From NCBI RefSeq assembly GCF_001602375.1, contig NZ_BCNY01000014.1, positions 372,001-436,000 of the forward strand: 64,000 nt of DNA, in the 5' to 3' direction. Positions 1-64,000 of the stretch are shown here, piece after piece. The notes under the pieces were generated by a model. That model searched no databases, was not told the origin of the DNA, and saw only the letters and a program-made list of their open reading frames with translations. A program made the position numbers and the translations under genes. The stretch is from Methanoculleus horonobensis (GTDB lineage Archaea > Halobacteriota > Methanomicrobia > Methanomicrobiales > Methanoculleaceae). Position 1 is the stretch's first letter; every line of letters starts with the position of its first letter.

Positions 1-460
1 TCCCGGCGAGGTGCGCCCGGAGTGCGTCTCGCGGCAGTCCGTCGAACTCGTCCTCGACCACTGCACCAACACCCGCCTGCACTTCGGGGCGCAGTCCGGG
101 AGCGATCGCGTGCTGCGCCACCTGCACCGCGGGCATACCGTCGAGGACGTCGTCCGTGCCTACGACCTCTGCCGGGAGCACGGGCTCGTTCCGGTCGTCG
201 ATTTCATCCTCGGACTGCCGTTCGAGAGCGACGACGATCAGCGCGCGACCCTCGACCTCGTGAAGATGGTTGCCCGGGGAGGGAAGGCGCACATCCACTA
301 CTTCATGCCGCTGCCCGGGACTCCTCTTCAGGACGGACGCCCCCGTCCGCTCCTTGTCGAGACGGAGAAGGTCCTCGGGAAACTTGCGCTCGACGGCAGA
401 ATTACCGGCTCGTGGATGGATCATGAGATAAGGTTTTTTAGACGCACTTCTCACTTATAG
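1..460 (+). CDS. Radical SAM protein, C-terminal part (B12-binding/radical SAM family), truncated by window edge
   Basis: The reading frame is open from the first bases of the window, so the true start and the CxxxCxxC cluster lie upstream. What remains (about 150 residues) is the second half of a radical SAM barrel: a segment reading FGAQSGSDRVLRHLHRGHT, then a DFILGLPFES strand-turn and an HYFMPLPGTPL segment, as in MiaB/B12-binding radical SAM enzymes that transfer methyl or methylthio groups. The archaeal family with an N-terminal cobalamin domain (MJ_1487-like) is the best guess from family knowledge, but the cobalamin part is not visible. The metallophosphoesterase gene starts 3 bases after the stop, so the two are probably co-transcribed. 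Substrate unknown. Confidence 0.75.
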   Translation, partial: PGEVRPECVSRQSVELVLDHCTNTRLHFGAQSGSDRVLRHLHRGHTVEDVVRAYDLCREHGLVPVVDFILGLPFESDDDQRATLDLVKMVARGGKAHIHYFMPLPGTPLQDGRPRPLLVETEKVLGKLALDGRITGSWMDHEIRFFRRTSHL

Positions 461-463
461 AGC

Positions 464-1105
464 ATGACGGATGTGCTACTCTTAGCAGATCTGCACGGTA
501 ACTACGGAAAGCTTGACGCTTTTCTCAGCTACGACTACGATGCAGTCATCATTGCAGGCGACATAACCAATTTCGGTCCACTTGAGCCTGTAGATTCGGT
601 ACTCTCCAACTTCGAGGTACCGTGTTTCGCAATCCCCGGCAACTGCGATCCCCGCGAGATCATCGACGTGCTCGAGCGCTCAGATGCGGTCTGCCTGCAC
701 AATTCGTGGATCGCGCTCGGCAAGATCACGCTCGCGGGTCTTGGCGGTTCGAACAAGACCCCGTTCGACACACCGTTCGAGCTGACGGAGGAAGAGATCG
801 ATAAAGAACTCACCCGGATCACCAATCACATGGACAAAAATGTCCACAACGTCCTGCTCTGCCACGCCCCGCCGTATGAGGCGCTGGACACCGTCGAGGA
901 TAACCACGTCGGCAGCCAGAGCATCCGCAAGCACATGACCCGGTTCGATCTGGTCTGCTGTGCTCACATCCATGAGGCACGGGGCGTCACCGAGGTCGAC
1001 GGCGTCAAGATCGTCAACCCCGGACCCGCTTCAGAAGGCTACGGTGCTATCATCCGTTTCGGGAAGGAGCCCAAAGATATCGATATCGACCTTATTGCTG
1101 TTTAA
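464..1105 (+). CDS. Calcineurin-like metallophosphoesterase
   Basis: A 213-residue protein with the full set of binuclear metal motifs: DLHG at residues 9-12, GD at 32-33, GNCD at 59-62, a CHAPP segment near 135 and AHIH near 168. This is the compact archaeal phosphoesterase architecture with no extra domain, so it probably hydrolyses a small phosphoester or phosphodiester in the cytoplasm; the substrate cannot be told. It follows the radical SAM gene by 3 bases. Its 3' end overlaps by 14 bases the 3' end of the convergent CYTH gene, leaving no room for a separate terminator. Confidence 0.85.
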   Translation: MTDVLLLADLHGNYGKLDAFLSYDYDAVIIAGDITNFGPLEPVDSVLSNFEVPCFAIPGNCDPREIIDVLERSDAVCLHNSWIALGKITLAGLGGSNKTPFDTPFELTEEEIDKELTRITNHMDKNVHNVLLCHAPPYEALDTVEDNHVGSQSIRKHMTRFDLVCCAHIHEARGVTEVDGVKIVNPGPASEGYGAIIRFGKEPKDIDIDLIAV

Positions 1106-1622
1106 ATAACAGCATCTCCAGATACGAGGTGTAGATCGGTGGACCGTCTACACCCAATTCTTTTACAATAGCCCCGATCCGGTCGGCGGCATCCTCTTTG
1201 TTCTCTTCTGTCAGGATCTCAACCTCGATGAACGTCCCGAGCCCTTCGACGTCGTCGAGCGTAACCGTCACGTCCCCCATCTCGTAGAACTCCCGCACCT
1301 TCGAGACCGTGGCGGCACGCCGGAACCCGAGACGGGAGAGGATTCCTTCAAGCGTCTCCCCGTCGGCGACCGCGAGGTTGAACTCCTCGCGGGCCTTTGC
1401 ACTCCCGACCCGGATCTTCGGGCCTTTGTAGGTCACGGTTGCTCCGGTGTCGTCGTACCTGACTCTCAATGCTTCGTCCGTCTCTCCGAAATCGCGGTGG
1501 GGGGCGTTGTAGTAGACGTCGTGTTCCCGCTGTCTTCTCCCCATCCGCACTCCCTTCCGGCCGAGCCCGGCCCTGACGCTCTCCAGGTCTCCGACCGCAA
1601 ATTTTGCTTCTATCTCGAGCAT
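1092..1622 (-). CDS. CYTH-domain protein (class IV adenylate cyclase CyaB / thiamine-triphosphatase-like)
   Basis: A 176-residue protein that opens with the ExExK signature (E3, E5, K7) of the CYTH superfamily, followed by a YKGPK strand near residue 67 and acidic/basic strands expected for an eight-stranded triphosphate tunnel. Length fits archaeal CyaB-like proteins. Members bind a metal-triphosphate substrate; archaeal members have been called class IV adenylate cyclases, but inorganic triphosphatase or thiamine triphosphatase activity is equally possible. Transcribed from the minus strand; its end overlaps the phosphoesterase gene. Confidence 0.85.
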   Translation of the reverse strand: MLEIEAKFAVGDLESVRAGLGRKGVRMGRRQREHDVYYNAPHRDFGETDEALRVRYDDTGATVTYKGPKIRVGSAKAREEFNLAVADGETLEGILSRLGFRRAATVSKVREFYEMGDVTVTLDDVEGLGTFIEVEILTEENKEDAADRIGAIVKELGVDGPPIYTSYLEMLLFKQQ

Positions 1623-1666
1623 GCCAACTCTGCGTCAGATCGTCTCTCGGGAACGACGATAAACCC

Positions 1667-3172
1667 TCACCGTCCGGCCGTGAGCGCACCGGAGGCCCTC
1701 TGCCGGATGAGGTCCCTCTGCCGCTCTGCGGCCGCGAGGAGGGCGTCGTCTCCAAGATGCTCCGCGGAGACGATCGCCCGGTCAGTGAGCCGCAGGGCGG
1801 TATCGTGGTCGTCGCGATGGTGGAACCGGAGCCCGATCTCCAGGTTCAGGTCGGCGGCTTTCCCGTACTCGCGCGCGTGATAGAGGTGGCCGGCAAGCGA
1901 GAGGAGGACGTGCAGCCTGCCGGGGAGGCGATGTATGGAACGCTCGAAGCAGTCTGCAGCGCGGGCGTTGAGCGCAACCGTTGTTTCTTCAGAGAGGCCG
2001 TGTCTGCAGTGCTCTTGCAGGAGGGGGTGCGCGAAGGCATACTCGCCGCCGGGGAGGCTGCGGAAGACGCCGCTCTCCAGCAACCGGTCGGTCGCCGGTG
2101 CCACGCCCCCCTCCTGGAGATCGAGCATGCAGGCCATGACCGGCACGGGGAACGGGGGGTTCAAGACGCAGAGACCTTCCGTCCATGCCTTTACGGGCTC
2201 GGGGAGCGCGGCGAAGACAAGCCCTGCGGGATCTTCTGCGCCGGCGATGACGTCCGCAACGTTCTCCTGGGACGGTGCGAGTCCCCGGTTGCGCAGAGCG
2301 TTGAAGCAGGCTATGAGACGGAACGGGTCGCCCGATCTCTCTTCGAGGAGGCCGGCGGCTGCGTCGTCGATGGAGAAGTAAAACCGCCTTTTCCCGAGTT
2401 CCTGGATCTCGGCCGCTTGCATCCCGAAGAGTTGCACTTCGTGGATGCCGAGTTCCCGGATCTCCTCCTGCATCGCCGCGTATCCGGAACCGGCATCATC
2501 CTCTATCCGGCAGGTGAAGGCGAGGAGGATGCCGGGCGGGAGGTCGCGCACGACATCCCGGAGGAGGCGCCGGTCGTGGCTCGAAGCAAGGTGAACGTCG
2601 TCCAGGAGAACCGCCGCAACGTGGCCGGTCATGCTCATCTCTCTCCCGAGCTCCCTGAGCAGTTCCTCGAAGGCCTGGTATACGCGGTCGTATCCGACCT
2701 CGGGCGTTCGGGCGAAGACGCCGATGATCTCCTCGCCGGCCTTCGGGAGCAGGCCGATCGGCTCCACCGGCGCGGCGTATTTCTCGAAGACGTCGTCGGC
2801 GTACCGGATAGCCTCTTTCATGCTCTCGGCATCAAGGATGCTTGCGAACCTCGCGGATGCCGAGGTTCGCCGAAGATCGTTCAACAACTCCCGGAACGCA
2901 GCGAAGATCATCCCCGGGAGGTCGAAGACCTCCGCCCTGAGGACGGGGGACTCCCGCCCGTCGGGGCGTTCCTGCACCTCGTATGCGAGCCAGTTCAGGA
3001 GCGAACTCTTCCCGATGCCCGGCGGGCCGGAGATCATCACCGTCTGACCGCGCTCTCCCGCCCGCGAGAGGATGGTCGAGAGTTGCTCAAGTTCCTCCCG
3101 TCTGCCGCAGAACTCCTCTGGAGGCGATGGGGCGTATGAGACCCCGCCGACCTGCTGCTGTATCTCGTCCAT
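1667..3172 (-). CDS. AAA/STAND-like NTPase with C-terminal helical repeats
   Basis: A 501-residue protein. An FCGRREELEQL segment near residue 19 followed by a Walker A GPPGIGKSS near 48 is typical of AAA_16/Orc1-type ATPase modules; AVLLDDVHL near 170 is the Walker B strand. The last 150 residues look like alpha-helical (TPR-like) repeats, as in STAND-type signalling NTPases. The ATG at 3172 is chosen because a TATA-like AGTATAAATAC (3198-3208, read on minus) is centred 31 nt upstream; an earlier in-frame start at 3211 would lie across that TATA. No effector domain and no partner gene is visible. Function unknown. Confidence 0.75.
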   Translation of the reverse strand: MDEIQQQVGGVSYAPSPPEEFCGRREELEQLSTILSRAGERGQTVMISGPPGIGKSSLLNWLAYEVQERPDGRESPVLRAEVFDLPGMIFAAFRELLNDLRRTSASARFASILDAESMKEAIRYADDVFEKYAAPVEPIGLLPKAGEEIIGVFARTPEVGYDRVYQAFEELLRELGREMSMTGHVAAVLLDDVHLASSHDRRLLRDVVRDLPPGILLAFTCRIEDDAGSGYAAMQEEIRELGIHEVQLFGMQAAEIQELGKRRFYFSIDDAAAGLLEERSGDPFRLIACFNALRNRGLAPSQENVADVIAGAEDPAGLVFAALPEPVKAWTEGLCVLNPPFPVPVMACMLDLQEGGVAPATDRLLESGVFRSLPGGEYAFAHPLLQEHCRHGLSEETTVALNARAADCFERSIHRLPGRLHVLLSLAGHLYHAREYGKAADLNLEIGLRFHHRDDHDTALRLTDRAIVSAEHLGDDALLAAAERQRDLIRQRASGALTAGR

Positions 3173-3197
3173 GATCCCGCCGGGTGTTCCGGTAGAC

Positions 3198-3208
3198 AGT
3201 ATAAATAC
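3198..3208 (-). promoter_or_regulatory. TATA box for the STAND-like NTPase gene
   Basis: On the minus strand this reads GTATTTATACT, an archaeal TATA-like element about 31 nt upstream of the ATG at 3172. The spacing predicts a leaderless or nearly leaderless transcript. The motif is fairly symmetrical, so it might also serve the divergent FKBP gene with a leader of about 80 nt. Confidence 0.5.
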
Positions 3209-3311
3209 CATTCCATCCAAATAAAGTGGAACAACAAGACGCAGGCATGCGGCGGGCCGGTGCGGGAGGCGTACCGCGACCGTAGCGCATCCGCTATCCA
3301 AGGTGAATGGA

Positions 3312-4052
3312 ATGGCACTTCAGGAAGGAGATTTTATCAGGCTCAGATACACCGGCCGCGTCGGTGAGAATATCTTCGATACCACGGATGAGGAGAACGC
3401 GAAGGAAGAGGGAATTTACAACCCACAGGCGGAGTACGGTCCTGTCACCGTTCGCCTGGGAGGCCATCACGTCATCGTCGGCCTTGAGGACGAGTTGATC
3501 GGAAAGGAGGTCGGCGCCGAGGGCGAGGTCGACGTCCCGGCCGAGAAGGGGTTCGGGGCGCACGAGGATGAAGCCGTAAAGTCCGTCCCGGTCACGCAGT
3601 TCCGCGAGAAGCCGCAGAGGGGGATGCGGATTGAGGTCGAAGGCCGCGAGGGCGTCGTCGTCGACGTCATCGGAAGACGCGCGGTCGTCGACTTCAACCA
3701 CCCGCTTGCCGGCAAGACCCTGAACTACTCCTACGCGATCCTCGAGAAGGTCGAGGACCCGGTGGAGCAGATCAAGGGTCTCATCAAGCTCTTCTCGGGC
3801 AGAACCGATGTCGGGATCAGCATCGTCGACGGCACGGTCGAACTGGAGCTCCCTCCCGCGATCACCTACGACCGGCGCTGGATGGTCTGGCGGGGCACCC
3901 TCGTCCGCGAGATATTCGAGAACAACTCCGATATCAAGGACGTTGTCATGAAGGAGACGATCTCCCGCCCGAAGATGCCGGAGGCGGCACCGGAGGTCGT
4001 TGAGGCCGAAGAGCCCGCCGAGACCGAAGAGACGAAAGAGTCCGAGGAGTAA
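3312..4052 (+). CDS. FKBP-type peptidyl-prolyl cis-trans isomerase, long archaeal (SlyD-like) form
   Basis: A 246-residue cytoplasmic prolyl isomerase and chaperone. The N-terminal FKBP half reads GDFIRLRYTGRVGENIFDTT; the flap (IF) domain with FGAHEDEAV and the VVDFNHPLAGKTL return strand follow near residues 85-145. A further ~100-residue archaeal C-terminal extension ends in an acidic Glu-rich tail. The ATG at 3312 is preferred because AGGTGA (3301-3306) is a well-placed ribosome binding site; a GTG at 3303 lies inside it. A T-rich stretch follows the stop. Confidence 0.9.
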   Translation: MALQEGDFIRLRYTGRVGENIFDTTDEENAKEEGIYNPQAEYGPVTVRLGGHHVIVGLEDELIGKEVGAEGEVDVPAEKGFGAHEDEAVKSVPVTQFREKPQRGMRIEVEGREGVVVDVIGRRAVVDFNHPLAGKTLNYSYAILEKVEDPVEQIKGLIKLFSGRTDVGISIVDGTVELELPPAITYDRRWMVWRGTLVREIFENNSDIKDVVMKETISRPKMPEAAPEVVEAEEPAETEETKESEE

Positions 4053-4070
4053 TTCTCCTCTGCTCTTACG

Positions 4071-4084
4071 GTTTTTTCTTTTAA
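4071..4084 (+). terminator. T-rich terminator after the FKBP gene
   Basis: GTTTTTTCTTTTAA lies about 20 nt after the stop codon. Archaeal RNA polymerase terminates at oligo-T tracts of this kind; no strong stem precedes it. Confidence 0.5.
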
Positions 4085-4159
4085 CTTTGCTGAATCCCTT
4101 CTCTAAAGGCCGAATCGCCTCCAGAGTTATCCGCACATCATCGACTCACGGGAAGTGCG

Positions 4160-4592
4160 ACGGTTCGTGAGCACGACTGCTGTCCAAGCAGGAGTTTGAG
4201 TAGCCGGAAGCGAGGGCAAAACCCCGTACGCTGAACCGTGGGGATATCGCGTCTGGAGGAGTGCGACTGGCCGAAGGTGCGATGTTCCTCTGGAACGGAG
4301 CTGGAGCACCGTTAGGAACGACGTTCCATGGGAACGGAGTTCGAGCACCGAAGGTGTGAGGCGCGGGGGCAGGAACACGAGAAGACTTCGTTCTTCGAAG
4401 GGGGGCATCCCCCTCCCTTGTCTCTACCTTACACTCGGACATCTGTAACCCCCACCCCGCCCGCGCTTCGCGCTCCTCCTCCGCACCTTCGGTGCTCAAA
4501 CTCCCGCCGTCCGCTCCGCTCTCGGCAGTCGTTCCCCGCCCCTCAGGGCGGGGGCAGTGCGTGGCGATACCCCATTGAAAGCCGTGTATGAG
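4160..4592 (-). repeat. Dispersed intergenic repeat, copy A
   Basis: First of at least nine related intergenic elements. Going left to right it holds CCCCGTACGCTGAACC then GGGGATATCGCG (4241-4252), a GGAACGGAG/TTCGAGCACCG block, a GGGGGGCATCCCCCTCCC palindrome (4401-4418), GTAACCCCCACCCCGCC, CGCGCTTCGCGC, GCACCTTCGGTGC, CCCCGCCCCTCAGGGCGGGG and finally GTGGCGATACCCC (4561-4573). The order is that of copies C and I and the reverse complement of copies F, G and H. The reading frames inside it encode low-complexity peptides and are not genes. Confidence 0.85.
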
Positions 4593-4799
4593 TTGTGACT
4601 GACCGGAGGGCACAAACCAGAGCATCGGAGGGTGACATTCCTCTAGGAAGCGACGGTGTTTAGAGGATGGGGCGGGGAGCAGAAGCCGGGGGATGGGAAT
4701 CTGAAAGAGGTGGGCGTTGAGGAGATTGTTTCTCAAAGTTTTTTGAGATTCTTTACTTAATTACGCTGCTCTCTTCGGTCACATGTCACCGTCTTCGGA
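4593..4799. other. Gene-free spacer between repeat copies A and B
   Basis: I see no coding frame, RNA gene or convincing promoter here. It contains a small hairpin, TCTCAAA then TTTTGAGA with a short loop (about 4732-4749), and then becomes AT-rich. Confidence 0.4.
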
Positions 4800-4985
4800 T
4801 TTCAGGTGGATATCGCCACGCGGGGCGGGGCTGGCGGGGAGGGCGACGTTCCGCAGGAACGGAGTTCGACCACCGTCAGGTGGCAAGGGGGGAGCATCCC
4901 CCCTCCCCTGCCCTTTCAAAGAACATCGTTCTTCTCGTGCTCCGTCCCTCGCACCTGACGGTGCTCACGCTCCTTGCCATCCCCG
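4800..4985 (-). repeat. Dispersed intergenic repeat, copy B (shortened)
   Basis: Starts with GGTGGATATCGCCACGCGGG (4806-4825), continues with the GTTCCGCAGGAACGGAGTTC block, CCACCGTCAGGTGG, a GGGGGGAGCATCCCCCC hairpin followed by CTCCCC (about 4888-4909), and GCACCTGACGGTGC (4951-4964). The distal GTGGCGATATCC end seen in other copies is missing. It lies about 80 bp upstream of rqcH, so it may be in or near that gene's promoter region. Confidence 0.75.
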
Positions 4986-5078
4986 GCCCATTCCTCCGCC
5001 CGCTCCGCGCCAGATCAAGAGCCAGTCCCAACTGCCCGTACCCTTCTTTAGGTACCGGGCCGAATGTATTCTGAATCA

Positions 5079-6977
5079 ATGGCGACACTACAGGGAATGA
5101 GCGGAGTCGATCTTCGGGCGCTGGTAGCGGAGGCTGCCGATCGCCTCCCGCTCTGGGTCGGCAAGATCTACCAGTTCGATGCGAAGACCCTCGGCATCAG
5201 GCTGAACGGTGAAGACCGGGCAAAATACTTCTTCCTCGTCGAGACGGGACGGCGCGCCCACTTCACCGCGGAGTTTCCTGTTCCTCCGAAGAACCCGCCC
5301 AGTTTTGCGATGCTGCTTAGAAAACATCTCGAAGGCGGGAAGGTGCTCGGCATCCGCCAGCTCGGGCTCGAGCGCACGGTAAGCCTCGATATCGGGAAGC
5401 GGGATACGACCTACCACCTCATCTTCGAACTCTTCGACGAGGGGAACGCCGTTCTCTGCGATGAAGCGTATACGATAGTCAAGCCCCTCTGGCACCACCG
5501 GTTCAAGACCCGGGAGGTGGTTCCGGGCGCGGTCTACGCCTTCGAAGGGTCAGACTGCCTGTCTCAGTCGCCGGAGGCGTTCCGGACGATGCTTGCAGAG
5601 TCCGACCGCGACATCGTCAGGACGCTCGCCGTCGGGTGCATGCTCGGCGGCGCGTATGCCGAAGAGGTCTGCCGGATGGCGGGCGTCGAGAAGAGCGCCG
5701 CCGCCGCGGAGGTGGACGCGGAGGCTGTCCGGGATGCGTTCGAACGGCTGATGACCGATGTAGGAGGACGCCGTGAGCCGGTGATAACGGCGTCCGGATG
5801 CTGGCCGGTGGTGCTTGCCGGCGAAGAGGTTCGCGAGCGGTTTGCGACCTTCAGTGAGGCCCTGGATGCGTTCTACCCGAAGACGGCGGGCGAGAAGCAG
5901 GGGCCCGCGGCCGAGAAGCCCCGCCTCTCCCAGGCGGAGGTGATCCGCCTGCGGCAGGCGGAGGCGATCAAGGGGTTCGAGAAGAAGATCGAGCGCTATG
6001 GGCGGATCGTGGAGGTGATCTACGAGAACTACACGGACGTTGCCGGGATCATAGCGACGCTCGACGAGGCGAGCAAAAACCGGTCGTGGCAGGAGATCGA
6101 GCAGATCCTGAAAGCGAACGGCGATAACCCTGCGGTAAAGATGGTCAGGGGCGTCCATCCTGCCGATGCGGCGGTCGATCTCGATCTTTCGGGGGAGCGG
6201 GTGAAGATTCACATCCACGAGACGATCGAGCAGAACCTCGGCCGCTACTACGACCAGATCAAGAAGTTCAAGAAGAAGAAGGCAGGCGCGCTCGTGGCGA
6301 TGGAACGGACAGTTCCCGAGAAGCCCCGGACGAAACGGAACCTTGCCCTCCTGAAAAAGCGGTGGTATCACCGCTTTCGCTGGTTCACCACCAGCGACGG
6401 CATTCTTGTCATCGGCGGCCGCGACGCCTCCCAGAACGAGGAACTCGTCAAGAAGTATATGGAAGGGGGAGACCTCTTCGTCCACGCCGACGTCCACGGC
6501 GGGAGCGTCGTCATCGTGAAGGGCACGACCGAGCACCTTGACGAGGCCGTGCAGTTCGCCGCCTCCTACTCCAACGCCTGGAAGGTCGGGCACTTCACGG
6601 CGGACGTCTATGCCGCCCGGCCCGACCAGGTGAGCAAGACGGCCGAATCCGGCGAGTATGTGGCGAGAGGCGCCTTCATCGTCCGCGGCGAGCGGCAGTA
6701 TTTCAGGAACGTGCCGCTCGGGGTGGCGATCGGTCTTGCGACAGCACCCGAGGTCGCCGTCATCGGCGGTCCCCCCGGTGCCGTCACCGGGCGTACGAAA
6801 GTGTGGGTGGAACTCCGTCCCGGCCAGTTCGAACCGAACGACACCGCAAGGAAGGTAGTCCGGGCACTCAGGGAGAAACTCTCGGAGGACGAGTGGAAAG
6901 GGCTCAAAAACGCCTTGAACACCGAAGCGGTCGCCGCTTTCGTCCCGCCGGGAGGCTCCGATATCGTGGAATCATGA
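5079..6977 (+). CDS. rqcH: RqcH/NEMF-type ribosome quality control protein (NFACT family)
   Basis: A 632-residue protein of the Rqc2/NEMF/RqcH (formerly fibronectin-binding A-like) family, which binds large ribosomal subunits carrying stalled peptidyl-tRNA. It has an N-terminal NFACT-N region (about 1-190), a helical middle with a long charged coiled-coil around 280-420, and a C-terminal NFACT-R domain beginning near RWFTTSDGILVIGGRDASQN with the HADVHGGSVVIVKG strand pair. Starts at 5064, 5079 and 5097 are all in frame; 5079 (MATLQGMSGVDLR) is a compromise because none has a clear ribosome binding site. The stop overlaps the pelA start in ATGA, so the two rescue factors are probably translationally coupled. 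Confidence 0.88.
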   Translation: MATLQGMSGVDLRALVAEAADRLPLWVGKIYQFDAKTLGIRLNGEDRAKYFFLVETGRRAHFTAEFPVPPKNPPSFAMLLRKHLEGGKVLGIRQLGLERTVSLDIGKRDTTYHLIFELFDEGNAVLCDEAYTIVKPLWHHRFKTREVVPGAVYAFEGSDCLSQSPEAFRTMLAESDRDIVRTLAVGCMLGGAYAEEVCRMAGVEKSAAAAEVDAEAVRDAFERLMTDVGGRREPVITASGCWPVVLAGEEVRERFATFSEALDAFYPKTAGEKQGPAAEKPRLSQAEVIRLRQAEAIKGFEKKIERYGRIVEVIYENYTDVAGIIATLDEASKNRSWQEIEQILKANGDNPAVKMVRGVHPADAAVDLDLSGERVKIHIHETIEQNLGRYYDQIKKFKKKKAGALVAMERTVPEKPRTKRNLALLKKRWYHRFRWFTTSDGILVIGGRDASQNEELVKKYMEGGDLFVHADVHGGSVVIVKGTTEHLDEAVQFAASYSNAWKVGHFTADVYAARPDQVSKTAESGEYVARGAFIVRGERQYFRNVPLGVAIGLATAPEVAVIGGPPGAVTGRTKVWVELRPGQFEPNDTARKVVRALREKLSEDEWKGLKNALNTEAVAAFVPPGGSDIVES

Positions 6978-7999
6978 AGGCCGAAGTCCGGGAGATGAAG
7001 AGGCAGTTCGGCGAGATACGTCTCTTCCCGGAGACGCTCGACGACCTCTGGCACCTCTCCCACCTGGTCGGGCCGGGGGATCTCGTCTTTGCGACGACCT
7101 TCCGGAGCGTGGAGGCGGCGACCGACAAACTCCGGCCGGAGAAGGTCGAGAAGCGGCCGGTGCGGCTCGGGATCCGGGTCGAGAAGGTGGAGTTCCACCA
7201 GCATACGAGTCGTCTCCGGATCGCCGGCGTCATCGAGAGCGGGGTGGATGTCTCCGCACACCACACCTTGAATGTCGATGCCGGGTTCGAGATCTCGGTC
7301 GTCAAACGCTGGCGTGCCGTCGACTGCGAACGGATCCGGCGGGCGGTCGACGCCTCTGAGTACGGCGTGGTTCACGTCGTGAGCGTCGAGGAAGGAGAGG
7401 CGCAGGTCTACCGGCTGCGCCAGTTCGGCCCGGAGTGGGTGACGACCGTCACGATCGGGAGCAGCAAGGGTGCCGAGACCGGTACCCGGTCGGCGCTCTT
7501 CGAGAAGACGCTTGAGACGGTCGCCGCGGTCACCGGCCCTCTCGTCGTCGCGGGCCCGGGGTTCGTGAAGGACGAGTTCGCGGAGTACGTGAAGGCCCGC
7601 GCTCCCGATCTCGCCGGGAGGATGGTCGCCGTCGAGACCCGGCGCATCGGGCGGGGCGCCGTGCAGGAGGTGATCGGGCAGGGGATCCTTGACCGGCTGC
7701 TCGGCGACCTGCATCTTGCACGGGAGGTCGCGCTGATGGACGAGGTTCTGCTCCGGATCGCGACCGAGGGCGCCGTCGTCTACGGCATCGACGAAGTCCA
7801 AAAAGCGGTTGCCTACGGGGCGGCGGAGACGGTGCTGGTCGCCGACACCCTGCTCCGGGACAATGAGGCTACGGGCGTCATCGAGAAGGCCGAGCGCGTC
7901 AACGCCACGATCGTGGTGCTGAGCACCGAGTTCGAGCCCGGGGAGCGTCTTGACGCAATCGGCGGCGCCGCGGCGCTTCTGCGGTATAAGATCGAGTGA
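6974..7999 (+). CDS. pelA: mRNA surveillance protein Pelota
   Basis: A 341-residue archaeal Pelota (Dom34). It is an eRF1 paralogue that enters the A site of stalled ribosomes and, with ABCE1, splits them. The Sm-like N-terminal domain spans about 1-130 (GDLVFATTFRSVE near 35), the central domain about 135-255 lacks the GGQ peptide-release motif as expected, and the C-terminal domain contains VAYGAAETVLVADTLLRD. The start ATG overlaps the rqcH stop by 4 bases. ABCE1, its known partner, lies 1 kb downstream past repeat copy C. Confidence 0.93.
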   Translation: MKAEVREMKRQFGEIRLFPETLDDLWHLSHLVGPGDLVFATTFRSVEAATDKLRPEKVEKRPVRLGIRVEKVEFHQHTSRLRIAGVIESGVDVSAHHTLNVDAGFEISVVKRWRAVDCERIRRAVDASEYGVVHVVSVEEGEAQVYRLRQFGPEWVTTVTIGSSKGAETGTRSALFEKTLETVAAVTGPLVVAGPGFVKDEFAEYVKARAPDLAGRMVAVETRRIGRGAVQEVIGQGILDRLLGDLHLAREVALMDEVLLRIATEGAVVYGIDEVQKAVAYGAAETVLVADTLLRDNEATGVIEKAERVNATIVVLSTEFEPGERLDAIGGAAALLRYKIE

Positions 8000-8017
8000 G
8001 GCCTGAAGGATTTTCAT

Positions 8018-8333
8018 TCCGGGAGTTTGAGCACCGTTAGTGCGATTTACGTGACAGAACGGTCTCAATCAAGGACAAAGCCCCGTACAGTGGACTGCGG
8101 GGATATCGCCACGCGGGGGAGGCGGCTCGCGGGGAGGGGGGATGCTCCCCCCTCCCCTGTTTCTACCCTGTAAGGCTATACCTGCAACCCCCACCCCGCC
8201 CGGCCTCCGGCCTCCTCCTCCGCACCTTCGGTGCTCAAACTCCTGCCGTCCGCTACGCTCCCGGCAGTCGTTCCCCGCCCCAAGGGGCGGGGGCAGTGCG
8301 TGGCGATATCCGGTGGAAAGCCGTGTCCGGGGA
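8018..8333 (-). repeat. Dispersed intergenic repeat, copy C (well preserved)
   Basis: Left part has GAGTTTGAGCACCG, then CCCCGTACAGTGGACTGC and GGGGATATCGCCACG (8099-8113). A long palindrome at about 8134-8160 has 12-nt arms GGGGAGGGGGGA and TCCCCCCTCCCC around a TGC loop. Next come CCCCCACCCCGCC, GGCCTCCGGCC, GCACCTTCGGTGC (8222-8234), CCCCGCCCCAAGGGGCGGGG and CGTGGCGATATCC (8299-8311), followed by GTGGAAAGCCGTGT. The two ends GGGGATATCGCCACG and CGTGGCGATATCC are inverted relative to each other. It separates pelA from the EMC6-like/ABCE1 pair. Confidence 0.88.
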
Positions 8334-8679
8334 TGCGCGACAGCATGAGCATAGAAGCCCCTCGATATTCGAGAATCGAGCAGATACTGCGCGATATTTG
8401 AGTGTGACCAAGTCTGAGACCTCCAAAAGCCGGGACGCCCCCTGCACACCCTCACCTCTCCTGATATATCTCCCGCGAGAAGAACAATCACAGATGACCC
8501 CGCTCCGCCGCCCCTCCTGCCCCGCCGGGCGGGAGGTACCTATCTTTTATTACCGGAGAACGCCCTATTATGTAGTAATTCCGTCAATCCCGGGAAGCGG
8601 CCAGAAGTCGGTTTGCTCCCGTCGGGCTGTCGCCCCGAAGGGGCTTCCCTTTCAGGAATGGCGCAACACTGGTGTCACG
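8334..8679. other. Gene-free region upstream of the EMC6-like gene
   Basis: No credible coding frame. It contains CTCGATATTCGAG, a CCCGCCGGGCGGG hairpin near 8520 and a CCCCGAAGGGG hairpin near 8634, and AT-rich stretches near 8545 (CTTTTATTACC) and 8567 (CCCTATTATG) that could be promoters for the downstream pair. Confidence 0.35.
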
Positions 8680-9042
8680 ATGAGCGAGAATGCGGTAGCA
8701 GCAGAGTCTGAAAAGACACGGCCACGGACGCGTGCCGAGAAGCAGGCCGAGCACAGAAATCGGATAACACGGACGCTTGTAGCCTGCTTCATGGGCATCC
8801 TGGCCGGGGGACTCTCGTTCTACCTCTCCGGCACGCCCGACCCGGCGAGCGGTCTTCAGGAAAACGCCATCATCGGCATCCTTCTTCTCATGGCGGGCGT
8901 CGTCTTCCAGAAACACATCTTCATGCTCATCCGGATCGACCACATGGCCCTGACCGGAAAGGACTGGTTCTACCAGAGTTTCATGACGTTCGCGCTCTGG
9001 TTCATGACCTGGACAATCCTTCTGACTACCACCGTTCTGTGA
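8680..9042 (+). CDS. EMC6-like small membrane protein
   Basis: A 120-residue protein with a charged cytoplasmic N-terminus (about 30 residues) and three hydrophobic segments at roughly 33-53, 62-84 and 97-118. The pattern ILAGG, then NAIIGILLLMAGVVFQKHIF, resembles archaeal EMC6/Rab5-interacting-protein-like proteins, which are relatives of a core subunit of the eukaryotic ER membrane complex. I infer a role in membrane protein insertion from family knowledge only. The ABCE1 gene starts 6 bases after its stop, so the two are one transcription unit. The ATG at 8680 follows GGTGTCACG without a strong ribosome binding site. Confidence 0.65.
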   Translation: MSENAVAAESEKTRPRTRAEKQAEHRNRITRTLVACFMGILAGGLSFYLSGTPDPASGLQENAIIGILLLMAGVVFQKHIFMLIRIDHMALTGKDWFYQSFMTFALWFMTWTILLTTTVL

Positions 9043-9048
9043 TCACCC

Positions 9049-10818
9049 ATGCGTATTGCTGTTGTACACCGTGATCGGTGTCACCCTGTCAAGTGCGGCA
9101 CCGAGTGCATCCTCTACTGCCCTCGTGTCCGAACCGGCGACGAAACCGTCGTCATCGGCGAAGACCAGAAGGCTGTCATATCCGAAGAACTCTGTGTCGG
9201 GTGCGGTATCTGCGTGAAGAAGTGCCCCTTTCAGGCGCTCGACATCGTCAATCTCCCCGAACAACTCGACCAGCCGACCCACCGCTATGGCCAGAACGGC
9301 TTCGTCCTCTACGGCCTCCCGATCCCCGTCGAGGGGAAGGTCACGGGCATCCTCGGCCCGAACGGCATCGGGAAGAGCACGTCGGTGAAGATCCTCTCGG
9401 GGACGCTCGTCCCGAACCTGGGGAGAACCGATGCCGAGATCTCCTGGAAAGAAGTCCTCGACCTCTACCAGGGAACCGAACTCTTCGACTACCTCCAGTT
9501 GCTCTCGCAGAAGAACGTGAAGGTCGCGGTAAAACCGCAGTATATCGACCAGATCCCGAAGGTCTTCTCCGGTTCGGTGCGCGACCTTCTTGGAACGACG
9601 GACGAGCGCGGCAAACTCGACTACTACATCGACCGGCTGTCGCTCAAGGCGGTCGTCGACCGGCCGATCACGACCCTCTCCGGCGGTGAACTCCAGCGGG
9701 TGGCGCTCGCCGCCTGCCTTGCGCGTGACGCCGACTTCTACTTCCTCGACGAGATCACGCCCTACCTCGACGTCTACCAGCGGATGGCCGTCGCGAACCT
9801 GATCCGGGAACTCGCCCTGGAGCGGCCGGTCGTGATCGTCGAGCACGACCTTGCCATCCTCGACATGCTCGCCGATACCGTGCATATCGCCTATGGAGAA
9901 CCGGCGGTCTTCGGCGTCATCACCTACCCGAAAGGCGTCCGGGTGGGGATCAACCAGTACCTGGAAGGCTTCCTCCCGGAGGAGAACGTCAGGTTCAGGA
10001 CGTATGCGGTGACGTTCGATACCCGTGCGCATGCTTCCGACGTGAACCGGGAGGTGCTGCTTGAGTTCCCGGCGATGACGAAAGCGTTCGAGCAGTTCTC
10101 GCTCACCGTCGACGGCGGGGAGATCCGGAGCGGCGAGGTTCTCGGGGTGCTCGGGGCGAACGGTATCGGGAAGAGCACGTTCGCCCAGCTCCTCGCCGGG
10201 GTGCTCGAGCCTGATACGGGGGCGATGGATACCCGGGTGCGGATCTCCTACAAGCCCCAGTACCTCAAAGGCGACACGGAGGCGACCGTCGAGGAGGTTC
10301 TCCGGCAGACGACGACGAAGTTCGACACGTCGTACTACCAGCACGAGATCTTAGAGCCGCTCTCCCTTGCGCAGTTCCTCCAGGCGCCCATAAACACGCT
10401 CTCGGGCGGCGAACTCCAGCGCGTGGCGATAGCGGTCTGCCTCTCGCGCGACGCCGACCTCTACATCCTGGACGAGCCGAGCGCCCATCTCGACGTGGAG
10501 CAGCGGGTGAAGATCTCAAGGATGATCCGGAAGCATGCCGAAGGGCGGGAGGCGAGCACGCTCGTGATCGATCACGACATCTACGTCATCGACATGATCA
10601 GCGACCGTATCCTGGTCTTCGAGGGCGAGCCGGGCATCAGCGGCAAAGCCGCCGGGCCGTTCGACATGGCGCCGGGCATGAACCGGTTCCTCGAGGCGCT
10701 CGGGATCACCTTCCGGCGAGACAAGAGCGGAAGGCCGCGGATCAACAAGCCCGGCTCGTTCCTCGACCGGGAGCAGATCGCCGCCGGGGAGTATTATTAT
10801 ACTGAGATCTCGAAGTAG
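9049..10818 (+). CDS. rli: Ribosome recycling ATPase ABCE1 (RLI)
   Basis: A 589-residue soluble twin-ABC ATPase that, with Pelota or aRF1, splits ribosomes after termination or rescue. The N-terminal ferredoxin-like domain carries eight cysteines in two clusters (CHPVKCGTECILYC at residues 11-24 and CVGCGICVKKC near 48-58). NBD1 has Walker A GPNGIGKST near 104, signature LSGGELQR and Walker B DEITPYLD, where most ABCE1 proteins have DEPSSYLD. NBD2 has GANGIGKST near 371, LSGGELQR and DEPSAHLD. A T-rich tract follows the stop. Confidence 0.96.
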   Translation: MRIAVVHRDRCHPVKCGTECILYCPRVRTGDETVVIGEDQKAVISEELCVGCGICVKKCPFQALDIVNLPEQLDQPTHRYGQNGFVLYGLPIPVEGKVTGILGPNGIGKSTSVKILSGTLVPNLGRTDAEISWKEVLDLYQGTELFDYLQLLSQKNVKVAVKPQYIDQIPKVFSGSVRDLLGTTDERGKLDYYIDRLSLKAVVDRPITTLSGGELQRVALAACLARDADFYFLDEITPYLDVYQRMAVANLIRELALERPVVIVEHDLAILDMLADTVHIAYGEPAVFGVITYPKGVRVGINQYLEGFLPEENVRFRTYAVTFDTRAHASDVNREVLLEFPAMTKAFEQFSLTVDGGEIRSGEVLGVLGANGIGKSTFAQLLAGVLEPDTGAMDTRVRISYKPQYLKGDTEATVEEVLRQTTTKFDTSYYQHEILEPLSLAQFLQAPINTLSGGELQRVAIAVCLSRDADLYILDEPSAHLDVEQRVKISRMIRKHAEGREASTLVIDHDIYVIDMISDRILVFEGEPGISGKAAGPFDMAPGMNRFLEALGITFRRDKSGRPRINKPGSFLDREQIAAGEYYYTEISK

Positions 10819-10832
10819 TGAGCGGGGCGGGA

Positions 10833-10846
10833 AGTTCTTTTCTTTT
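10833..10846 (+). terminator. T-rich terminator after ABCE1
   Basis: GTTCTTTTCTTTTC lies about 15 nt past the stop codon. It is a plausible archaeal oligo-T terminator. Confidence 0.4.
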
Positions 10847-10904
10847 CCGGTGGACTGCTGGTGGTAGTCCTGAAGGTTTAATTGGAAATAGGGTCGTGTT
10901 CGTC

Positions 10905-11072
10905 AGCGTTCCCGAACACGGATTTCTGGTGGCTATCGCGTCTGGGGAGGGGTTGCAGGGGAGGGGGAGACCCCCCTCGAAACTCTTCGAGTTTCTCATG
11001 CTCGCTACGCTCGCACTCCCCTTTGTCCCCACCCCCCGTGGCGATTCTCCCACGGTCCAGTGTATCGGGTTT
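10905..11072. repeat. Dispersed intergenic repeat, copy D (short)
   Basis: A roughly 170-bp member. It begins with CGAACACGGATTTCTGG and GTGGCTATCGCGTC, contains a GGGGAGGGGG...CCCCCCTC block with an altered centre, the hairpin AAACTCTTCGAGTTT (10980-10994), GCTCGCTACGCTCGC, and ends with CGTGGCGATTCTCCC and ACGGTCCAGTGTATC (11037-11066). It has both end types seen in the family, one at each end and inverted, but little of the interior. Confidence 0.7.
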
Positions 11073-11260
11073 TCGCGCCTCTAACGACCCGTCAATCTCG
11101 TAAAAGGAGGATAGATTGTGATTTCCCGATAGCAGAGCCGTTTCTACCCTTCTAGAACCAATCCTAACTAACCCAAATGGCGGCCCAAACACGCCCGCGC
11201 TCTGCCATGGTATCCAGAAAGCCGGCGTTCCTCCCCCCGTTCTGCGCTCTCAAGCCCCGT
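11073..11260. other. Spacer between copy D and the beta-propeller gene
   Basis: The 3' flank of the minus-strand che operon. I see no gene. Open frames on the plus strand running from here into the propeller gene are shadows. Confidence 0.4.
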
Positions 11261-12424
11261 TCACCCACGGCTCACCGCGCCGATCAACCCTTCAAAAAAA
11301 GCCCAAATCCCGTCAAACAGCCCGGCACTCTCTTCAGGTCTCTCCACCGGTGCCGGGGTCGGAGGCAGGGGCGTCCCGGTCGTCACCGGTGTCGGCACCG
11401 GGACAGCGGAGAGATCGAGGGTGGCGAGTTCCGTCATCGGCGGGATGTAGCCCACGTTTCCCGGAACGACGAACCAGCACCGGCCGTAGGCGTCGACGAA
11501 GAGTTTCTTGACGGCATTTACACGGATACCGTCTCCGGCCGTGATATGCAGGGCGACCCCCGACGAGTTCCACCCGTATATCCCGTTATCGGATGCGATG
11601 TAGAGCATCCCTTCGGGCGTCGTTGCGACGTCGTTGATCGTGACCGGGAACGTGCTCAGGTTTCCGGCGTTGAGGACCTGTGTAACCCCTGTATCGGGGG
11701 CGTAATGGAGAACCGTCGTGCGGTTGAAGAGATACACCCCCCCGAACGGATCGACCCGCACCTCGGATACCCGGCGAAGTGTGTCGCTACCGTAGGTGAC
11801 CTGCTCGAAGCGGACGTCGCCTGTCCGATCTTTGAGCACCCGGATACCGTCGCTCTCCGACCCGATGACGAGCGCATCGCTCGCGGCATCGACCGCCATG
11901 CTCACGACAGTATAGCACCCGAGCCCTTCGGGCCCGGCAGGCTTGTACCATGTCCAGACATCGCCGTGGCAGCGGTGGAGGCCCGCCCGCCCGGTGGCAA
12001 CCCACACCTCGTCCCCCCACCGTGCGATGCAGTTGATGTTGAGGTTCTTGAGGAACTGCAGATCCTGGACGGCGCGGTATCCCGCCCCGTCTCCGATCTG
12101 CAGACCGTTCGGATACCCGAGCCAGAGGTGCCCCTCCGCATCGAGCGCGACCGAAGTGACCATGGTCTCGATAGGCGCGAGCGACCCATAGGCCGTCTCC
12201 CCGGGATGCCTTGCGTTGACCGAATACCAGGTGCCGTTCTCCGTGTACACGGAGATGCCGCCGTCGGTCGCAAAGATGACGTCTCCATACCGGCCGTTGA
12301 TCACGTCCTTTACCCCGGCGGACGCGATACCCGAACTATAATCGGGCACATCGATATAGAGGGCTGATACGAAGGGGACGAAGAAGGATGCCGCGGCTAA
12401 TATGAGTATCAGAGCGCGTCGCAT
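11261..12424 (-). CDS. Secreted beta-propeller protein at the end of the che operon
   Basis: A 387-residue protein with an N-terminal signal sequence (MRRALILILAAASFFVPF...). Repeated segments such as DVIFATDGGISVYTENGTW, HLWLGYPNGLQIGDG, EVWVATGRAGLHRC, MLYIASDNGIYGWNSSG follow the two-component-regulator-propeller (Reg_prop) pattern of about 40-45 residues per blade, giving perhaps six or seven blades. A Pro/Thr-rich linker leads to a C-terminal hydrophobic stretch (about 365-385) that could anchor it to the membrane. Its start overlaps cheD by 16 bases, so it is probably co-translated with the chemotaxis proteins. A sensory or ligand-binding role is my inference. Confidence 0.7.
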   Translation of the reverse strand: MRRALILILAAASFFVPFVSALYIDVPDYSSGIASAGVKDVINGRYGDVIFATDGGISVYTENGTWYSVNARHPGETAYGSLAPIETMVTSVALDAEGHLWLGYPNGLQIGDGAGYRAVQDLQFLKNLNINCIARWGDEVWVATGRAGLHRCHGDVWTWYKPAGPEGLGCYTVVSMAVDAASDALVIGSESDGIRVLKDRTGDVRFEQVTYGSDTLRRVSEVRVDPFGGVYLFNRTTVLHYAPDTGVTQVLNAGNLSTFPVTINDVATTPEGMLYIASDNGIYGWNSSGVALHITAGDGIRVNAVKKLFVDAYGRCWFVVPGNVGYIPPMTELATLDLSAVPVPTPVTTGTPLPPTPAPVERPEESAGLFDGIWAFFEGLIGAVSRG

Positions 12425-12900
12425 GTCCCGTCCGCTCTCTTGATGATGAGGCGGCCCTTTCCTTCCGGCCAGTAATACACGGACCGCCCGACCTTTCCGC
12501 CGGTCTCCTCGTGCTCGATTCGGATGCCCTGTTCCTGAAGCAGTTCCTTCACTGCGGCGGCGTTTCGCTCGCCGATGTTCAGGGAATTGGCCGAGAACTC
12601 AAACATGCTTGCACCGCCGACCACAATTGCGGCGATCGAGGATTTTATGCTCCCGGCTTTCCCCATCTCTTCAAGGAGAGCAGACATGGCAGTATCTGCG
12701 AACTTCCCGGGACGATCGGTACTCCCTCTGCTCTCGGGGAGCATGATATGGGCGAGCCCCGCAAGGGATCTCCGCTGGTCGTGCAGGATGAGCGCGATGC
12801 AGGAACCGAGCCCAATCGTCCCCATCGGACACATCCCGACCCGGAGTTCACCCAGGCCCAGGATTATTGCCGTTTCTTCACCAAAAAAATTGTTCTCCAT
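12409..12900 (-). CDS. cheD: Chemoreceptor glutamine deamidase CheD
   Basis: A 163-residue CheD, which deamidates receptor glutamines and in Bacillus and Thermotoga works together with CheC. The catalytic pair is C34 in GLGSCIAL and H51 in LAGLAHIMLP. An IVVGGASMF strand and the NIGERNAAAV helix are typical of the family. The gene starts 19 bases after the cheC region ends, and its 3' end overlaps the propeller gene. No chemoreceptor gene is present in this window, so its substrate is encoded elsewhere. Confidence 0.92.
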   Translation of the reverse strand: MENNFFGEETAIILGLGELRVGMCPMGTIGLGSCIALILHDQRRSLAGLAHIMLPESRGSTDRPGKFADTAMSALLEEMGKAGSIKSSIAAIVVGGASMFEFSANSLNIGERNAAAVKELLQEQGIRIEHEETGGKVGRSVYYWPEGKGRLIIKRADGTCDAL

Positions 12901-12919
12901 GGTATATCCCGGATACCGG

Positions 12920-13535
12920 TTATGAGAGCGGTTCCATCATCCGTTCGAGCATGAGGAAGAGCTGCTGGGTAAGTTCGGCGTTCGGAAGCATGTAGATGCT
13001 CCCGTAGACGGGCGGCGCCTCGCTCGTGAGCTCGGTGTTGAAGATCAGCACGTCGTTCACGTCGCCGGCCACCTGCGCGACGATGGACTCGAAGGCGGCA
13101 TGCGCCATGTCGATGGCCAGCGCCGGGGGAGACGGGAGCATGACGATACCCAGCAGTTCGGCTGTCGCATCGAGAAATGCCGATATCATGATGTTCCCGA
13201 TCTCGATCGCAGCGCTCTGATCCATCTCGTTGATCTCGCGATCGGTATCGGCATCGATGGTGCCGAGCATCTGGTTGGTCAGCTGGATGACGGTCTCCCG
13301 GGGCATGCTGACGACGACATATCCACCGTCCGCGACCTCGCCCTGAATCTGGAAGACGACCATGGCGGTTATCTCGTTGCTGATTGTGCAGATCGGCGAT
13401 ATCGACGGCCTGTACCTCCGGCACCGTCATCTCGATGGGGCTCATCAGCATCTGCGATAGCGACGTTGCCGCGTGTGCGGCACCGATATTCCCAAACTCT
13501 GCCAGCGCATCCTTCTGAAATGGATCCAGTTCCAT
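12920..13535 (-). pseudogene. cheC: CheC phosphatase, interrupted by a frameshift
   Basis: The 5' part (ATG at 13535) encodes MELDPFQKDALAEFGNIGAA and continues through a PIEMTVPEVQAVDIADLH strand, clear CheC sequence, but this frame then runs into arginine-rich nonsense. The rest of CheC resumes in another frame, from an SNEITAMVVFQIQGE segment near 13375 through an EIGNIMISAFLDA helix to the stop at 12920. The two parts together give about 205 residues, the normal length. The break lies around 13378-13393 and needs one base removed or two added. Either the gene is inactive, or there is a sequencing error or a programmed shift. CheC dephosphorylates CheY-P and partners with CheD next door. 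Confidence 0.85.
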
Positions 13536-13547
13536 GAATATCTTCTC

Positions 13548-15512
13548 CTAAATCATTGTATTTACATCGAGTACCGGCACGACGTCCCCGTCTCCGGGGA
13601 TGGTGATCCCGCTGATCCCGCGGCAGTTGCCTGCAATGCTGGAGAGCGGTTTCACCACCACTTCCTGCTGGCCGTCGACGGAATCGACGACGATGCAGCA
13701 TCTCCTGCCGTCGTTCTGCAGCACGACCAGTGTGTTGCTCTCCCCTGCCTGGCCGAACATGTCCTCCAGGCGGTGCATGGGGAGGGTCTGGTCCCGGAGC
13801 AGAATCGCCTCGCTGTTGCCGATCCGATGAATTGCCTCCGGCCTCGTCAGCGCCACCTCGACGACGTTGCTGATCGGGATGGCGCACCGCCTGCCGTTGA
13901 TATGCACCATCATGACATCGATGATCGCCATCGTCGGGGGAAGGACCAGCTCGAACTTGGTTCCTTTGCCGACCTTGGTCTCGACCTTGATCGAGCCTTT
14001 GAGCGATTCGATCGTCTTCTTGACCACATCGAGGCCGACGCCCCTGCCGCTGATGTCGGTGATCGTCTCTGCCGTGCTGAACCCGGGCTCGAAGAGCAGG
14101 CCGACCAGTTCGTCTTTCGTTGCGTTTGCCGCCGTTTCAGCCGTCATGAGGCCTTTCTCAACGCCTTTCCTCCGGAGTTTCTCGGGATCGATGCCGGCAC
14201 CGTCGTCCTCGATCTCGATGATGACGTTGTCCTTGTCCCTCCTTGCCATCAGCCGCAGCGATCCTTTCGGGGGTTTACCGCTGGATTCCCGGACATCCGG
14301 CGTCTCGATGCCGTGGTTCACGGCGTTCCTGATGAGGTGCAGGAGCGGGTCGGAGAGCCCGTCCATCATGCTGCGATCGAGTTCGGTCTCGCCGCCCTCG
14401 ATGGTGAACTCGACCTCTTTCCCGTCATGGTTCGCAACGTCCCGCACGACCCGAGGAAGGCGGTTGAAGATACGTTCGAGCGGCATCATCCGGATCCCCA
14501 TCATGAGGTTCTGAAGATCGGAGACCGAACGGCCGACCATGGAGAGCGCCTCGTCGAACTCCTTGATGCCGTGCTTCTTCGCGATCAGTTCGAGCCGCCC
14601 GCGGTTGATGACCAGATCCTCCACCAGGTTCATCATCCGGTCGAGCCGCTGGATATCGACGCGGATATTCTTGATCTCCCGGCTCTTCTCGGCTTTCATC
14701 ACCCGCTGCACCTGTGGTTCCGGAGCCGGTTCGGATTTTTGGGTCCCTTCGCTCGCGGCCGGGGGTATTACGGCCGGAGTCGTCGGCAGCGACTGCGGTC
14801 TGGAGAGAGCAAGAAACGAGAGTTCCGTGCCGGAAGCGATTGTCATGAGCGCGTCCTCTCCCGCCTCGCTCTCGATAAGAATCTCGAACGGCCCCTCGAA
14901 CTTCCCGTCCTCGAGAAGTTCCCGTGAGGGGGTCGTCGCGTGGATCGTCCCGATCTCTTCCAGGTTCTGCAGGAGCAGTATCGCCCGAACGTCCTTCATG
15001 GTGCTGGACGGGTCGACGGCAACCGTCAGCGTATACAGCGGGCGATCGTCGGCGTCTCCTTCTGGTGCTGAAGGAGCCTCGGCCGGGGGCGCCTCACCGG
15101 GAGGTGGTTCCTGCTCGTCTTCCCCCTCTTCTTCGGCAAACACCAGGAGTTCCTGAACCAGAGTTGCGGACTGCTCGTCGGACGGCATCCCTCCTGCCTC
15201 GATGGCATCCAGCATCCCCTCGATAGCATCGGTACAGGTGAGCAGAAGATCGGTGAGCGACGCGGTCACCTCGCGCCGCCCGTTCCTGATGAGGGAGAAT
15301 ACGTCTTCCATCGAGTGGCAGAGATGCTCCATTGCGTCAAAGCCCATCGATGCAGACATCCCCTTGAGCGTATGTGCGGACCGGAAGATCTCGTCGATGG
15401 CTGCCTGCTGGTCGTCCCCGGTCTCAAGGGCAAGAAGGTTGTTCACGATGTTCTCGTGATTCTCCCGCGACTCCTCAACAAACAGCTTCCGATACCCCTC
15501 TTCATCAAACAT
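13548..15512 (-). CDS. cheA: Chemotaxis histidine kinase CheA
   Basis: A 654-residue kinase of the archaellum taxis pathway. P1 (Hpt) has the phosphorylated histidine at H47 in SAHTLKGMS. A variable Pro/Glu-rich linker near 150-175 leads to a P2-like region. The dimerisation domain is near 275-330. The HATPase carries NAVNHGIE, EDDGAGID and GRGVGLD, and the C-terminal CheW-like P5 domain ends with VPVLDVN. It overlaps cheB by 8 bases and is followed 12 bases later by cheC. No cheW or cheR is present in this cluster. Confidence 0.95.
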   Translation of the reverse strand: MFDEEGYRKLFVEESRENHENIVNNLLALETGDDQQAAIDEIFRSAHTLKGMSASMGFDAMEHLCHSMEDVFSLIRNGRREVTASLTDLLLTCTDAIEGMLDAIEAGGMPSDEQSATLVQELLVFAEEEGEDEQEPPPGEAPPAEAPSAPEGDADDRPLYTLTVAVDPSSTMKDVRAILLLQNLEEIGTIHATTPSRELLEDGKFEGPFEILIESEAGEDALMTIASGTELSFLALSRPQSLPTTPAVIPPAASEGTQKSEPAPEPQVQRVMKAEKSREIKNIRVDIQRLDRMMNLVEDLVINRGRLELIAKKHGIKEFDEALSMVGRSVSDLQNLMMGIRMMPLERIFNRLPRVVRDVANHDGKEVEFTIEGGETELDRSMMDGLSDPLLHLIRNAVNHGIETPDVRESSGKPPKGSLRLMARRDKDNVIIEIEDDGAGIDPEKLRRKGVEKGLMTAETAANATKDELVGLLFEPGFSTAETITDISGRGVGLDVVKKTIESLKGSIKVETKVGKGTKFELVLPPTMAIIDVMMVHINGRRCAIPISNVVEVALTRPEAIHRIGNSEAILLRDQTLPMHRLEDMFGQAGESNTLVVLQNDGRRCCIVVDSVDGQQEVVVKPLSSIAGNCRGISGITIPGDGDVVPVLDVNTMI

Positions 15513-16539
15513 GATTCACCTCGAGTTTTCCGACTGCTCTCGCGATCTCGCGTGCGAGACCCTCGAACGGAACCACCTTGTCGACGCAGTCCCTGGTGAG
15601 AGCGGAGCGTGCCATCCCGTATACGAGACAGTCCTCTTCGGCGCATACCATCGTTTTGCCGCCTGCAGTCTTCACCGCGAGCATTCCCTCGCCGCCGTCG
15701 TTCCCCATCCCCGAGAGGAGCACGGCAACGGTGCGCGGGCCGAATACGCGTGCTGCAGAGGCAAATGTCTTGTCGACGGCAGGCCGAACCGCGTGCAGGC
15801 GGGGGGCGGTCGAGTGGATGATTCGCCCGTGGTTCTTCCCGTTGCCCGATGCGACTCCTGAGATGACGGTATGGAATCCGGCCTTTGAGATCAGGACGGT
15901 TCCGGTATCGAGGCTGTCTCCGTTCCCGGTCTCTTTGACGGGGAGAGCAGAGACTCTGTTCAGGCGCTCGGCGAGCGATGCGGTGAACCCCTCGGGCATG
16001 TGCTGGGTGACGACGACCGCCGCGGGCAGGTCCTGCGGAAGCGCGGAGAGGAGCGTGTCGAGCATCGGTGGGCCCCCGGCAGAAGAACCTATCAGAACGA
16101 TTGCATCCGCCTCATCCCGTCTGACTTCGGTGGATTTTACGATCGTGGGGAGCGTGACAAGGTTCCTGATCTTCTGGATGAGTTCTCTCTCGATGCCCCT
16201 GACGTTCGGAACGTCCCTCGGTTTGAGCATGAAGTCGTCCGCCCCGAGCCGCAGCGCCTGGTGGGTCATATCGGCCTGGCGGGACGTCAGGGTGCTCAGG
16301 ACGATCACTTTCGGTTTCGCGCGGACATCCTGAAGCGCCTCGAGCGTCTCAAGGCCGTTCATCCGGGGCATCTCGATGTCGAGCGTGACGACGTCGGGTT
16401 TTAGAGCGGATATCTTTTCGAGGGCATCGATGCCGTTGACCGCCGTTCCGACCACTTCAATATCCGGACTGTCTTTGAGTAGATCCCGGAGTATCGTACG
16501 GATGAAAAGCGAGTCGTCGACGATCAGAACCCGTATCAT
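15505..16539 (-). CDS. cheB: Protein-glutamate methylesterase CheB
   Basis: A 344-residue response-regulator methylesterase that removes methyl groups from chemoreceptors. The receiver domain has the acidic pair D8/D9 and phospho-acceptor D54 in TLDIEMPRMNG. The esterase domain has the serine in IGSSAGGP, the histidine in VTQHMPEGF and the aspartate in GMGNDGGEGM. The ATG at 16539 is chosen because it begins the canonical receiver strand MIRVLIVDDS; it lies 2 bases after the cheY stop. The upstream in-frame extension overlaps cheY and is not credible. Confidence 0.95.
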   Translation of the reverse strand: MIRVLIVDDSLFIRTILRDLLKDSPDIEVVGTAVNGIDALEKISALKPDVVTLDIEMPRMNGLETLEALQDVRAKPKVIVLSTLTSRQADMTHQALRLGADDFMLKPRDVPNVRGIERELIQKIRNLVTLPTIVKSTEVRRDEADAIVLIGSSAGGPPMLDTLLSALPQDLPAAVVVTQHMPEGFTASLAERLNRVSALPVKETGNGDSLDTGTVLISKAGFHTVISGVASGNGKNHGRIIHSTAPRLHAVRPAVDKTFASAARVFGPRTVAVLLSGMGNDGGEGMLAVKTAGGKTMVCAEEDCLVYGMARSALTRDCVDKVVPFEGLAREIARAVGKLEVNHV

Positions 16540-16541
16540 GG

Positions 16542-16904
16542 TTACGCACTGAGGACGTTCTTGACTTCTTCGAGAACTTTCGGAGCCTGGAACGGTTTGA
16601 CGATGTAGCCTCGTGCACCGCTCTTGACGGCAAGTTTGACCATCTGCTCCTGGCCGACCGCCGTACACATGACGATTTTTGCTGCCGGATCGGCCGCTTT
16701 GATGGCCTTGAGCGCCTCGATCCCGTTCATCTTCGGCATGACCACGTCCATCGTGACGAGGTCGGGCTTGAGTTCCTGATATTTGGCGAGGGCCTCCGCC
16801 CCGTCCGCTGCCTCACCGACGATGTCGTGCCCGCCGGAGAAGAGGATATTCTTCAGCAACGTTCTCATAAACATTGTATCATCGACGATTAGGATTCTCC
16901 CCAT
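16542..16904 (-). CDS. cheY: Chemotaxis response regulator CheY
   Basis: A 120-residue single-domain receiver: D8/D9, phospho-acceptor D53 in VTMDVVMPKMNG, the switch threonine in VMCTAVGQ and K in YIVKPFQAPKV. In archaea CheY-P reaches the motor through CheF and the ArlC/D/E proteins. It is the first gene of the cheY-cheB-cheA-cheC-cheD-propeller unit and is preceded by a TATA-like element at 16938-16948. Confidence 0.96.
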   Translation of the reverse strand: MGRILIVDDTMFMRTLLKNILFSGGHDIVGEAADGAEALAKYQELKPDLVTMDVVMPKMNGIEALKAIKAADPAAKIVMCTAVGQEQMVKLAVKSGARGYIVKPFQAPKVLEEVKNVLSA

Positions 16905-16937
16905 CGAACACCACTCTTTGAATATTTGATAAAAAAG

Positions 16938-16948
16938 TTATATATGTC
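16938..16948 (-). promoter_or_regulatory. TATA box of the che operon
   Basis: The minus strand reads GACATATATAAC within a very AT-rich stretch (16921-16980). It is centred about 39 nt upstream of the cheY ATG, predicting a leader of roughly a dozen bases. It lies downstream of the cheF stop, so che genes can be transcribed separately from cheF. Confidence 0.6.
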
Positions 16949-16973
16949 TTCTTATTTTGAAGAAATAAAGTTT

Positions 16974-17780
16974 TTAATCCAATGGAGATTTTACAGACTC
17001 TGAGATGTATCTTACACCTTTCGGGGTTAGTTGCACTTCCTTCCTGACGTAGAGCACTTCGGCGAGTCCTGAGCCGAGGAGATTCTCGTAGATGGCGTCG
17101 AGTTCTTTGTGCGAGAGTTTCAGCATGTTCTCGATGGCGCTTGAGTCCATCCCGCTGTACACGAGCATGGCCACCTGCCCTGTCAGGGGATCGATCTCCT
17201 CGCGGGTCTCGGTATCGTGTGTCGCCTCTTTGAGGAAGTTGTAGAGAACCTGGAGCGTCGTCAGCGGGCAGAGGACGAAGCTCGTCACAAGTTCGTTCTC
17301 GATCAGGTGATCGATCTTCACGACGTCGAGATTCTTCTCCTGGATCTCCCTGGACGTAAGTTCGATGCCGGTCACCTCTTCGAGCGGGATGCAGACCTGC
17401 TTCTCCGGGCTCGTGAACCAGATCCCGGTCTTCATGACGGTGATCGCGCCCTTCTCCCATTGGGCGTTCTGGACGAGCACCCCCCCACGGATTGCGGGCG
17501 ACATGAAGAAAGCGTTCAGCCGGTAGGCGCTGGCCTGGGTGATGATGAACTTCTTTAAGACCAGGAGGACCTTCTCGACCGATGCGATACGGTAAACGGC
17601 TTCTCCGTCTGCCCCGACGGTAATGAGCACCTGGTTCTTCTTCTCCTCGAGATCGACCACGGACTTGTAAGGGATCTCCTGATTAAGAGGGGCATCAATG
17701 CGGAAACGGTCCTCAGCGATACCCATCGTCGTCGGGACCCACTTGCCTTCGTGCTCGACCTTTACCGGAACCGATTTCAT
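16974..17780 (-). CDS. cheF: Archaeal taxis adaptor CheF
   Basis: A 268-residue protein of the archaeal CheF family (DUF439), the adaptor that joins phosphorylated CheY to the archaellum switch proteins ArlC/D/E. The N-terminal ~170 residues are beta-rich with two similar halves (SVVDLEEKKNQVLITVGADG; then PLEEVTGIELTSREIQ). The C-terminal part, about 195-268, is a winged-helix-like module with LTPKGVRYISE. It sits exactly between the arl and che gene sets, as its job predicts. GGGGAGGAAAGG just before the ATG is a strong ribosome binding site. Confidence 0.88.
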   Translation of the reverse strand: MKSVPVKVEHEGKWVPTTMGIAEDRFRIDAPLNQEIPYKSVVDLEEKKNQVLITVGADGEAVYRIASVEKVLLVLKKFIITQASAYRLNAFFMSPAIRGGVLVQNAQWEKGAITVMKTGIWFTSPEKQVCIPLEEVTGIELTSREIQEKNLDVVKIDHLIENELVTSFVLCPLTTLQVLYNFLKEATHDTETREEIDPLTGQVAMLVYSGMDSSAIENMLKLSHKELDAIYENLLGSGLAEVLYVRKEVQLTPKGVRYISESVKSPLD

Positions 17781-17804
17781 CCTTTCCTCCCCTACCTCCC
17801 TGTA

Positions 17805-17816
17805 TTACTATACTCT
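17805..17816 (-). promoter_or_regulatory. Possible TATA box of cheF
   Basis: The minus strand reads AGAGTATAGTAA about 30 nt upstream of the cheF ATG, in the 50-base gap after the acidic membrane protein gene. It could give cheF its own transcript in addition to read-through from the arl operon. Confidence 0.4.
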
Positions 17817-17830
17817 GCGTGATGCTATCA

Positions 17831-18952
17831 TCATTGTGATTTCATTGTCGTGAGGATATCCTCGAGTTCCGCCGCCAGGTCCTTCGCATGGAACCTCTCT
17901 CCTTTCAGTTCGCGAACCAGGCTGACATCCTCCACGAAATCCTTCTTCTTGGCATCGGCTTTGAGTGCGGTGATCAGGTCGTCCTCGACCGCGCCGCCGG
18001 CCGCAAAGGAGACCATGTCGAAGTCTTCTTTCGTCTCCTCCGCTATATCCCCGAAGATGTCTTCTTCCGGGACAGATTCTGCAGCGTCGATCTCCTCTTC
18101 TTCCTCTTCTTCGCCCTCGATCTCGATCTCGTCGAGATCCAGTTCGTCAAGCGCGGAGAGTTCTTCGCTCAGCGCGCTCATGTCCGGCATGCCGTCGTCT
18201 CCGGACAGTTCCGGGATGCTCGCTGCTACCGGCGGGAGGGCTGCGTCGGGTTCGCCGGCGCCTCCGCCAAGGTTGATACCGGCCGGGAGATCGAAGTCGT
18301 CGAGTTCGTCCTCGTGCGACTTGAGGATGTCCGATATGGCATCCGCATCCTCTGCCGAGAGAAGAGAGATCTGATCGGGATCAAATATCGTCCCCTGACC
18401 TGACGCTTCGCCGTCGAGGTCAAGATCCTCCAGCGAGTCGATGTCGAGGTCCGCAAGTGAAGCAAGGGGGTCGTTAGTATTCCCGCTGGCCTTCGGGGGC
18501 ACCGGGGTGATGGACTGATCGGGAACCGCGCCCTCGACCGCCTGATCGAGCATGGCATCGATCTTCTGGATGTTGCTCTTCTTCTCCCCCTCAGGAGCGC
18601 GGGCGTGCGCGATCGCTTCCATGACCGATGCCTTGAAGGTTCCGAGCATACCGGAGATGCCGGGGAGGGTGATCCTGGAGGACGCGCTCTCTGCCGGTGC
18701 ATCTGATTTTGCTGTCTTCGGCAGGTCGGGTTCTTCCTTCTTCTTTCCGCGCTCCCGGAACGCGGCGCGCAGCCTCGACGGTTTCAACTCCGCGAGATCG
18801 AGCGCCCCGGTGACGATGAGCGCGAGGAACCCTGCGAGCACGGTGCCCGCGACGATGATCTCGGTGGTGGCGTCGAAGATGATGATCACGGAGCCTGTAC
18901 CGACGGTGATCAGAAACAAGAGCGGACGACGTAGACTTTCTCTCAACATCAC
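17831..18952 (-). CDS. Acidic membrane-anchored protein in the archaellum operon
   Basis: I do not recognise this 373-residue protein. It starts with two closely spaced hydrophobic segments (about 10-28 and 31-51), a basic stretch (RERGKKKEE), then a long cytoplasmic region of low complexity that is extremely rich in Asp and Glu, including a run of seven Glu near 285. It ends with a helical, conserved-looking tail (VSLVRELKGERFHAKDLAAE...). The ATG overlaps the arlJ stop by 4 bases, and cheF follows 50 bases later. The position suggests a motor or scaffold accessory; a functional counterpart of crenarchaeal ArlX is conceivable but there is no sequence evidence for homology. Confidence 0.75.
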   Translation of the reverse strand: MMLRESLRRPLLFLITVGTGSVIIIFDATTEIIVAGTVLAGFLALIVTGALDLAELKPSRLRAAFRERGKKKEEPDLPKTAKSDAPAESASSRITLPGISGMLGTFKASVMEAIAHARAPEGEKKSNIQKIDAMLDQAVEGAVPDQSITPVPPKASGNTNDPLASLADLDIDSLEDLDLDGEASGQGTIFDPDQISLLSAEDADAISDILKSHEDELDDFDLPAGINLGGGAGEPDAALPPVAASIPELSGDDGMPDMSALSEELSALDELDLDEIEIEGEEEEEEEIDAAESVPEEDIFGDIAEETKEDFDMVSFAAGGAVEDDLITALKADAKKKDFVEDVSLVRELKGERFHAKDLAAELEDILTTMKSQ

Positions 18953-20547
18953 ACCTCCACGAATGCCGGAATGTTAAAGAATGCGCTCACCATGATCGGT
19001 GCAATGATGTAGACGGCACCGGTTGCCACGCAGAGCAGGCTTGTGAAGAAGTAGTACAGGTATCGGTCGCCGCCCATGACAATCTTTCCTGCCAGTACAT
19101 TTGCAACGGTCAGCATTAAGAGGATCGTCACCACGTAGGTTCGCATTACGTCTTCGGGGAAGTTCACGAAGATGTTCAGGGACGTTGCCATGGAGCCGCC
19201 GAGCGAGGACGTTCCTCCCGTGAGTGCTGCTGAGGTCTCCTCGAAATGGCTCATCACCTCCGTCACGGCGCGGGACATCGAGAGGAGAATCTCGAAGAGG
19301 AAGACGAAGATGCCGATCATCGCTCCGTGCATCGGCACGAGCAGGACGATAAACCCCTTCACCATCATGTCGCGCTTCCTCCTGAGCAACACCTGTTCGA
19401 GCATCGATGAACCGACGATCTTTCCGATCGCGTCGGGCGATCCGCCGAGAGCCACCGCGTCGCGGAAGATGTTCATGTACTTGTAGACCAGGTAACTGCC
19501 GGTCTCCCCGATGAACTTCTTCCAGCTCCCGGCTTCGTCGAGCCCGAGGTTCAGCTTCGTCGAGACCGAGTTGATGAACGGTTCTAAGTGGACGAGCGAC
19601 TTCCTGTCGACCTCCTGGAGCGCGTCGCCGGTGGTGATGCCTTTGCCGCCCATGATCGACCCGAGGCCCCGGATGAACGTGGAGAAGTCGTTGTCGCGGT
19701 TGACGACGTTCGCGTCGTCGATGTAGCCGATGACCCCGAGCGGCATCAGGAGCAGGCCGACAAGCAGGAAGATGATGCCCGCGTTGGCGCCGGCGAGGAT
19801 GAGCATCAGCCCGATTGCCGCGGTTATCGGCAGGATCAGGCGTTCCAGCCGCCGGATGAGGGCCTGTTCTCGCGAGCAGATCTCGACAAGGCCGTGCGTG
19901 CGGGGGTCGTCGGGGACGGCCTGGTACATGATAAAGAGGCCGAAGACCGATATTGCGAGGATGATGAAGTAGGATGAGTTCAGCGCCGATTCGATCCCGT
20001 CGGGAGCATAGATGGCCACCGAGATCATGATGATGATCGCGACGAGCGCTCCCGAGAGGAGCATCGCGATGTAGGCGTCGCCCCACTTCTTCAGGAGTTC
20101 GATCCCCTGCTCGAACGAGTTCCGGTAGATGCTCCGGATGCTCGAGAGTTCCGTGCCGATGAAATCGTCGTCCGGGACACCGGAGTCGATGGAGTTGGCG
20201 TAGCGGTTGAGCATGCTCTGGAGGGTTCCGTTCCGGCACCGCTCCGCGACCGCCCGGAGGGCATTGGAGTAGTTCTGGCCCCACCCGCTGACGAGGCGCT
20301 GCACCTTTGCTATGTAGCGCGACGGGATGTACTCGAACCGCTCGGCGGTGTACTGGAAGATCTCGGGTCTGGTCACGGTCGATGTGGTGATCGCGGCCAT
20401 GTAGGTGTACATGAGGAGCAGATCCTGCTCCATCTTCTTGTTCTCGAGGATGGTGGAGCGGAGATCGCCGAGAATTTTCGCCTGCTCCTCGAACGGGATC
20501 TTCCCCTGGTTTGCCGCCCGCAGCCGTTCGGTCACATCCTCAAACAA
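18949..20547 (-). CDS. arlJ: Archaellum polytopic membrane platform protein ArlJ (FlaJ)
   Basis: A 532-residue integral membrane protein, the rotor platform of the archaellum and a TadC/PilC relative. A soluble N-terminal helical region (about 1-160) is followed by hydrophobic segments near 165-188, 195-215 and 245-280, a second cytoplasmic domain, and a C-terminal cluster of membrane helices near 390-420 and 470-530. It lies 3 bases after arlI and overlaps the acidic membrane protein gene by 4 bases. Confidence 0.93.
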   Translation of the reverse strand: MFEDVTERLRAANQGKIPFEEQAKILGDLRSTILENKKMEQDLLLMYTYMAAITTSTVTRPEIFQYTAERFEYIPSRYIAKVQRLVSGWGQNYSNALRAVAERCRNGTLQSMLNRYANSIDSGVPDDDFIGTELSSIRSIYRNSFEQGIELLKKWGDAYIAMLLSGALVAIIIMISVAIYAPDGIESALNSSYFIILAISVFGLFIMYQAVPDDPRTHGLVEICSREQALIRRLERLILPITAAIGLMLILAGANAGIIFLLVGLLLMPLGVIGYIDDANVVNRDNDFSTFIRGLGSIMGGKGITTGDALQEVDRKSLVHLEPFINSVSTKLNLGLDEAGSWKKFIGETGSYLVYKYMNIFRDAVALGGSPDAIGKIVGSSMLEQVLLRRKRDMMVKGFIVLLVPMHGAMIGIFVFLFEILLSMSRAVTEVMSHFEETSAALTGGTSSLGGSMATSLNIFVNFPEDVMRTYVVTILLMLTVANVLAGKIVMGGDRYLYYFFTSLLCVATGAVYIIAPIMVSAFFNIPAFVEV

Positions 20548-20550
20548 CGC

Positions 20551-22404
20551 CTACACCTCGATGTTGAGCAGTCCCTGCTTCTTGATCTTCGTGGTCATGT
20601 GGAAGAGATCCCAGAACTGGGTGTATCCCGCTTTGTGAAGCCGCTCAAGGATTTTCGCGCGTTTGTCGACCTCATCGTAGATGTCGGCCCGCCGGTTCTC
20701 GGGGATGCCGAGCATCGTTGCGATCTTGTTCTCGAGGAGGAAACTGCTTCCTCTCCCGGTGAAGGTGAAGGCGTCGGTAGCGGGGTCCCAGACGAACGCC
20801 GCCATGAAGGAGAACCCCTGCGTCTCGGGATCGTAGCCCACGAGTTCGTTGACGCTGAGCATCCGCCGCACGGTCCCCCCATGGGGGAGTTTCACGGCGC
20901 TCTGGATGATGACCAGGTTTAAGTTGTCGACGTAGGTCTTCGGGATATTGATCGGGTCGCCGCAGAGACGCTGGATCAGTTTTTCGACCGACGCTGCGTG
21001 GAAGGTGCTCATCACCGGGTGACCGGTCTGCATTGCGGAGAAGGCGACGGACCCTTCCACACCACGGATCTCACCGACCAGGATCTGGTTCGGACGCTGA
21101 CGCAGCGCAGCTTTGAGGAGATCGAACATCGTGACCTCCGAGCCTTCTCCTTCGCCCTTTCCTTTGGCTTTTGCGACCTCGCGTGTCCAGTTTCTGTGGG
21201 GGACGGTCAGTTCCGGGGTATCCTCGATGGTGACGATCTTGTTCTCGGGCGGGAGGAAGGTCGTGAGGGCGTTCAAGGTGGTCGTCTTGCCGCTTGCGGT
21301 CTCGCCGGAGACGAACATCGACATCCCGTATTCGAGGCAGATCCAGAGGTAGGCGGCCATCATGTAGTCGCACGCCCCGCTCTCGATCACCTGCAGGATG
21401 CTCAGGGGGACCTCGTTCACCTTACGGATGGTGAAGTTGCTGCCGTGCTTGCTGATCTCGGTTCCGTAGACGATGTTGATACGCGAGCCGTCGGGGAGGG
21501 TCGAGTCCACGATGGGGTTCCTGTAGGTCAACGGCTGTTTGATCCGCTCGGCGAGTTTGATGACGAAGTTGTCGAGTTCCTGGGAGTCTCGAAACCCGAT
21601 GACCGACTTCAGCCCTTTGAAGATCTTGTGCTCGATGAAGATCGGCCCGACGCCGTCGCAGGTGATATCCTCGATATACCTGTCGGAGAGAAACGGTTTG
21701 AGCGTCCCCATCTCGATCTTGTCGCGAATTATCATGTACTCGAGCGCCTTGTACTCCTGCTGCGTGAGGATGATCCGCCCGTCGGCAAGTTCCTGGCGCC
21801 CCGAAGTTTGCGGTCGCTTCGGCGCGCCGATCTCCGAGGTGAGGAAGGTTCTGATCCGGACCGCGAGATCCTTTGCCGTTCCGCCGGCAAGCAGGGATTC
21901 GTCGATCTCCTCACCCGGCCGTTTGACGTAGACGAGTTGCTGGATGAAGTTCTTCAGCACCCCGACCCGTGCCTGCTGGGTCACCGGCTCTTCATCGAGG
22001 GCGTCGATCAGATCGATCAGTTTCTCCTCGATCACCGGGAGGATCTCTTTGACGGAGTGCAGGAACGACGGCTCGATCGGGATGTACCAGTTCCGGACAT
22101 CGTTTGGGTCGGGGAAGATATGGATGAACGTCGTCTCGTTCACCGGGTAGATGATGTTCGGGTTCTCCATCGATTTCAAGTCCCGCTTCAGCTCCGAGAG
22201 GAAGAGCGGGATGCCGACGGTGTTGACCGGCAGGATGTGGAGATACTCGAGGAGGTGGGGGCTTGCCTTGACGTAGTCGCGGGCGTTTGCCGGGAGCATC
22301 CGGTAGAGTGCGCAGGACTCCACGTTGTTGTAGCAGTCGTTCCCCTCGTCGATGAACTCGGGCTCGAAGGGGAGGGTGACCGTTGCTTCCAGCGCCGATC
22401 CCAT
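20551..22404 (-). CDS. arlI: Archaellum motor ATPase ArlI (FlaI)
   Basis: A 617-residue secretion-type hexameric ATPase that powers archaellin assembly and rotation. The N-terminal ~230 residues are the archaeal FlaI N-domain. The catalytic domain has Walker A GETASGKTT near 370, an IVTIEDTPEL Asp box, Walker B ILVGEIRGVEG and a His box around MQTGHPVMSTFHA. It forms a tight arlH-arlI-arlJ run with 3-base gaps on both sides. Confidence 0.96.
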   Translation of the reverse strand: MGSALEATVTLPFEPEFIDEGNDCYNNVESCALYRMLPANARDYVKASPHLLEYLHILPVNTVGIPLFLSELKRDLKSMENPNIIYPVNETTFIHIFPDPNDVRNWYIPIEPSFLHSVKEILPVIEEKLIDLIDALDEEPVTQQARVGVLKNFIQQLVYVKRPGEEIDESLLAGGTAKDLAVRIRTFLTSEIGAPKRPQTSGRQELADGRIILTQQEYKALEYMIIRDKIEMGTLKPFLSDRYIEDITCDGVGPIFIEHKIFKGLKSVIGFRDSQELDNFVIKLAERIKQPLTYRNPIVDSTLPDGSRINIVYGTEISKHGSNFTIRKVNEVPLSILQVIESGACDYMMAAYLWICLEYGMSMFVSGETASGKTTTLNALTTFLPPENKIVTIEDTPELTVPHRNWTREVAKAKGKGEGEGSEVTMFDLLKAALRQRPNQILVGEIRGVEGSVAFSAMQTGHPVMSTFHAASVEKLIQRLCGDPINIPKTYVDNLNLVIIQSAVKLPHGGTVRRMLSVNELVGYDPETQGFSFMAAFVWDPATDAFTFTGRGSSFLLENKIATMLGIPENRRADIYDEVDKRAKILERLHKAGYTQFWDLFHMTTKIKKQGLLNIEV

Positions 22405-22407
22405 CTC

Positions 22408-23151
22408 TCACACCTTCGCGACCGAGACGGGGATGATCTTGATGCCGTACCCGGGGTGAACCTCGAAACTGATGATGTTACCCGTAGTCTTTCGTGCGCC
22501 GCGAACCTTGACGACCTCGAGCATCATGACGTATTTGCCCCCGACGAGCGCCTTCTTCATGAAGAGGTGAGCGTCGCAGATCGAACGAATCCGGACGAGG
22601 GAGTCTTCGACGAAGGCGTAGGTGTGGAGGGTTACGAGGATGGTCTTGCCGTGGTCGACGAGGTTCTTGCAGTTCGTGAAGAACGTAAGGACCGTGTCCT
22701 GCTTGGCGTACTCGGTGAAGAGGGTGAGCGAGTCGATGACGATCACCTGTGCTTTGCTCTGCTCCATGAAGGTGATCATCCGCTCGAGCGTTCCCTGCAT
22801 CTTCTCTTTCGTCCACTCGAACCCGACGACGTGCATGGGAAAGACCCGGAGGTAGCCCCAGGCGAAGTAGTCGGAGACATCGAGGCTCATCGACTCCATC
22901 TGGGTGAGGAAACTCTTGCTCGTGTTCTCGGTCGAGAAGAGGTCGACGTTGAACCCCTGCTTCAAGGCGCCCCAGATGATCTGCTGGGTGAGCACGCTCT
23001 TGCCGGTGTCGTTCTCGCCCTCGATGAGGCTGAGCGACCCGAGGGGGAGGCCGTCGGCGATCTTCTTGTCGAGTTCGGAGTTCCCGGTCGAGAGGATCGT
23101 CTGGTCGGGCATCTCGAAGGGACTGCTGTTTTCGTCGTCGCTCATAGCCAT
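22408..23151 (-). CDS. arlH: Archaellum regulatory KaiC-like protein ArlH (FlaH)
   Basis: A 247-residue RecA/KaiC-fold protein that binds ATP and regulates ArlI. Walker A is GENDTGKSV near residue 36, Walker B is AQVIVIDSLTLF near 125, and a LVTLHTYAFVED strand follows. The ATG at 23151 (MAMSDDEN) is chosen because GGTGA at 23157-23161 (minus strand) is at ideal spacing; the GTG at 23160 lies in that site and the ATG at 23145 is also possible. It begins 1 base past the arlF stop. Confidence 0.92.
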   Translation of the reverse strand: MAMSDDENSSPFEMPDQTILSTGNSELDKKIADGLPLGSLSLIEGENDTGKSVLTQQIIWGALKQGFNVDLFSTENTSKSFLTQMESMSLDVSDYFAWGYLRVFPMHVVGFEWTKEKMQGTLERMITFMEQSKAQVIVIDSLTLFTEYAKQDTVLTFFTNCKNLVDHGKTILVTLHTYAFVEDSLVRIRSICDAHLFMKKALVGGKYVMMLEVVKVRGARKTTGNIISFEVHPGYGIKIIPVSVAKV

Positions 23152-23152
23152 A

Positions 23153-23638
23153 CTAGTCACCTGTGGTTATGTATGCCGAACTGGAGACCCCGTTTGGCGT
23201 GACGACCTGAACCCACGTGAGGTTGGCGTCCTCCGTGCAGGTGACGGAGAGGGTGAGGGTCTCGCCGGGGTCGAGCTCGGCCGGGTGTATCCCGTCGGGA
23301 GTTATGTTCACCTTGCTCCAGTGGCAGGCGTCGGTGCCGTAGGGGATGTAGACCGGTTCGCCCTCGATCTGGAGGTAGACGTCGATGGACGTGACGTCGA
23401 TGACCGGTTCGCTCCCGGTGTTCTTCACCTCGACGGAGAGGGTCGGGCCGTCGAGGGTCGTGTTCTGGACTGCGATCGCCGTCCGCATCCGAACCTCCTG
23501 GTAGGAGGCGAGATTGCTCTGCGCTTCGACCATCACTTCGGTGGTGGTGAGGGTGCCGCCTATCAGGATGTAGGCGGTGACGACCAGGAGGAAGATGCCG
23601 ATTCCGGATGCAACGAGGGGTCCCGCACTCATGGTCAA
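23153..23638 (-). CDS. arlF: Archaellum stator-type protein ArlF (FlaF)
   Basis: A 161-residue protein with a single N-terminal hydrophobic segment (about 5-27, GPLVASGIGIFLLVVTAYIL) and a beta-rich pseudoperiplasmic domain with an Ig-like pattern (SVEVKNTGSEPVIDVTSIDV). ArlF and ArlG form the pseudoperiplasmic stator linked to the S-layer. I call this one ArlF from the N-terminus and the usual D/E-G-F-H-I-J order; ArlF and ArlG are similar in build, so the two names could be swapped. It overlaps the upstream gene by 4 bases. Confidence 0.75.
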   Translation of the reverse strand: MTMSAGPLVASGIGIFLLVVTAYILIGGTLTTTEVMVEAQSNLASYQEVRMRTAIAVQNTTLDGPTLSVEVKNTGSEPVIDVTSIDVYLQIEGEPVYIPYGTDACHWSKVNITPDGIHPAELDPGETLTLSVTCTEDANLTWVQVVTPNGVSSSAYITTGD

Positions 23639-24132
23639 TCACTCGCGGTGAAGGTGGTCGACCGGGAGAGACCGGAGGGGAGGACGAACTGGAAGTAGAC
23701 GATATCCCCTTTAACGGGAATCTGTGTGGTCATCGCCTCGATATAGAGCGTCTCGCCGGGGTCCCAGTAGTTGTTGGCGTCTTCGAGGATCTCATACCTC
23801 CAGGTTCCTCCCTCATCAAGCGTCGCCGCTCGCGTTAACCGTATGAAGTTTCCCCGGCCGCCGAGGAAGACGTCGGCCCTCTGTATGCTGGCATCGGGAA
23901 CCCTCCCGGTGCCGATGTTCTTCAGCCAGATCTTGGCCGTGTGGCCGGAGCTGCTGGCGTAGGTCGTGACGACCTTTACGTCCGTACTCAACCGTTCGTC
24001 CACGTTGTGGGAGGACGACGAGATCGTGCTCGAGAGCGTGTAGATTACCGGGAATACTGCGTTAATGAGGACGCCGGCCGATATGATGGCGGCGATAAGG
24101 AACATCGCTGTGGTGAAGGTTTCGCTCGACAT
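23635..24132 (-). CDS. arlG: Archaellum stator-type protein ArlG (FlaG)
   Basis: A 165-residue protein with one N-terminal membrane segment (about 7-30, TAMFLIAAIISAGVLINAVF) followed by an SSSHNVDERLSTDVKVV segment that matches the ArlG pattern in which a charged D-R/L-x-TD-element follows the helix, and then a beta-rich extracytoplasmic domain. ArlG filaments are capped by ArlF in characterised archaea. It starts 3 bases after arlD/E and overlaps arlF by 4 bases. Confidence 0.77.
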   Translation of the reverse strand: MSSETFTTAMFLIAAIISAGVLINAVFPVIYTLSSTISSSSHNVDERLSTDVKVVTTYASSSGHTAKIWLKNIGTGRVPDASIQRADVFLGGRGNFIRLTRAATLDEGGTWRYEILEDANNYWDPGETLYIEAMTTQIPVKGDIVYFQFVLPSGLSRSTTFTASD

Positions 24133-24135
24133 CCA

Positions 24136-24948
24136 TCATATCCTGTCCAGCAACTCTATCCAGGCATCACCGGTCTTCTTTTCCTGTGAAGATATCTTTT
24201 CGCTGCTCGCTTCCCCTCCATCCCGCCGGGAGAGCATCAGCACCTCGATCATGTCCCTATCGAGTGTGGAGTCGTCGGGGTCGAGGATCCTGTTCAAGAT
24301 ATAGAGTTCCGAGACGAACTCGTTCGGGCCGATCTCCTGCACGTCTCTGCGGGTTTCGGGCGCCATCCTCATGATCTCGCCGATCTGGTCGGAGACCCCT
24401 TCGGTGATGTAACCCATCGACCGGTAGGCGTCGATCATGATTGCCATGTGCTCGTGCCCGTACCGGGAGCATCCCCGGTGAACCCACTCGAAGAGCCGGT
24501 GAACCTTCTGGAGTTTGAGTTTTCCCGTGGGTTTCGCCTGCGGGAGATCTGCAGTGCGGATCTCCGGGACGCGTGCCTCCCCGAGGTCGGCCGGGAAGAG
24601 TTCGCCGCCGTCTAGCCCCTCAACTCCGATGGGCGCCGGAGTGCCGATATTGGCCGGCATCGGATCCAGTTTGGGCAGAGCATCCAGTTCGGGCGTCGTA
24701 TCGTCCGGCTCCTCATTGTCCGTGGCGTCATAGGGCTGCGCGAACCGGCTCCCTCCGTACGGTACGGTGGCGGTGGTGAACGGGTTGTCCAGTTCGTTCA
24801 TCCGCTCCCGCAGATCGATGAGCAGCCGTTTGATCGACGTCTTGACGAAGTCCAGTTCCTTCTCGAGGGTGTCGAGACGTGCCTCCGGGTCCTCGCTGGA
24901 CGCGCCGGAGAGAATTTTATCGATTTGAGCCTGGTCTACCCCCACCAT
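24136..24948 (-). CDS. arlD: Archaellum switch/cytoplasmic ring protein ArlD/E (FlaD/E)
   Basis: A 270-residue soluble protein. An N-terminal coiled-coil (about 15-55: ARLDTLEKELDFVKTSIKRL) is followed by a Pro/Asp-rich linker and a C-terminal helical FlaD/E domain near 145-235 (VHRLFEWVHRGCSRYGHEHM, then MIDAYRSMGYI). These proteins ring the motor and receive the taxis signal from CheF. It has its own TATA-like element 31 nt upstream, so the motor genes can be expressed independently of the archaellins. No separate arlC was found; this single gene may do for C, D and E. Confidence 0.85.
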   Translation of the reverse strand: MVGVDQAQIDKILSGASSEDPEARLDTLEKELDFVKTSIKRLLIDLRERMNELDNPFTTATVPYGGSRFAQPYDATDNEEPDDTTPELDALPKLDPMPANIGTPAPIGVEGLDGGELFPADLGEARVPEIRTADLPQAKPTGKLKLQKVHRLFEWVHRGCSRYGHEHMAIMIDAYRSMGYITEGVSDQIGEIMRMAPETRRDVQEIGPNEFVSELYILNRILDPDDSTLDRDMIEVLMLSRRDGGEASSEKISSQEKKTGDAWIELLDRI

Positions 24949-24974
24949 AATAGTGGATTATATCAATGTCATAG

Positions 24975-24988
24975 TTAATAAAAGTTGC
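24975..24988 (-). promoter_or_regulatory. TATA box of the arlD-G-F-H-I-J operon
   Basis: The minus strand reads GCAACTTTTATTAA, centred about 31 nt upstream of the arlD/E ATG. This predicts a leaderless transcript starting at or next to the ATG. Confidence 0.55.
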
Positions 24989-25315
24989 TTGTGTTGATAA
25001 TTGATTTCCGTTCGCCTTAACGTCTTCTAAACACAATAGTGGATTTTTTCGGGATACGGTTCGTTGGGGCATCTTATCGAGGCCGATGGGTATGGTGGCC
25101 GGGCGGCAGCAGCGCCTTACACTGCGCTCGATCGGTTGTAGCCGGTGATTCTCCTTTCAACGATAGACCTGCAGACGATCGTCCCCGACCCTCGGGTACG
25201 AGTATGGTTGCTTGCAGGCGACCTCGTACAAATCAGGGTGTGACACCTGGCCCCGGCTGGATGAGCAAGGTTGGTGATAAACATTGGTCTGGTCGGCCTC
25301 AAACGGCTCAACGCA

Positions 25316-25323
25316 AAAAAAAG
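25316..25323 (-). terminator. Oligo-T terminator after archaellin 2
   Basis: A run of A on the plus strand (T on minus) begins right after the archaellin stop. It probably makes the abundant archaellin mRNA separate from the motor operon. Confidence 0.5.
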
Positions 25324-25324
25324 G

Positions 25325-25912
25325 TTAGAGGAGTATGTTAATCGTGTTGATAGCGGGGGGGACCGTCCTCTTGATCGGGTAAACGGCACCGGCAGCCGGC
25401 TGCAGGTTTACAGAGAACTGCTGGTTCGGGGCGGGGTCCGCGACATGTATGCCCAATACAAACTGCTCGCCCGGCTCAAGGAGCGTGTTGTCGGTCACGT
25501 TGTTGTAGAACTCAAGGATTGTCCAGTTGTTGTAATTTGCTGTCTTGAGGTCATCCTCGTCCGCACCAGCCTCCCAGTCCATCTCCTGGCGGGTGTTCTC
25601 ATCGATGTAGACGACCACCATCTGGGTCACATCAATGGGGGTACCGCCGGCGGTGTTTGCGACTGCAAACTTGATGTACCCAAGGCCACCATCGGTTGTG
25701 GTGTTGTTCACGCCATAGACGTTGCCGACGATCTCGATGCTGGAACTTGCCTGGCTCACGCCGGTGTGGACGACCTCCTGGCTCTTCTGGGTTGTGAAGA
25801 AGCCGGCGCCGAGTATAACGTACGAGAAGACCGCGGCCACGACGATGAACGCGATCAGGACGATCGCCGCCTCAAGACCGGTGAATGCGTTTTCGTTAAA
25901 GTTCTTTCTCAT
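25325..25912 (-). CDS. arlB2: Archaellin (major filament protein), second copy
   Basis: A 195-residue archaellin. The start at 25912 gives a class III signal peptide, MRKNFNENAFTG, cut before LEAAIVLIAF by the ArlK/FlaK-type peptidase; the hydrophobic helix that follows builds the filament core. The C-terminal domain is beta-rich with several N-x-S/T sequons (NNTT, NYNNWT, NNVT) that could be N-glycosylated. The longer frame upstream lacks an RBS and overlaps the first archaellin. The first ~55 residues are almost identical to archaellin 1. Confidence 0.93.
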   Translation of the reverse strand: MRKNFNENAFTGLEAAIVLIAFIVVAAVFSYVILGAGFFTTQKSQEVVHTGVSQASSSIEIVGNVYGVNNTTTDGGLGYIKFAVANTAGGTPIDVTQMVVVYIDENTRQEMDWEAGADEDDLKTANYNNWTILEFYNNVTDNTLLEPGEQFVLGIHVADPAPNQQFSVNLQPAAGAVYPIKRTVPPAINTINILL

Positions 25913-25922
25913 TCTCGTCACC

Positions 25923-26495
25923 TCAGTAGACCTCATAGAACTTACTCGCTGCCAGATCCGGAGGAGCCACACGGGATACCGGGTAGGAAGCGCCGATATC
26001 CGGCTTCACTTCGATGGTGAACCTCTGGTTCTCGCTGATGGTTATGTAGTCTCCAACGGGCACATCAACACGCACCGTCTCGAACTTCTCCAGAAGCTCG
26101 TTTGCTGGTGTCGCGCTGTTGAACCAGGTCAGTGTGACGTTTTTATCTGCAGTGCCATAGTCATACGTTTTCAGCTCGTCTTTCGTCGAGACGGTATACG
26201 TGACCTTCTTCATGTCGACCGGAGATCCACCCGCTGCAAGCTGCAGGTAGAACGACACATTATACACGCTGTGTGCAGTGCTGTTTGTCTCGAGTACCAC
26301 AGGTCCCGACACTTCCATGTTCGCACTTGCCTGGGCCACACCGGTGTGGACGACCTCCTGGCTCTTCTGGGTAGTGAAGAACCCGGCGCCGAGCACCACG
26401 TACGAGAAGACTGCGGCAACGACGATGAAGGCGATCAGGACGATCGCGGCCTCAAGGCCGGTGAATGCGTCTTCGTTTCTCATCATTTTGCTCAT
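25923..26495 (-). CDS. arlB1: Archaellin (major filament protein), first copy
   Basis: A 190-residue archaellin with class III signal MSKMMRNEDAFTG before LEAAIVLIAF. The outer domain differs strongly from archaellin 2 (KKVTYTVSTKDELKTYDYG...) with fewer sequons. AGGAGG at 26505-26510 (minus strand) is a strong ribosome binding site 9 nt before the ATG, and a TATA-like element lies at 26579-26590. It is the first gene of the two-archaellin transcript. Confidence 0.94.
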   Translation of the reverse strand: MSKMMRNEDAFTGLEAAIVLIAFIVVAAVFSYVVLGAGFFTTQKSQEVVHTGVAQASANMEVSGPVVLETNSTAHSVYNVSFYLQLAAGGSPVDMKKVTYTVSTKDELKTYDYGTADKNVTLTWFNSATPANELLEKFETVRVDVPVGDYITISENQRFTIEVKPDIGASYPVSRVAPPDLAASKFYEVY

Positions 26496-26578
26496 GTAAC
26501 GTTTCCTCCTGTTACCGGAGTCCGAATGAAGGCCTCATCCGGGCCGATACGGTTACACGGGAGTATTTGCGTAAGCCT

Positions 26579-26590
26579 GTATAAAAAACT
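26579..26590 (-). promoter_or_regulatory. Archaellin promoter TATA box
   Basis: The minus strand reads AGTTTTTTATAC. With a start about 25 nt downstream, the archaellin mRNA would have a leader of about 60 nt carrying the strong AGGAGG site, unlike the leaderless motor operon. Confidence 0.6.
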
Positions 26591-26744
26591 ATTCAAATAT
26601 CCGGAGATTCGAAAATTGCTGTTTTGGATAATGAATACTTATTAAATCCACGTTATCGGCCTGTATCGCTCTCAGGCAAGTATTTGTAGCCGGAGGTACA
26701 ACGATACCTGTACCGAAAAACCCCGCGAGCGATCGCCTCATTTT

Positions 26745-26759
26745 GGAAACAATGTTTCC
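26745..26759. promoter_or_regulatory. Palindrome, candidate operator
   Basis: GGAAACAATGTTTCC has 7-base arms around a single central base and sits between the archaellin promoter and the divergent exported-protein gene. A dimeric regulator site is plausible; nothing here names the regulator. Confidence 0.4.
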
Positions 26760-26857
26760 ATACGGGAAATATTCAGCACACCTCTCCGGTGCTGAGGGTG
26801 AATGAGGGATCGGCCGCACGGGATGGCCTTCAATCGAAGGGGAGGAAGGAACTGGAT

Positions 26858-27535
26858 ATGACGAAGAAGCAGGACTTTATCTACGTCGTTCTGGGAATCG
26901 TGGTCGTCCTCGTGCTGGCCCTGATCATCAAGCCGGCGGCGACCGGCGAGCCGTCGGGACTATGGGGGGCCGGGGAGCCGGAGCCGACGATAACCCCGGC
27001 ATGGACGCCCACGATCCCCTCCGTAACTGCGGTGCCGACACCCACGCCGGTGCCCACCTGGGATGGAAAGCCGCGGCCGGTCAAGTTCGTCGACCCCGGG
27101 GTCTACCAGGTCCCGGCCGGGGAGAGCCGCCTGAACATGACCGTCCCACCGCCCGGAACCGTGAACGCGCCCGGCATCACCCGGTGGGTGACCTACGCGA
27201 CGATCGACGGCCAGTGGTCGGGGACGACCGGGATCGTCCGGATCCCGTTCCCGATCTGGCGGCTCGACTACTCGGATGTCACGACCTCGAACGACGAGAT
27301 CCCGCTCTTCAACTGCCAGGTCATGGATGCCGAAGATCCGAACCGGTTCGTCCGGGTCGTCACCCTCAACTTCGCCGACTTCCTGGCGGTGAAGGATAAG
27401 CCCGATCTCAGGAAGCAGCAGTGGGTGAGCACCTTCTACGAGGGCTACCACGATTACTACCTGGTCATCAACACCCGGTGCATCGACTCCTACAACTTAG
27501 CGATCCAGGTGCCGGAGACGTACCTGGATGCCTGA
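26858..27535 (+). CDS. Membrane-anchored exported protein of unknown function
   Basis: A 225-residue protein. MTKKQDF precedes one hydrophobic segment (about 8-28, IYVVLGIVVVLVLALII), then a Thr/Pro-rich linker (about 40-75, repeated TPTIP and PTPVPT) and a globular domain (about 80-225) with three Cys-free beta-rich stretches and a late INTRCIDSYNLAI segment. The ATG at 26858 follows GGAGGAAGGAACTGG, which supports the start. The build is that of archaeal surface proteins with a glycosylatable stalk. I cannot assign a family. It is divergent from the archaellins, so it may be co-regulated with them. Confidence 0.7.
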   Translation: MTKKQDFIYVVLGIVVVLVLALIIKPAATGEPSGLWGAGEPEPTITPAWTPTIPSVTAVPTPTPVPTWDGKPRPVKFVDPGVYQVPAGESRLNMTVPPPGTVNAPGITRWVTYATIDGQWSGTTGIVRIPFPIWRLDYSDVTTSNDEIPLFNCQVMDAEDPNRFVRVVTLNFADFLAVKDKPDLRKQQWVSTFYEGYHDYYLVINTRCIDSYNLAIQVPETYLDA

Positions 27536-27587
27536 GACGGGTGCGTGAAACCGGAAACCCGGTAGAGGGTGAGTGCGGTTCCCGGTG

Positions 27588-27880
27588 GCACCTCCCCCCT
27601 CCGGTTCGTATTGGATGGCGCTCTGACCCCCGTTCGGAACCCTTCGGGGTTCTCAAGATCCTGTCTCAAAGCCTGACGGCTTCTCCTGCTCCGTTCTTCG
27701 AAGACCTTTGGTCTTCTCGAACTCCTGTCCAACGGACAGTCGTCACTCGCACCTTCGGTGCTCGAACTCCTGCCCTACGGACAGTCGTCACTCGCACCTT
27801 CGGTGCTCGAACTCCTGCCCTACGGACAGTCGTCACTCGCACCTTCGGTGCTCGAACTCCTGCCCTACGGGCAGTCGTTT
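27588..27880. repeat. Dispersed intergenic repeat, copy E (hairpin array, no GATATC ends)
   Basis: A chain of small hairpins: GAACCCTTCGGGGTTC, GAAGACCTTTGGTCTTC (27699-27715), GTCCAACGGAC, then three rounds of GCACCTTCGGTGC plus TGCCCTACGGACA-type stems. It lacks the GTGGCGATATCC ends and the G-rich palindrome, so it is a partial or expanded family member. It fills the space between the exported protein gene and the convergent agmatinase gene. Confidence 0.75.
27741..27875. repeat. Three tandem 45-bp units inside copy E
   Basis: Units start at 27741, 27786 and 27831. The first two are identical and the third differs at one base by my reading. A partial unit (ACTCCTGTCCAACGGACAGT, 27721-27740) precedes them. 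Each unit contains the hairpins GCACCTTCGGTGC and GCCCTACGGAC/GGGC. There is no spacer variation, so this is not a CRISPR array. Confidence 0.9.
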
Positions 27881-27904
27881 TTAAAAAAAAAAGTTATATT
27901 GTCT

Positions 27905-28756
27905 TCATTGCCCAGCGAGCCAGTGCCGGGCGATGAACTCCCGCACGATCTGCGCCGCCACTGCCGCCGTCTGCCCGGTATCGAACGGCGCGACCTCAAC
28001 GTAATCGAAACCCGCGACCTCGGGCGCGAGGGCACGCACGACCTCCCGGATCTCGAGCGGCGTCATCCCGAACGGCTCAGGCGTCCCGAGGCCGGGGGTG
28101 AGGCAGCAGTCGATCGCGTCGGCATCGATCGAGAGGTAGATCCTCCTCCCCGCAACGTGCTCCCGGACCTCCCGGAGGACGGCGGCGATCCCCCGCTCGC
28201 GCACCGCGTCGGCGGTGTAGAGGCGCGTCCTCTCCGCCGCAATCTCATACTGCTCGCGATCGCCGCTCCGGGCACCGATGATGACGACGTCCTCGACCGT
28301 ATCGAGGACGCGCCGGGTGACGCACCCGTGGCTGTAGGGCGTCCCGTCGAGTTCGTCCCGGAGATCCAGGTGAGCGTCGCAGACGACGTAGACCTCCGGC
28401 CGGACGGCCCTGACCGCGCCGACGGTCGCGGTGTGCTCGCCGCCGAGCATCACCGGCACCTTGCCGTCGCGGACGATATCTCCCGCGACGTCCGCGACCT
28501 CTCCGGCGACCTCCTCCGGCAGCCGGGAGACCGCAAGATCGCCGAGATCCGTCACCGGCACTTCCGAAAAGTCTATTCTGGTCCCGGGGTCGTAGGACTC
28601 GAAATTGAACGAGACCTCCCGGATCGCCCGGGGTCCGAACCGCGCCCCCGGCCGAAACGACGTCGTTCCGTCGTAGGGGACGCCGAAGACGGCGTAGCGG
28701 GCATCCTCATACGATGCATCCGCATCCGCAAAATGGAGATGGGCGAGCTCATGCAT
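27905..28756 (-). CDS. speB: Agmatinase (ureohydrolase family)
   Basis: A 283-residue arginase/agmatinase-family enzyme, expected to turn agmatine into putrescine and urea in polyamine synthesis. The binuclear manganese motifs are present: GGEHTATVG near residue 103, DAHLDLRD near 125 and SIDADAIDCC near 203. The start at 28756 is chosen from the family length; the longer frame overlaps aIF5A. It lies 25 bases downstream of aIF5A, whose hypusine modification needs a polyamine, a known archaeal pairing. Confidence 0.9.
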   Translation of the reverse strand: MHELAHLHFADADASYEDARYAVFGVPYDGTTSFRPGARFGPRAIREVSFNFESYDPGTRIDFSEVPVTDLGDLAVSRLPEEVAGEVADVAGDIVRDGKVPVMLGGEHTATVGAVRAVRPEVYVVCDAHLDLRDELDGTPYSHGCVTRRVLDTVEDVVIIGARSGDREQYEIAAERTRLYTADAVRERGIAAVLREVREHVAGRRIYLSIDADAIDCCLTPGLGTPEPFGMTPLEIREVVRALAPEVAGFDYVEVAPFDTGQTAAVAAQIVREFIARHWLAGQ

Positions 28757-28781
28757 GCCCGTTTTCGTAAGCCAGAAAAGG

Positions 28782-29159
28782 TCACTCAAGTTTCTTCTTG
28801 CCCAGGGATGATATGTACGGGATCTCCTTACCCGGCTCAAGACCGGCGATCTGCTCCTCGGTCACGTTGAGTTCGAACATATCGAAGTCCTTGACGTCCA
28901 TAAGCTGGACGGTCGTGCCGGCGATCGAGATGACCTGCGCCATCTTCCGCTCCACTACGGGCACGTAGGTCTTTGCCGAGACCGGCTGGACGATCGAGCG
29001 CTTGACGCCGTCGAAGATGCCGATGCAGTCGATCCGGGACTTTGCTGCCCCGTGCTTCCCCGGCTTGGAGGTGGCGATGGAGACAATTCTGCAAGGCTCA
29101 TCATCTACGACGACGTAACGTCCTTCTTTCAGTTTCCCAACTTCTGTCTGTTCCTTCAT
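28782..29159 (-). CDS. Translation factor aIF5A (hypusine-containing)
   Basis: A 125-residue aIF5A that helps ribosomes at difficult peptide bonds such as polyproline. The N-terminal SH3-like domain has the modified loop TSKPGKHGAAK with hypusine lysine at K35; the C-terminal OB domain follows (about 70-125). The gene is the first of an aIF5A-agmatinase pair on the minus strand. No deoxyhypusine synthase gene is in the window. Confidence 0.96.
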   Translation of the reverse strand: MKEQTEVGKLKEGRYVVVDDEPCRIVSIATSKPGKHGAAKSRIDCIGIFDGVKRSIVQPVSAKTYVPVVERKMAQVISIAGTTVQLMDVKDFDMFELNVTEEQIAGLEPGKEIPYISSLGKKKLE

Positions 29160-29248
29160 ATTGTCTCACTCGGTAAACGCGTGATTAATGTATCTGAATT
29201 ACAGTACATAAATACACCGTAGAATAAGGGACGGGACGAGGAGAGTTG

Positions 29249-30025
29249 ATGGAGTTCATCCGGGCATGTGAGGACGTGGCAGGGGCGGTCCGGGATGCCG
29301 TGGCCGGCATGGTCGGAACGCCTGAGGGCGGTGCGTACGTCAAGATGGGCGCGGACGGCACGCCCACGAAGAAGATCGACCAGGTCGCAGAGGATATCAT
29401 CGTTGACTACTTCACGAGCCACCCGTTCTGCCGGCGCCTGATCAGCGAAGAGCTCGGGTGCGCCGAGATGGGCGGGGAGAGCGGCACCATCTTCCTCGAC
29501 CCGGTCGACGGCACCTACAACGCCGTGGTCGGGATCCCGTTCTATGCCCTCTCGATTGCGTATGCAAAAGAAGGGGTCGTTCAGGCGGGATACGTCCAGA
29601 ACCTCGCCACCGGGGAGACGTTCTGCGCTGTCCGGGGGCGGGGGGCCAGCCTCGACGGCCATCCCATCCGCGTCTCGGGTGTCTCCCTCCTCGAAGAGAG
29701 CGCCATGAGCGTTTATGGCCGGAAGTTCGACCCGACCCGTGTCCAGATGATCGGCCGGAAGATCCGGCGGTGGCGCCTCCTCGGCGCATCGGCGCTCGAG
29801 CTCTGCTACGTCGGGTGCGGCCGCATCGATGGTTTCATCGACGTGCGGGGGACGCTCCGGGTCACCGACGCAGCGGCGGGGATGCTGATCTGCGAGGAGG
29901 CCGGGGGAACTGTCTCTGATCTCGAAGGAAACGCGCTTGTCTTCCCCGACGAGGTATCCGTCGGGCGGAGCCTCGTCGCCACGAACAGTATCGTGCACAA
30001 CAAGGTCATCGAGTACCTGAGGTGA
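29249..30025 (+). CDS. Inositol-monophosphatase/fructose-bisphosphatase family phosphatase
   Basis: A 258-residue archaeal IMPase/FBPase-type enzyme. The metal motifs are SEELG near residue 70, LDPVDGTYNAVVG near 86 and VTDAAAGML near 205. Archaeal members act on inositol-1-phosphate, fructose-1,6-bisphosphate and in some cases NADP. The ATG at 29249 follows GAGGAGA. NAD kinase starts 7 bases later; the M. jannaschii homologue is a single fused NADP phosphatase/NAD kinase, so control of NAD(H)/NADP(H) is a likely role. It could also complete inositol synthesis after the MIP synthase encoded 6 kb away. Confidence 0.9.
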   Translation: MEFIRACEDVAGAVRDAVAGMVGTPEGGAYVKMGADGTPTKKIDQVAEDIIVDYFTSHPFCRRLISEELGCAEMGGESGTIFLDPVDGTYNAVVGIPFYALSIAYAKEGVVQAGYVQNLATGETFCAVRGRGASLDGHPIRVSGVSLLEESAMSVYGRKFDPTRVQMIGRKIRRWRLLGASALELCYVGCGRIDGFIDVRGTLRVTDAAAGMLICEEAGGTVSDLEGNALVFPDEVSVGRSLVATNSIVHNKVIEYLR

Positions 30026-30032
30026 ACCGCGC

Positions 30033-30845
30033 ATGAAGATTGTCCTTGTATCGCGTCTCGATGAGGCGGATGCGCTCCGCTACACCGCGTCGCTCGCCCG
30101 GGAACTCGAGGAGATGGGGCACGAGGTTGCTCTCGAGGAAGGCACGGCGGAACATCTCGGTGAAGGGGGTATCCCGTTTGAGGAGATCGCCGGCGATCTC
30201 GTCGTGGTCGTCGGCGGCGACGGATCGGTTCTCCTCACCGTCCACCAGATGAAGAAGCAGATTCCGGTCCTCGGGATCAACTGGGGCGAGGTAGGATTCC
30301 TCGCTGACCTGGAACCCGACGAAGCAGGAGCGTTCTTCGCCGACCACATGGATGGGTTCCGTGTCGAGAGCCGGATGCGGGTCAGCCTCGCCGTCAACGG
30401 GAGACCGCTCGGCGACGCCCTCAACGAGGGGCTCGTCGTCACCGACCGCCCGGCGAAGATGCTCCGGTTCGGCGTCTACGTCGACGGAACGCCTGCGGAG
30501 CGGTTCCGGGCGGACGGCCTGCTCGTATCGACCCCGACCGGTTCGACCGCCTATGCCATGAGCGCGGGAGGGCCGATCGTCGACCCGCAGATAGAGGGGT
30601 TCCTCCTCGTACCGCTCGCGCCGTATATGCTCTCGTCCCGTCCTCACCTCATCAGCACCCATAGGGCGCTTGAGATCACCCTCGAGACCGAGAAACCGGC
30701 GCACCTCGTCATCGACGGGCAGAGCACGTTCGAGCTCGCGAAAGAGTCCACGCTCACGGTCAAGAAGTCGGAGCAGCCTGCCCTCTTCGCCCATACGGGC
30801 AAGCCCTTCTTTGAGAAGGTGAACCATAAACTGCGCAACCTCTGA
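30033..30845 (+). CDS. nadK: NAD kinase
   Basis: A 270-residue ATP/polyphosphate-NAD kinase. The GGDGS motif is near residue 65 (VVVVGGDGSVLLTV), the NE motif in LNEGLVVTD near 130, and the conserved TPTGSTAYAMSAGGPI near 168. Eight bases after the phosphatase stop, it forms a two-gene unit with it. Early residues (MKIVLVSRLDE) begin the Rossmann-like first strand, supporting this ATG. Confidence 0.93.
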   Translation: MKIVLVSRLDEADALRYTASLARELEEMGHEVALEEGTAEHLGEGGIPFEEIAGDLVVVVGGDGSVLLTVHQMKKQIPVLGINWGEVGFLADLEPDEAGAFFADHMDGFRVESRMRVSLAVNGRPLGDALNEGLVVTDRPAKMLRFGVYVDGTPAERFRADGLLVSTPTGSTAYAMSAGGPIVDPQIEGFLLVPLAPYMLSSRPHLISTHRALEITLETEKPAHLVIDGQSTFELAKESTLTVKKSEQPALFAHTGKPFFEKVNHKLRNL

Positions 30846-30918
30846 CCCTGCCGATACCCCGAACAGAGATTTTATGAATGACCGCGGGGATTATCTCCAC
30901 AGAGGAGTGAGCACGATT

Positions 30919-31635
30919 ATGGAAGACCAGATGCGCACGGAGATCCCCTACGCGGAGATCGCGGAGACGCTCAAGAACGCTCTCAACCTGCGGGGCTCGC
31001 CGGTCGCGGTGAAACTCGCAAAGAACCCCGCGGGCATCCCCGAAGGGGTCGGGCCGATCGACGAGACCGTCCGCCACTGCCAGATGATCACCCGGGCACG
31101 GCTGAACGGCGAGATCTTCTACGCGACCGCCGACAAACACGTCTGCATGGGGGGCGGCTGGGCCCTCGGGCTGAAGGAACTCACGCCGAGCCTTCGCACG
31201 GGAGAGTTCTACTACAAGCTCGGCAAATTCGAGAGCTGGGCCGCCTGCATGCGGACCATCCGGCAGGTGCCGCATGTCCCGGAACTCGAGACGTATGCGA
31301 CCGTCTATGCGCCGCTTGAGAAGACGCCGTTCGACCCGCACGTCGTCGTCATCGTCGCTGAACCACGGGCGATGCTGAAACTCGCTCAGACGACGCTCTA
31401 CCTGCTCGGCGGGCGGATCGAGTCCACGATGGCGGGGATCCAGTCGGTCTGTGCGGACGCGACCGCGCTGCCCTACCTCACCGGCAACGTCAACTACTCG
31501 CTCGGGTGCGACGGCTCGCGCCGGTTCTCGGGGATTGAGAATGACGAACTCGTCATGGGCATCCCCGCCGAGCTCCTTCCCGAGTTTGCCCGGGCGCTCC
31601 CGATCGTCACCGCCGCACCCGGATCGGTGAAGTGA
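30919..31635 (+). CDS. DUF169 family protein
   Basis: A 238-residue protein of the DUF169 family, common in methanogens and anaerobes and of unknown function. Diagnostic segments are NLRGSPVAVKLAKNPAGIP near residue 22, CMGGGWALGL near 75, VVVIVAEPRAML near 150 and a C-terminal YSLGCDGSRRF segment with conserved cysteines. ATG 30919 (MEDQMRTEIPY) follows AGGAGTGAGC; 30931 is an alternative. An oligo-T tract follows the stop. Confidence 0.85.
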   Translation: MEDQMRTEIPYAEIAETLKNALNLRGSPVAVKLAKNPAGIPEGVGPIDETVRHCQMITRARLNGEIFYATADKHVCMGGGWALGLKELTPSLRTGEFYYKLGKFESWAACMRTIRQVPHVPELETYATVYAPLEKTPFDPHVVVIVAEPRAMLKLAQTTLYLLGGRIESTMAGIQSVCADATALPYLTGNVNYSLGCDGSRRFSGIENDELVMGIPAELLPEFARALPIVTAAPGSVK

Positions 31636-31653
31636 CCGGCCACCCTGGTGCAT

Positions 31654-31661
31654 CTTTTTTT
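31654..31661 (+). terminator. Oligo-T terminator after the DUF169 gene
   Basis: CTTTTTTTT about 20 nt after the stop, a typical archaeal termination signal. Confidence 0.55.
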
Positions 31662-31745
31662 CCGTTACGTCTCCCCGTAAGGGAACCGCCCGGAGGTACA
31701 AGGCTTATCACCCCGGCAGGTCAACTATTCAGCAGGTGGTTTTTT

Positions 31746-32246
31746 TTGCAGGTATCCATGAAGCTCGAGATGAGGGACCAGCCCGGACAGCTGGTTGCAG
31801 CCCTCCAGCCGATCTCGGCTGTCGGGGGAAATATCATCGCGGTTATCCACCAGAGGGAGACTCCGGCGGCTACGGAGACGCTGGACGTCCAGATCGTGCT
31901 GGAACTCCCCGAGGGACGTCTTTCGAGGCTCCTTGAACTGCTCCGGGAGCAGGGTGTCAACGTCGTGCGTATCGGCGAGGAACGGCTTCTCTACGAATGC
32001 ACAATGATCATGATCGGCCATCTGATGCACACGGATCTCTCCGACACGGTCGACCGGATCGACACGACCGGCTCGGCCGAGGTGACGGATCTCTCCCTTG
32101 CCATGCCGGCGATCAGTTCCCCGTCTTCGGCCCGGATCACCATCCGTTCGACCACCCGCGAGGAGATGAAGAAGGCGATCCGGATCCTGCGCAGCGTTGC
32201 GGAGCAGAAGCATCTCCTCATCATCGAGCCGCTGGAGGATGCATGA
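31746..32246 (+). CDS. ACT-domain amino-acid-binding protein, probable homoserine dehydrogenase regulator
   Basis: A 166-residue protein with an N-terminal ACT domain (MRDQPGQLVAALQPISAVGG near residue 9) and a second ACT-like half (about 80-166). It probably binds an aspartate-family amino acid and regulates the homoserine dehydrogenase encoded immediately downstream, whose start overlaps this stop by ATGA. I prefer the TTG at 31746 because AGGTGG (31734-31739) is ideally spaced and the homologous start MxVSMKLE fits; the ATG at 31758 is the alternative. Confidence 0.85.
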   Translation: MQVSMKLEMRDQPGQLVAALQPISAVGGNIIAVIHQRETPAATETLDVQIVLELPEGRLSRLLELLREQGVNVVRIGEERLLYECTMIMIGHLMHTDLSDTVDRIDTTGSAEVTDLSLAMPAISSPSSARITIRSTTREEMKKAIRILRSVAEQKHLLIIEPLEDA

Positions 32247-33232
32247 TGCGGATAGCCATCCTCGGGTTCGGCTCCGTCGGCCGGGGGATCGCCCGGGCAA
32301 TACTTGCAAAAAACCTCGATATCGCGGTCACCGGCCTTGCCGACTCGCGGAGCGGGCTCATCGATCCGGCCGGGATCGACCTCGCGGCGGCGCTTGCCCG
32401 GAAGGAGAACGGCGGCCCCTGCGGCAGCCCGGACGTCAGCCCCGGCGACGTTGTGGCGAAGGCGGATTACGACGTCCTCGTCGAGGTGACCCCGACGAAC
32501 GTGGATGACGGCGAGCCGGCGCTGGGCCACATCCGGGGAGCCCTCGGGCGGGGCAAACACGTCGTCACCTCGAACAAAGGCCCGATTGCCCTTGCCTATC
32601 CGGAACTCCGGGCGCTTGCAGCGGCAAACGGCGTCTTCCTGAAGTACGAAGCGACGGTCTGCGGGGCGATCCCGCTCATCCACGCGATGCAGGAGGGCCT
32701 TGCGGGCAACACCATCTCACGGCTCTACGGGGTCTTCAACGGCACCTGCAACTATATCCTGACCCGTATGGCCGAGGACAGCCTCACCTACGAGCAGGCC
32801 CTTGCCGAGGCCCGGGAACTCGGGTATGCCGAAGCCGACCCGACCTACGACGTCGAGGGGATCGATGCGGGCGTTAAACTGGTCATCTTGGCAAACACCA
32901 TCCTGGATATGCGGACCACGCTCGACGACGTGGAGCGGACGGGGATCACCCTCCTGACGCCCGAAGCCCTGCGGCTTGCGGAAGACCAGGACTGCACCAT
33001 CCGGCTGATCGGCGAGATCGTCCCCCGGGCCGGGGTGCTCCGGGTCTCGCCGCGGATCATTGCAAAAGCGCACCCGCTCGTCGTCGAAGGGACACTCAAC
33101 GCGGTCACCGTGGAGACGGATCTCGCCGGGGACCTGACGTTCATCGGGAAGGGCGCGGGCTCCACCGAGACCGCCAGCGCGGTGATCGGCGACCTCCTCT
33201 ATATCCGTGATCGGCATGTCCAGGGTTCTTGA
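32243..33232 (+). CDS. hom: Homoserine dehydrogenase
   Basis: A 329-residue NAD(P)-dependent homoserine dehydrogenase for threonine and methionine synthesis. The Rossmann motif is GFGSVGRG at about residues 8-15; SNKGPIA near 110 carries the catalytic lysine; GVFNGTCNYILTRM near 162 and EADPTYDVEGIDAG near 195 are typical. It has no C-terminal ACT domain, and the separate ACT protein just upstream presumably supplies feedback control. Start is ATGATG at 32243/32246 after GGAGGA. It overlaps the next gene by 17 bases. Confidence 0.95.
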   Translation: MMRIAILGFGSVGRGIARAILAKNLDIAVTGLADSRSGLIDPAGIDLAAALARKENGGPCGSPDVSPGDVVAKADYDVLVEVTPTNVDDGEPALGHIRGALGRGKHVVTSNKGPIALAYPELRALAAANGVFLKYEATVCGAIPLIHAMQEGLAGNTISRLYGVFNGTCNYILTRMAEDSLTYEQALAEARELGYAEADPTYDVEGIDAGVKLVILANTILDMRTTLDDVERTGITLLTPEALRLAEDQDCTIRLIGEIVPRAGVLRVSPRIIAKAHPLVVEGTLNAVTVETDLAGDLTFIGKGAGSTETASAVIGDLLYIRDRHVQGS

Positions 33233-34343
33233 GCGGAGAAAGCAGTACCTGCGGCTGATGCGTCAGGCGACGCTCGAGAGTGGCTACTTTACGGTGGTCG
33301 ATATCGCTGAGGCGACCGAGACCCCCCGGAGCACCGTCCAGGACTGGGTGAATCGTCTCATCGAGGAGGGGTGCGTCCTGATCACGGAGGAGCAGCGGGG
33401 GCGGCACGCGGCGCGGTATGCGGCGAGCAGCGTGATGCCGGAGAGCGCCTGCCGCCGGGTCTTCACCACGGTCGACGGCGATGAGGTCGAGATCTACCAT
33501 GAGTGCATGAGCGGGGGATGTGCGGCCTTCTGCGAGTTCCACCACGCCCGAGCCGGCGGCGCCCTGCAGTCCGTCCGCCGGGACGGGACGCTGCTCCGCG
33601 AGCGGGCAAGCCTCGGGCGGCGGGAGGTGGCCGTTGGGCTCGATCCCGCGCCGGCGGTCGGGATCGTCGGCGTCTTCCACGAGGACGGCTACATCCGCCA
33701 GCAGATCCGGTGCATCGGCGGCCCGGCCTACTCGCTCACCGATATGATGTCCCTTGCCGAAGGTGTCTGCGGCGTCACCGTACACCGCGAAGGGCCGGTG
33801 GTCGAGGGCGAGGTGGTCACCCGGGCGCTCGCCTACGTCGCCGTCGGGATCGACGACACCGATACCGGAACCGAGGGCGCGACCTTCGCCCTCGCCCTCG
33901 CTCTCCTCCAGCATCTCGCGAAACTCGACGGCGTCATGCCGATCGGCCACCGCGTGGCGATGCTCAACCCCCGGCTCAAGGCCCGGACGGCCGGGAACTC
34001 CTGCAGTTGCATCGAGCTCGCGGTGGAGCCCGATCTCGTGCCGCGGATCGAGGAGGCCGTCGTGCGGTTCGTCGCCGGGGAGGCGGCGTCCCCCGAGTGG
34101 GGCGTCGCCGTCCGGCAGGGTTTCCGGGTTCCCGGCGCACTCCGGGCGTACGGGAGAAGCGCGAGGGAGGCGGTGATCGGCCGGGAAGAGGCCGAGAGGG
34201 CTGCCGGGCGGTTCGGGGCGCACCTCTACGGCGGCCGTGGCGTCATTGGGGCGCTCGCGGCGGTCTCGCTCATCGGGCTCCCCCACGACGTGCTCCTCGA
34301 CCCCGGACGGGACGTCTGCACCGGGTGGGAACCGGTGGAGTGA
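33216..34343 (+). CDS. Winged-helix protein with methanogenesis-marker-11/TiaS-like domain
   Basis: A 375-residue protein. Residues about 10-65 form an HTH/winged-helix (ATLESGYFTVVDIAEATETP, then STVQDWVNRLIEEG). The rest follows the pattern of methanogenesis marker protein 11: VEIYHECMSGGCAAFCEFHH near 92, then VAVGIDDTDTGTEGATFALA near 210, the GIDDTD motif shared with the tRNA-Ile agmatidine synthetase TiaS, where it takes part in nucleotide handling. A TiaS function is unlikely because the zinc ribbon and OB parts are not visible. It overlaps hom by 17 bases, so co-translation with the threonine/methionine pathway is likely. GTG 33207 is an alternative start. Confidence 0.7.
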   Translation: MSRVLERRKQYLRLMRQATLESGYFTVVDIAEATETPRSTVQDWVNRLIEEGCVLITEEQRGRHAARYAASSVMPESACRRVFTTVDGDEVEIYHECMSGGCAAFCEFHHARAGGALQSVRRDGTLLRERASLGRREVAVGLDPAPAVGIVGVFHEDGYIRQQIRCIGGPAYSLTDMMSLAEGVCGVTVHREGPVVEGEVVTRALAYVAVGIDDTDTGTEGATFALALALLQHLAKLDGVMPIGHRVAMLNPRLKARTAGNSCSCIELAVEPDLVPRIEEAVVRFVAGEAASPEWGVAVRQGFRVPGALRAYGRSAREAVIGREEAERAAGRFGAHLYGGRGVIGALAAVSLIGLPHDVLLDPGRDVCTGWEPVE

Positions 34344-34475
34344 GCGGGGGGTGGGTGAGTTTTTCGCTCGCGGTGTTCGTCTCTGAGTTCCGATTATAGG
34401 GGCATTCTTTTTTGGAATTTTGTGGCTTTAGATATACCCGCCATTCAGTCCGTCACGCACCAAGATGTCGCAAAA

Positions 34476-34853
34476 CCGTACACGGATTTCCATCGGACTA
34501 CGCATCTGGCGGTGCTCATGCTCCAGATGTTCCATCCATTGCAAGTCCAAGATCTTCGGTCTTCTCCTGCTCCTGCCCCGCACCTAACGGTGCTTCAGCT
34601 CCGTTCCTCGAAGACCTCCGGTCTTCTCAAACTCCTGTCCTACGGACAGTCGCTCTCCGGAACGTCGCACCTTCAGCCAGTCGCCTATCGCCACGCACTG
34701 CCCGCCCCCCATGGGGGCGGGAGGAGCGCGAAGCGCGGGTGGTGGGGGTTACAAAGATCCATTACAACGTGGAGACAGGGGAGGGGGGATGCTCCCCCCT
34801 CCCCGTCAGCCCCACCCCCAATGGCGATATCCCCACGGTCCAGTGTACCAGGC
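34476..34853 (+). repeat. Dispersed intergenic repeat, copy F (well preserved)
   Basis: Left end CGTACACGGATTTCCATCGG; hairpins GACCTCCGGTC in a GAAGACC/GGTCTTC stem (34611-34627), CTGTCCTACGGACAG (34635-34649); TATCGCCACGCACTGCC (34686-34702); CCCGCCCCC-CAT-GGGGGCGGG (34701-34721); GCGCGAAGCGC; a palindrome with arms GGGGAGGGGGGA and TCCCCCCTCCCC around TGC (about 34779-34805), and the right end ATGGCGATATCCCC with ACGGTCCAGTGTACC (34821-34849). The orientation is opposite to copies A, C and I. Confidence 0.88.
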
Positions 34854-35067
34854 TATATTATCGCTTCGATTGTTCTATTTGCCGTGATAGTTATCCTAGA
34901 GCCTTCTCATGCTCACTCACCTGCAGCACTCGTATCCTCCGGCACGCCTTTCTCCTGAGTGTCTCCATACCTTCCCTTCTCACTCACCACCCGCCGGAAC
35001 CCCCTCCCCCCCCTCGCTACCCATAAATACCCGGAGCCGGCAGATATCCCTCATCGAGGCAAAGGCG
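34854..35067. other. Promoter region of the DUF2284 gene
   Basis: No gene seen. CCATAAATACCC at 35021-35032 is a TATA-like element about 40 nt upstream of the ATG at 35068. Confidence 0.4.
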
Positions 35068-35715
35068 ATGAGACGCGAACTTGAAGAGGAGATCGAGAGA
35101 CTCTCCTCCCTCGCACGGGAGCGGGGCGCGGAAGCGCGGCGGATAGCGGCCCACGACGTCGTCGTCGCGGAATGGGTGCGGTTCAAGTGCCGGTTCGGGT
35201 GCAAGGGCTACGGGAAACACATGTCCTGCCCGCCATACGCCCCCACCCCCGCTGAGACAGAGCGATTGCTCGCCGAGTACAGCACCACCCTCCTTCTCCG
35301 GTTCGAGGGCATCCCCGGGCACCCCGGCCTCAGACCCGACGAGATACCGCTCGACTTCCACCCGTTCTTCCGCGACCTCATCCTCTGGGTGAACTCGACG
35401 GTGCACCTCCTCGAGAAGACGGCGTTCTACGACGATTTCCCGAAGGCGTTCGGGTTCGGGGGATACCCCTGCATCTACTGCGAGCACCTGCACTGCGTCG
35501 CAGAAGAGCACGAAGGGGTCGTCGACGAGAGCATCCGGAGGCTCTGCCGGCATATGGATCTCGTCCGCCCGACGATGGAGGGGGCCGGAATCGACGTCTT
35601 TTCCACCGCCCGGAAGGTCGGATGGGACCTGCACGTCGTCCCCTGCCGCGACCTCGAGTACGGGAAGATCGAGCACGGCAGCATCACCTCGGTAGGGCTC
35701 GTCCTCATCGAGTGA
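35068..35715 (+). CDS. DUF2284 cysteine-rich putative metal-binding protein
   Basis: A 215-residue soluble protein. The signature RFKCRFGCKGYGKHMSCPPY (about residues 37-56) supplies three cysteines in C-x3-C-x7-C spacing, and GGYPCIYCEHLHC near 138 supplies three more, so an Fe-S cluster or zinc site is likely. A helical N-terminus (RRELEEEIERLSSLARERG) comes first. This matches DUF2284, a family abundant in methanogens and anaerobes with no assigned reaction. The ATG at 35068 is chosen over an upstream frame that reads through proline-rich non-coding sequence. Converges with the MIP synthase gene. Confidence 0.85.
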   Translation: MRRELEEEIERLSSLARERGAEARRIAAHDVVVAEWVRFKCRFGCKGYGKHMSCPPYAPTPAETERLLAEYSTTLLLRFEGIPGHPGLRPDEIPLDFHPFFRDLILWVNSTVHLLEKTAFYDDFPKAFGFGGYPCIYCEHLHCVAEEHEGVVDESIRRLCRHMDLVRPTMEGAGIDVFSTARKVGWDLHVVPCRDLEYGKIEHGSITSVGLVLIE

Positions 35716-35726
35716 CGTGCCGGCCT

Positions 35727-36830
35727 TCAGTCGTCCCGGGCGCCCCGGATGAACTCCTCGGTCATGTGCCATGCCTCGTCGTCCCGGAACTGCACCGGAG
35801 GATGCTTCATGAAGTAGGCGGACGGTGATATCAGCGGGCCGCCGACACCCCTATCAAGGGCGAGCCTGCAGCACCGGATGGCATCGATGACGATCCCCCC
35901 GGAGTTGGGCGAGTCCTCGACGGAGAGGCGGAGGTCGATCTGCATGGGAACGTCCCCGAATAGCCGCCCTTCCATCCTCAGAAAACAGACCTTGTTGTCC
36001 TTCTGCCAGCAGACGTAATCGCTCGGGCCGATGTGGATGTCGTCGTCATCGAGAGGCACCTCGAGCACCGACTGCACCGCCTCGGTCTTCGATGTCCTCT
36101 TCGAGGCGAGGCGGTCGCGGTTGAGCATGTTCAGAAAGTCGGTGTTGCCGCCGGTGTTCAACTGATACGTCCGGTCGAGCCTCACTCCCCGCTGCCGGAA
36201 GAGGTTCACGAGAACACGATGGGTGATCGTCGCGCCGAGCTGGGCCTTGACGTCGTCACCGATGATCGGAAGGCCGCGTTCGCGAAACCTCGCCGCCCAG
36301 GCAGGATCGCTCGCGATGAAGACCGGCATGTTGTTGACGAGGCCGACGCCCGCCTCCAGCGCACAATCGGCATAGAATCGTGCGGCCTCCTCGGAGCCCA
36401 CAGGGAGATAGTTGAGCAGCATCTCGGCGCCCGAGTCCATGAGTGCTTGGATGACGTCCTCGCGGGACGCCTCCTCCTCATCGGCGAGCACGAACCTGCA
36501 TTCTTCCTTGTAGTTCTGCATGTGCCCGGGAAAACCGTCCAGCACCCGCCCCATCCGGACGGGAACACCGGTTCTCGGCATCCCGGGGCAGAACGCCGTG
36601 GTGCAGTTCGGGGGGGAGAAGATGGCTTCCGAAACGTCTTTTCCGACCTTCCTCGCATCGATGTCGAACGCCGCAGCCACCTCGATGTCGGACGGCCGGT
36701 AGCCGCCGAGTTCCCAGTGCATCAGCCCGATTGCGTCCTTCTCACTCTTTCCCCGGTAGTATTCGATCCCCTGTAGCAGTGAACTGGCACAGTTCCCGAC
36801 GCCCACGATTGCAATCCTGATCGAGTCCAC
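35727..36830 (-). CDS. ino1: myo-Inositol-1-phosphate synthase
   Basis: A 367-residue NAD-dependent synthase that turns glucose-6-phosphate into L-myo-inositol-1-phosphate for inositol headgroups of archaeal lipids or compatible solutes. IAIVGVGNCASSLLQGIEYY near residue 5 binds NAD; LLNYLPVGSEEAARFY near 140, DVKAQLGATITHRVL near 205 and LNTGGNTDFLNM near 230 are family blocks. I choose the GTG at 36830 (VDSIRIAIVG) because it starts the first Rossmann strand with a G-rich site just before it; no ATG is suitably placed. The long upstream frame is non-coding. Confidence 0.9.
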   Translation of the reverse strand: MDSIRIAIVGVGNCASSLLQGIEYYRGKSEKDAIGLMHWELGGYRPSDIEVAAAFDIDARKVGKDVSEAIFSPPNCTTAFCPGMPRTGVPVRMGRVLDGFPGHMQNYKEECRFVLADEEEASREDVIQALMDSGAEMLLNYLPVGSEEAARFYADCALEAGVGLVNNMPVFIASDPAWAARFRERGLPIIGDDVKAQLGATITHRVLVNLFRQRGVRLDRTYQLNTGGNTDFLNMLNRDRLASKRTSKTEAVQSVLEVPLDDDDIHIGPSDYVCWQKDNKVCFLRMEGRLFGDVPMQIDLRLSVEDSPNSGGIVIDAIRCCRLALDRGVGGPLISPSAYFMKHPPVQFRDDEAWHMTEEFIRGARDD

Positions 36831-37243
36831 GACAGCCCCCCGATAGATCTCCCCGGCACACCCACTCTCCGGCCGGGCGCAGATTGAGACGGTGCAACTC
36901 TCTCCGAGTTGCGCTTTTGGGTATAATACGGAGCGGGAAATATAAGGGTATGGTTCGGGAAGCATCTGATGGCCATGGTTGATCTCGCTAGACCCGACGG
37001 CGTTCCGTGCGGCCCGGCCGCCGGCCGCACCGGCTTTGCGTGTGCGGACGGATGGTATGGCGGCCGCATATCGGCAGGTCTCCTCTGGAAGAGCACTCTG
37101 TTTCGAACACGCGGATGGCCTGAACCGCAGCATGTGGAGCGGCCGCTGGCCGCTCCCGCTCGCGGCGGGATCCACTCCCCGCAACGTTTTATTACCTTCA
37201 TGCATCCATACCGGCGTAATCCAGATTCTGGAGGTATCCGATC
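36831..37243. other. Divergent region between MIP synthase and fae, with GC-rich palindromes
   Basis: The minus strand has TATA-like CTTATATTT near 36940 and a hairpin CAACTC...GAGTTG (36896-36912) in the MIP synthase leader. Two strong stems follow on the fae side: GTGCGGCC...GGCCGCAC at 37007-37030 and GAGCGGCC-GCT-GGCCGCTC at 37137-37155. CGTTTTATTACC near 37185 may be the fae TATA element. Frames running through here (36969-37445) are shadows. Confidence 0.5.
37226..37231 (+). promoter_or_regulatory. Strong ribosome binding site of fae
   Basis: The sequence GGAGGT lies about a dozen bases before the ATG at 37244. It supports that start over upstream in-frame alternatives. Confidence 0.5.
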
Positions 37244-37747
37244 ATGGTTGATCTCGAAGATGCACTCATCGGAGAAGCGCTCGTCGGCGAAGGGCCGGAG
37301 GTTGCCCACGTCGATCTGGTCATCGGGAGGAGAGGGAGCAGCGTGGAGCAGGCATTCGTCACGGCTCTCGCATCGCCTGCACGGGGGCACACTCCGCTTC
37401 TTGCCGTGCTCACCCCGAACATTCCGGCAAAGCCCTCGACGCTGATGGTCAACAAGGTCACGATCAAGAATGCAGGCCAGGCCCTCCTGATCTTCGGCCC
37501 GGCCCAGGCCGCCGTCGCGAAGGCGGTGGTGGACAGCGTTGCGGAAGGTGTCATCCCGGAGGCGGAGGCCGACAATCTGCTGATCATCGCGTCGGTCTTC
37601 ATCGAGTGGGATGCGGCGGAGAAGAAGAAGATCTACGACTGGAACTACGAGGCGACGAAGCTCGCCATCCGCCGGGCTGTCAAGGGTGAACCGGCGGTTG
37701 CCGAGGTGCTTGCACAGAAGGATACGGCGAAGCATCCCTTCGCGTGA
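37244..37747 (+). CDS. fae: Formaldehyde-activating enzyme Fae
   Basis: A 167-residue Fae, which joins formaldehyde to tetrahydromethanopterin to give methylene-H4MPT, linking formaldehyde release or detoxification to the methanogenic C1 carrier. GEALVGEGPEVAHVDLVIG at the N-terminus carries the histidine (H22) equivalent to the catalytic one, and LTPNIPAKPSTLMVNKVTI is the pterin-binding block. It is the single-domain form, not fused to hexulose-phosphate synthase. Confidence 0.95.
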   Translation: MVDLEDALIGEALVGEGPEVAHVDLVIGRRGSSVEQAFVTALASPARGHTPLLAVLTPNIPAKPSTLMVNKVTIKNAGQALLIFGPAQAAVAKAVVDSVAEGVIPEAEADNLLIIASVFIEWDAAEKKKIYDWNYEATKLAIRRAVKGEPAVAEVLAQKDTAKHPFA

Positions 37748-37824
37748 ACCTGCCGTTGAGGAATGCGGAAGAGCCGGTATGCTCTGACGGAAACATTGGA
37801 AGAAAGGTCAGACCGAAGTTCTGA

Positions 37825-37896
37825 TGCGCCGACCGGGACTCGAACCCGGGTTTAGGCGTTGGCAACGCCTAGTGATAACCACTACACTATCGGCGC
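37825..37896 (-). tRNA. tRNA-Gly (anticodon GCC)
   Basis: On the minus strand a 72-nt cloverleaf begins GCGCCGA and ends TCGGCGC plus discriminator A. The D arm is GTGTAGTGGTTATCAC, the anticodon stem-loop AGGCG-TTGCCAA-CGCCT gives anticodon GCC, and the T arm is CCGGG-TTCGAGT-CCCGG. No intron is present and CCA is not encoded. It lies downstream of fae and convergent with it. Confidence 0.96.
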
Positions 37897-38067
37897 ACGC
37901 CTGTGCTTTCGCACTGTGTGCCTTACAACATGGGTTTTTCAGGCTAATAAGCCTATCGAAGCGCGGCCCGGATCGGGCGTTGCCGTCCCTGCAGGATCAC
38001 ACGATGGGCGGCGTTTCCGGGCCGACGGCCGGCCCTGCGGGAGGCCGACCGCGCCGCCCCCGCGCAC

Positions 38068-38757
38068 CTACCGGTCTCCATGGTCGAGCGCCTGCCTGAT
38101 GTTTCGGTTCGCAAGGATCCAGAGCCCCGGCGTCAGGACCAGGATGAAGACGGCGATGGCGTAGGCGAAGATCTCGGCAGAGAAGAGCAGGAAGTTGAAG
38201 ATACCGTGCAGCACCATCCCGAGCAGAAGTCCCTGAAGGACGATCGTCGGCCGCCGTTCCGCGGCCGTGAACTTGGCCCTGCCGAGGGCGTAGCCCCATA
38301 CGCCGGCAAAGAGCGCATGCCCGGGGACCGAGAAGATCGCGCGGACGGCGATCGTGCTGAGGGCAAGCGCCGGCGACGTCAGGTATGCCGTAAAGACGTA
38401 GAGGACGTTCTCAAGCGTTGCGAGACCGAGGGCGGCGGCTGCGGCGTAGACGATGCCGTCCATCGGTTCGTCGAACTCGGGGTTTGGATAGGCGAACCGG
38501 CGCACGACCGCAAACTTGCCGTACTCCTCGACGATGGGCGCGATGACGGCGCCCATGATCAGTGGGGATACGATGAAGAGGCCGAAGAAGCCTTCGACGA
38601 AGGCGACGGGGAACGTGACGAGGACGCCGAGGAGGAAGATCTTCACGATCAGCGCCTTTGGTTCGGGCTCGAATTTGTCCCTGCGGTAGAAGTACCACGC
38701 CCAGAAGACCCCCGGCGCCAGCGCCAGAGAAAGGATCACCAGCGGTTCGACGACCAT
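38068..38757 (-). CDS. PrsW-family intramembrane metalloprotease
   Basis: A 229-residue polytopic membrane protein with about six to seven hydrophobic segments. The PrsW/CAAX-protease-like motifs are present: EEYGK (PIVEEYGKF, residues about 75-83), the GIVYAAAAALGLATLENVLY helix near 102, the HALF motif near 146 and LHGIFNFLL near 182. Bacterial PrsW cuts an anti-sigma factor; archaeal substrates are unknown. It is 90 bases downstream of the next membrane protein gene on the same strand, so the two may be co-transcribed. Confidence 0.85.
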   Translation of the reverse strand: MVVEPLVILSLALAPGVFWAWYFYRRDKFEPEPKALIVKIFLLGVLVTFPVAFVEGFFGLFIVSPLIMGAVIAPIVEEYGKFAVVRRFAYPNPEFDEPMDGIVYAAAAALGLATLENVLYVFTAYLTSPALALSTIAVRAIFSVPGHALFAGVWGYALGRAKFTAAERRPTIVLQGLLLGMVLHGIFNFLLFSAEIFAYAIAVFILVLTPGLWILANRNIRQALDHGDR

Positions 38758-38847
38758 GCTAACTGGGATTCATGGTTTCAGAGAGGAAGAGTCTTTCCGT
38801 CACATGGGCAGGGCCGGCGAGGAGAGCATATCCGCCCGAAAAATGGG

Positions 38848-39783
38848 TTATTCGGGGAGGAGACGGTATCCCGGGGCGAGCCCCTCGAGCACCAGCAGCC
38901 CGTAGTACCGGAAGAAGGTGACGAACGGCACCGCGATCAGGAGCGCCACCGGAATGGCGATGATCAGGTAGGGGACGAGGAGCGCGAGGAGCAGCACGTA
39001 GTTCGCCTGGAGTGCGGCGAGGAGCACGATCCCGACAAGGATGAAGGGTATCGCGATGATCACCATTGCAAGGATGACCAGAATCGCCTGCACGATCCCG
39101 GCGATGAGGCCGAGCACGAGCCTGGTGACGATGTAGACGACGGTCTGCATGACGTTCTCCGAAATCATCCCGAAAAGCCGACGCCATCCCTCGATCACCC
39201 CGCAGTCCTCGTGAATCATGATCGGGACGACGAAGTCGGTGGTCAGGAGGAAGACGATCCCGAAGAGGAGGGCTGCGATCAGGATGAACGGAATGAACAC
39301 CAGGATGAATGCAGCACCGCCGATACCCGATCCCCCGATCCCGACAAGCATGAGGATGAAGGCCATCATGGCGAGGATCAGGATCAGCGAGAGGCCGACC
39401 TGGAAGAGGAAGAGCCGCACTCCTTTTCCGAGCCGCTCTCCAAAGAACGGCCTGATGTGGATGTCACCCGTCCGCAACATGTCGACGAAGACGAACTGCA
39501 ACACCGTGCCGATGATCCACCAGACGAGAGCGATCGCAAGCACGATGAGGATGAACGCCACGATGAGCGGCGCGATCTCGGGAAGGGACTCCATGACGCC
39601 GGGCGGGAGGTCGCCCTCCTCGAAGTTGTACCCGGAGGTGTTCGGTAAACTTACGCCCCCTCCCACAAAGAGCGCAATCAGGGCCAGGCGGAGCCATACG
39701 CCCCACCGGACCGGCCAGAGCAGGCTTTTGGTGCGCTGGAAGGCGCCGTCCAGTCTGCTGAATGCATACGTATCTTCAGCCAT
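38848..39783 (-). CDS. Polytopic membrane protein of unknown function
   Basis: A 311-residue protein with an N-terminal soluble segment (EDTYAFSRLDGAFQRTKSLLW), then about six hydrophobic segments, two of them very long and Ile/Leu/Val-rich (around 130-185 and 218-295). An MIHEDCGVIEGWRRLFGMI amphipathic loop near 190 is the most conserved-looking part and resembles DUF4013/glycerophosphodiesterase-membrane-domain-like archaeal proteins. The ATG at 39783 is preferred to GTG 39792. Function not assignable. Confidence 0.75.
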   Translation of the reverse strand: MAEDTYAFSRLDGAFQRTKSLLWPVRWGVWLRLALIALFVGGGVSLPNTSGYNFEEGDLPPGVMESLPEIAPLIVAFILIVLAIALVWWIIGTVLQFVFVDMLRTGDIHIRPFFGERLGKGVRLFLFQVGLSLILILAMMAFILMLVGIGGSGIGGAAFILVFIPFILIAALLFGIVFLLTTDFVVPIMIHEDCGVIEGWRRLFGMISENVMQTVVYIVTRLVLGLIAGIVQAILVILAMVIIAIPFILVGIVLLAALQANYVLLLALLVPYLIIAIPVALLIAVPFVTFFRYYGLLVLEGLAPGYRLLPE

Positions 39784-39936
39784 ATCTCTCACGTAGAAGA
39801 TGTTCTTCGTCTCATTAATACCTTGTTTTGGTCAACGGATCCCGGTGATCCTGCCGCGTGGCATACGCTCACGGGTTTTTGAGGAAACCGGTTTTTCAAC
39901 ACCTTAATGTAGTCCGTTCACCACACTATAGAACGA

Positions 39937-40563
39937 ATGATCCCTCTCATGCTTGACCTGACGGGCCGGAGGGTGCTCATATTCGGCGGGGGCGACGTCG
40001 GTGCCCGGAAGGCTGCATTCTTTGAGCATGAGGCGGTGGTGACCGTGATCAGCCGTTCGTTCTCGCCGGACCTCGACGGTCTTGCGGTCCGGCGGCAGAA
40101 GGCCGATCTCTCGGCTCTTTCGGATGAGGCGCTCCGGGGCTTTCTTTCGGGTGCGTTCCTCGCGGTAGCTGCGACGCCGGATCCGGATCTCAACGACCGT
40201 ATAGGGAGGCTGTGCGCCGAGGCCGGCGTCCTCTTCAACAACGCCGCAGGCGTTCCCGGCAATGCCATCATCCCTTCGGTCGTCCGGGGCAGCCGTTTTC
40301 TCGTCGCGATCAGCACCCGCGGAAAGAGTCCCGCCGTATCGCGGTACCTCCGCACGAGGCTCGAAGCGGATTACGCAGACCTCGATACGATGATCGAACT
40401 GCAGGAGGAGATCCGCTCGATGCTCCGGGAGACCGAACCGGTGCAGGCAGAGCGGTCCCGCATCCTCTGGGAGATCCTCCGAGACGACGAGATCCGGACA
40501 GCGCTCGCCACCGACTACGGCCGGGCACGCGCACTGGCGATCGAGAGGTACCTCCATGCCTGA
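39937..40563 (+). CDS. Precorrin-2 dehydrogenase (siroheme synthase N-terminal domain type)
   Basis: A 208-residue NAD-dependent enzyme of the Met8/CysG-N type that oxidises precorrin-2 to sirohydrochlorin, the branch point to siroheme, F430 and cobamides. MLDLTGRRVLIFGGGDVGARKA at the N-terminus is the NAD-binding strand; NAIIPSVVRGSRFLVAISTRGKSPA near 107 is the family signature. It is the first gene of the tetrapyrrole operon and overlaps hemA by 8 bases. It has no C-terminal methyltransferase; that activity is encoded by the last gene of the operon. Confidence 0.93.
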   Translation: MIPLMLDLTGRRVLIFGGGDVGARKAAFFEHEAVVTVISRSFSPDLDGLAVRRQKADLSALSDEALRGFLSGAFLAVAATPDPDLNDRIGRLCAEAGVLFNNAAGVPGNAIIPSVVRGSRFLVAISTRGKSPAVSRYLRTRLEADYADLDTMIELQEEIRSMLRETEPVQAERSRILWEILRDDEIRTALATDYGRARALAIERYLHA

Positions 40564-41827
40564 ACCGTTCACCATCCCCCTCGCGCTCGCGGGGATCAGC
40601 CACCATACTGCCGACATCGCCACGCTCGAGACGTTCCGGTTTCCCGACGAAGCGGCGTTTCTCCGCGAGGCGCGGGAACGGTTTCGTGGCGCGCTCCTGC
40701 TCCAGACCTGCAACCGCATCGAGGTTCTGGTGCAGGGCGACGCACGGAGCCTCGAAGGGTTCCTGCAGGAGAAAGGCAGGCACGGCTTTACGGTCATCGA
40801 GGGCGAGGCCGTGCCCCGCCATCTCCTGGAACTGGCCGCAGGGATCGACTCGCTGATCGTCGGGGAAGACCAGATCCTCGGGCAGCTCAAGCAGGCGCTC
40901 GCGGCTGCGGAGGAGGCGGGAGCCTGCTGCAGCGCCATCGGCCTCTGCATCAAGAAGGCAGTGCACGCGGGAGTCCGTGTCCGGCGCCAGACGCAGATCA
41001 ACCGGGGAGCGGTCTCGGTCGGCTCCGCGGCCGTGACGCTCGCGGAGAACCTCCTCGGCACCCTGCGCGACCGGCACATCCTGGTCGTCGGGAGCGGGGA
41101 GATGGGCGTTCTGGTGGCGCAGGCGCTCGCCGCCAGGGATCTCACGGCAATCTACGTCGCCAACAGGACTTACGAGCGCGCGGTGATGCTTGCGGATAAG
41201 ATCGGGGGCCGCGCGGTCAACTTCAAGGACCTCTACCGCTACATCGCGCTCTCCGACGTCGTCATCTCCTGCACCGCCGCACCGCACCCGGTCATCCGAA
41301 CGGAGGATATCCGGGCGGTGATGGAGGAGCGGCTCTGGCCGCTCGATACCCACCCCCGCCACCTGATCCTCATCGACATCGCCCAGCCCCGCGATGTCGA
41401 GGAAGGGGTGCGGTCGATCGAGGGCGTGCACCTCTTCACCATCGACGACCTGAGAACCGTCAACGACGCAGCCATGGAGTCGCGGAGGAGCGAGGCGGAT
41501 CGCGCACGGGGGATCATCGACGAGGAGGCCGACCACTTCGTCCGGCTCCTCCGTCGGGCGGCGGCCGACGAGACGCTCGCCCTCCTCTACACCTGGGCGG
41601 AGTCGATCCGGGCGCGTGAACGCGACAGGGCGCTCGCACGCCTGGGGGAGAGGGACGACCGCACGGCGGAGGTCATTGACGACCTGACGCATGCGCTCAC
41701 CAATAAAATCCTCTCGGATGTGACGACGGCAATCCGTGCGTGTGCGGAGTGCGGCGATATAACAACGGCAGAAGCCCTGATGAGGGCGATTACCCGGGGA
41801 GAACCATGTTTCCAGAACGAAGAATGA
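40556..41827 (+). CDS. hemA: Glutamyl-tRNA reductase
   Basis: A 423-residue NADPH-dependent enzyme that reduces Glu-tRNA(Glu) to glutamate-1-semialdehyde, the first step of C5-pathway tetrapyrrole synthesis. The catalytic cysteine is in LLQTCNRIEVLV near residue 46; SLIVGEDQILGQLKQAL near 98 and VVGSGEMGVLVAQAL (NADPH site) near 178 are conserved. A C-terminal dimerisation helix ends the protein. Overlaps both neighbours (8 bases with the dehydrogenase, 22 with hemB). Confidence 0.96.
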   Translation: MPEPFTIPLALAGISHHTADIATLETFRFPDEAAFLREARERFRGALLLQTCNRIEVLVQGDARSLEGFLQEKGRHGFTVIEGEAVPRHLLELAAGIDSLIVGEDQILGQLKQALAAAEEAGACCSAIGLCIKKAVHAGVRVRRQTQINRGAVSVGSAAVTLAENLLGTLRDRHILVVGSGEMGVLVAQALAARDLTAIYVANRTYERAVMLADKIGGRAVNFKDLYRYIALSDVVISCTAAPHPVIRTEDIRAVMEERLWPLDTHPRHLILIDIAQPRDVEEGVRSIEGVHLFTIDDLRTVNDAAMESRRSEADRARGIIDEEADHFVRLLRRAAADETLALLYTWAESIRARERDRALARLGERDDRTAEVIDDLTHALTNKILSDVTTAIRACAECGDITTAEALMRAITRGEPCFQNEE

Positions 41828-42789
41828 GACGGATGCGGCGGCGGATCGTCCAGCCGCTCCTCCGCGAAACCGAACTGCGAAAGACCGACCTCACTGCGCC
41901 GATCTTCGTGGACGAATCGATCGATGCGCCGATTCCAATCGCCTCGATGCCGGGGCAGTTCCGCCACCCGACGGACGACGTCGCCGACTATTGCGAGCGC
42001 CTCCGGGCTGCCGGCATCCGGGCGGTGCTCCTCTTCGGGGTTCCGGCCGCAAAGGACGGCGAGGCGACCGGCGCCTACGCGGCGGACGGCGTCGTCCAGC
42101 GTGCCGTCCGCAATATCAAGGAGCGGTTGCCGGAGATCGTCGTCATCACCGACGTCTGCGCCTGCGAGTACACCGACCACGGCCACTGCGGGATCGTCGG
42201 GGAGACTGCCGACGGCCCCGACCTCTTGAACGACCCCTCGCTCGAACTGATGGCACGGATAGCTGTCTCCCATGCGGAGAGCGGCGCCGATATCGTCGCG
42301 CCGTCGTGCATGCTCGACGGGATGGTTCGCGCGATCCGGCAGGCTCTCGACGCCGCCGGATACCAGGACGTCCTGATCATGTCCTACTCCTCGAAGTTCG
42401 CGAGCGCTCTCTACGGGCCGTTCCGCGACGCGGCGGACTCGGGGTTCAGTTTCGGCGACCGGACGACCTATCAGGTCTGCCCGGGCAACGCACGGGAGGC
42501 GGTGATGGAGTCGGAGCTCGACGCGGCCGAAGGGGCGGATATCCTGATGGTCAAGCCTGCCGGCGCCTACCTCGACATCCTCGCGGCCGTCACGGGGTTC
42601 GGACTGCCGGTCGCGGCCTACCAGGTCAGCGGTGAGTACGCGATGATCAAGGCCGCCGCCGAGCGCGGGTGGCTGGACGAGCGGGCGGTCGCCATCGAGA
42701 CCCTCACGGCCATCAAGCGTGCCGGGGCCGACCTGATCATCACCTACTTTGCAGAAGACGCGGCGAGGTGGCTCGATGAAGAGCAGTGA
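41806..42789 (+). CDS. hemB: Delta-aminolevulinic acid dehydratase (porphobilinogen synthase)
   Basis: A 327-residue enzyme that condenses two 5-aminolevulinate molecules. The zinc-type site is complete: [11 protein letters not shown] near residues 117-127. The two Schiff-base lysines are in [15 protein letters not shown] and [11 protein letters not shown]. The ATG at 41806 follows GGGGAGA and begins [11 protein letters not shown], a typical N-terminus. It overlaps hemA by 22 and hemL by 14 bases. Confidence 0.96.
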
Positions 42790-44023
42790 CCTTTTCGCCC
42801 GCGCGAAAGTCCTGATGCCGGGCGGGGTCAGCAGCCCTGTCCGGGCAATCAAACCCTACCCGTTCTACGTGGAGCGCGCTGCAGGGTCGCACCTTGCGAC
42901 CGTCGACGGAGCCGACCTCATCGACTGCTGCCTCGGCTACGGCCCCCTCATCCTCGGCCACGCGCACCCCGCGATCCGGGAGGCGATCGAGCGCCAGCTC
43001 GAGAAGGGGTGGCTCTACGGCACGCCGACGCCGCTCGAACTCGACCTTGCGGGAATCATCACCAGCGATCATCCCGCGGTCGATATGGTGCGGTTCGTCT
43101 CGTCGGGCTCCGAAGCGACGATGGCCGCGATCCGGCTCGCCCGCGGCTACACGGGGAAGCAGGACATTATCAAGGTCGAAGGCGGGTTCCACGGCGCCCA
43201 TGATGCGGTCCTGGTGAAGGCCGGGTCGGGGGCGACCACGCTTGGGGTGCCCGACTCCGCGGGCGTCCTCGCGAGCCTCACGGCGCACACCCGGCAGGTC
43301 CCCTACAACGATACGGAGGCGCTGGAAGCCCTCCTCGCCGGAAACGACGACGTCGCCGCGTTCATCCTCGAGCCAATCATGGGGAACGTCGGCCCGGTCC
43401 TCCCCGACGACGGCTACCTCGCCGACGTCCGGGAGATCACCGCCGCCCACGACGTCCTCCTCATCCTCGACGAGGTGATCACCGGCTACCGGATCGGGAT
43501 CGGCGGCGCGGAAGTTCTCTACGGGATAAAGCCGGATCTCGCCACGTTCGGCAAGATCATCGGCGGCGGCCTCCCCATCGGGGCGTTCGGGGGACGGCGC
43601 GAGATCATGGAACTGGTCGCCCCCGCAGGCCCGGTCTACCAGGCCGGAACCTTCAGCGGCAACCCGGCGAGCCTTGCGGCAGGGTACGCGGCGCTTCGCC
43701 ACCTGCACGAGCACCCGGAGATCTACCGGCGGCTCGACGATGCCACGCGGGCGATCGGGGAAGTCGCTGCGGATGCGGGCAGGGGAACATTCGTCAGGAT
43801 AGGCTCGCTCTTCAAGCACTTCTTCCGCAGCGAGCCGCCGCGAGACTACCGCGAGGTCAAGGAGTGCGACACGGTGGCGTTCTCGCGGTTCTGGCGAGGG
43901 ATGCTCGAGGCCGGGATCTTCCTCCCGCCGTCGCAGTTCGAGACGAACTTCCTCTCGGCCGCGCACACGGAACAGGATATCGAACAGATAGCGGACGCAT
44001 ACGGATCATGTCTCTTCGGATAG
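42776..44023 (+). CDS. hemL: Glutamate-1-semialdehyde 2,1-aminomutase
   Basis: A 415-residue PLP enzyme that isomerises glutamate-1-semialdehyde to 5-aminolevulinate. [18 protein letters not shown] near residue 12, [19 protein letters not shown] near 103, [13 protein letters not shown] near 230 and the PLP lysine in [13 protein letters not shown] near 260 are all present. The ATG at 42776 lies inside the hemB end and matches family length. Confidence 0.96.
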
Positions 44024-44892
44024 GCACACGGGGAAGCGCTCTCGCGCTTGCACAGACGAACAAGGTTGTCGGCATCCTCGCCGACCGGGGTATCGAGGCG
44101 GAGGTCGTCACGATCGCGACCGAGGGCGACACCGCGACCGGCGTCCCGCTCCACGCCATCGGGGGGCAGGGGGTCTTCGTCCGGGCGCTCGACGACGCCA
44201 TCCTCCGCGGCGAGATCGACGCCGCGGTGCACAGCATGAAGGACATCCCCGCGGCCCGCCCGGCGGGGCTCACCTGCTCTGCGGTGCTCGAGCGGGACTC
44301 GCCGGCGGATTTCCTGGTGCACGAGTGCCCCCTCGATGCGGTCTCTGTCATCGGGTCGTCGAGCACCCGGCGGCGCGCCCAGCTCCTTCGCGACGCCCCG
44401 TCGCTTGAGGTGAAACAGCTTCGCGGGAACGTCGACACCCGGATACGGAAACTCCGCGAGGGGCAGTACGACGCCATCGTGCTCGCGGAGGCGGGCCTCG
44501 AACGCCTCGGGCTCACGCTGCCGGGAGAAGCCCTCCCCACCGACCGGTTCGTCCCGTCCCCGAACCAGGGGACCATCGCGGTCGTCTGCCGGGACGACCC
44601 GGCCGTCGCCGGCGCCTTCGCGCCGCTCGACCACGCGCCGACCCGCCTCGACGTCGAGATCGAGCGTGCCGTCATGGAGGAGGTCGGCGGCGGGTGCTTC
44701 ACCCCGCAGGGGATCTACTGCCGGAACGGGAGCCTGATCGCCGAGGTGCTCGCGCTCGACGGCTCCCGGTGGGAGCGGATCGAGCGGCACGTCGCGACCG
44801 TCGGCGAAGCCCGGGAGTGGGGGCGGGCGCTGCGTGTCCAGGCGGCCGCCCTGATTCGTGAGGCTCATGCGGCACTGGGGATAAAACCATGA
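44008..44892 (+). CDS. hemC: Porphobilinogen deaminase (hydroxymethylbilane synthase)
   Basis: A 294-residue enzyme that joins four porphobilinogens into hydroxymethylbilane. It starts [18 protein letters not shown], has VHSMKDIPA near 78, [11 protein letters not shown] near 120, [11 protein letters not shown] near 140, and the dipyrromethane-cofactor cysteine in [11 protein letters not shown] near 228. It overlaps hemL by 16 bases and the methyltransferase gene by 4. Confidence 0.96.
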
Positions 44893-45626
44893 CAGGAAAA
44901 GCGTATCTCGTGGGGTCCGGCCCGGGCGGGCTCGGCCTCATGACGATGAAGGCCCGCGAGGTGATCGACGGAGCGGACGTGATCCTCTACGACCAACTCC
45001 CGGGCGAGGAGATCCTTGCAACCCTCCCGCGGGACGCCGAGCTCGTCGACTGCGGGAAGTACGGCGGGAACCACACCCTTGAACAGGACGAGATCGAGGC
45101 GCTGATGGTCGAGCGGGTCAGGGCAGGGAAGACGGTCGTGCGCCTGAAAGGCGGCGACCCCTTCCTCTTCGGACGCGGTGGGGAGGAGGTCGAGACCCTC
45201 CGGGAGCACGGTATCAGGGTCGAGGTGGTGCCGGGGGTGACGAGCGCCATCGCCGTCCCGGAGATGGTCGGCATCCCGGTCACCCATCGGCGATATGCGT
45301 CGCAGGCGACCTTCATCACCGGCCACGAAGACCCCACGAAACCCGAGTCCGCCCTCGACTGGGAGGTCCTCGCCCGGCTGAAGGGGACCCTCGTCATCCT
45401 GATGGGCGTAAAGAACCTCCCCGCCATCGCGGCGGCCCTCACCGCGAACGGCAAAGACCCCGCAACCCCGGTCGCGATCATCGAGCGGGGGCTCCGGCCC
45501 GACCAGCGCGTGACGGTCGGGACGCTTGCGGATATCGCCGATAAAGCCCGCGCCGCCGGCGTCCGGCCCCCGGCGGTGATCGTGATAGGGGGGGTTGTGG
45601 AGTTGTATGAGGGGTTTGAGAGGTGA
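44889..45626 (+). CDS. cobA: Uroporphyrinogen-III C-methyltransferase
   Basis: A 245-residue SAM-dependent methyltransferase that makes precorrin-2 from uroporphyrinogen III. The N-terminal VGSGPGGLGLMTMKA loop, VRLKGGDPFLFGRGGEEVE near 77, VVPGVTSAIAVPEMVGIPVTHR near 113 and LVILMGVKNL near 160 are family blocks. The single-domain form lacks a HemD fusion, and no separate uroporphyrinogen-III synthase follows before repeat copy G, so that enzyme must be encoded elsewhere. ATGA overlap with hemC. Confidence 0.95.
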   Translation: MTGKAYLVGSGPGGLGLMTMKAREVIDGADVILYDQLPGEEILATLPRDAELVDCGKYGGNHTLEQDEIEALMVERVRAGKTVVRLKGGDPFLFGRGGEEVETLREHGIRVEVVPGVTSAIAVPEMVGIPVTHRRYASQATFITGHEDPTKPESALDWEVLARLKGTLVILMGVKNLPAIAAALTANGKDPATPVAIIERGLRPDQRVTVGTLADIADKARAAGVRPPAVIVIGGVVELYEGFER

Positions 45627-45717
45627 AACGGATTCCATATCCTCCTCTTTTTTGCACAGTTTGAACGCTCAGTGAACAATGGATTTTTGCGCACCATCGC
45701 CACTTGTAAATGCTTCG

Positions 45718-45972
45718 TGTTCTCTTCTGCTTCTGCCCTTCGGCCAGTCGCCAGTCCAAGACCTTCGGTCTTCTCCAGCGATGTCCCCACGGGACATCGC
45801 CTATCGCCACGCACTGCCCCCGCCCCGCAGGAAGGGGGAGGAGCGCGAAGCGCGGGTGGGGTGGGGTGACGAGAAGTACAGATCTTTGAGAGTTGAGACA
45901 GGGGAGGGGGCATGCCCCCTCCCCGTCAGCCCCTCCCCCAAGGCGATACTCCCACGGTCCAGTGCATGGGGC
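45718..45972 (+). repeat. Dispersed intergenic repeat, copy G
   Basis: In order: CAAGACCTTCGGTCTTCTCC hairpin (45757-45776), ATGTCCCCACGGGACAT hairpin (45781-45797), TATCGCCACGCACTGCC, GCGCGAAGCGC, then a perfect 24-bp palindrome with half-site GGGGAGGGGGCA (about 45901-45924), CCGTCAGCCCCTCCCCC and the end GGCGATACTCCC with ACGGTCCAGTGCATGG (45942-45968). The palindrome centre differs from copies C and F but still pairs. Confidence 0.85.
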
Positions 45973-46198
45973 TCTCTCTGAGTCCAACAGTTCTGTGTTA
46001 GGGGGTCGTAATTACACTGCCGGAGCTCATGTTATCGGAGACCATACTATTCCCGTTAAACTCCAGTACCTGCTCCATTACCATGGACAAAAAACCCGCC
46101 CCCACCCTGCAGGAAAAAATCTTCCTCCCCCTGCACCACACCCCCGCAACCGGAATACTCTTTTCTCCCCACGCGTTTATTCTCCTACGAGGATTACC
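45973..46198. other. Spacer and promoter of ilvD
   Basis: No gene seen. CGCGTTTATTCTCC near 46173-46186 is a TATA-like element about 20-25 nt before the ATG, and GAGGA precedes the start. Confidence 0.4.
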
Positions 46199-47842
46199 AT
46201 GCGGAGTGAGACGGTAAAGACTGGCTACCAGCGTGCTCCGAACCGGGCGCTGCTCAGGTCGCTCGGCGTCACCGACCGTGAGATGGCTCAGCCCTTCATC
46301 GGGATAGCGAACGCATACAACAACATCGTCCCCGGCCACCTCCACCTCCGGTCGATCTCGCAGAAGGTGCAGGAGGGCGTCGCGGCCGCGGGCGGCGTGC
46401 CGTTCGAGTTCGGCACCATCGCCATCTGCGACGGGATCGCGATGGGGCACGAAGGGATGCGCTACTCCCTTCCCTCGCGGGAGAACATCGCCGACGCCGT
46501 CGAACTGATGGTCGAGGCGCACCGGTTCGACGGTCTGGTCTGCGTCGGCACCTGCGACAAGATCGTCCCCGGCATGCTGATGGCGGCGGTGCGGTGCAAC
46601 ATCCCGGCGATCGTCGTCACCGGCGGCCCGATGCTCCCCGGCTACGCGGCGGGCCGCGAACTCTCCCTCATCGACGTCTTCGAGGGCGTGGGCCGCGTCG
46701 CCGCCGGCACGATGAGCGAGGAGGAACTCGGTGAACTCGAATGCGCCGCGATGCCCGGGTGCGGGAGCTGCCAGGGGCTCTACACCGCGAACACCATGGC
46801 CTGCGTGACCGAGGCGCTGGGCCTCTCCCTGCCCGGGTGCGCGGCCATTCCCGCGGTCGACGCCGCAAAACTCCGCATAGCCCGGGAGAGCGGGGAGCGG
46901 GCGGTCGGCCTTGTCCGGGAAGGTGTCCACCCCCGCGAGATCGTCACCCCGACAAGCCTCGCGAATGCAATAAGGGTCGATATGGCGCTCGGCGGGTCGT
47001 CGAACACCGTGCTCCACCTGATGGCCATCGCCCGCGAGGCGGGGGTTCCCCTCGATCTCGAGACCTTCAACGCCGTCGCCGAGGCGACCCCGCACATCTG
47101 CCACATGCAGCCCGGAGGACCGCACTCGATGCTCGCCCTCCACCGGGCCGGAGGAATACCTGCGATCTTAAAGATGCTCGAGCGCTACCTCGACGACGCC
47201 CCGACGGTCTCGGGCCGATCGATCCTTGAGATCGCGGGAGACGCCCGGGTTGCCGACCCGGAGATCATCAAGACGACCGACGCCCCGGTCAGCCCCGCCG
47301 GCGGCCTGAAGATCGTGAGAGGATCGCTCGCCCCCGACGGCGCCGTCGTCAAGTGCGCCGCCGTCCCGGAGGCGATGTGGCGGCACCGGGGGCCGGCACG
47401 GGTCTTCGACGGTGAAGACGCCGCGATGGAGGCGATCCTCCACCGCGAGATCGCGGAAGGCGACGTCATTGTGATCCGTTACGAAGGACCGCGGGGAGGG
47501 CCCGGGATGCCCGAGATGCTCTCGCCGACCTCGGCACTGATGGGCCTCGGCTACGCCCGGGTCGCCCTGGTGACGGACGGCCGCTTCTCGGGCGGCACCC
47601 GCGGCCCCTGCATCGGGCACATCGCGCCCGAGGCCGCGGTCGGCGGGCCGATCGCCCTCGTCGAGGACGGCGACGAGATCGCGATCGACCTCTACGCGAA
47701 AAGCCTCGACCTCGCCGTAGAGAGAGCGACCCTCGAGGAGCGGCGGAAGGCCTGGAAACCCCCGGAAAAACGGCTTACCGGCGTGCTCGCCCGCTACGCG
47801 CAGACCGTGGAGCAGGCGAACCTCGGCGCCGTCCAGAGGTAA
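46199..47842 (+). CDS. ilvD: Dihydroxy-acid dehydratase
   Basis: A 547-residue Fe-S dehydratase for valine, leucine and isoleucine synthesis. Conserved blocks are [17 protein letters not shown] near residue 38, the cluster cysteines in [12 protein letters not shown] near 117 and [16 protein letters not shown] near 188, and the C-terminal [18 protein letters not shown] near 460. The start ATG at 46199 has GAGGA upstream. An oligo-T tract follows the stop. No other ilv/leu genes are in the window. Confidence 0.95.
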
Positions 47843-47846
47843 CCCC

Positions 47847-47852
47847 TTTTTT
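47847..47852 (+). terminator. Oligo-T terminator after ilvD
   Basis: TTTTTT directly after the stop codon region (AACCCCTTTTTTCGG), a likely archaeal terminator. Confidence 0.45.
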
Positions 47853-48219
47853 CGGCCGTTACGGTCTGCATTGAGAGACCCGCTCCCGGTACATCGCCAC
47901 GGGGGAGCGCATACTCCCTGCCGTGGATCGCCGCTCGGTCGAGCGATCGGGAACTAAACAAATCGAGATGGTTAACCAGACCTGTCCTGACCCTGGTGCA
48001 TTCCGCCTTCATCATCCCGGATCCGGGCATCGGCGTCCTCGAGCGCCCGTGCGCTTCCGGCCTCATTCCTGGTCAGAATGGCGTTTGTTCCCTGGTTCCG
48101 GCATTCGTCTGCCTGCCGTGAACTCAAGGTATATATGTTTTTAAATTCTCGGGCGTAACTTCCTCCCCGGGCGTACCTGTTCGACACGGTCGCCCATTAC
48201 CATCTTACGGAGTATACGG
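47853..48219. other. Intergenic region upstream of the carbonic anhydrase gene
   Basis: No credible gene: frames 47923-48144 (+) and 47972-48187 (-) have no recognisable features. GGTATATATG (48129-48138) is a strong TATA element that would give a leader of about 60 nt before the ATG at 48220. Confidence 0.45.
48129..48138 (+). promoter_or_regulatory. TATA box of the carbonic anhydrase gene
   Basis: GGTATATATG followed by TTTTTAAATT. It is the best TATA match in this intergenic region. Confidence 0.55.
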
Positions 48220-48801
48220 ATGATCGATAAATTCCTTGAAGGTAACAAGCGCTTCCAGGAGGAAGACTTTTCAAAAGATCCGGAGCATTACGGGCCGCTG
48301 GCGTCAGGCCAGAGCCCGGTGATCCTCTGGATCGGGTGCTCGGACTCACGAGTGGATCCCGAACGTATCACGGGTTCCAAGGCCGGCGAGATCTTCGTGC
48401 AGCGGAACATCGGCAACATCGTCCCGGTTCACGACTGGAACTTCGCGACCGTGCTCGAATACGCGCTCAATCACCTCAAAGTCGGGGATATCGTCATCTG
48501 CGGGCACTCGGACTGCGGTGCCATAAAGGGGCTCGACGTCGAGAGCAGCGATGCATATATCCCGCTCTGGCTCAACAACGCCAAAGAGGCGAAACGCCGC
48601 GTTGAGTCCCGGATGCAGGTGCCGCAAACCCCGGAGGAAGAGAATATCCGGCGGAGGCTCATCGAGATCGAGAACGTCGGCCTGCAACTCGAGCACCTCC
48701 GCACCTATCCGCCGGTCATGGCTGCTGAAAAAGAGGGGCGGGTTCGGCTCCACGGCCTGTACTTCGACCTTGCGACCGGAGAGTTGAAGAAGATATTCTA
48801 A
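48220..48801 (+). CDS. cab: Beta-class carbonic anhydrase
   Basis: A 193-residue beta-carbonic anhydrase supplying bicarbonate/CO2 interconversion. Zinc ligands are C40 in GCSDSR (with the Asp-Arg dyad D42/R44), H96 and C99 in CGHSDCG. NIGNIV at about 63-68 is conserved. The last 4 bases overlap the convergent small cysteine-rich gene. Confidence 0.94.
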   Translation: MIDKFLEGNKRFQEEDFSKDPEHYGPLASGQSPVILWIGCSDSRVDPERITGSKAGEIFVQRNIGNIVPVHDWNFATVLEYALNHLKVGDIVICGHSDCGAIKGLDVESSDAYIPLWLNNAKEAKRRVESRMQVPQTPEEENIRRRLIEIENVGLQLEHLRTYPPVMAAEKEGRVRLHGLYFDLATGELKKIF

Positions 48802-49142
48802 GACTCTTCAAGCGCATAATCAATCTCTTCTTTTATCAGGTCGAGCGAGACCCTCCCGATCGACGTAAGCCTGCCGTTGACCAGGATGATCGGGATGGGG
48901 GGGTGGCGCTCCTCAATGAGCGTTCGGACGTGGTCGGGCATCTCGTCGTCGAGCAGGATCGTCTTCACCTCGACCGTATCGCCGTATCGGTCGAGAAGTT
49001 CGTCGCGCAGGGCGCTGATGGCGTCCATCAGGTTATTCGAGGGGTAACAGGTCTCGAGTCCGCAGGATCTCGTCTCGTCACAGGGAAACGGGCCGCATTC
49101 GGACTCCATGAACCCGACAATCTCAACAGTCACTTCTGCCAT
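48798..49142 (-). CDS. Small cysteine-rich protein, possibly thioredoxin-fold
   Basis: A 114-residue protein I cannot name. The first strand VTVEIVGFMESE is followed by four cysteines between residues 16 and 33 (CGPFPCDETRSCGLETC), an amphipathic helix (NLMDAISALRDELLDRYG), then VEVKTILLDDEMPD, and near 82-92 a PIPIILVNGRL strand resembling the cis-proline/beta strand of thioredoxins. The C-terminus is helical. A redox or metal-handling role is an inference. Convergent with, and overlapping by 4 bases, the carbonic anhydrase gene. Confidence 0.75.
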   Translation of the reverse strand: MAEVTVEIVGFMESECGPFPCDETRSCGLETCYPSNNLMDAISALRDELLDRYGDTVEVKTILLDDEMPDHVRTLIEERHPPIPIILVNGRLTSIGRVSLDLIKEEIDYALEES

Positions 49143-49170
49143 GCATCATCGGTGGGGAACGGATGCTATA

Positions 49171-50055
49171 TTATCTTTCGTTTCGGGACGCGAGGAGCGC
49201 GGAGAGCGCCTCCCTGACGCCTTCTTCAACCCCGCCGATCGTTTCCACGTCCCTCGCCCGGTCGAGGTCGCCGATCAGCACCGGGTCGGCGGGGCGGATG
49301 CCCAGGTTCTCCATGAACATCCCCACAACTCTCGTTACGCAGACAAACGGCTCGCTCCCCCGCCGTCCTGCGACGGCGACGAGCAGACCCCGGGCATGCA
49401 GTTCCTTCCCCAGGATCTTCTCCCGGGCGTGGAGCCACTGGCAGCGATCCATCATCGCTTTGAGGGGCGCCGGGACGGTGCCGGTGTAGACCGGGGTGCA
49501 GACGACGATTACGGAAGCGGCCTCGAGCGCCCGGATGATCGGGGGCATGTCGTCCTCGACCGGGCAGTAACCCTGGTCGTAGCAGACGTAGCAGCCGATG
49601 CACGGACGGATGTCCATCTCCTGCAGGTAGAAGATCCGGGACGTGAGGCCTGACTGTGCGGCCTCGTCGTCGCACCAGGACGCAACTTTCGCGGAGTTCC
49701 CGAACCGGCGCGGGCTCCCCTGCAGGATGACGACCTCGGCCGTCCCGGTGCCCGGGAGGGGGCGGGTGAAGGGCCGTGGCCGGGTGTAGAGGCGTGGGCG
49801 GGACGCCACGTCGTGCGCGAGCCGGGCGAAGACGATCTCCGCCGCCATCCGGGTGTCGAAGAGGCTGCCCTGGCGTCCGCTCTCGTAGGTGTTGATCGCG
49901 TAGGTGTAGACCGTCTCGGTGCCGCGGAGAACCTCGACGGTATACCGGAGCATGCCCGGATAGATCTTCCCCAGGTCGTCGCGGACGAGCCTGAGCGTGA
50001 ACGTCCCTTCCGGTGTCTCGATGGTCCGGATCTTCTCCGCCGCGCTCTCGCTCAT
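49171..50055 (-). CDS. Iron-sulfur flavoprotein / flavodoxin-like NAD(P)H reductase with N-terminal extension
   Basis: A 294-residue protein. Residues about 1-105 form an extra domain (RTIETPEGTFTLRLVRDDLG, then VYTYAINTYESG) with no family I recognise. From about 108 (VVILQGSPRRFGNSAKVA) it follows the NADPH-dependent FMN reductase fold, with a cysteine motif CIGCYVCYDQGYC near 152-164 like that of methanogen iron-sulfur flavoproteins, which bind FMN and a 4Fe-4S cluster and reduce oxygen species or quinones. The extra N-terminal domain is unusual for that family. Confidence 0.82.
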   Translation of the reverse strand: MSESAAEKIRTIETPEGTFTLRLVRDDLGKIYPGMLRYTVEVLRGTETVYTYAINTYESGRQGSLFDTRMAAEIVFARLAHDVASRPRLYTRPRPFTRPLPGTGTAEVVILQGSPRRFGNSAKVASWCDDEAAQSGLTSRIFYLQEMDIRPCIGCYVCYDQGYCPVEDDMPPIIRALEAASVIVVCTPVYTGTVPAPLKAMMDRCQWLHAREKILGKELHARGLLVAVAGRRGSEPFVCVTRVVGMFMENLGIRPADPVLIGDLDRARDVETIGGVEEGVREALSALLASRNER

Positions 50056-50161
50056 TACGTGTCACCTCACGCCCGGCCGCCTTCAATATTTCGGGTCGAT
50101 GAAGCCCCGCCGTTCCGGGTTTCCTGCCGGGGTGCGGGGGTGGGCGTTCGATCCGTCATTA

Positions 50162-50172
50162 CCGTTAATAAG
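50162..50172 (+). promoter_or_regulatory. Likely TATA box of carAB
   Basis: CGTTAATAAGG about 33 nt upstream of the carA ATG at 50201. No clear ribosome binding site precedes the ATG, so a leaderless or short-leader transcript is likely. Confidence 0.4.
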
Positions 50173-50200
50173 GAATCTGATCCACATGGTATGGTAATTC

Positions 50201-51256
50201 ATGAAGGCGGTTCTGGGTCTTGAAGACGGAACATTTGTTGTAGGGGATGGTTTTGGCGTTGAGGGGACATGTTCCGGCGAACTCGTCTTCACGACGCAGA
50301 TGACCGGTTACATGGAGGCATTGACTGATCCCAGTTATGCCGGACAACTTTTGATGTTTACGTATCCCCTCATCGGGAACTATGGTGTAGACCAGCAGAA
50401 TTTTGAGAGCCCGAAGGTTCACGCGCAGGGCTGCGTTGCGCGCGAGATCGCACGCGTGCCCGCGGCACGACCCTCGGTTGCAGAATATTTTGAAGAGAAC
50501 GGCCTTCTCGGGATATCGGGCGTCGATACCCGAAGCCTGACGATAAAGACCCGGATGGTCGGCACGCTCAGGGCATCGCTCATCGTCGGCAGCGATGACG
50601 GGGACGAGGCGGTCATGCGCGCCCGGGCAGCGCCCCCGATCAGTGACGTCGACCTCATCGGGAGCGTCTCCTCTCCCAAGCCCTACCGGATCGCCGGTTC
50701 CGGAAAGCGTATCGCCGTCATCGATCTCGGGGTGAAGCGGCACATTCTCGAGAGCCTCGGCCACCGGGGCGCAGATATCCACGTCTTCCCGCACACCGCC
50801 ACACCGGACGAGGTGATGGCGGCAGAGCCCGACGCACTCTTCATCACCAACGGCCCCGGCGACCCGAGGAGGGCGACGCACGCCATCCGGTGCGTCCGCG
50901 ACCTCGCCGGCGAGGTGCCGGTCATCGGGATCTGCATGGGCATTCAGGTCGCCGCGCTCGCGCTCGGCGCCGAGACCTACAAGATGAAGTTCGGACACCG
51001 GGGGACGAACCAACCGGTCCGCTACAAGGACGGGAGCATCTACATCACCACGCAGAACCACGGGTTCGCGGTGGACGAAGAGACCCTGCCCGAGGGATGC
51101 GCGGTCTCGTACCGGAACGTGAACGACGGCTCGGTCGAGGGGTTCGAGAACCGCGATCTTGCCATCACCTGCGTCCAGTTCCACCCGGAGGCGCACGGCG
51201 GCCCCCGGGACACGGAGATGCACTTCTTTGACCGCATATACAGGGAGATTCCATAA
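50201..51256 (+). CDS. carA: Carbamoyl-phosphate synthase, small (glutaminase) subunit
   Basis: A 351-residue amidotransferase subunit supplying ammonia to CarB for arginine and pyrimidine synthesis. The N-terminal domain begins KAVLGLEDGTFVVGDGFG. The class I glutaminase domain has FITNGPGDPR near 210, the nucleophile cysteine in IGICMGIQVAALALG near 245 and the catalytic FHPEAHGGP near 330. Its stop overlaps the carB start (TAATG). Confidence 0.96.
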   Translation: MKAVLGLEDGTFVVGDGFGVEGTCSGELVFTTQMTGYMEALTDPSYAGQLLMFTYPLIGNYGVDQQNFESPKVHAQGCVAREIARVPAARPSVAEYFEENGLLGISGVDTRSLTIKTRMVGTLRASLIVGSDDGDEAVMRARAAPPISDVDLIGSVSSPKPYRIAGSGKRIAVIDLGVKRHILESLGHRGADIHVFPHTATPDEVMAAEPDALFITNGPGDPRRATHAIRCVRDLAGEVPVIGICMGIQVAALALGAETYKMKFGHRGTNQPVRYKDGSIYITTQNHGFAVDEETLPEGCAVSYRNVNDGSVEGFENRDLAITCVQFHPEAHGGPRDTEMHFFDRIYREIP

Positions 51257-54200
51257 TGCCGAAGAAATCTCATATCAAGAAAGTTCTCATCATCGGTTCC
51301 GGCCCAATCCAGATCGGGCAGGCGGCCGAGTTCGACTTCTCGGGGTCGCAGGCCTGCCGCGCGCTCCGGGAGGAGGGCGTCGAGGTCGTCCTCGTCAACT
51401 CGAACCCCGCGACGATCCAGACCGATCCCGATACGGCGGACGTCATCTACATCGAGCCGTTGAAGGCCGAACTCATCGCGAAGATCATCGCAAAAGAGAA
51501 GCCTGACGGGATCCTGAGCGGCATGGGCGGCCAGACCGGCCTCAACATGACCGCGGAACTCGCGGAGATGGGTGCGCTCGAGGGCGTCGAGATCCTCGGG
51601 ACACCGCTCGAGGCGATCTACCGGGGCGAAGACCGGGAGCAGTTCCGCGACCTGATGAACGCCATCGGCGAGCCCGTCCCCCGGAGCATGATCCTCGAGC
51701 ACATGAACCAGATCGACGAGGCGATCCGCGAGGTCGGCCTTCCGGCGATCATCCGGCCGGCCTATACTCTCGGCGGCTCCGGCGGCGGCGTGGCGCACAC
51801 GCTTGAAGAGATGCGGCGGATATGCGAGCTCGGGCTCGCCCGCTCCCGGATCCACCAGGTGCTCGTGGAAGAGAGCGTCGCCGGGTGGAAGGAGATCGAG
51901 TTCGAGGTGATGCGCGACGCGTCCGATACCTGCATCATCGTCTGCGGCATGGAGAACGTCGACCCGATGGGCATCCACACCGGCGAGAGCGTCGTCGTCG
52001 CGCCGATCCTCACCCTGCGGGATGACGAGTTCCAGACGCTCCGGACAGCTGCGATAAAGATCATCCGGGCGCTCGACGTCCAGGGCGGATGCAATATCCA
52101 GTTCGCCTACAAAGACGGCGATTACCGGATCATCGAGGTGAACCCCCGGGTCTCGCGGTCGTCCGCGCTCGCCTCCAAAGCGACCGGCTACCCGATCGCC
52201 CGGGTCGCGGCGAAGATCGCGATCGGGCTTCGGCTCGACGAGATCATGAACACCGTGACCGGCGTCACCCCGGCATCCTTCGAGCCTGCCATCGACTACG
52301 TGGTGGTGAAGGTGCCGCGGTGGCCGTTCGACAAGTTCAAGTCGGCGGATCGGACGCTCACGACGGCGATGAAGAGCACGGGTGAAGTGATGGCAATCGG
52401 GCGGACGGTCGAGGAGGCGTTCAAGAAGGCGCTCCGATCGCTCGACAACGATATGCAGCGGCACACGAGCCCGAGCGAGATCCGGATGATCCTGACGTCC
52501 CCGACGGACGAGCGGTTCGGGTGCCTCTTCGATGCCTTCCGCGTGGGGTTCACGGTCGGTGAGGTTGCCGAACTCACGGCGATCACGCCGTTCTTCCTCG
52601 AGAAGATCAAGAACATCGTCGATCTCGAGCGGAAACTCGAGACCGACTTCGAACCGGAGGATGTCAGGGTCGCCCGGCGCCACGGTTTCTCGGACGAAGA
52701 CCTCCTGGCGCTGACGGAGAAGACCGCCGCCGAGATCGAGGCGCTCGGAGGAACCCCGACCTACAAGATGGTGGACACCTGCGCCGCCGAGTTCCCGGCG
52801 ACGACGCCCTACTTCTATTCCACCTGGGAGGAGGGATGCGAGCTCGTCCGGGGCGACGCGAAGAAGGTGCTGATCCTCGGTTCCGGGCCGATCCGGATCG
52901 GCCAGGGGATCGAGTTCGACTACTGCACCGTCCACGCGGTGATGGCGCTTCGCGAAGAAGAGGGGATCGAGGTTCATATCGTCAACAACAACCCCGAGAC
53001 GGTCTCGACCGACGCCGACACCTCCGACCGGCTCTTCTTCGAGCCGATGCAGCTTGAGGACGTCATGAACATCCTCAAGAAGGATGATTACTACGGCGTC
53101 ATGGTTCAGTTCGGCGGCCAGAACTCGGTGAACCTGGCCGTACCGCTGGAAGCGGAGATCAAACGTCTCGATCTCCCGACGAAGATCCTCGGTACGTCGC
53201 CCGACGCCATGGACGTGGCGGAAGACCGCGACCGGTTCAGCCGGCTTCTCACCCGGCTCGGTATCCCGAGCCCGGCGAACAGTTCCGCCTACTCGGAGGA
53301 GGAGGCGCGGAGGATGGCCGGCGAGATCGGCTACCCGGTGCTGGTCCGGCCGTCCTACGTCCTCGGCGGCCGGGCGATGGAACTCGTCCACGACGAGGCC
53401 GAACTCGAGAGTTACATCAAGGAGGCCGTCCGGGTGAGCCGGAAGCACCCGGTGCTGATCGACTCCTTCCTCCAGAACGCCGTCGAGATCGATGTCGACG
53501 CGGTCTCTGACGGGACGGACGTCCTGATCGGCGGCATCATGGAGCACATCGAGTGGGCGGGCGTCCACTCCGGCGACTCGGCCTGCGTCATACCGCCGCA
53601 GTCCCTCACGCCCTCGGTGATCGCGCGGGTGCGGGACTACACGAAGAAGATCGCTCTCGGCCTTGGGGTCGTCGGCCTGATCAACATCCAGTATGCCGTC
53701 AGGAATGACGTGCTCTACGTCCTGGAGGCGAACCCGCGTGCGAGCCGGACGGTGCCGTTCGTCGCGAAGGCGACGGGCATCGCGCTCGCGAAGATCGCGG
53801 CGAAGGTGATGGTGGGGCGGAAACTCGCCGATATGGGTATCACCGAGCCCGAGATCGAGCACGTCGCGGTCAAAGAGGTGCTCCTGCCCTTCAACAAACT
53901 CCCCGGCGTCGACACCGTCCTCGGGCCGGAGATGAAGAGCACCGGCGAGGTGATGGGGATCGATTACGACTTCGGCCGCGCCTACTACAAGGCGAGCACT
54001 GCTGCAGACAACACCCTGCCGACAAGCGGAAACGTCTTCATCTCGGTGACGGACGAGCAGAAGGAGGAACTCCTGCCGGTCGCCCGCAAACTCCGGGAAC
54101 TCGGCCTCTCCCTCTACGGGACGAGCGGGACGGTCGACTTCCTCACCCAGAACGGCGTCGAGGCGAACCTTGTGCGGAAGGTTCAGGAAGGCTCCCCGAA

Positions 54201-54426
54201 CGTCATCGACGCGATGCGTTCCGGCAGCATCCGGCTGATCATCAACACCCCGGCGGACAAGGCGTCCCGGCAGGACCACATCCAGATCATGCGGGCCGCC
54301 GTCGATTACGGCATACCCTACATCACCACCCTCCAGGCGGCGCGGGCGGCGGCAATGGCGATCGACGCCATCCAGCGCGAGGAGATCACCCTCGAGCCGC
54401 TCGGGCACTACCACGGGCTGATGTAA
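51256..54426 (+). CDS. carB: Carbamoyl-phosphate synthase, large subunit
   Basis: A 1056-residue enzyme with two ATP-grasp halves. The first begins KVLIIGSGPIQIGQAAEFDF near residue 7 and has GGSGGGVA near 172; the second begins KVLILGSGPIRIGQGIEFDY near 540 and has a GGRAME glycine loop near 700. The C-terminal ~120 residues form the MGS-like allosteric domain (LSLYGTSGTVDFL). This is the undivided bacterial-type form, not the split form of some archaea. Oligo-T follows the stop. Confidence 0.96.
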   Translation: MPKKSHIKKVLIIGSGPIQIGQAAEFDFSGSQACRALREEGVEVVLVNSNPATIQTDPDTADVIYIEPLKAELIAKIIAKEKPDGILSGMGGQTGLNMTAELAEMGALEGVEILGTPLEAIYRGEDREQFRDLMNAIGEPVPRSMILEHMNQIDEAIREVGLPAIIRPAYTLGGSGGGVAHTLEEMRRICELGLARSRIHQVLVEESVAGWKEIEFEVMRDASDTCIIVCGMENVDPMGIHTGESVVVAPILTLRDDEFQTLRTAAIKIIRALDVQGGCNIQFAYKDGDYRIIEVNPRVSRSSALASKATGYPIARVAAKIAIGLRLDEIMNTVTGVTPASFEPAIDYVVVKVPRWPFDKFKSADRTLTTAMKSTGEVMAIGRTVEEAFKKALRSLDNDMQRHTSPSEIRMILTSPTDERFGCLFDAFRVGFTVGEVAELTAITPFFLEKIKNIVDLERKLETDFEPEDVRVARRHGFSDEDLLALTEKTAAEIEALGGTPTYKMVDTCAAEFPATTPYFYSTWEEGCELVRGDAKKVLILGSGPIRIGQGIEFDYCTVHAVMALREEEGIEVHIVNNNPETVSTDADTSDRLFFEPMQLEDVMNILKKDDYYGVMVQFGGQNSVNLAVPLEAEIKRLDLPTKILGTSPDAMDVAEDRDRFSRLLTRLGIPSPANSSAYSEEEARRMAGEIGYPVLVRPSYVLGGRAMELVHDEAELESYIKEAVRVSRKHPVLIDSFLQNAVEIDVDAVSDGTDVLIGGIMEHIEWAGVHSGDSACVIPPQSLTPSVIARVRDYTKKIALGLGVVGLINIQYAVRNDVLYVLEANPRASRTVPFVAKATGIALAKIAAKVMVGRKLADMGITEPEIEHVAVKEVLLPFNKLPGVDTVLGPEMKSTGEVMGIDYDFGRAYYKASTAADNTLPTSGNVFISVTDEQKEELLPVARKLRELGLSLYGTSGTVDFLTQNGVEANLVRKVQEGSPNVIDAMRSGSIRLIINTPADKASRQDHIQIMRAAVDYGIPYITTLQAARAAAMAIDAIQREEITLEPLGHYHGLM

Positions 54427-54441
54427 TGCGCCTCTCGCGCA

Positions 54442-54453
54442 CTCTTTTTTTCT
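54442..54453 (+). terminator. Oligo-T terminator after carB
   Basis: CTCTTTTTTTCT about 15 nt after the stop codon, a good archaeal termination signal. Confidence 0.55.
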
Positions 54454-54639
54454 ACCGGGTTTTGCGCGCGATTACTCTATTCCTGATAGTGCTGCCTGAT
54501 TCTATTGCTGTCCCATCTTGCGAGATTTTTCGCAGATTTTCCTGTAATTTCGCCGTTGGCCCAATATGTATATCTGCGTTGTGAACGGCCTCTTGCCGAG
54601 AGCACGGGGAGCCTCTGAAGAAGAACCGTGGACGGCTTC

Positions 54640-54998
54640 CCACTGGCTTCGCACCTTCGGTGCTCTAGCTCCGGTTCTCGAAGACCTCCGGCCTTCTCGA
54701 ACTCCTGTCCTAAGGACAGTCGTTCTCCGAACCATCGCCTATCGCCATGACTGCCCCCGCCCCGAGGTGTGGGGTGCGACGGGCCATAGGGCCGGAGCAT
54801 GAGCACCGAAGAACGATGTTCCATCAGGAACGGAGTTCGAGCACCGCAGGTGCGAAGGTGCGAGTGAGGAGCGCGAAGCGCGGGCGGGGTGGGGGTTAGC
54901 AGTGTCCTCGAACCAGGTAGAGACAGGGGAGGGGGGCTGCACCCCCCTCCCCGTCAGCCCCTCCCCCAGTGGCGATATCCCCTGGAAATCCGTGCATC
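54640..54998 (+). repeat. Dispersed intergenic repeat, copy H (long)
   Basis: In order: GCACCTTCGGTGC (54650-54662), CTGTCCTAAGGACAG (54706-54720), TATCGCCATGACTGCCC, CCCGCCCCGAGG, GGGCCATAGGGCC, GAGCACCGAAGAACG, GGAACGGAGTTC, GCGCGAAGCGC, GGCGGGGTGGGGG, a GGGGAGGGGGG...CCCCCCTCCCC stem (about 54927-54953), then GTGGCGATATCCCC and TGGAAATCCGTGCATC (54969-54998). The block 54750-54895 is the reverse complement of 63163-63308 in copy I with no mismatch that I can see. Confidence 0.9.
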
Positions 54999-55199
54999 AG
55001 GATAAACGATGATCCAGTAAGGACAGTGCCCTAAAAAAACCCTTTGACGAGACTCTCAGCCAGGAATGCCCTAGAATACCCCAAATAGCCCCCGTGCAGC
55101 AACTCCTCCTCAAACCACCACCCCGGCCCTCGCCGTGGCACCCCAAAACCACACCTCGCCCGGAACTCCCCGGCTTAAAACCGGGAAAAAAAGATATCG
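54999..55199. other. Spacer between copy H and the small gene
   Basis: This is the 3' flank of the minus-strand mmp14 unit. No gene is seen. CCCTAAAAAAACCC near 55030 could be a terminator for either strand. Confidence 0.3.
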
Positions 55200-55433
55200 T
55201 TACTCCGCAACGAACTCTTTGAGCCGCGCGAAAAGGTATTCCTGCACCTCTTCGACGACCTCTCGTTTGCCGCGGAACGCGATCAGTTCTCTCGCATCCC
55301 CGTCCATGTTCGCGAACGACATCTTCTGCTGCCGCCGCACCACCTCAACATCGTACTTCTCGACGACGTCGTAGATCATCTTCCGGGGTACGCCCGGGGG
55401 AACGAGCATATCGTAGAGTTCTTCTTCAGTCAT
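55200..55433 (-). CDS. Small conserved-looking protein downstream of mmp14, unknown
   Basis: A 77-residue predicted soluble, mostly helical and highly charged protein (TEEELYDMLVPPGVPRKMIY, then a KYDVEVVRRQQ strand and a C-terminal REVVEEVQEYLFARLKEF helix). It begins 12 bases after the mmp14 stop on the same strand, which argues that it is a real gene linked to methanogenesis marker function. I do not recognise the family. Confidence 0.7.
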   Translation of the reverse strand: MTEEELYDMLVPPGVPRKMIYDVVEKYDVEVVRRQQKMSFANMDGDARELIAFRGKREVVEEVQEYLFARLKEFVAE

Positions 55434-55445
55434 TGGACACCAATC

Positions 55446-56942
55446 CTACTTTCCTATTTTGATCCGGCGGGACATAATACATGGTCCTCCCCGCACACCG
55501 CCGAGCGGTTCCTTCGGTTTCCCGAGCGAGTTCATGCACCTCCCCATCAGTGCCGCTCCCCGGGCAAGACCGTCGTCCACGAAGACCAAGTGGTCGTTCG
55601 GGGTATCGTAGAGGTTCCGCTCGGTGATGCCCTCGAGGATGTACTCGGGCTTCTTCCCCGATATCGCCGCACGCCCGGTGAACCCGATCGACGAGTTCGG
55701 CGGCACCATCCCCCTCTCGACGGCGACGTCGATGAGCCGGAGCGCCATCCTCGCGCAGACCCGGTCGACGACCTCGGTCAGTACGCCCATGCCGTGCTTC
55801 TCGTGGATCTCGTGCCCGATCTCCGCAAGGGCGGGCATTCCACTGCCGTTGACGCCGCAGTCGCACCCGATGAGAGCGACGCCCGACTTATCGGCCACGT
55901 CGGCGCAGACCGGAACCCGCCCGAACCTCGTCCGGTCGGGAGGGACGATACGGATATCGATGTGCTCGTGGCAGCGGTCGACGTAATCATCGACGACGGA
56001 ACGCTTTCTGCCCCCGAACGTGCCCTTGATGCTGTGGTCGCCAAAGAGGTCGAGGGCGGTTCCCGTCCGGTCTTTGACGAGCCCGGTGCCCCGGACGATC
56101 GCGTCCGGTATGGCGCCCGCGAGCCCGCAGAAGTTCCCGGTCGTCTGGGCGAACGGATTCGGTTCATCGGGTGCGACGTCGCTCGTGATCCGCCCATCAA
56201 GCGTCGTCCCGAAGTCGATGGATATGCAGGGGTTGCGGAAGTCTACCGCCGTCCATTTGGCGCCCTCCTTGATGCCTGCCATCGCAAGTTCCCCTTCCAT
56301 CTCGTTTGCCACCATCTCGACGCCGGTGCACCCGACCGGCGGCACGACGCCGGCCACCGCACCGACGAAGACCACTTTATCGGCGAACGAGAACTGCCGG
56401 AGTTTCGGCGGGAGGTTGTCGATCGACATCGGCGGGGTCATCTTCCGCGGAGGGACGCCGGCGGCGAGGCAGCCGTTTGCAAGAGCAATAACAAAGTCCC
56501 CGACCTGGTCGGGAGAGTCCATTGCCGCCACGACACCGGTGCTCCGGACGACGAAGTCCAGATCGTCCTTGATGCTCAGGTGAGCTTCCTTGTGGCACTG
56601 GATCAGGGTGTCGCGCACCAGTTCCGTGACCGACTCCCGCGTCAGTTCCGTCCCGTCCAGCGTCGCCCCGAAGACCGTTTCACCGGGCTTCGCTGGCCGC
56701 ACATCACGGCTCATGGTCACGGTCTTGTTGATGATGTACGACCTGCCCGTCTCAAGGCTCGTGCCGGTGAGAATGCACTTTGTCGTGGTGTTGCCCATCT
56801 CAACAGACGCTACGATAAAATAGGGCTTCACCCGGTACTCGGGAACACACGCGCCCGCTCCGTGGGAGATCGCCGGCGGAGGCGGGCTTTCGACGATATG
56901 CGGCGTGGGTTTGAAAAAGCGCTCCAAAAAGCGGGCACACAT
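55446..56942 (-). CDS. mmp14: Methanogenesis marker protein 14
   Basis: A 498-residue protein of the methanogen-specific Mmp14 family (DUF2112). EMGNTTTKCILTGTSLETG near residue 50 resembles the phosphate-binding loop of ASKHA-fold ATPases, and GCTGVEMVANEME, CISIDFGTTLDGR (a second phosphate-like loop) and LIGCDCGVNGSG follow. That pattern suggests a reactivating ATPase for a methanogenesis enzyme, but the role is not established. I choose the ATG at 56942 because TATAAAG lies 27 nt upstream (56966-56972), predicting a leaderless transcript; the in-frame ATG at 56981 lies upstream of that TATA box. Confidence 0.9.
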   Translation of the reverse strand: MCARFLERFFKPTPHIVESPPPPAISHGAGACVPEYRVKPYFIVASVEMGNTTTKCILTGTSLETGRSYIINKTVTMSRDVRPAKPGETVFGATLDGTELTRESVTELVRDTLIQCHKEAHLSIKDDLDFVVRSTGVVAAMDSPDQVGDFVIALANGCLAAGVPPRKMTPPMSIDNLPPKLRQFSFADKVVFVGAVAGVVPPVGCTGVEMVANEMEGELAMAGIKEGAKWTAVDFRNPCISIDFGTTLDGRITSDVAPDEPNPFAQTTGNFCGLAGAIPDAIVRGTGLVKDRTGTALDLFGDHSIKGTFGGRKRSVVDDYVDRCHEHIDIRIVPPDRTRFGRVPVCADVADKSGVALIGCDCGVNGSGMPALAEIGHEIHEKHGMGVLTEVVDRVCARMALRLIDVAVERGMVPPNSSIGFTGRAAISGKKPEYILEGITERNLYDTPNDHLVFVDDGLARGAALMGRCMNSLGKPKEPLGGVRGGPCIMSRRIKIGK

Positions 56943-56963
56943 AGTAGTCGTTTCCCCGTCTCC

Positions 56964-56975
56964 CACTTTATACCT
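56964..56975 (-). promoter_or_regulatory. TATA box of mmp14
   Basis: The minus strand reads AGGTATAAAGTG. Its centre is 27 nt upstream of the ATG at 56942, the distance expected for a leaderless archaeal transcript. Confidence 0.65.
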
Positions 56976-57356
56976 TTCCATGATTCCATACGGCTCCTGC
57001 GGCCAGGATAGGGAGGAAATTCCCCGGGATCTCGTTCTTCCGGTTCCCGGGAGAGCACACCGGATTCTCCGGCAGGATCAACTGATTCTGGAGATCTCCT
57101 GCGGCCCTGCTCAAAGCCGGGAGACTGAGGAGGCTTTGTTATCTGCGGGGGAGAGAGAGGATGTCGGAAGCCGCCCGGCTTTTGGGACACCGCACCGGGC
57201 GGGAGTATGCCCTGCCGCCATCCTGGATCATCGCCGAACGACCGGGATTGCCGGTTCCGGCAGAGCGCTTATATATCGATAACACGGATAACCACATTAC
57301 CGGACAGGCTGCGGCGCTCCGTCGCGCCCGTTCCGCCCGGGGGAGAGGTGAACCGT
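56976..57356. other. Divergent region between mmp14 and the split-barrel gene
   Basis: It contains TGCCGG-TT-CCGGCA (57248-57261), and CGCTTATATATCG (57264-57276), a TATA element for the plus-strand gene giving a leader of about 60 nt. GGGAGAGGTGAACC before 57357 is the ribosome binding site. I see no additional gene. Confidence 0.45.
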
Positions 57357-57761
57357 ATGGTTGCGCTTTCAGGTGATGTTAAAGAGATTTTTACAAAGAC
57401 CAAAGTCATGCCGATGGCCACCGCGTCGAAGGACGGTGTTCCGAACGTAGCGCCGATGGCATCGATCCAGCTCGTCGGCGACGACACTGTCTGGATCATG
57501 GACAACTACATGGTAAAGACGCTTGAGAACCTCAAAGAGAACCCTGTCACGGCACTCTACTTCTATGACCAGGAGACCAAGCGCTGCTTCCAGGTGAAGG
57601 GTGATACGGAGATCAAGACGTCCGGCCCCGATTACGAGAAGTTCCGCGACCAGGTCAGGACGAAGGGCCACCAGTACCCGGCGAAGTCGCTCATCGTCAT
57701 CACAATCACCGACGTCTTCGAGTGCACGCCGGGAAAAGAAGCCGGGAAGAAGGTGCTCTAG
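57357..57761 (+). CDS. Pyridoxamine 5'-phosphate oxidase-like (FMN-binding split barrel) protein
   Basis: A 134-residue protein of the PNPOx-like split-barrel fold. MPMATASKDGVPNVAPMASI near residue 19 is the first barrel hairpin, followed by DTVWIMDNYMVKTLENLKENP, the usual flavin-phosphate contact region, and a YFYDQETKRCFQVKGDTEI strand. Short archaeal members bind FMN or F420; the substrate is unknown. The ATG at 57357 is supported by GAGAGGTGA. It converges with argG. Confidence 0.85.
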   Translation: MVALSGDVKEIFTKTKVMPMATASKDGVPNVAPMASIQLVGDDTVWIMDNYMVKTLENLKENPVTALYFYDQETKRCFQVKGDTEIKTSGPDYEKFRDQVRTKGHQYPAKSLIVITITDVFECTPGKEAGKKVL

Positions 57762-57769
57762 GCACCCCT

Positions 57770-58957
57770 TCAACGTTTCTTGAGGTTTTTGAGCAGGCGA
57801 GCCTGCAGGCCGAAGAAATTCGAGAACCCGACGGCGTGGTTCTGGTCGAGCGTCGTCGAGTCGAAGGAGACAAGGTCGTCCGAGTAGAGCGCGGAATCCG
57901 AGCTCCGTCCGAGCACCTTCACGCTACCCTTGTAGAGGCCGACGTCCACAGTGCCGTTCGCCCGCTCCTGCGTCTTGTCGACGAACGCATCGAGCGCGTA
58001 GAAGAGCGGTTCGTGCACGAGCCCCATGTAGGCGAGTTCCGACCACTTATCGTCGACGATACGCTTGAATGCGAGCTCCGAACGGGTCAGGACGAGGCGC
58101 TCGAGGTCGCTGTGCGCGGCGAGGAGGACGGTCGCGGCCGGGTGCTCGTAGATCTCGCGGGCCTTCAGGCCGAGGATCCGGTCTTCGACCATATCGTTGC
58201 GGCCGACACCGTTCCTTCCGGCGATCCGGTTCAGTTCCCGGATCAGGGCAAGGCCGGGCATCTTCTTTCCGTTGAGAGCGACCGGAACGCCCTGCTCGAA
58301 CTCGATACGGATCTCTTCCATTGTGTCGGGAGCATCCTTCGGCGAGACCGTCCAGGCGTAGATATCGTCGGGCGGGTGGAAGGCGGGATCTTCGAGTTTG
58401 CCGCCCTCGATGCTCCGGCTCCAGCAGTTCTCGTCGATGCTGTAGGGCTTCTCCTTCGCCACCGTCACCGGGATATCGTGATCCTGTGCGTAGCAGATCT
58501 CCCACTCGCGGGTCAGGTTCATCTCCCGCATCGGCGCAACGATATCGTATCCGGAGGCCCTGAAGATGAAGTCGAACCGGAGCTGGTCGTTTCCTTTCCC
58601 GGTGCACCCGTGCGCGATCTTCGAGGCGCCTTCCTTCTCTGCGACCTTCACGATCTCCTCTGCGATCAGCGGGCGGGCAAGCGCCGTGCCCATCGGGTAA
58701 CCTTCATACGACCCGTTGGCCCGTATCGAGGGGAAGATGCAGTCCGCCACGAACTTCTCCTTCGCGTCGATGGTGTAGTGGTTGTCTGCAAGCATCCGGC
58801 CCTTCTCGGTTGCCCGGGCGATCTCCTCATCGGGCTGGCCTACGTCGACGGCAACGGTGATGATCTCGTCGAACCCGTAGTGCTCGCGCAGGAGGGGAAT
58901 ACAGATGGAGGTGTCGAGACCTCCCGAAAATGCTAGGACGACTTTTCCCTTTTCCAT
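57770..58957 (-). CDS. argG: Argininosuccinate synthase
   Basis: A 395-residue ATP-dependent ligase joining citrulline and aspartate. [19 protein letters not shown] at the N-terminus is the PP-loop; [14 protein letters not shown] near 115 and an [17 protein letters not shown] segment near 250 are conserved. The leader (58958-59037) has TATA-like TTCTTTTATT on the minus strand and a TGCCGTTAGGCA hairpin, then GGAGA before the ATG. Together with carAB upstream and argF at the window end it forms a dispersed arginine group. Confidence 0.96.
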
Positions 58958-59383
58958 GGTATTGATCTCCGCGTTCTTCCCTGCCTAACGGCAGACTGGA
59001 GTATTCTACATTGATATGACCTTTCACCCAATAAAAGAAATGGTATGGACGGACGCACCGGCAGGAAGCCCGGCCATTCCTCTTTTTCCGGGTGCCGACG
59101 GATTGGGCGCGAAGGCCCCGGAGGCGCTGCCGCAACGACCGGGTAACCCCGGCGCCTGTCTGCGCGGCCGGAGGTCACCGGGGGCCGGGGAGGAGATCCC
59201 GGGATCCGGAAGAATGAGCACTATATAGAAAATAGTCGGCACACTATAGATAAATCACGGGATAAGGGGCATTCATACAGCCCAGCGTTTAAAAAACATC
59301 AAAATGGCCCAAAAATTAAAAACCGTCCAAAAGTAAGCGGATTTTAAGGAACCCGAAATTATAAAGCAGATAACATAGAAATC
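58958..59383. other. Divergent region between argG and the betaine transporter, AT-rich on the right
   Basis: The left part holds the argG leader and promoter. The right part (59219-59383) is strikingly AT-rich for this genome. It has direct repeats CACTATATAGA (59219) and CACTATAGATA (59241), runs such as GCCCAAAAATTAAAAACCG and TCCAAAAG, and a BRE/TATA pair CCGAAATTATAAAG (59353-59366) in front of the transporter start. No gene seen. Confidence 0.5.
59353..59366 (+). promoter_or_regulatory. BRE/TATA promoter of the glycine-betaine-type transporter
   Basis: CCGAAATTATAAAG is a textbook archaeal BRE plus TATA box. Its centre is about 23 nt before the GTG at 59384, predicting a leaderless or nearly leaderless transcript. 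Confidence 0.65.
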
Positions 59384-60643
59384 GTGAAGCTGGAGGGTTC
59401 CATCATTTTTGAGGAGATACCCATAGAGTACACAAGATCATTACAACCAATAATCAGCATCAGGGACCTGACCAAGGTATTTGGGCAGGACCCGGAAAAG
59501 GCACTGGAACTCCATAGAACAGGCCGCTCGAAACAGGAGATCTACGAGGAGACCGGCTCGACGCTGGCCCTCGATGACGTTTCGTTCGACGTCATGCCGG
59601 GCGAGACGTTCGTGCTGATGGGGCTGTCCGGAAGCGGGAAATCAACGCTTCTCCGCTGCATCAACCGGCTCATTGAACCCACTGCGGGCAAAATAATGCT
59701 TGACGGCGAGGACATCGTCGGCATGGGCCAGGAAGAACTCCGAACGACCCGGCGGAGCAAGCTCGGGATGATCTTCCAGAGTTTTGCTCTCCTCCCGCAC
59801 AAGACAGTTCTCGACAACGTCGCCTTCGGCCTTGAGATCCAGGGCGTTCCGGCGGAAGAACGGCACACAAAAGCCGAGGAAGTGCTCCAGATGGTGGGGC
59901 TCGGGGGCTACGGGGGAAGCATGCCCGGGGAGCTCTCCGGCGGCATGAAGCAGCGTGTCGGGCTCGCCCGCGCGCTCACCAGCGACCCGGATGTACTCCT
60001 GATGGACGAGGCGTTCAGCGCTCTCGACCCCCTTATCCGCAGGGACATGCAGGACGAACTGCTGGATCTCCAGCAGCGGCTCGGCAAGACGATCATCTTC
60101 GTCACCCACGACCTCGACGAGGCATTGAAACTCGGCGACCGGATCGCCCTGATGAAGGACGGCGCAATCGTGCAGATCGGCACGCCGGAAGAGATCCTGA
60201 CGAACCCCGAGAACGCCTACGTCGAGAAGTTCGTTGCCGACGTAGACCTCACGAGGGTTCTCTCGGCAAGCGACGTGATGCGGCGCCCCGAGCCGGTCGC
60301 CCAGTGCACCGCGGGCCCGAGGGTTGCCCTGCACCTCATGGAGGAGCACGACATCCCCGGGATATTCGTGGTCACGCGCCAGCGCCTGCTCCGTGGACGG
60401 GTTACGCTCGACGACGCCGCCCTGGCGGTCAAGAAGGGTAAGCAGCTCGCCGACATCCTCATCACCGACGTTCCCATCGTGGCTCCCGATGCATCGCTCT
60501 CCGACATCATCTCGCTGATCGTCGAGAGTCCCTACCCTGTGGCGGTGGTGGACGATACCGGCAGGCTCCGGGGTGTCATATCGCGCGGCGCCATACTCGC
60601 CGCTCTGGCAAGAAAGGGGGAGGATGTGAATGCAACTGCCTAA
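59384..60643 (+). CDS. proV: Glycine betaine/proline-type ABC transporter, ATP-binding protein with CBS domains
   Basis: A 419-residue ProV/OpuAA-type ATPase for compatible-solute uptake. The N-terminal segment with QDPEKALELHRTGRSKQEIY is typical of this subfamily; Walker A is GLSGSGKST near 82, signature LSGGMKQR near 186, Walker B VLLMDEAFSALDP, and the switch histidine is in FVTHDLDEA. Two CBS domains (about 295-415) may sense ionic strength. GTG is taken as start given the promoter spacing; no nearby ATG is available. It overlaps the permease gene by 14 bases. Confidence 0.92.
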   Translation: MKLEGSIIFEEIPIEYTRSLQPIISIRDLTKVFGQDPEKALELHRTGRSKQEIYEETGSTLALDDVSFDVMPGETFVLMGLSGSGKSTLLRCINRLIEPTAGKIMLDGEDIVGMGQEELRTTRRSKLGMIFQSFALLPHKTVLDNVAFGLEIQGVPAEERHTKAEEVLQMVGLGGYGGSMPGELSGGMKQRVGLARALTSDPDVLLMDEAFSALDPLIRRDMQDELLDLQQRLGKTIIFVTHDLDEALKLGDRIALMKDGAIVQIGTPEEILTNPENAYVEKFVADVDLTRVLSASDVMRRPEPVAQCTAGPRVALHLMEEHDIPGIFVVTRQRLLRGRVTLDDAALAVKKGKQLADILITDVPIVAPDASLSDIISLIVESPYPVAVVDDTGRLRGVISRGAILAALARKGEDVNATA

Positions 60644-61475
60644 AATTCCTATTGGAGACGCCGTCGAAGCGCTCGTCGACTGGATCGAGCAGTACTTCGG
60701 CTGGCTGCTCGATGCCATCAGCGAAGGGCTCGGGTTCCTCATCGGCGGGTTTCAGAGCATCCTGATCGCCATACCGGCACCGATCCTGATCGTCCTGGTA
60801 AGCGTGCTGGTCTGGTTCGTCACCCGGCGCGATATCAAATTGGCAGGGCTTACCGCGCTCGGCCTGCTGCTGATCTGGGATCTCCAGCTCTGGGACCTCG
60901 CCATGCTCACCCTGGCGCTCGTCCTCGTCTCGACGATCGTCGCGCTCGCGATATCGATCCCGCTCGGTATCGCGGCCGCAGGAAGCGACGCGCTCAATGC
61001 AGCGCTCCGGCCGATCCTCGACTTCATGCAGACGATGCCCTCGTTCGTGTACCTCATCCCCGCCGTGATCTTCTTCGGCATCGGGAACGTGCCGGGCACC
61101 ATCGCAACGGTCGTCTTCGCGATACCGCCGGCATTGCGCCTCACCAACCTCGGGATCCGGCAGGTGCCGATCGAACTGATCGAGGTCGCGGACGCGTTCG
61201 GCTCGACGCCGCGGCAGAAACTCCTCAAGGTGCAGCTCCCGGTTGCGCTTCCCACCATCATGGCAGGGGTGAACCAGTGCATCATGCTCGCCCTCTCCAT
61301 GGTCGTCATCGCATCGATGATCGGTGCCAGAGGGCTCGGCTACCAGGTGCTCGTGGGCATCCAGCGGGTGAATATCGGCATGGGGTTCGAGGCGGGGCTT
61401 GCCATCGTGATCATCGCGATCATCCTCGACCGGATCACCCAGAACCTCGTGCCGCAGCACAATGAGAGGTCGTGA
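60630..61475 (+). CDS. proW: Glycine betaine/proline-type ABC transporter, permease
   Basis: A 281-residue inner-membrane permease with an amphipathic N-terminal helix (VDWIEQYFGWLLDAISEGLG) and about six transmembrane helices from residue 48. The EAA-type coupling loop is IELIEVADAFGSTPRQKLLK near 185. VYLIPAVIFFGIGNVPGTIA near 138 is typical of ProW/OpuAB. Its start lies within the end of the ATPase gene. The binding-protein gene is separated by 388 bases. Confidence 0.94.
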   Translation: MQLPKIPIGDAVEALVDWIEQYFGWLLDAISEGLGFLIGGFQSILIAIPAPILIVLVSVLVWFVTRRDIKLAGLTALGLLLIWDLQLWDLAMLTLALVLVSTIVALAISIPLGIAAAGSDALNAALRPILDFMQTMPSFVYLIPAVIFFGIGNVPGTIATVVFAIPPALRLTNLGIRQVPIELIEVADAFGSTPRQKLLKVQLPVALPTIMAGVNQCIMLALSMVVIASMIGARGLGYQVLVGIQRVNIGMGFEAGLAIVIIAIILDRITQNLVPQHNERS

Positions 61476-61863
61476 CCGGGAAAAGCGGATCGGACCTCAT
61501 ATTTTTTCGCGTCCTTCCCGGATGCCCGGCAACGGCAGAACGACGATGCTGCATGCACACCGGGCATGGTTTCCCGGCCGGACAACCTTTGAAATCCGGT
61601 TTCAAAAGACCTCCGTTTGTCGAACAGAACCCGTAAAACCTAAATAGGGTTAAGTCCATACGTTGAACCGGTCAAAAACTGGCCTTTTTGCCCTGGGGTG
61701 CAAACACGCCAGGAGTGGCATTTACCGCCACCTCTGCTCTATGTCCGGGTCAACGGCGCCTTCGTCGTCCCGGACAGTTCGTGAGAGCCCGGAACCCCAC
61801 ACAGCCGGGTTCTGAATGCAATCTACCCGCCTTCTGGCGGGACAAAAATCTATAAGGTGAATT
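61476..61863. other. Structured, gene-free region between permease and binding-protein genes
   Basis: It contains an oligo-T tract (TATTTTTTCG, 61500-61509) after the permease, then several stems: GTGGC...GCCAC (about 61715-61732), AGCCCGG...CCGGGTT (61787-61813) and CCCGCC-TTCT-GGCGGG (61827-61842), and finally AAAATCTATAAGGTGA just before the ATG. The stems and own TATA-like CTATAAG suggest separate or attenuated expression of the binding protein. No reading frame looks real. Confidence 0.5.
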
Positions 61864-62733
61864 ATGGTTCGAAAAATTGGAAGCCTGCTCGCACTGACGG
61901 GCTTAATTCTGACACTCTGCCTCTTCTCTGCCGGCTGCACCGGTACGGAAACTGAGGCAAAAAAGGTCAGCATCGGCTACGTCACGTGGGACTGTGCAAT
62001 TGCCAGCAGCAACGTGATGAAGCAGGTCTTTGAAGAAGCGGGATACGATGTCGAAATGGTCGCAGTCGACGCAGGACCGCTCTTCCAGGCGCTCGCCAGC
62101 GGGGACGTCGACTTCACGACGACCGGATGGCTCCCCCACACCCACGAGCACTACTGGGAGCAGTACGGCGACCAGATCGATTACGTCAATGAAAATATCC
62201 CCGGCGCGGCACGTATCGGGCTTGTCGTCCCGACTTACGTGACCATCGACTCGATCGAGGAGATGAACGACGTCTCGGATCAGTTCGGCGGCAGGATCGT
62301 CGGCATCGAGCCCGGTGCGGGCATCATGACCCGGACCGAACAGGCCATCGATGAGTACGATCTCAACTACGAGCTGGTTGCGAGCAGCAGCGCCGGCATG
62401 GCAACTGAACTTTCCTCCTCCATCAACAACGAGGAGTGGGTCGTGGTGACCGGATGGTCGCCGCACTGGAAGTTCGGCCGCTTCGACCTCAAGTTCCTCG
62501 AAGACCCGAAGGGCGTCTACGGCGGGGCCGAGGACGTCGTGACTCTCGCGCGCCAGGGTCTGGCGGAAGACGACCCGGAGGCCCACGCCATCCTTGAGCG
62601 GTTCGAGTGGACTGCCGAGGACATCGCGTTGGTCATGACCGATATCGAGGGCGGCATGTCCGAAGAGGAAGCCGCGCAGAAGTGGGTCGACGCCAACCGC
62701 GACAAGGTCGACGTCTGGCTCGGGAACGCATAA
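61864..62733 (+). CDS. proX: Glycine betaine-type substrate-binding lipoprotein
   Basis: A 289-residue extracellular binding protein. The signal peptide ends in a lipobox with C25 (LFSAGC), so it is lipid-anchored. The mature part has IGYVTWDCAIASSNVMKQVF near 40 and FTTTGWLPHTHEHYWEQYGD near 85, the OpuAC-type pattern with tryptophans that cage a quaternary ammonium group; WVVVTGWSPHWKFGRFDLKF near 190 supplies another. This points to betaine, choline or a related osmolyte. The start follows AAGGTGAATT. It ends in an oligo-T terminator. Confidence 0.93.
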   Translation: MVRKIGSLLALTGLILTLCLFSAGCTGTETEAKKVSIGYVTWDCAIASSNVMKQVFEEAGYDVEMVAVDAGPLFQALASGDVDFTTTGWLPHTHEHYWEQYGDQIDYVNENIPGAARIGLVVPTYVTIDSIEEMNDVSDQFGGRIVGIEPGAGIMTRTEQAIDEYDLNYELVASSSAGMATELSSSINNEEWVVVTGWSPHWKFGRFDLKFLEDPKGVYGGAEDVVTLARQGLAEDDPEAHAILERFEWTAEDIALVMTDIEGGMSEEEAAQKWVDANRDKVDVWLGNA

Positions 62734-62740
62734 CCCTCTC

Positions 62741-62747
62741 TTTTTTT
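62741..62747 (+). terminator. Oligo-T terminator after proX
   Basis: CTCTCTTTTTTTCC about 8 nt past the stop codon, a good archaeal termination signal. Confidence 0.55.
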
Positions 62748-62805
62748 CCAACTCGCTCTAAACGCTTCGCATACTCTGCCGGTTTGTTATCTGGTGGTAC
62801 TCACC

Positions 62806-63346
62806 TGCCCTGGCCTTCGGCCTCCTCCCCTTCCTGAGGAGCGGGGCAGCCATGGCGATAAACGATGTTTCGACAGGAACAGGGTTCGAACACCTCCTGG
62901 TGCTAGCCTGGCGGAAAGCCTTATCCCGGGAGCGAGCCGGGACCCTTTACATTTCCAGGTTCTCCCATACTGTGGACCGTGGGAGACTCGCACCTTTGGT
63001 GCTCGAACTCCGCCTGCCCTTCGGGCACGCATCGTTTATCGCCATTGGGGAAGGGGCCGACGGGGAGTGCGATGCTCCGAAGGAGCAGAGCTCGACCACC
63101 GTCAGGTGGGAAGGGGGGCCTGCCCCCTCCCCTGTCTCTACCATGTAAGCCCCTAACTGTTGCCCCCACCCCGCCCGCGCTTCGCGCTCCTCACTCGCAC
63201 CTTCGCACCTGCGGTGCTCGAACTCCGTTCCTGATGGAACATCGTTCTTCGGTGCTCATGCTCCGGCCCTATGGCCCGTCGCACCCCACACCTCGGGGCG
63301 GGGGCAGTGCGTGGCGATATCCCCACGGTCCAGTGTCCCGGGATTT
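62806..63346 (-). repeat. Dispersed intergenic repeat, copy I (longest)
   Basis: It contains GGCCTTCGGCC (62813-62823), AACGATGTTTCGACAGGAAC, GAACACCTCCTGGTGC, GTGGACCGTGGGAGAC, GCACCTTTGGTGC (62990-63002), GCCCTTCGGGC, CCACCGTCAGGTGG, GGGGGGCCTGCCCCC, CCCCCACCCCGCCCGCG, CGCTTCGCG, GTTCCTGATGGAAC, CCCCGAGGTGTGGGGT (on the minus strand) and the end GTGGCGATATCCCC with ACGGTCCAGTGTCCC (63311-63338). The stretch 63163-63308 is an exact inverted copy of 54750-54895 by my reading. Confidence 0.9.
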
Positions 63347-63566
63347 CTCACGGTTAGGGCCGTATATTCGAGTTTGAGGCGTTATCTGGTTTCGAGCCAC
63401 AACGATGCGTCAGAAATGGAACTAGATTACTACAAGGTGCGAGTTGCACAGTCCGCTAAAAATCCCTGGACGGGCTCCCCCACCGGGGAACCCTATGGCT
63501 TCCGGCCGGGAAGAGCCCACAATCGTTCTCACCCGTGAACCCGGGTGAAACAGTTGCAACGATATT
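63347..63566. other. Spacer between copy I and argF
   Basis: This is the 3' flank of argF. A frame at 63311-63538 reads out of the repeat and is not credible. CTCCCCCACCGGGGAACC (63475-63492) and ACCCGTGAACCCGGGTG (63530-63546) can form small stems. No gene seen. Confidence 0.35.
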
Positions 63567-64000
63567 TCAATCGACCGACGTCATCCCGCCCGCGATCAGG
63601 CGCACGAGGAGCGCCTTCTGCGCGTGGAGCCTGTTCTCGGCCTGATCCCAGACGATGCTCTGCGGCCCTTCCATCACCTCGTCGGTGATCTCCTCGCCCC
63701 GGTGGGCGGGGAGGCAGTGCATCACGAGAGCGTCGGGGGACGCCTGCGCGAGGAGGCGGGAGTCTATCGTGTAGCCCTTGAGCGCCTGCAGCCGTTCGGC
63801 ACGCTCCTGCTCGTCGCCCATCGAGACCCAGATGTCGGTGTAGAGGACGTCCGCGTCCCTGACCGCTTCGTCCGGGTCCGTGACGATGGTGACCTTTCCT
63901 CCCGCTGCCCGTGCCTGGTCGACGATCTCGTCCTTCGGCCGGTAGCGCGACGGGCTCGCAACCGCAACCTCCATCCCGGTCAGGGCGGTGGAGAGAAGCC
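63567..64000 (-). CDS. argF: Ornithine carbamoyltransferase, C-terminal part (cut by window edge)
   Basis: About 144 C-terminal residues, open to the window end, so the carbamoyl-phosphate domain lies outside. Diagnostic blocks are VLYTDIWVSMGDEQERAE, MHCLPAHRGEEITDEV with the catalytic cysteine, and SIVWDQAENRLHAQKALLVR at the end. It makes citrulline for the argininosuccinate synthase encoded 4.6 kb upstream, using carbamoyl phosphate from CarAB. An internal ATG at 63974 is not the real start. Confidence 0.94.
   Translation of the reverse strand, partial: LLSTALTGMEVAVASPSRYRPKDEIVDQARAAGGKVTIVTDPDEAVRDADVLYTDIWVSMGDEQERAERLQALKGYTIDSRLLAQASPDALVMHCLPAHRGEEITDEVMEGPQSIVWDQAENRLHAQKALLVRLIAGGMTSVD

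Follow-up and report, generated by a model that had tools for sequence, protein, structure and literature searches.

The array of mini-hairpins found at about 27637-27878 on the minus strand (the strand on which its G..A loops are read) belongs to a family of intergenic repeats which is dispersed in more than 50 copies. The analysed DNA, a stretch of 64,000 nucleotides referred to below as the window, is part of the 2.45 Mb draft genome of a Methanoculleus (15 contigs, 99.85% complete). The repeats are probably small non-autonomous elements dispersed in Methanoculleus, which would act as folded single-stranded DNA and would spread by means of an enzyme supplied in trans.

The array is flanked on one side by a plus strand open reading frame (26789-27535), for which no Pfam match was found, and on the other by a minus strand gene of the arginase family (27905-28756; the longest open reading frame reaches 28840). 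Parsing resolved it into alternating hairpins separated by fixed linkers. The repeated 45-nt unit reads, on the minus strand, [CTGTCC-GTA-GGGCAG]-GAGTTCGA-[GCACC-GAA-GGTGC]-GAGTGACGA. The features of the array are as follows.

27637-27878, minus strand: hairpin array of head-to-tail mini-hairpins with linkers GAGTTCGA / GAGTGACGA; 7 three-base-loop hairpins, 0.3 expected
27669-27682, minus strand: mini-hairpin AAGCC-GTCA-GGCTT (GNNA loop)
27700-27716, minus strand: mini-hairpin GAAGACC-AAA-GGTCTTC (loop not GNA)
27716-27878, minus strand: tandem double-hairpin unit, 45 nt x 3.6, 97% matches (Tandem Repeats Finder and parsing)
27725-27739, minus strand: mini-hairpin CTGTCC-GTT-GGACAG (loop not GNA)
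27749-27761, again at 27794-27806 and 27839-27851, minus strand: mini-hairpin GCACC-GAA-GGTGC
27860-27874, minus strand: mini-hairpin CTGCCC-GTA-GGGCAG

An earlier note, made from the sequence alone, had described strings of mini-hairpins with three-base loops at 27588-27880; the array begins only at about 27637, and 27588-27636 lies outside it. Among the hairpins which that note had named, GCACC-TTC-GGTGC occurs three times in the array, and GAAGACC-TTT-GGTCTTC is present once, but its loop on the other strand is AAA and not GNA. GTCC-TAC-GGAC has no exact copy in the array, which instead contains GTCC-AAC-GGAC and GCCC-TAC-GGAC/GGGC; an exact copy is at 34637-34647. GCGC-GAA-GCGC was located in related elements (e.g. 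at 34727). The hairpin GAGCGGCC-GCT-GGCCGCTC near fae, which had been counted as kin of the array, turned out to be isolated, to lack a GNA loop on either strand and to be no member of the family:

37136-37156: GGAGCGGCC-GCT-GGCCGCTCC, a perfect hairpin standing alone upstream of fae (Pfam Fae 37244-37747), non-member

Elsewhere in the window, two neighbouring archaeal flagellin genes share a 164-nt stretch which is 89% identical (25734-25897 and 26314-26477), and the sequence suggests a tandem duplication or a conversion tract.

The density of such hairpins is far above chance. When hairpins with a stem of at least 5 bp were counted in 27536-27904 and compared with 1000 dinucleotide shuffles, there were 7 with three-base loops against 0.30 in shuffled sequence (maximum 3), 4 with four-base loops against 0.29 (maximum 3), and 4 triloops of the GNA/TNC type against 0.06. 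The earlier note had named beforehand, as the result that would speak against it, a frequency of triloop hairpins in intergenic DNA equal to that in shuffled sequence of the same composition; the frequency found is well above this. The 10.7 kb of intergenic DNA in the window contain 40 hairpins with three-base loops, compared with 9.3 in 200 shuffles (s.d. 3.3, maximum 18); the corresponding numbers were 22 and 1.5 (maximum 5) for GNA-type triloops and 26 and 9.6 for four-base loops. The coding DNA of the window (53.6 kb) has 71 three-base loops, only 12 of which are of the G..A type.

With the array as blastn query, 62 matches were obtained in the own genome; a compact relative (8080-8330) gave 98. 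These matches group into 52 captured tracts with a total length of 18.5 kb, and further copies exist: the outer-end motif was found 55 times, and the linker motif GAGYNNGAGCACCG occurs 163 times as compared with 4 occurrences of the reversed control. Five of the 15 contigs (C7, C8, C11, C13 and C14) start within a hairpin tract; the assembly was probably interrupted by the repeats, and the counts are to be taken as minimum values. According to gene calls based on codon usage, 44 of the 52 tracts do not overlap a called gene. The members of the family recognized in the window, besides the array, are listed below.

4150-4610: family tract with hairpin cassettes and host palindromic element in reverse orientation (blastn tracts, sequence)
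4786-5010: family tract, a GGGGAG palindrome whose arms hold hairpin cassettes (blastn tracts, sequence)
8062-8340, minus strand: host palindromic element in compact form, containing a single double-hairpin insert; termini GATATCGCCAC...GTGGCGATATC
10907-11084: family tract (blastn tracts)
34520-34870: cassettes (G..A loops on the minus strand), then host element 34686-34829 in plus orientation
45700-45990: cassettes and host element 45802-45948
54630-55010: cassettes and host element 54740-54977 with an internal double-hairpin insert
62805-63360: family tract with cassettes in both arms (blastn tracts)

No match to the repeats was found among viral contigs, phages and plasmids, and a viral or plasmid carrier was rejected for this reason. 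Matches in bacterial metagenome-assembled genomes (L061, L102 and L140) were set aside, since by estimate about 15 matches are expected by chance for the search pattern used (18 bases, one of them ambiguous, in 257 billion bases). Text searches, which covered papers outside subscription, found no earlier description of the family.

The loops of the family obey a rule. In the tracts, whose statistics rest on genome stretches around the repeat matches, three-base-loop hairpins occur at 10.8 per kb, eight times more densely than outside (1.29 per kb). On one strand, 154 of the 200 tract triloops read GNA, compared with 49 of 218 outside, and 123 of these 154 are closed by a C-G pair. Four-base loops are also more frequent in the tracts (6.1 against 1.5 per kb); 72 of the 112 tract tetraloops are GNNA, all but two of them (70/72) C-G closed, whereas there was little or no enrichment of five- and six-base loops. 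The same GNA rule is followed by 78 of 154 distinct triloop hairpins at other Methanoculleus loci. To avoid circularity, the loop was disregarded, and the linker GAGNNNGA was the only guide to the orientation of hairpins that have the GCACC/GGTGC stem. In the triloops oriented in this way the first position was G in 86 of 93 and the third A in 91 of 93, with the middle base distributed as A50 G22 C18 T3; GAA was the commonest and GTA the rarest. Among the linker-oriented tetraloops 56 of 62 began with G, 57 of 62 ended with A, and the third base was C or T in 52 of 62. The tetraloops thus favour GNYA, the opposite of the RNA-type GNRA. The suggestion that many of the loops are GNA on one strand is supported genome-wide, where G..A loops with C-G closing dominate, the ends being constrained and the middle free.

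GNA and GNNA loops on G-C stems are known as extraordinarily stable DNA mini-hairpins (PMC4686876), and d(cGNNAg) is among the selected stable DNA tetraloops of Nakano et al. (2002), as cited in PMC5090098. The family shares with d(GCGAAGC) and, as described in that citing paper, with d(cGNNAg) the loop that starts with G, ends with A and is free in the middle, as well as the C-G closing pair. Such mini-hairpins are known mainly from oligonucleotides and aptamers; the present repeats follow the rule throughout a natural family. The melting temperature of a GAA loop is reported to be 6 degrees higher than that of a GTA loop (PMC6479982), and the excess of GAA over GTA is in line with this gain. 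The stability of the loops rests on the literature, because the nearest-neighbour DNA energy tables used here assign equal energy to every triloop and do not separate DNA from RNA. Extrusion of the hairpins as single-stranded DNA would fit the loop rule, and we infer that the repeats are active when folded as single-stranded DNA.

Changes in one arm of a stem are compensated in the other, while the loop ends stay fixed. When first hairpins were anchored by the linker, at least five of six positions were paired in 33.8% of 340 distinct copies, compared with 3.9% after swapping of the arms (200 trials, maximum 6.2%), and 43 different 3' arms were present among the paired ones. For second hairpins the values were 40.9% and 14.5%. 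This control leaves the relatedness of the copies in, and the counts do not represent independent events since the copies share descent. In about two thirds of the linker-anchored copies the first hairpin was not paired at 5/6 positions, for which decay, nesting or chance matches to the linker are proposed.

The hairpins carry a tag. GAG-N2-4-GA lies directly upstream of 236 of 349 distinct C-G-closed hairpins, as against 2.4% of random tract positions, and GAG is found within two bases downstream of 201 of the 349, as against 7.3%. These flanking sequences define the monomer as GAG-N3-GA plus a hairpin, and two monomers constitute the 45-nt repeat at 27716-27878. Many cassettes reside in a host element of about 110-280 bp that contains no gene and has terminal inverted repeats GGATATCGCCAY...RTGGCGATATCC; the smallest version, about 110 bp long (L271, L274, L276), is a plain quasi-palindrome with G-rich arms. 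Like a MITE, the host element is dispersed and non-coding and ends in inverted repeats, but it has in addition hairpin cassettes at fixed internal sites. Of the copies of the arm site GGGGCTGACGGGGAG^GGGG, 90 were empty and 46 held hairpin cassettes of diverse kinds, and the cassettes in the two arms are in mirrored orientation. In an all-against-all search the extra segments had length modes of 45-48 nt, mostly with 0-4 nt of ambiguity and often GAG; entries made of N (L123) are artefacts. Duplications at the insertion point amount to just 0-4 nt and are often ambiguous in the G-rich sequence. Around the 22 host-element cores with TATCGCCA...TGGCGATA ends the flanks are part of longer conserved ends, and clear duplication was not seen. 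At the 14 outer-end sites that were read, of the 55 found, a transposase was not recognized, nor was an autonomous copy of the family. The arms of the host element (GGGGGTGGGGACAGGGGAGGGGGG; L276, L274, L271; window 34769-34804) contain four G-runs and could form a one-strand G-quadruplex.

The distribution was followed in 35 genomes of the genus and 150 genomes of the order. Within the genus the motif GAGYNNGAGCACCG is present patchily, in 2 to 225 copies. Outside it the order genomes were at or near background (at most 9 matches) with one exception, and the family is thus restricted largely to one genus. The sole clear carrier outside the genus among those sampled (G119, another genus of the same family) has 31 copies of the linker motif compared with 2 of the control. 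At the locus beside the arginase gene, arrays of other composition were found in G006 and G031, a short one in G025 and none in G024, G026 and G009; such present/absent comparisons are between paralogues or species, some may reflect deletions, and the direction of change would be a deduction. A different repeat with ACGCGAAGACGCGAAG motifs, again with GCGAAG, lies 3' of the orthologue of the open reading frame 26789-27535 in other members of the genus (L202 and L204). The idea that the arrays mark replication sites found no support from strand evidence: in one closed genome (G006; forward matches only) the forward-strand clusters numbered 24 and 31 in the two chromosome halves, with no replication polarity, and a replication-strand bias was rejected on this comparison. 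In the same genome about 0.36 Mb around orc1, which is at the contig start, is free of the forward-strand linker motif (C1, from about 2334600 across the end of the contig as far as 191770; P about 0.013 for a gap of this size).

Could the repeats be by-products of repair of quasi-palindromes? Template switching would then make and perfect the hairpins, and gene conversion or slippage would multiply and homogenize the units; neither a dedicated enzyme nor selection for a function would be needed. Correction by template switch yields perfect stems of varied sequence, and the variable copy number of the tandem arrays and the mirrored orientation of cassettes in opposite arms of the host element agree with such an origin. 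Repair alone, however, does not account for the fixed GAG-N3-GA tag, nor for the recurrence of a distinct unit of 45-48 nt at several sites and at loci that are not linked; the preferred G..A ends of the loops would be explained only if the switching were guided by the stability of the loop. Moreover, restriction to one genus with near-absence in some sister species looks like invasion. We consider this origin unlikely.

It is improbable, too, that the repeats act at the RNA level as transcript terminators, 3' end stabilizers or processing sites. The array itself would suit this role, as it is located between convergent genes with a T-run/A-run at its end, and RNA folding of the region was better than in all 100 shuffles. 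Of the 52 tracts, on the other hand, 22 lie between tandem genes, 14 between convergent and 11 between divergent ones, and a terminator-only role was rejected on this gene context. In addition, 28 tracts have G..A hairpins on both strands, the tetraloops avoid GNRA in favour of GNYA, and no Rfam family matched, a tRNA excepted.

The design of the family resembles that of REP, BIME and REPIN sequences (PMC3733652, PMC3116915): short tagged hairpins, intergenic, in high copy number, clustered, with compensatory stems and specific to a lineage. It differs from them by the GAG-N3-GA tag in place of GTAG/CGTC, by GNA/GNNA loops with C-G closing, by head-to-tail double hairpins, by the archaeal host and by the lack of an accompanying Y1/RAYT gene. 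Such a design would be expected if the repeats were classical REP/BIME sequences that a RAYT-type Y1 HUH transposase mobilizes, and some members of the genus do have Y1_Tnp genes; the link to an HUH/TnpA-REP or IS200-like enzyme had also been raised in the earlier note. Y1_Tnp (PF01797), however, is missing from the own genome, and its distribution in the genus is inverse to that of the repeats: no match above the family cut-off was found in any of the 15 genomes where the motif occurs more than 90 times, whereas among the six genus genomes that do have such a match five are at background (3 to 8 copies). No GTAG or CGTC foot was found on the hairpins, only the GAG-N3-GA context. Y1/RAYT/IS200 was thus rejected as the engine on its genus distribution and its absence in the own genome, and the classical system is largely refuted and very improbable here. 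Reverse transcription in the own genome was rejected as well, since RVT_1 is absent from it, as it is from 32 of the 35 genus genomes. Among the enzymes searched for (Y1_Tnp, RVT_1) none was found that could mobilize the repeats.

Two other systems offer parallels. The CGTC REPs, like this family, have no dedicated transposase. The double-hairpin elements of Allomyces mitochondria and related repetitive hairpin elements, compared here by their description (Paquin et al. 2000, as cited in PMC2800124 and PMC7218506), likewise consist of two hairpins and are optional at defined sites; the 45-nt unit has two hairpins and is optional between related loci. As far as those citing papers describe them, both have little or no target duplication, the Allomyces-type elements being organellar whereas the family resides in an archaeal chromosome. 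The RNA-intermediate route proposed, according to these descriptions, for Allomyces-type elements is unlikely here because the genome has no reverse transcriptase.

Least probable are DNA sites adopted by the host, e.g. for binding of nucleoid or topoisomerase proteins as proposed for some BIMEs, for although the repeats are intergenic, numerous and in all orientations, and the 0.36 Mb around the orc1-linked origin of G006 has no forward-strand copies, the genus includes viable species with hardly any copies, and orthologous sites show turnover of the units.

A non-autonomous REP-like mobile element, with hairpins acting as single-stranded DNA, is the most likely explanation, its mobility being deduced from the filled and empty sites. 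The elementary block is a single mini-hairpin following a GAG-N3-GA tag, on the strand with the GNA or GNNA loop. Blocks are mostly paired to a double hairpin of 45-48 nt and arranged in head-to-tail arrays, and they lie at precise G-rich sites (GAG/GGAG), within each other and within the MITE-like host element. The hairpins would be important in their folded form, adopted by single-stranded DNA in the course of replication, repair or transposition, the C-GNA-G and C-GNNA-G loops being exceptionally stable. The units may spread from the folded state, copied or inserted by a trans-acting enzyme other than a Y1 (RAYT/IS200) transposase and other than any reverse transcriptase of the own genome. 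A tentative and rather doubtful proposal is that the mobile unit is a single-stranded mini-hairpin of 20-48 nt, known by its sheared G-A loop and GAG-N3-GA tag, and that a recombinase not of the Y1 type, or else the replication machinery itself, inserts it at GAG sites.

A natural family that keeps the loop rule of stable mini-hairpins over many stems and in several species is unusual comparative evidence for folded single-stranded DNA, not RNA. Because empty and filled sites occur within one genome, the family is testable. Since genomes rich in copies lack the usual Y1 HUH enzyme, it points to another way of multiplying palindromic repeats, a question which also concerns the CGTC REPs and the organellar double-hairpin elements.
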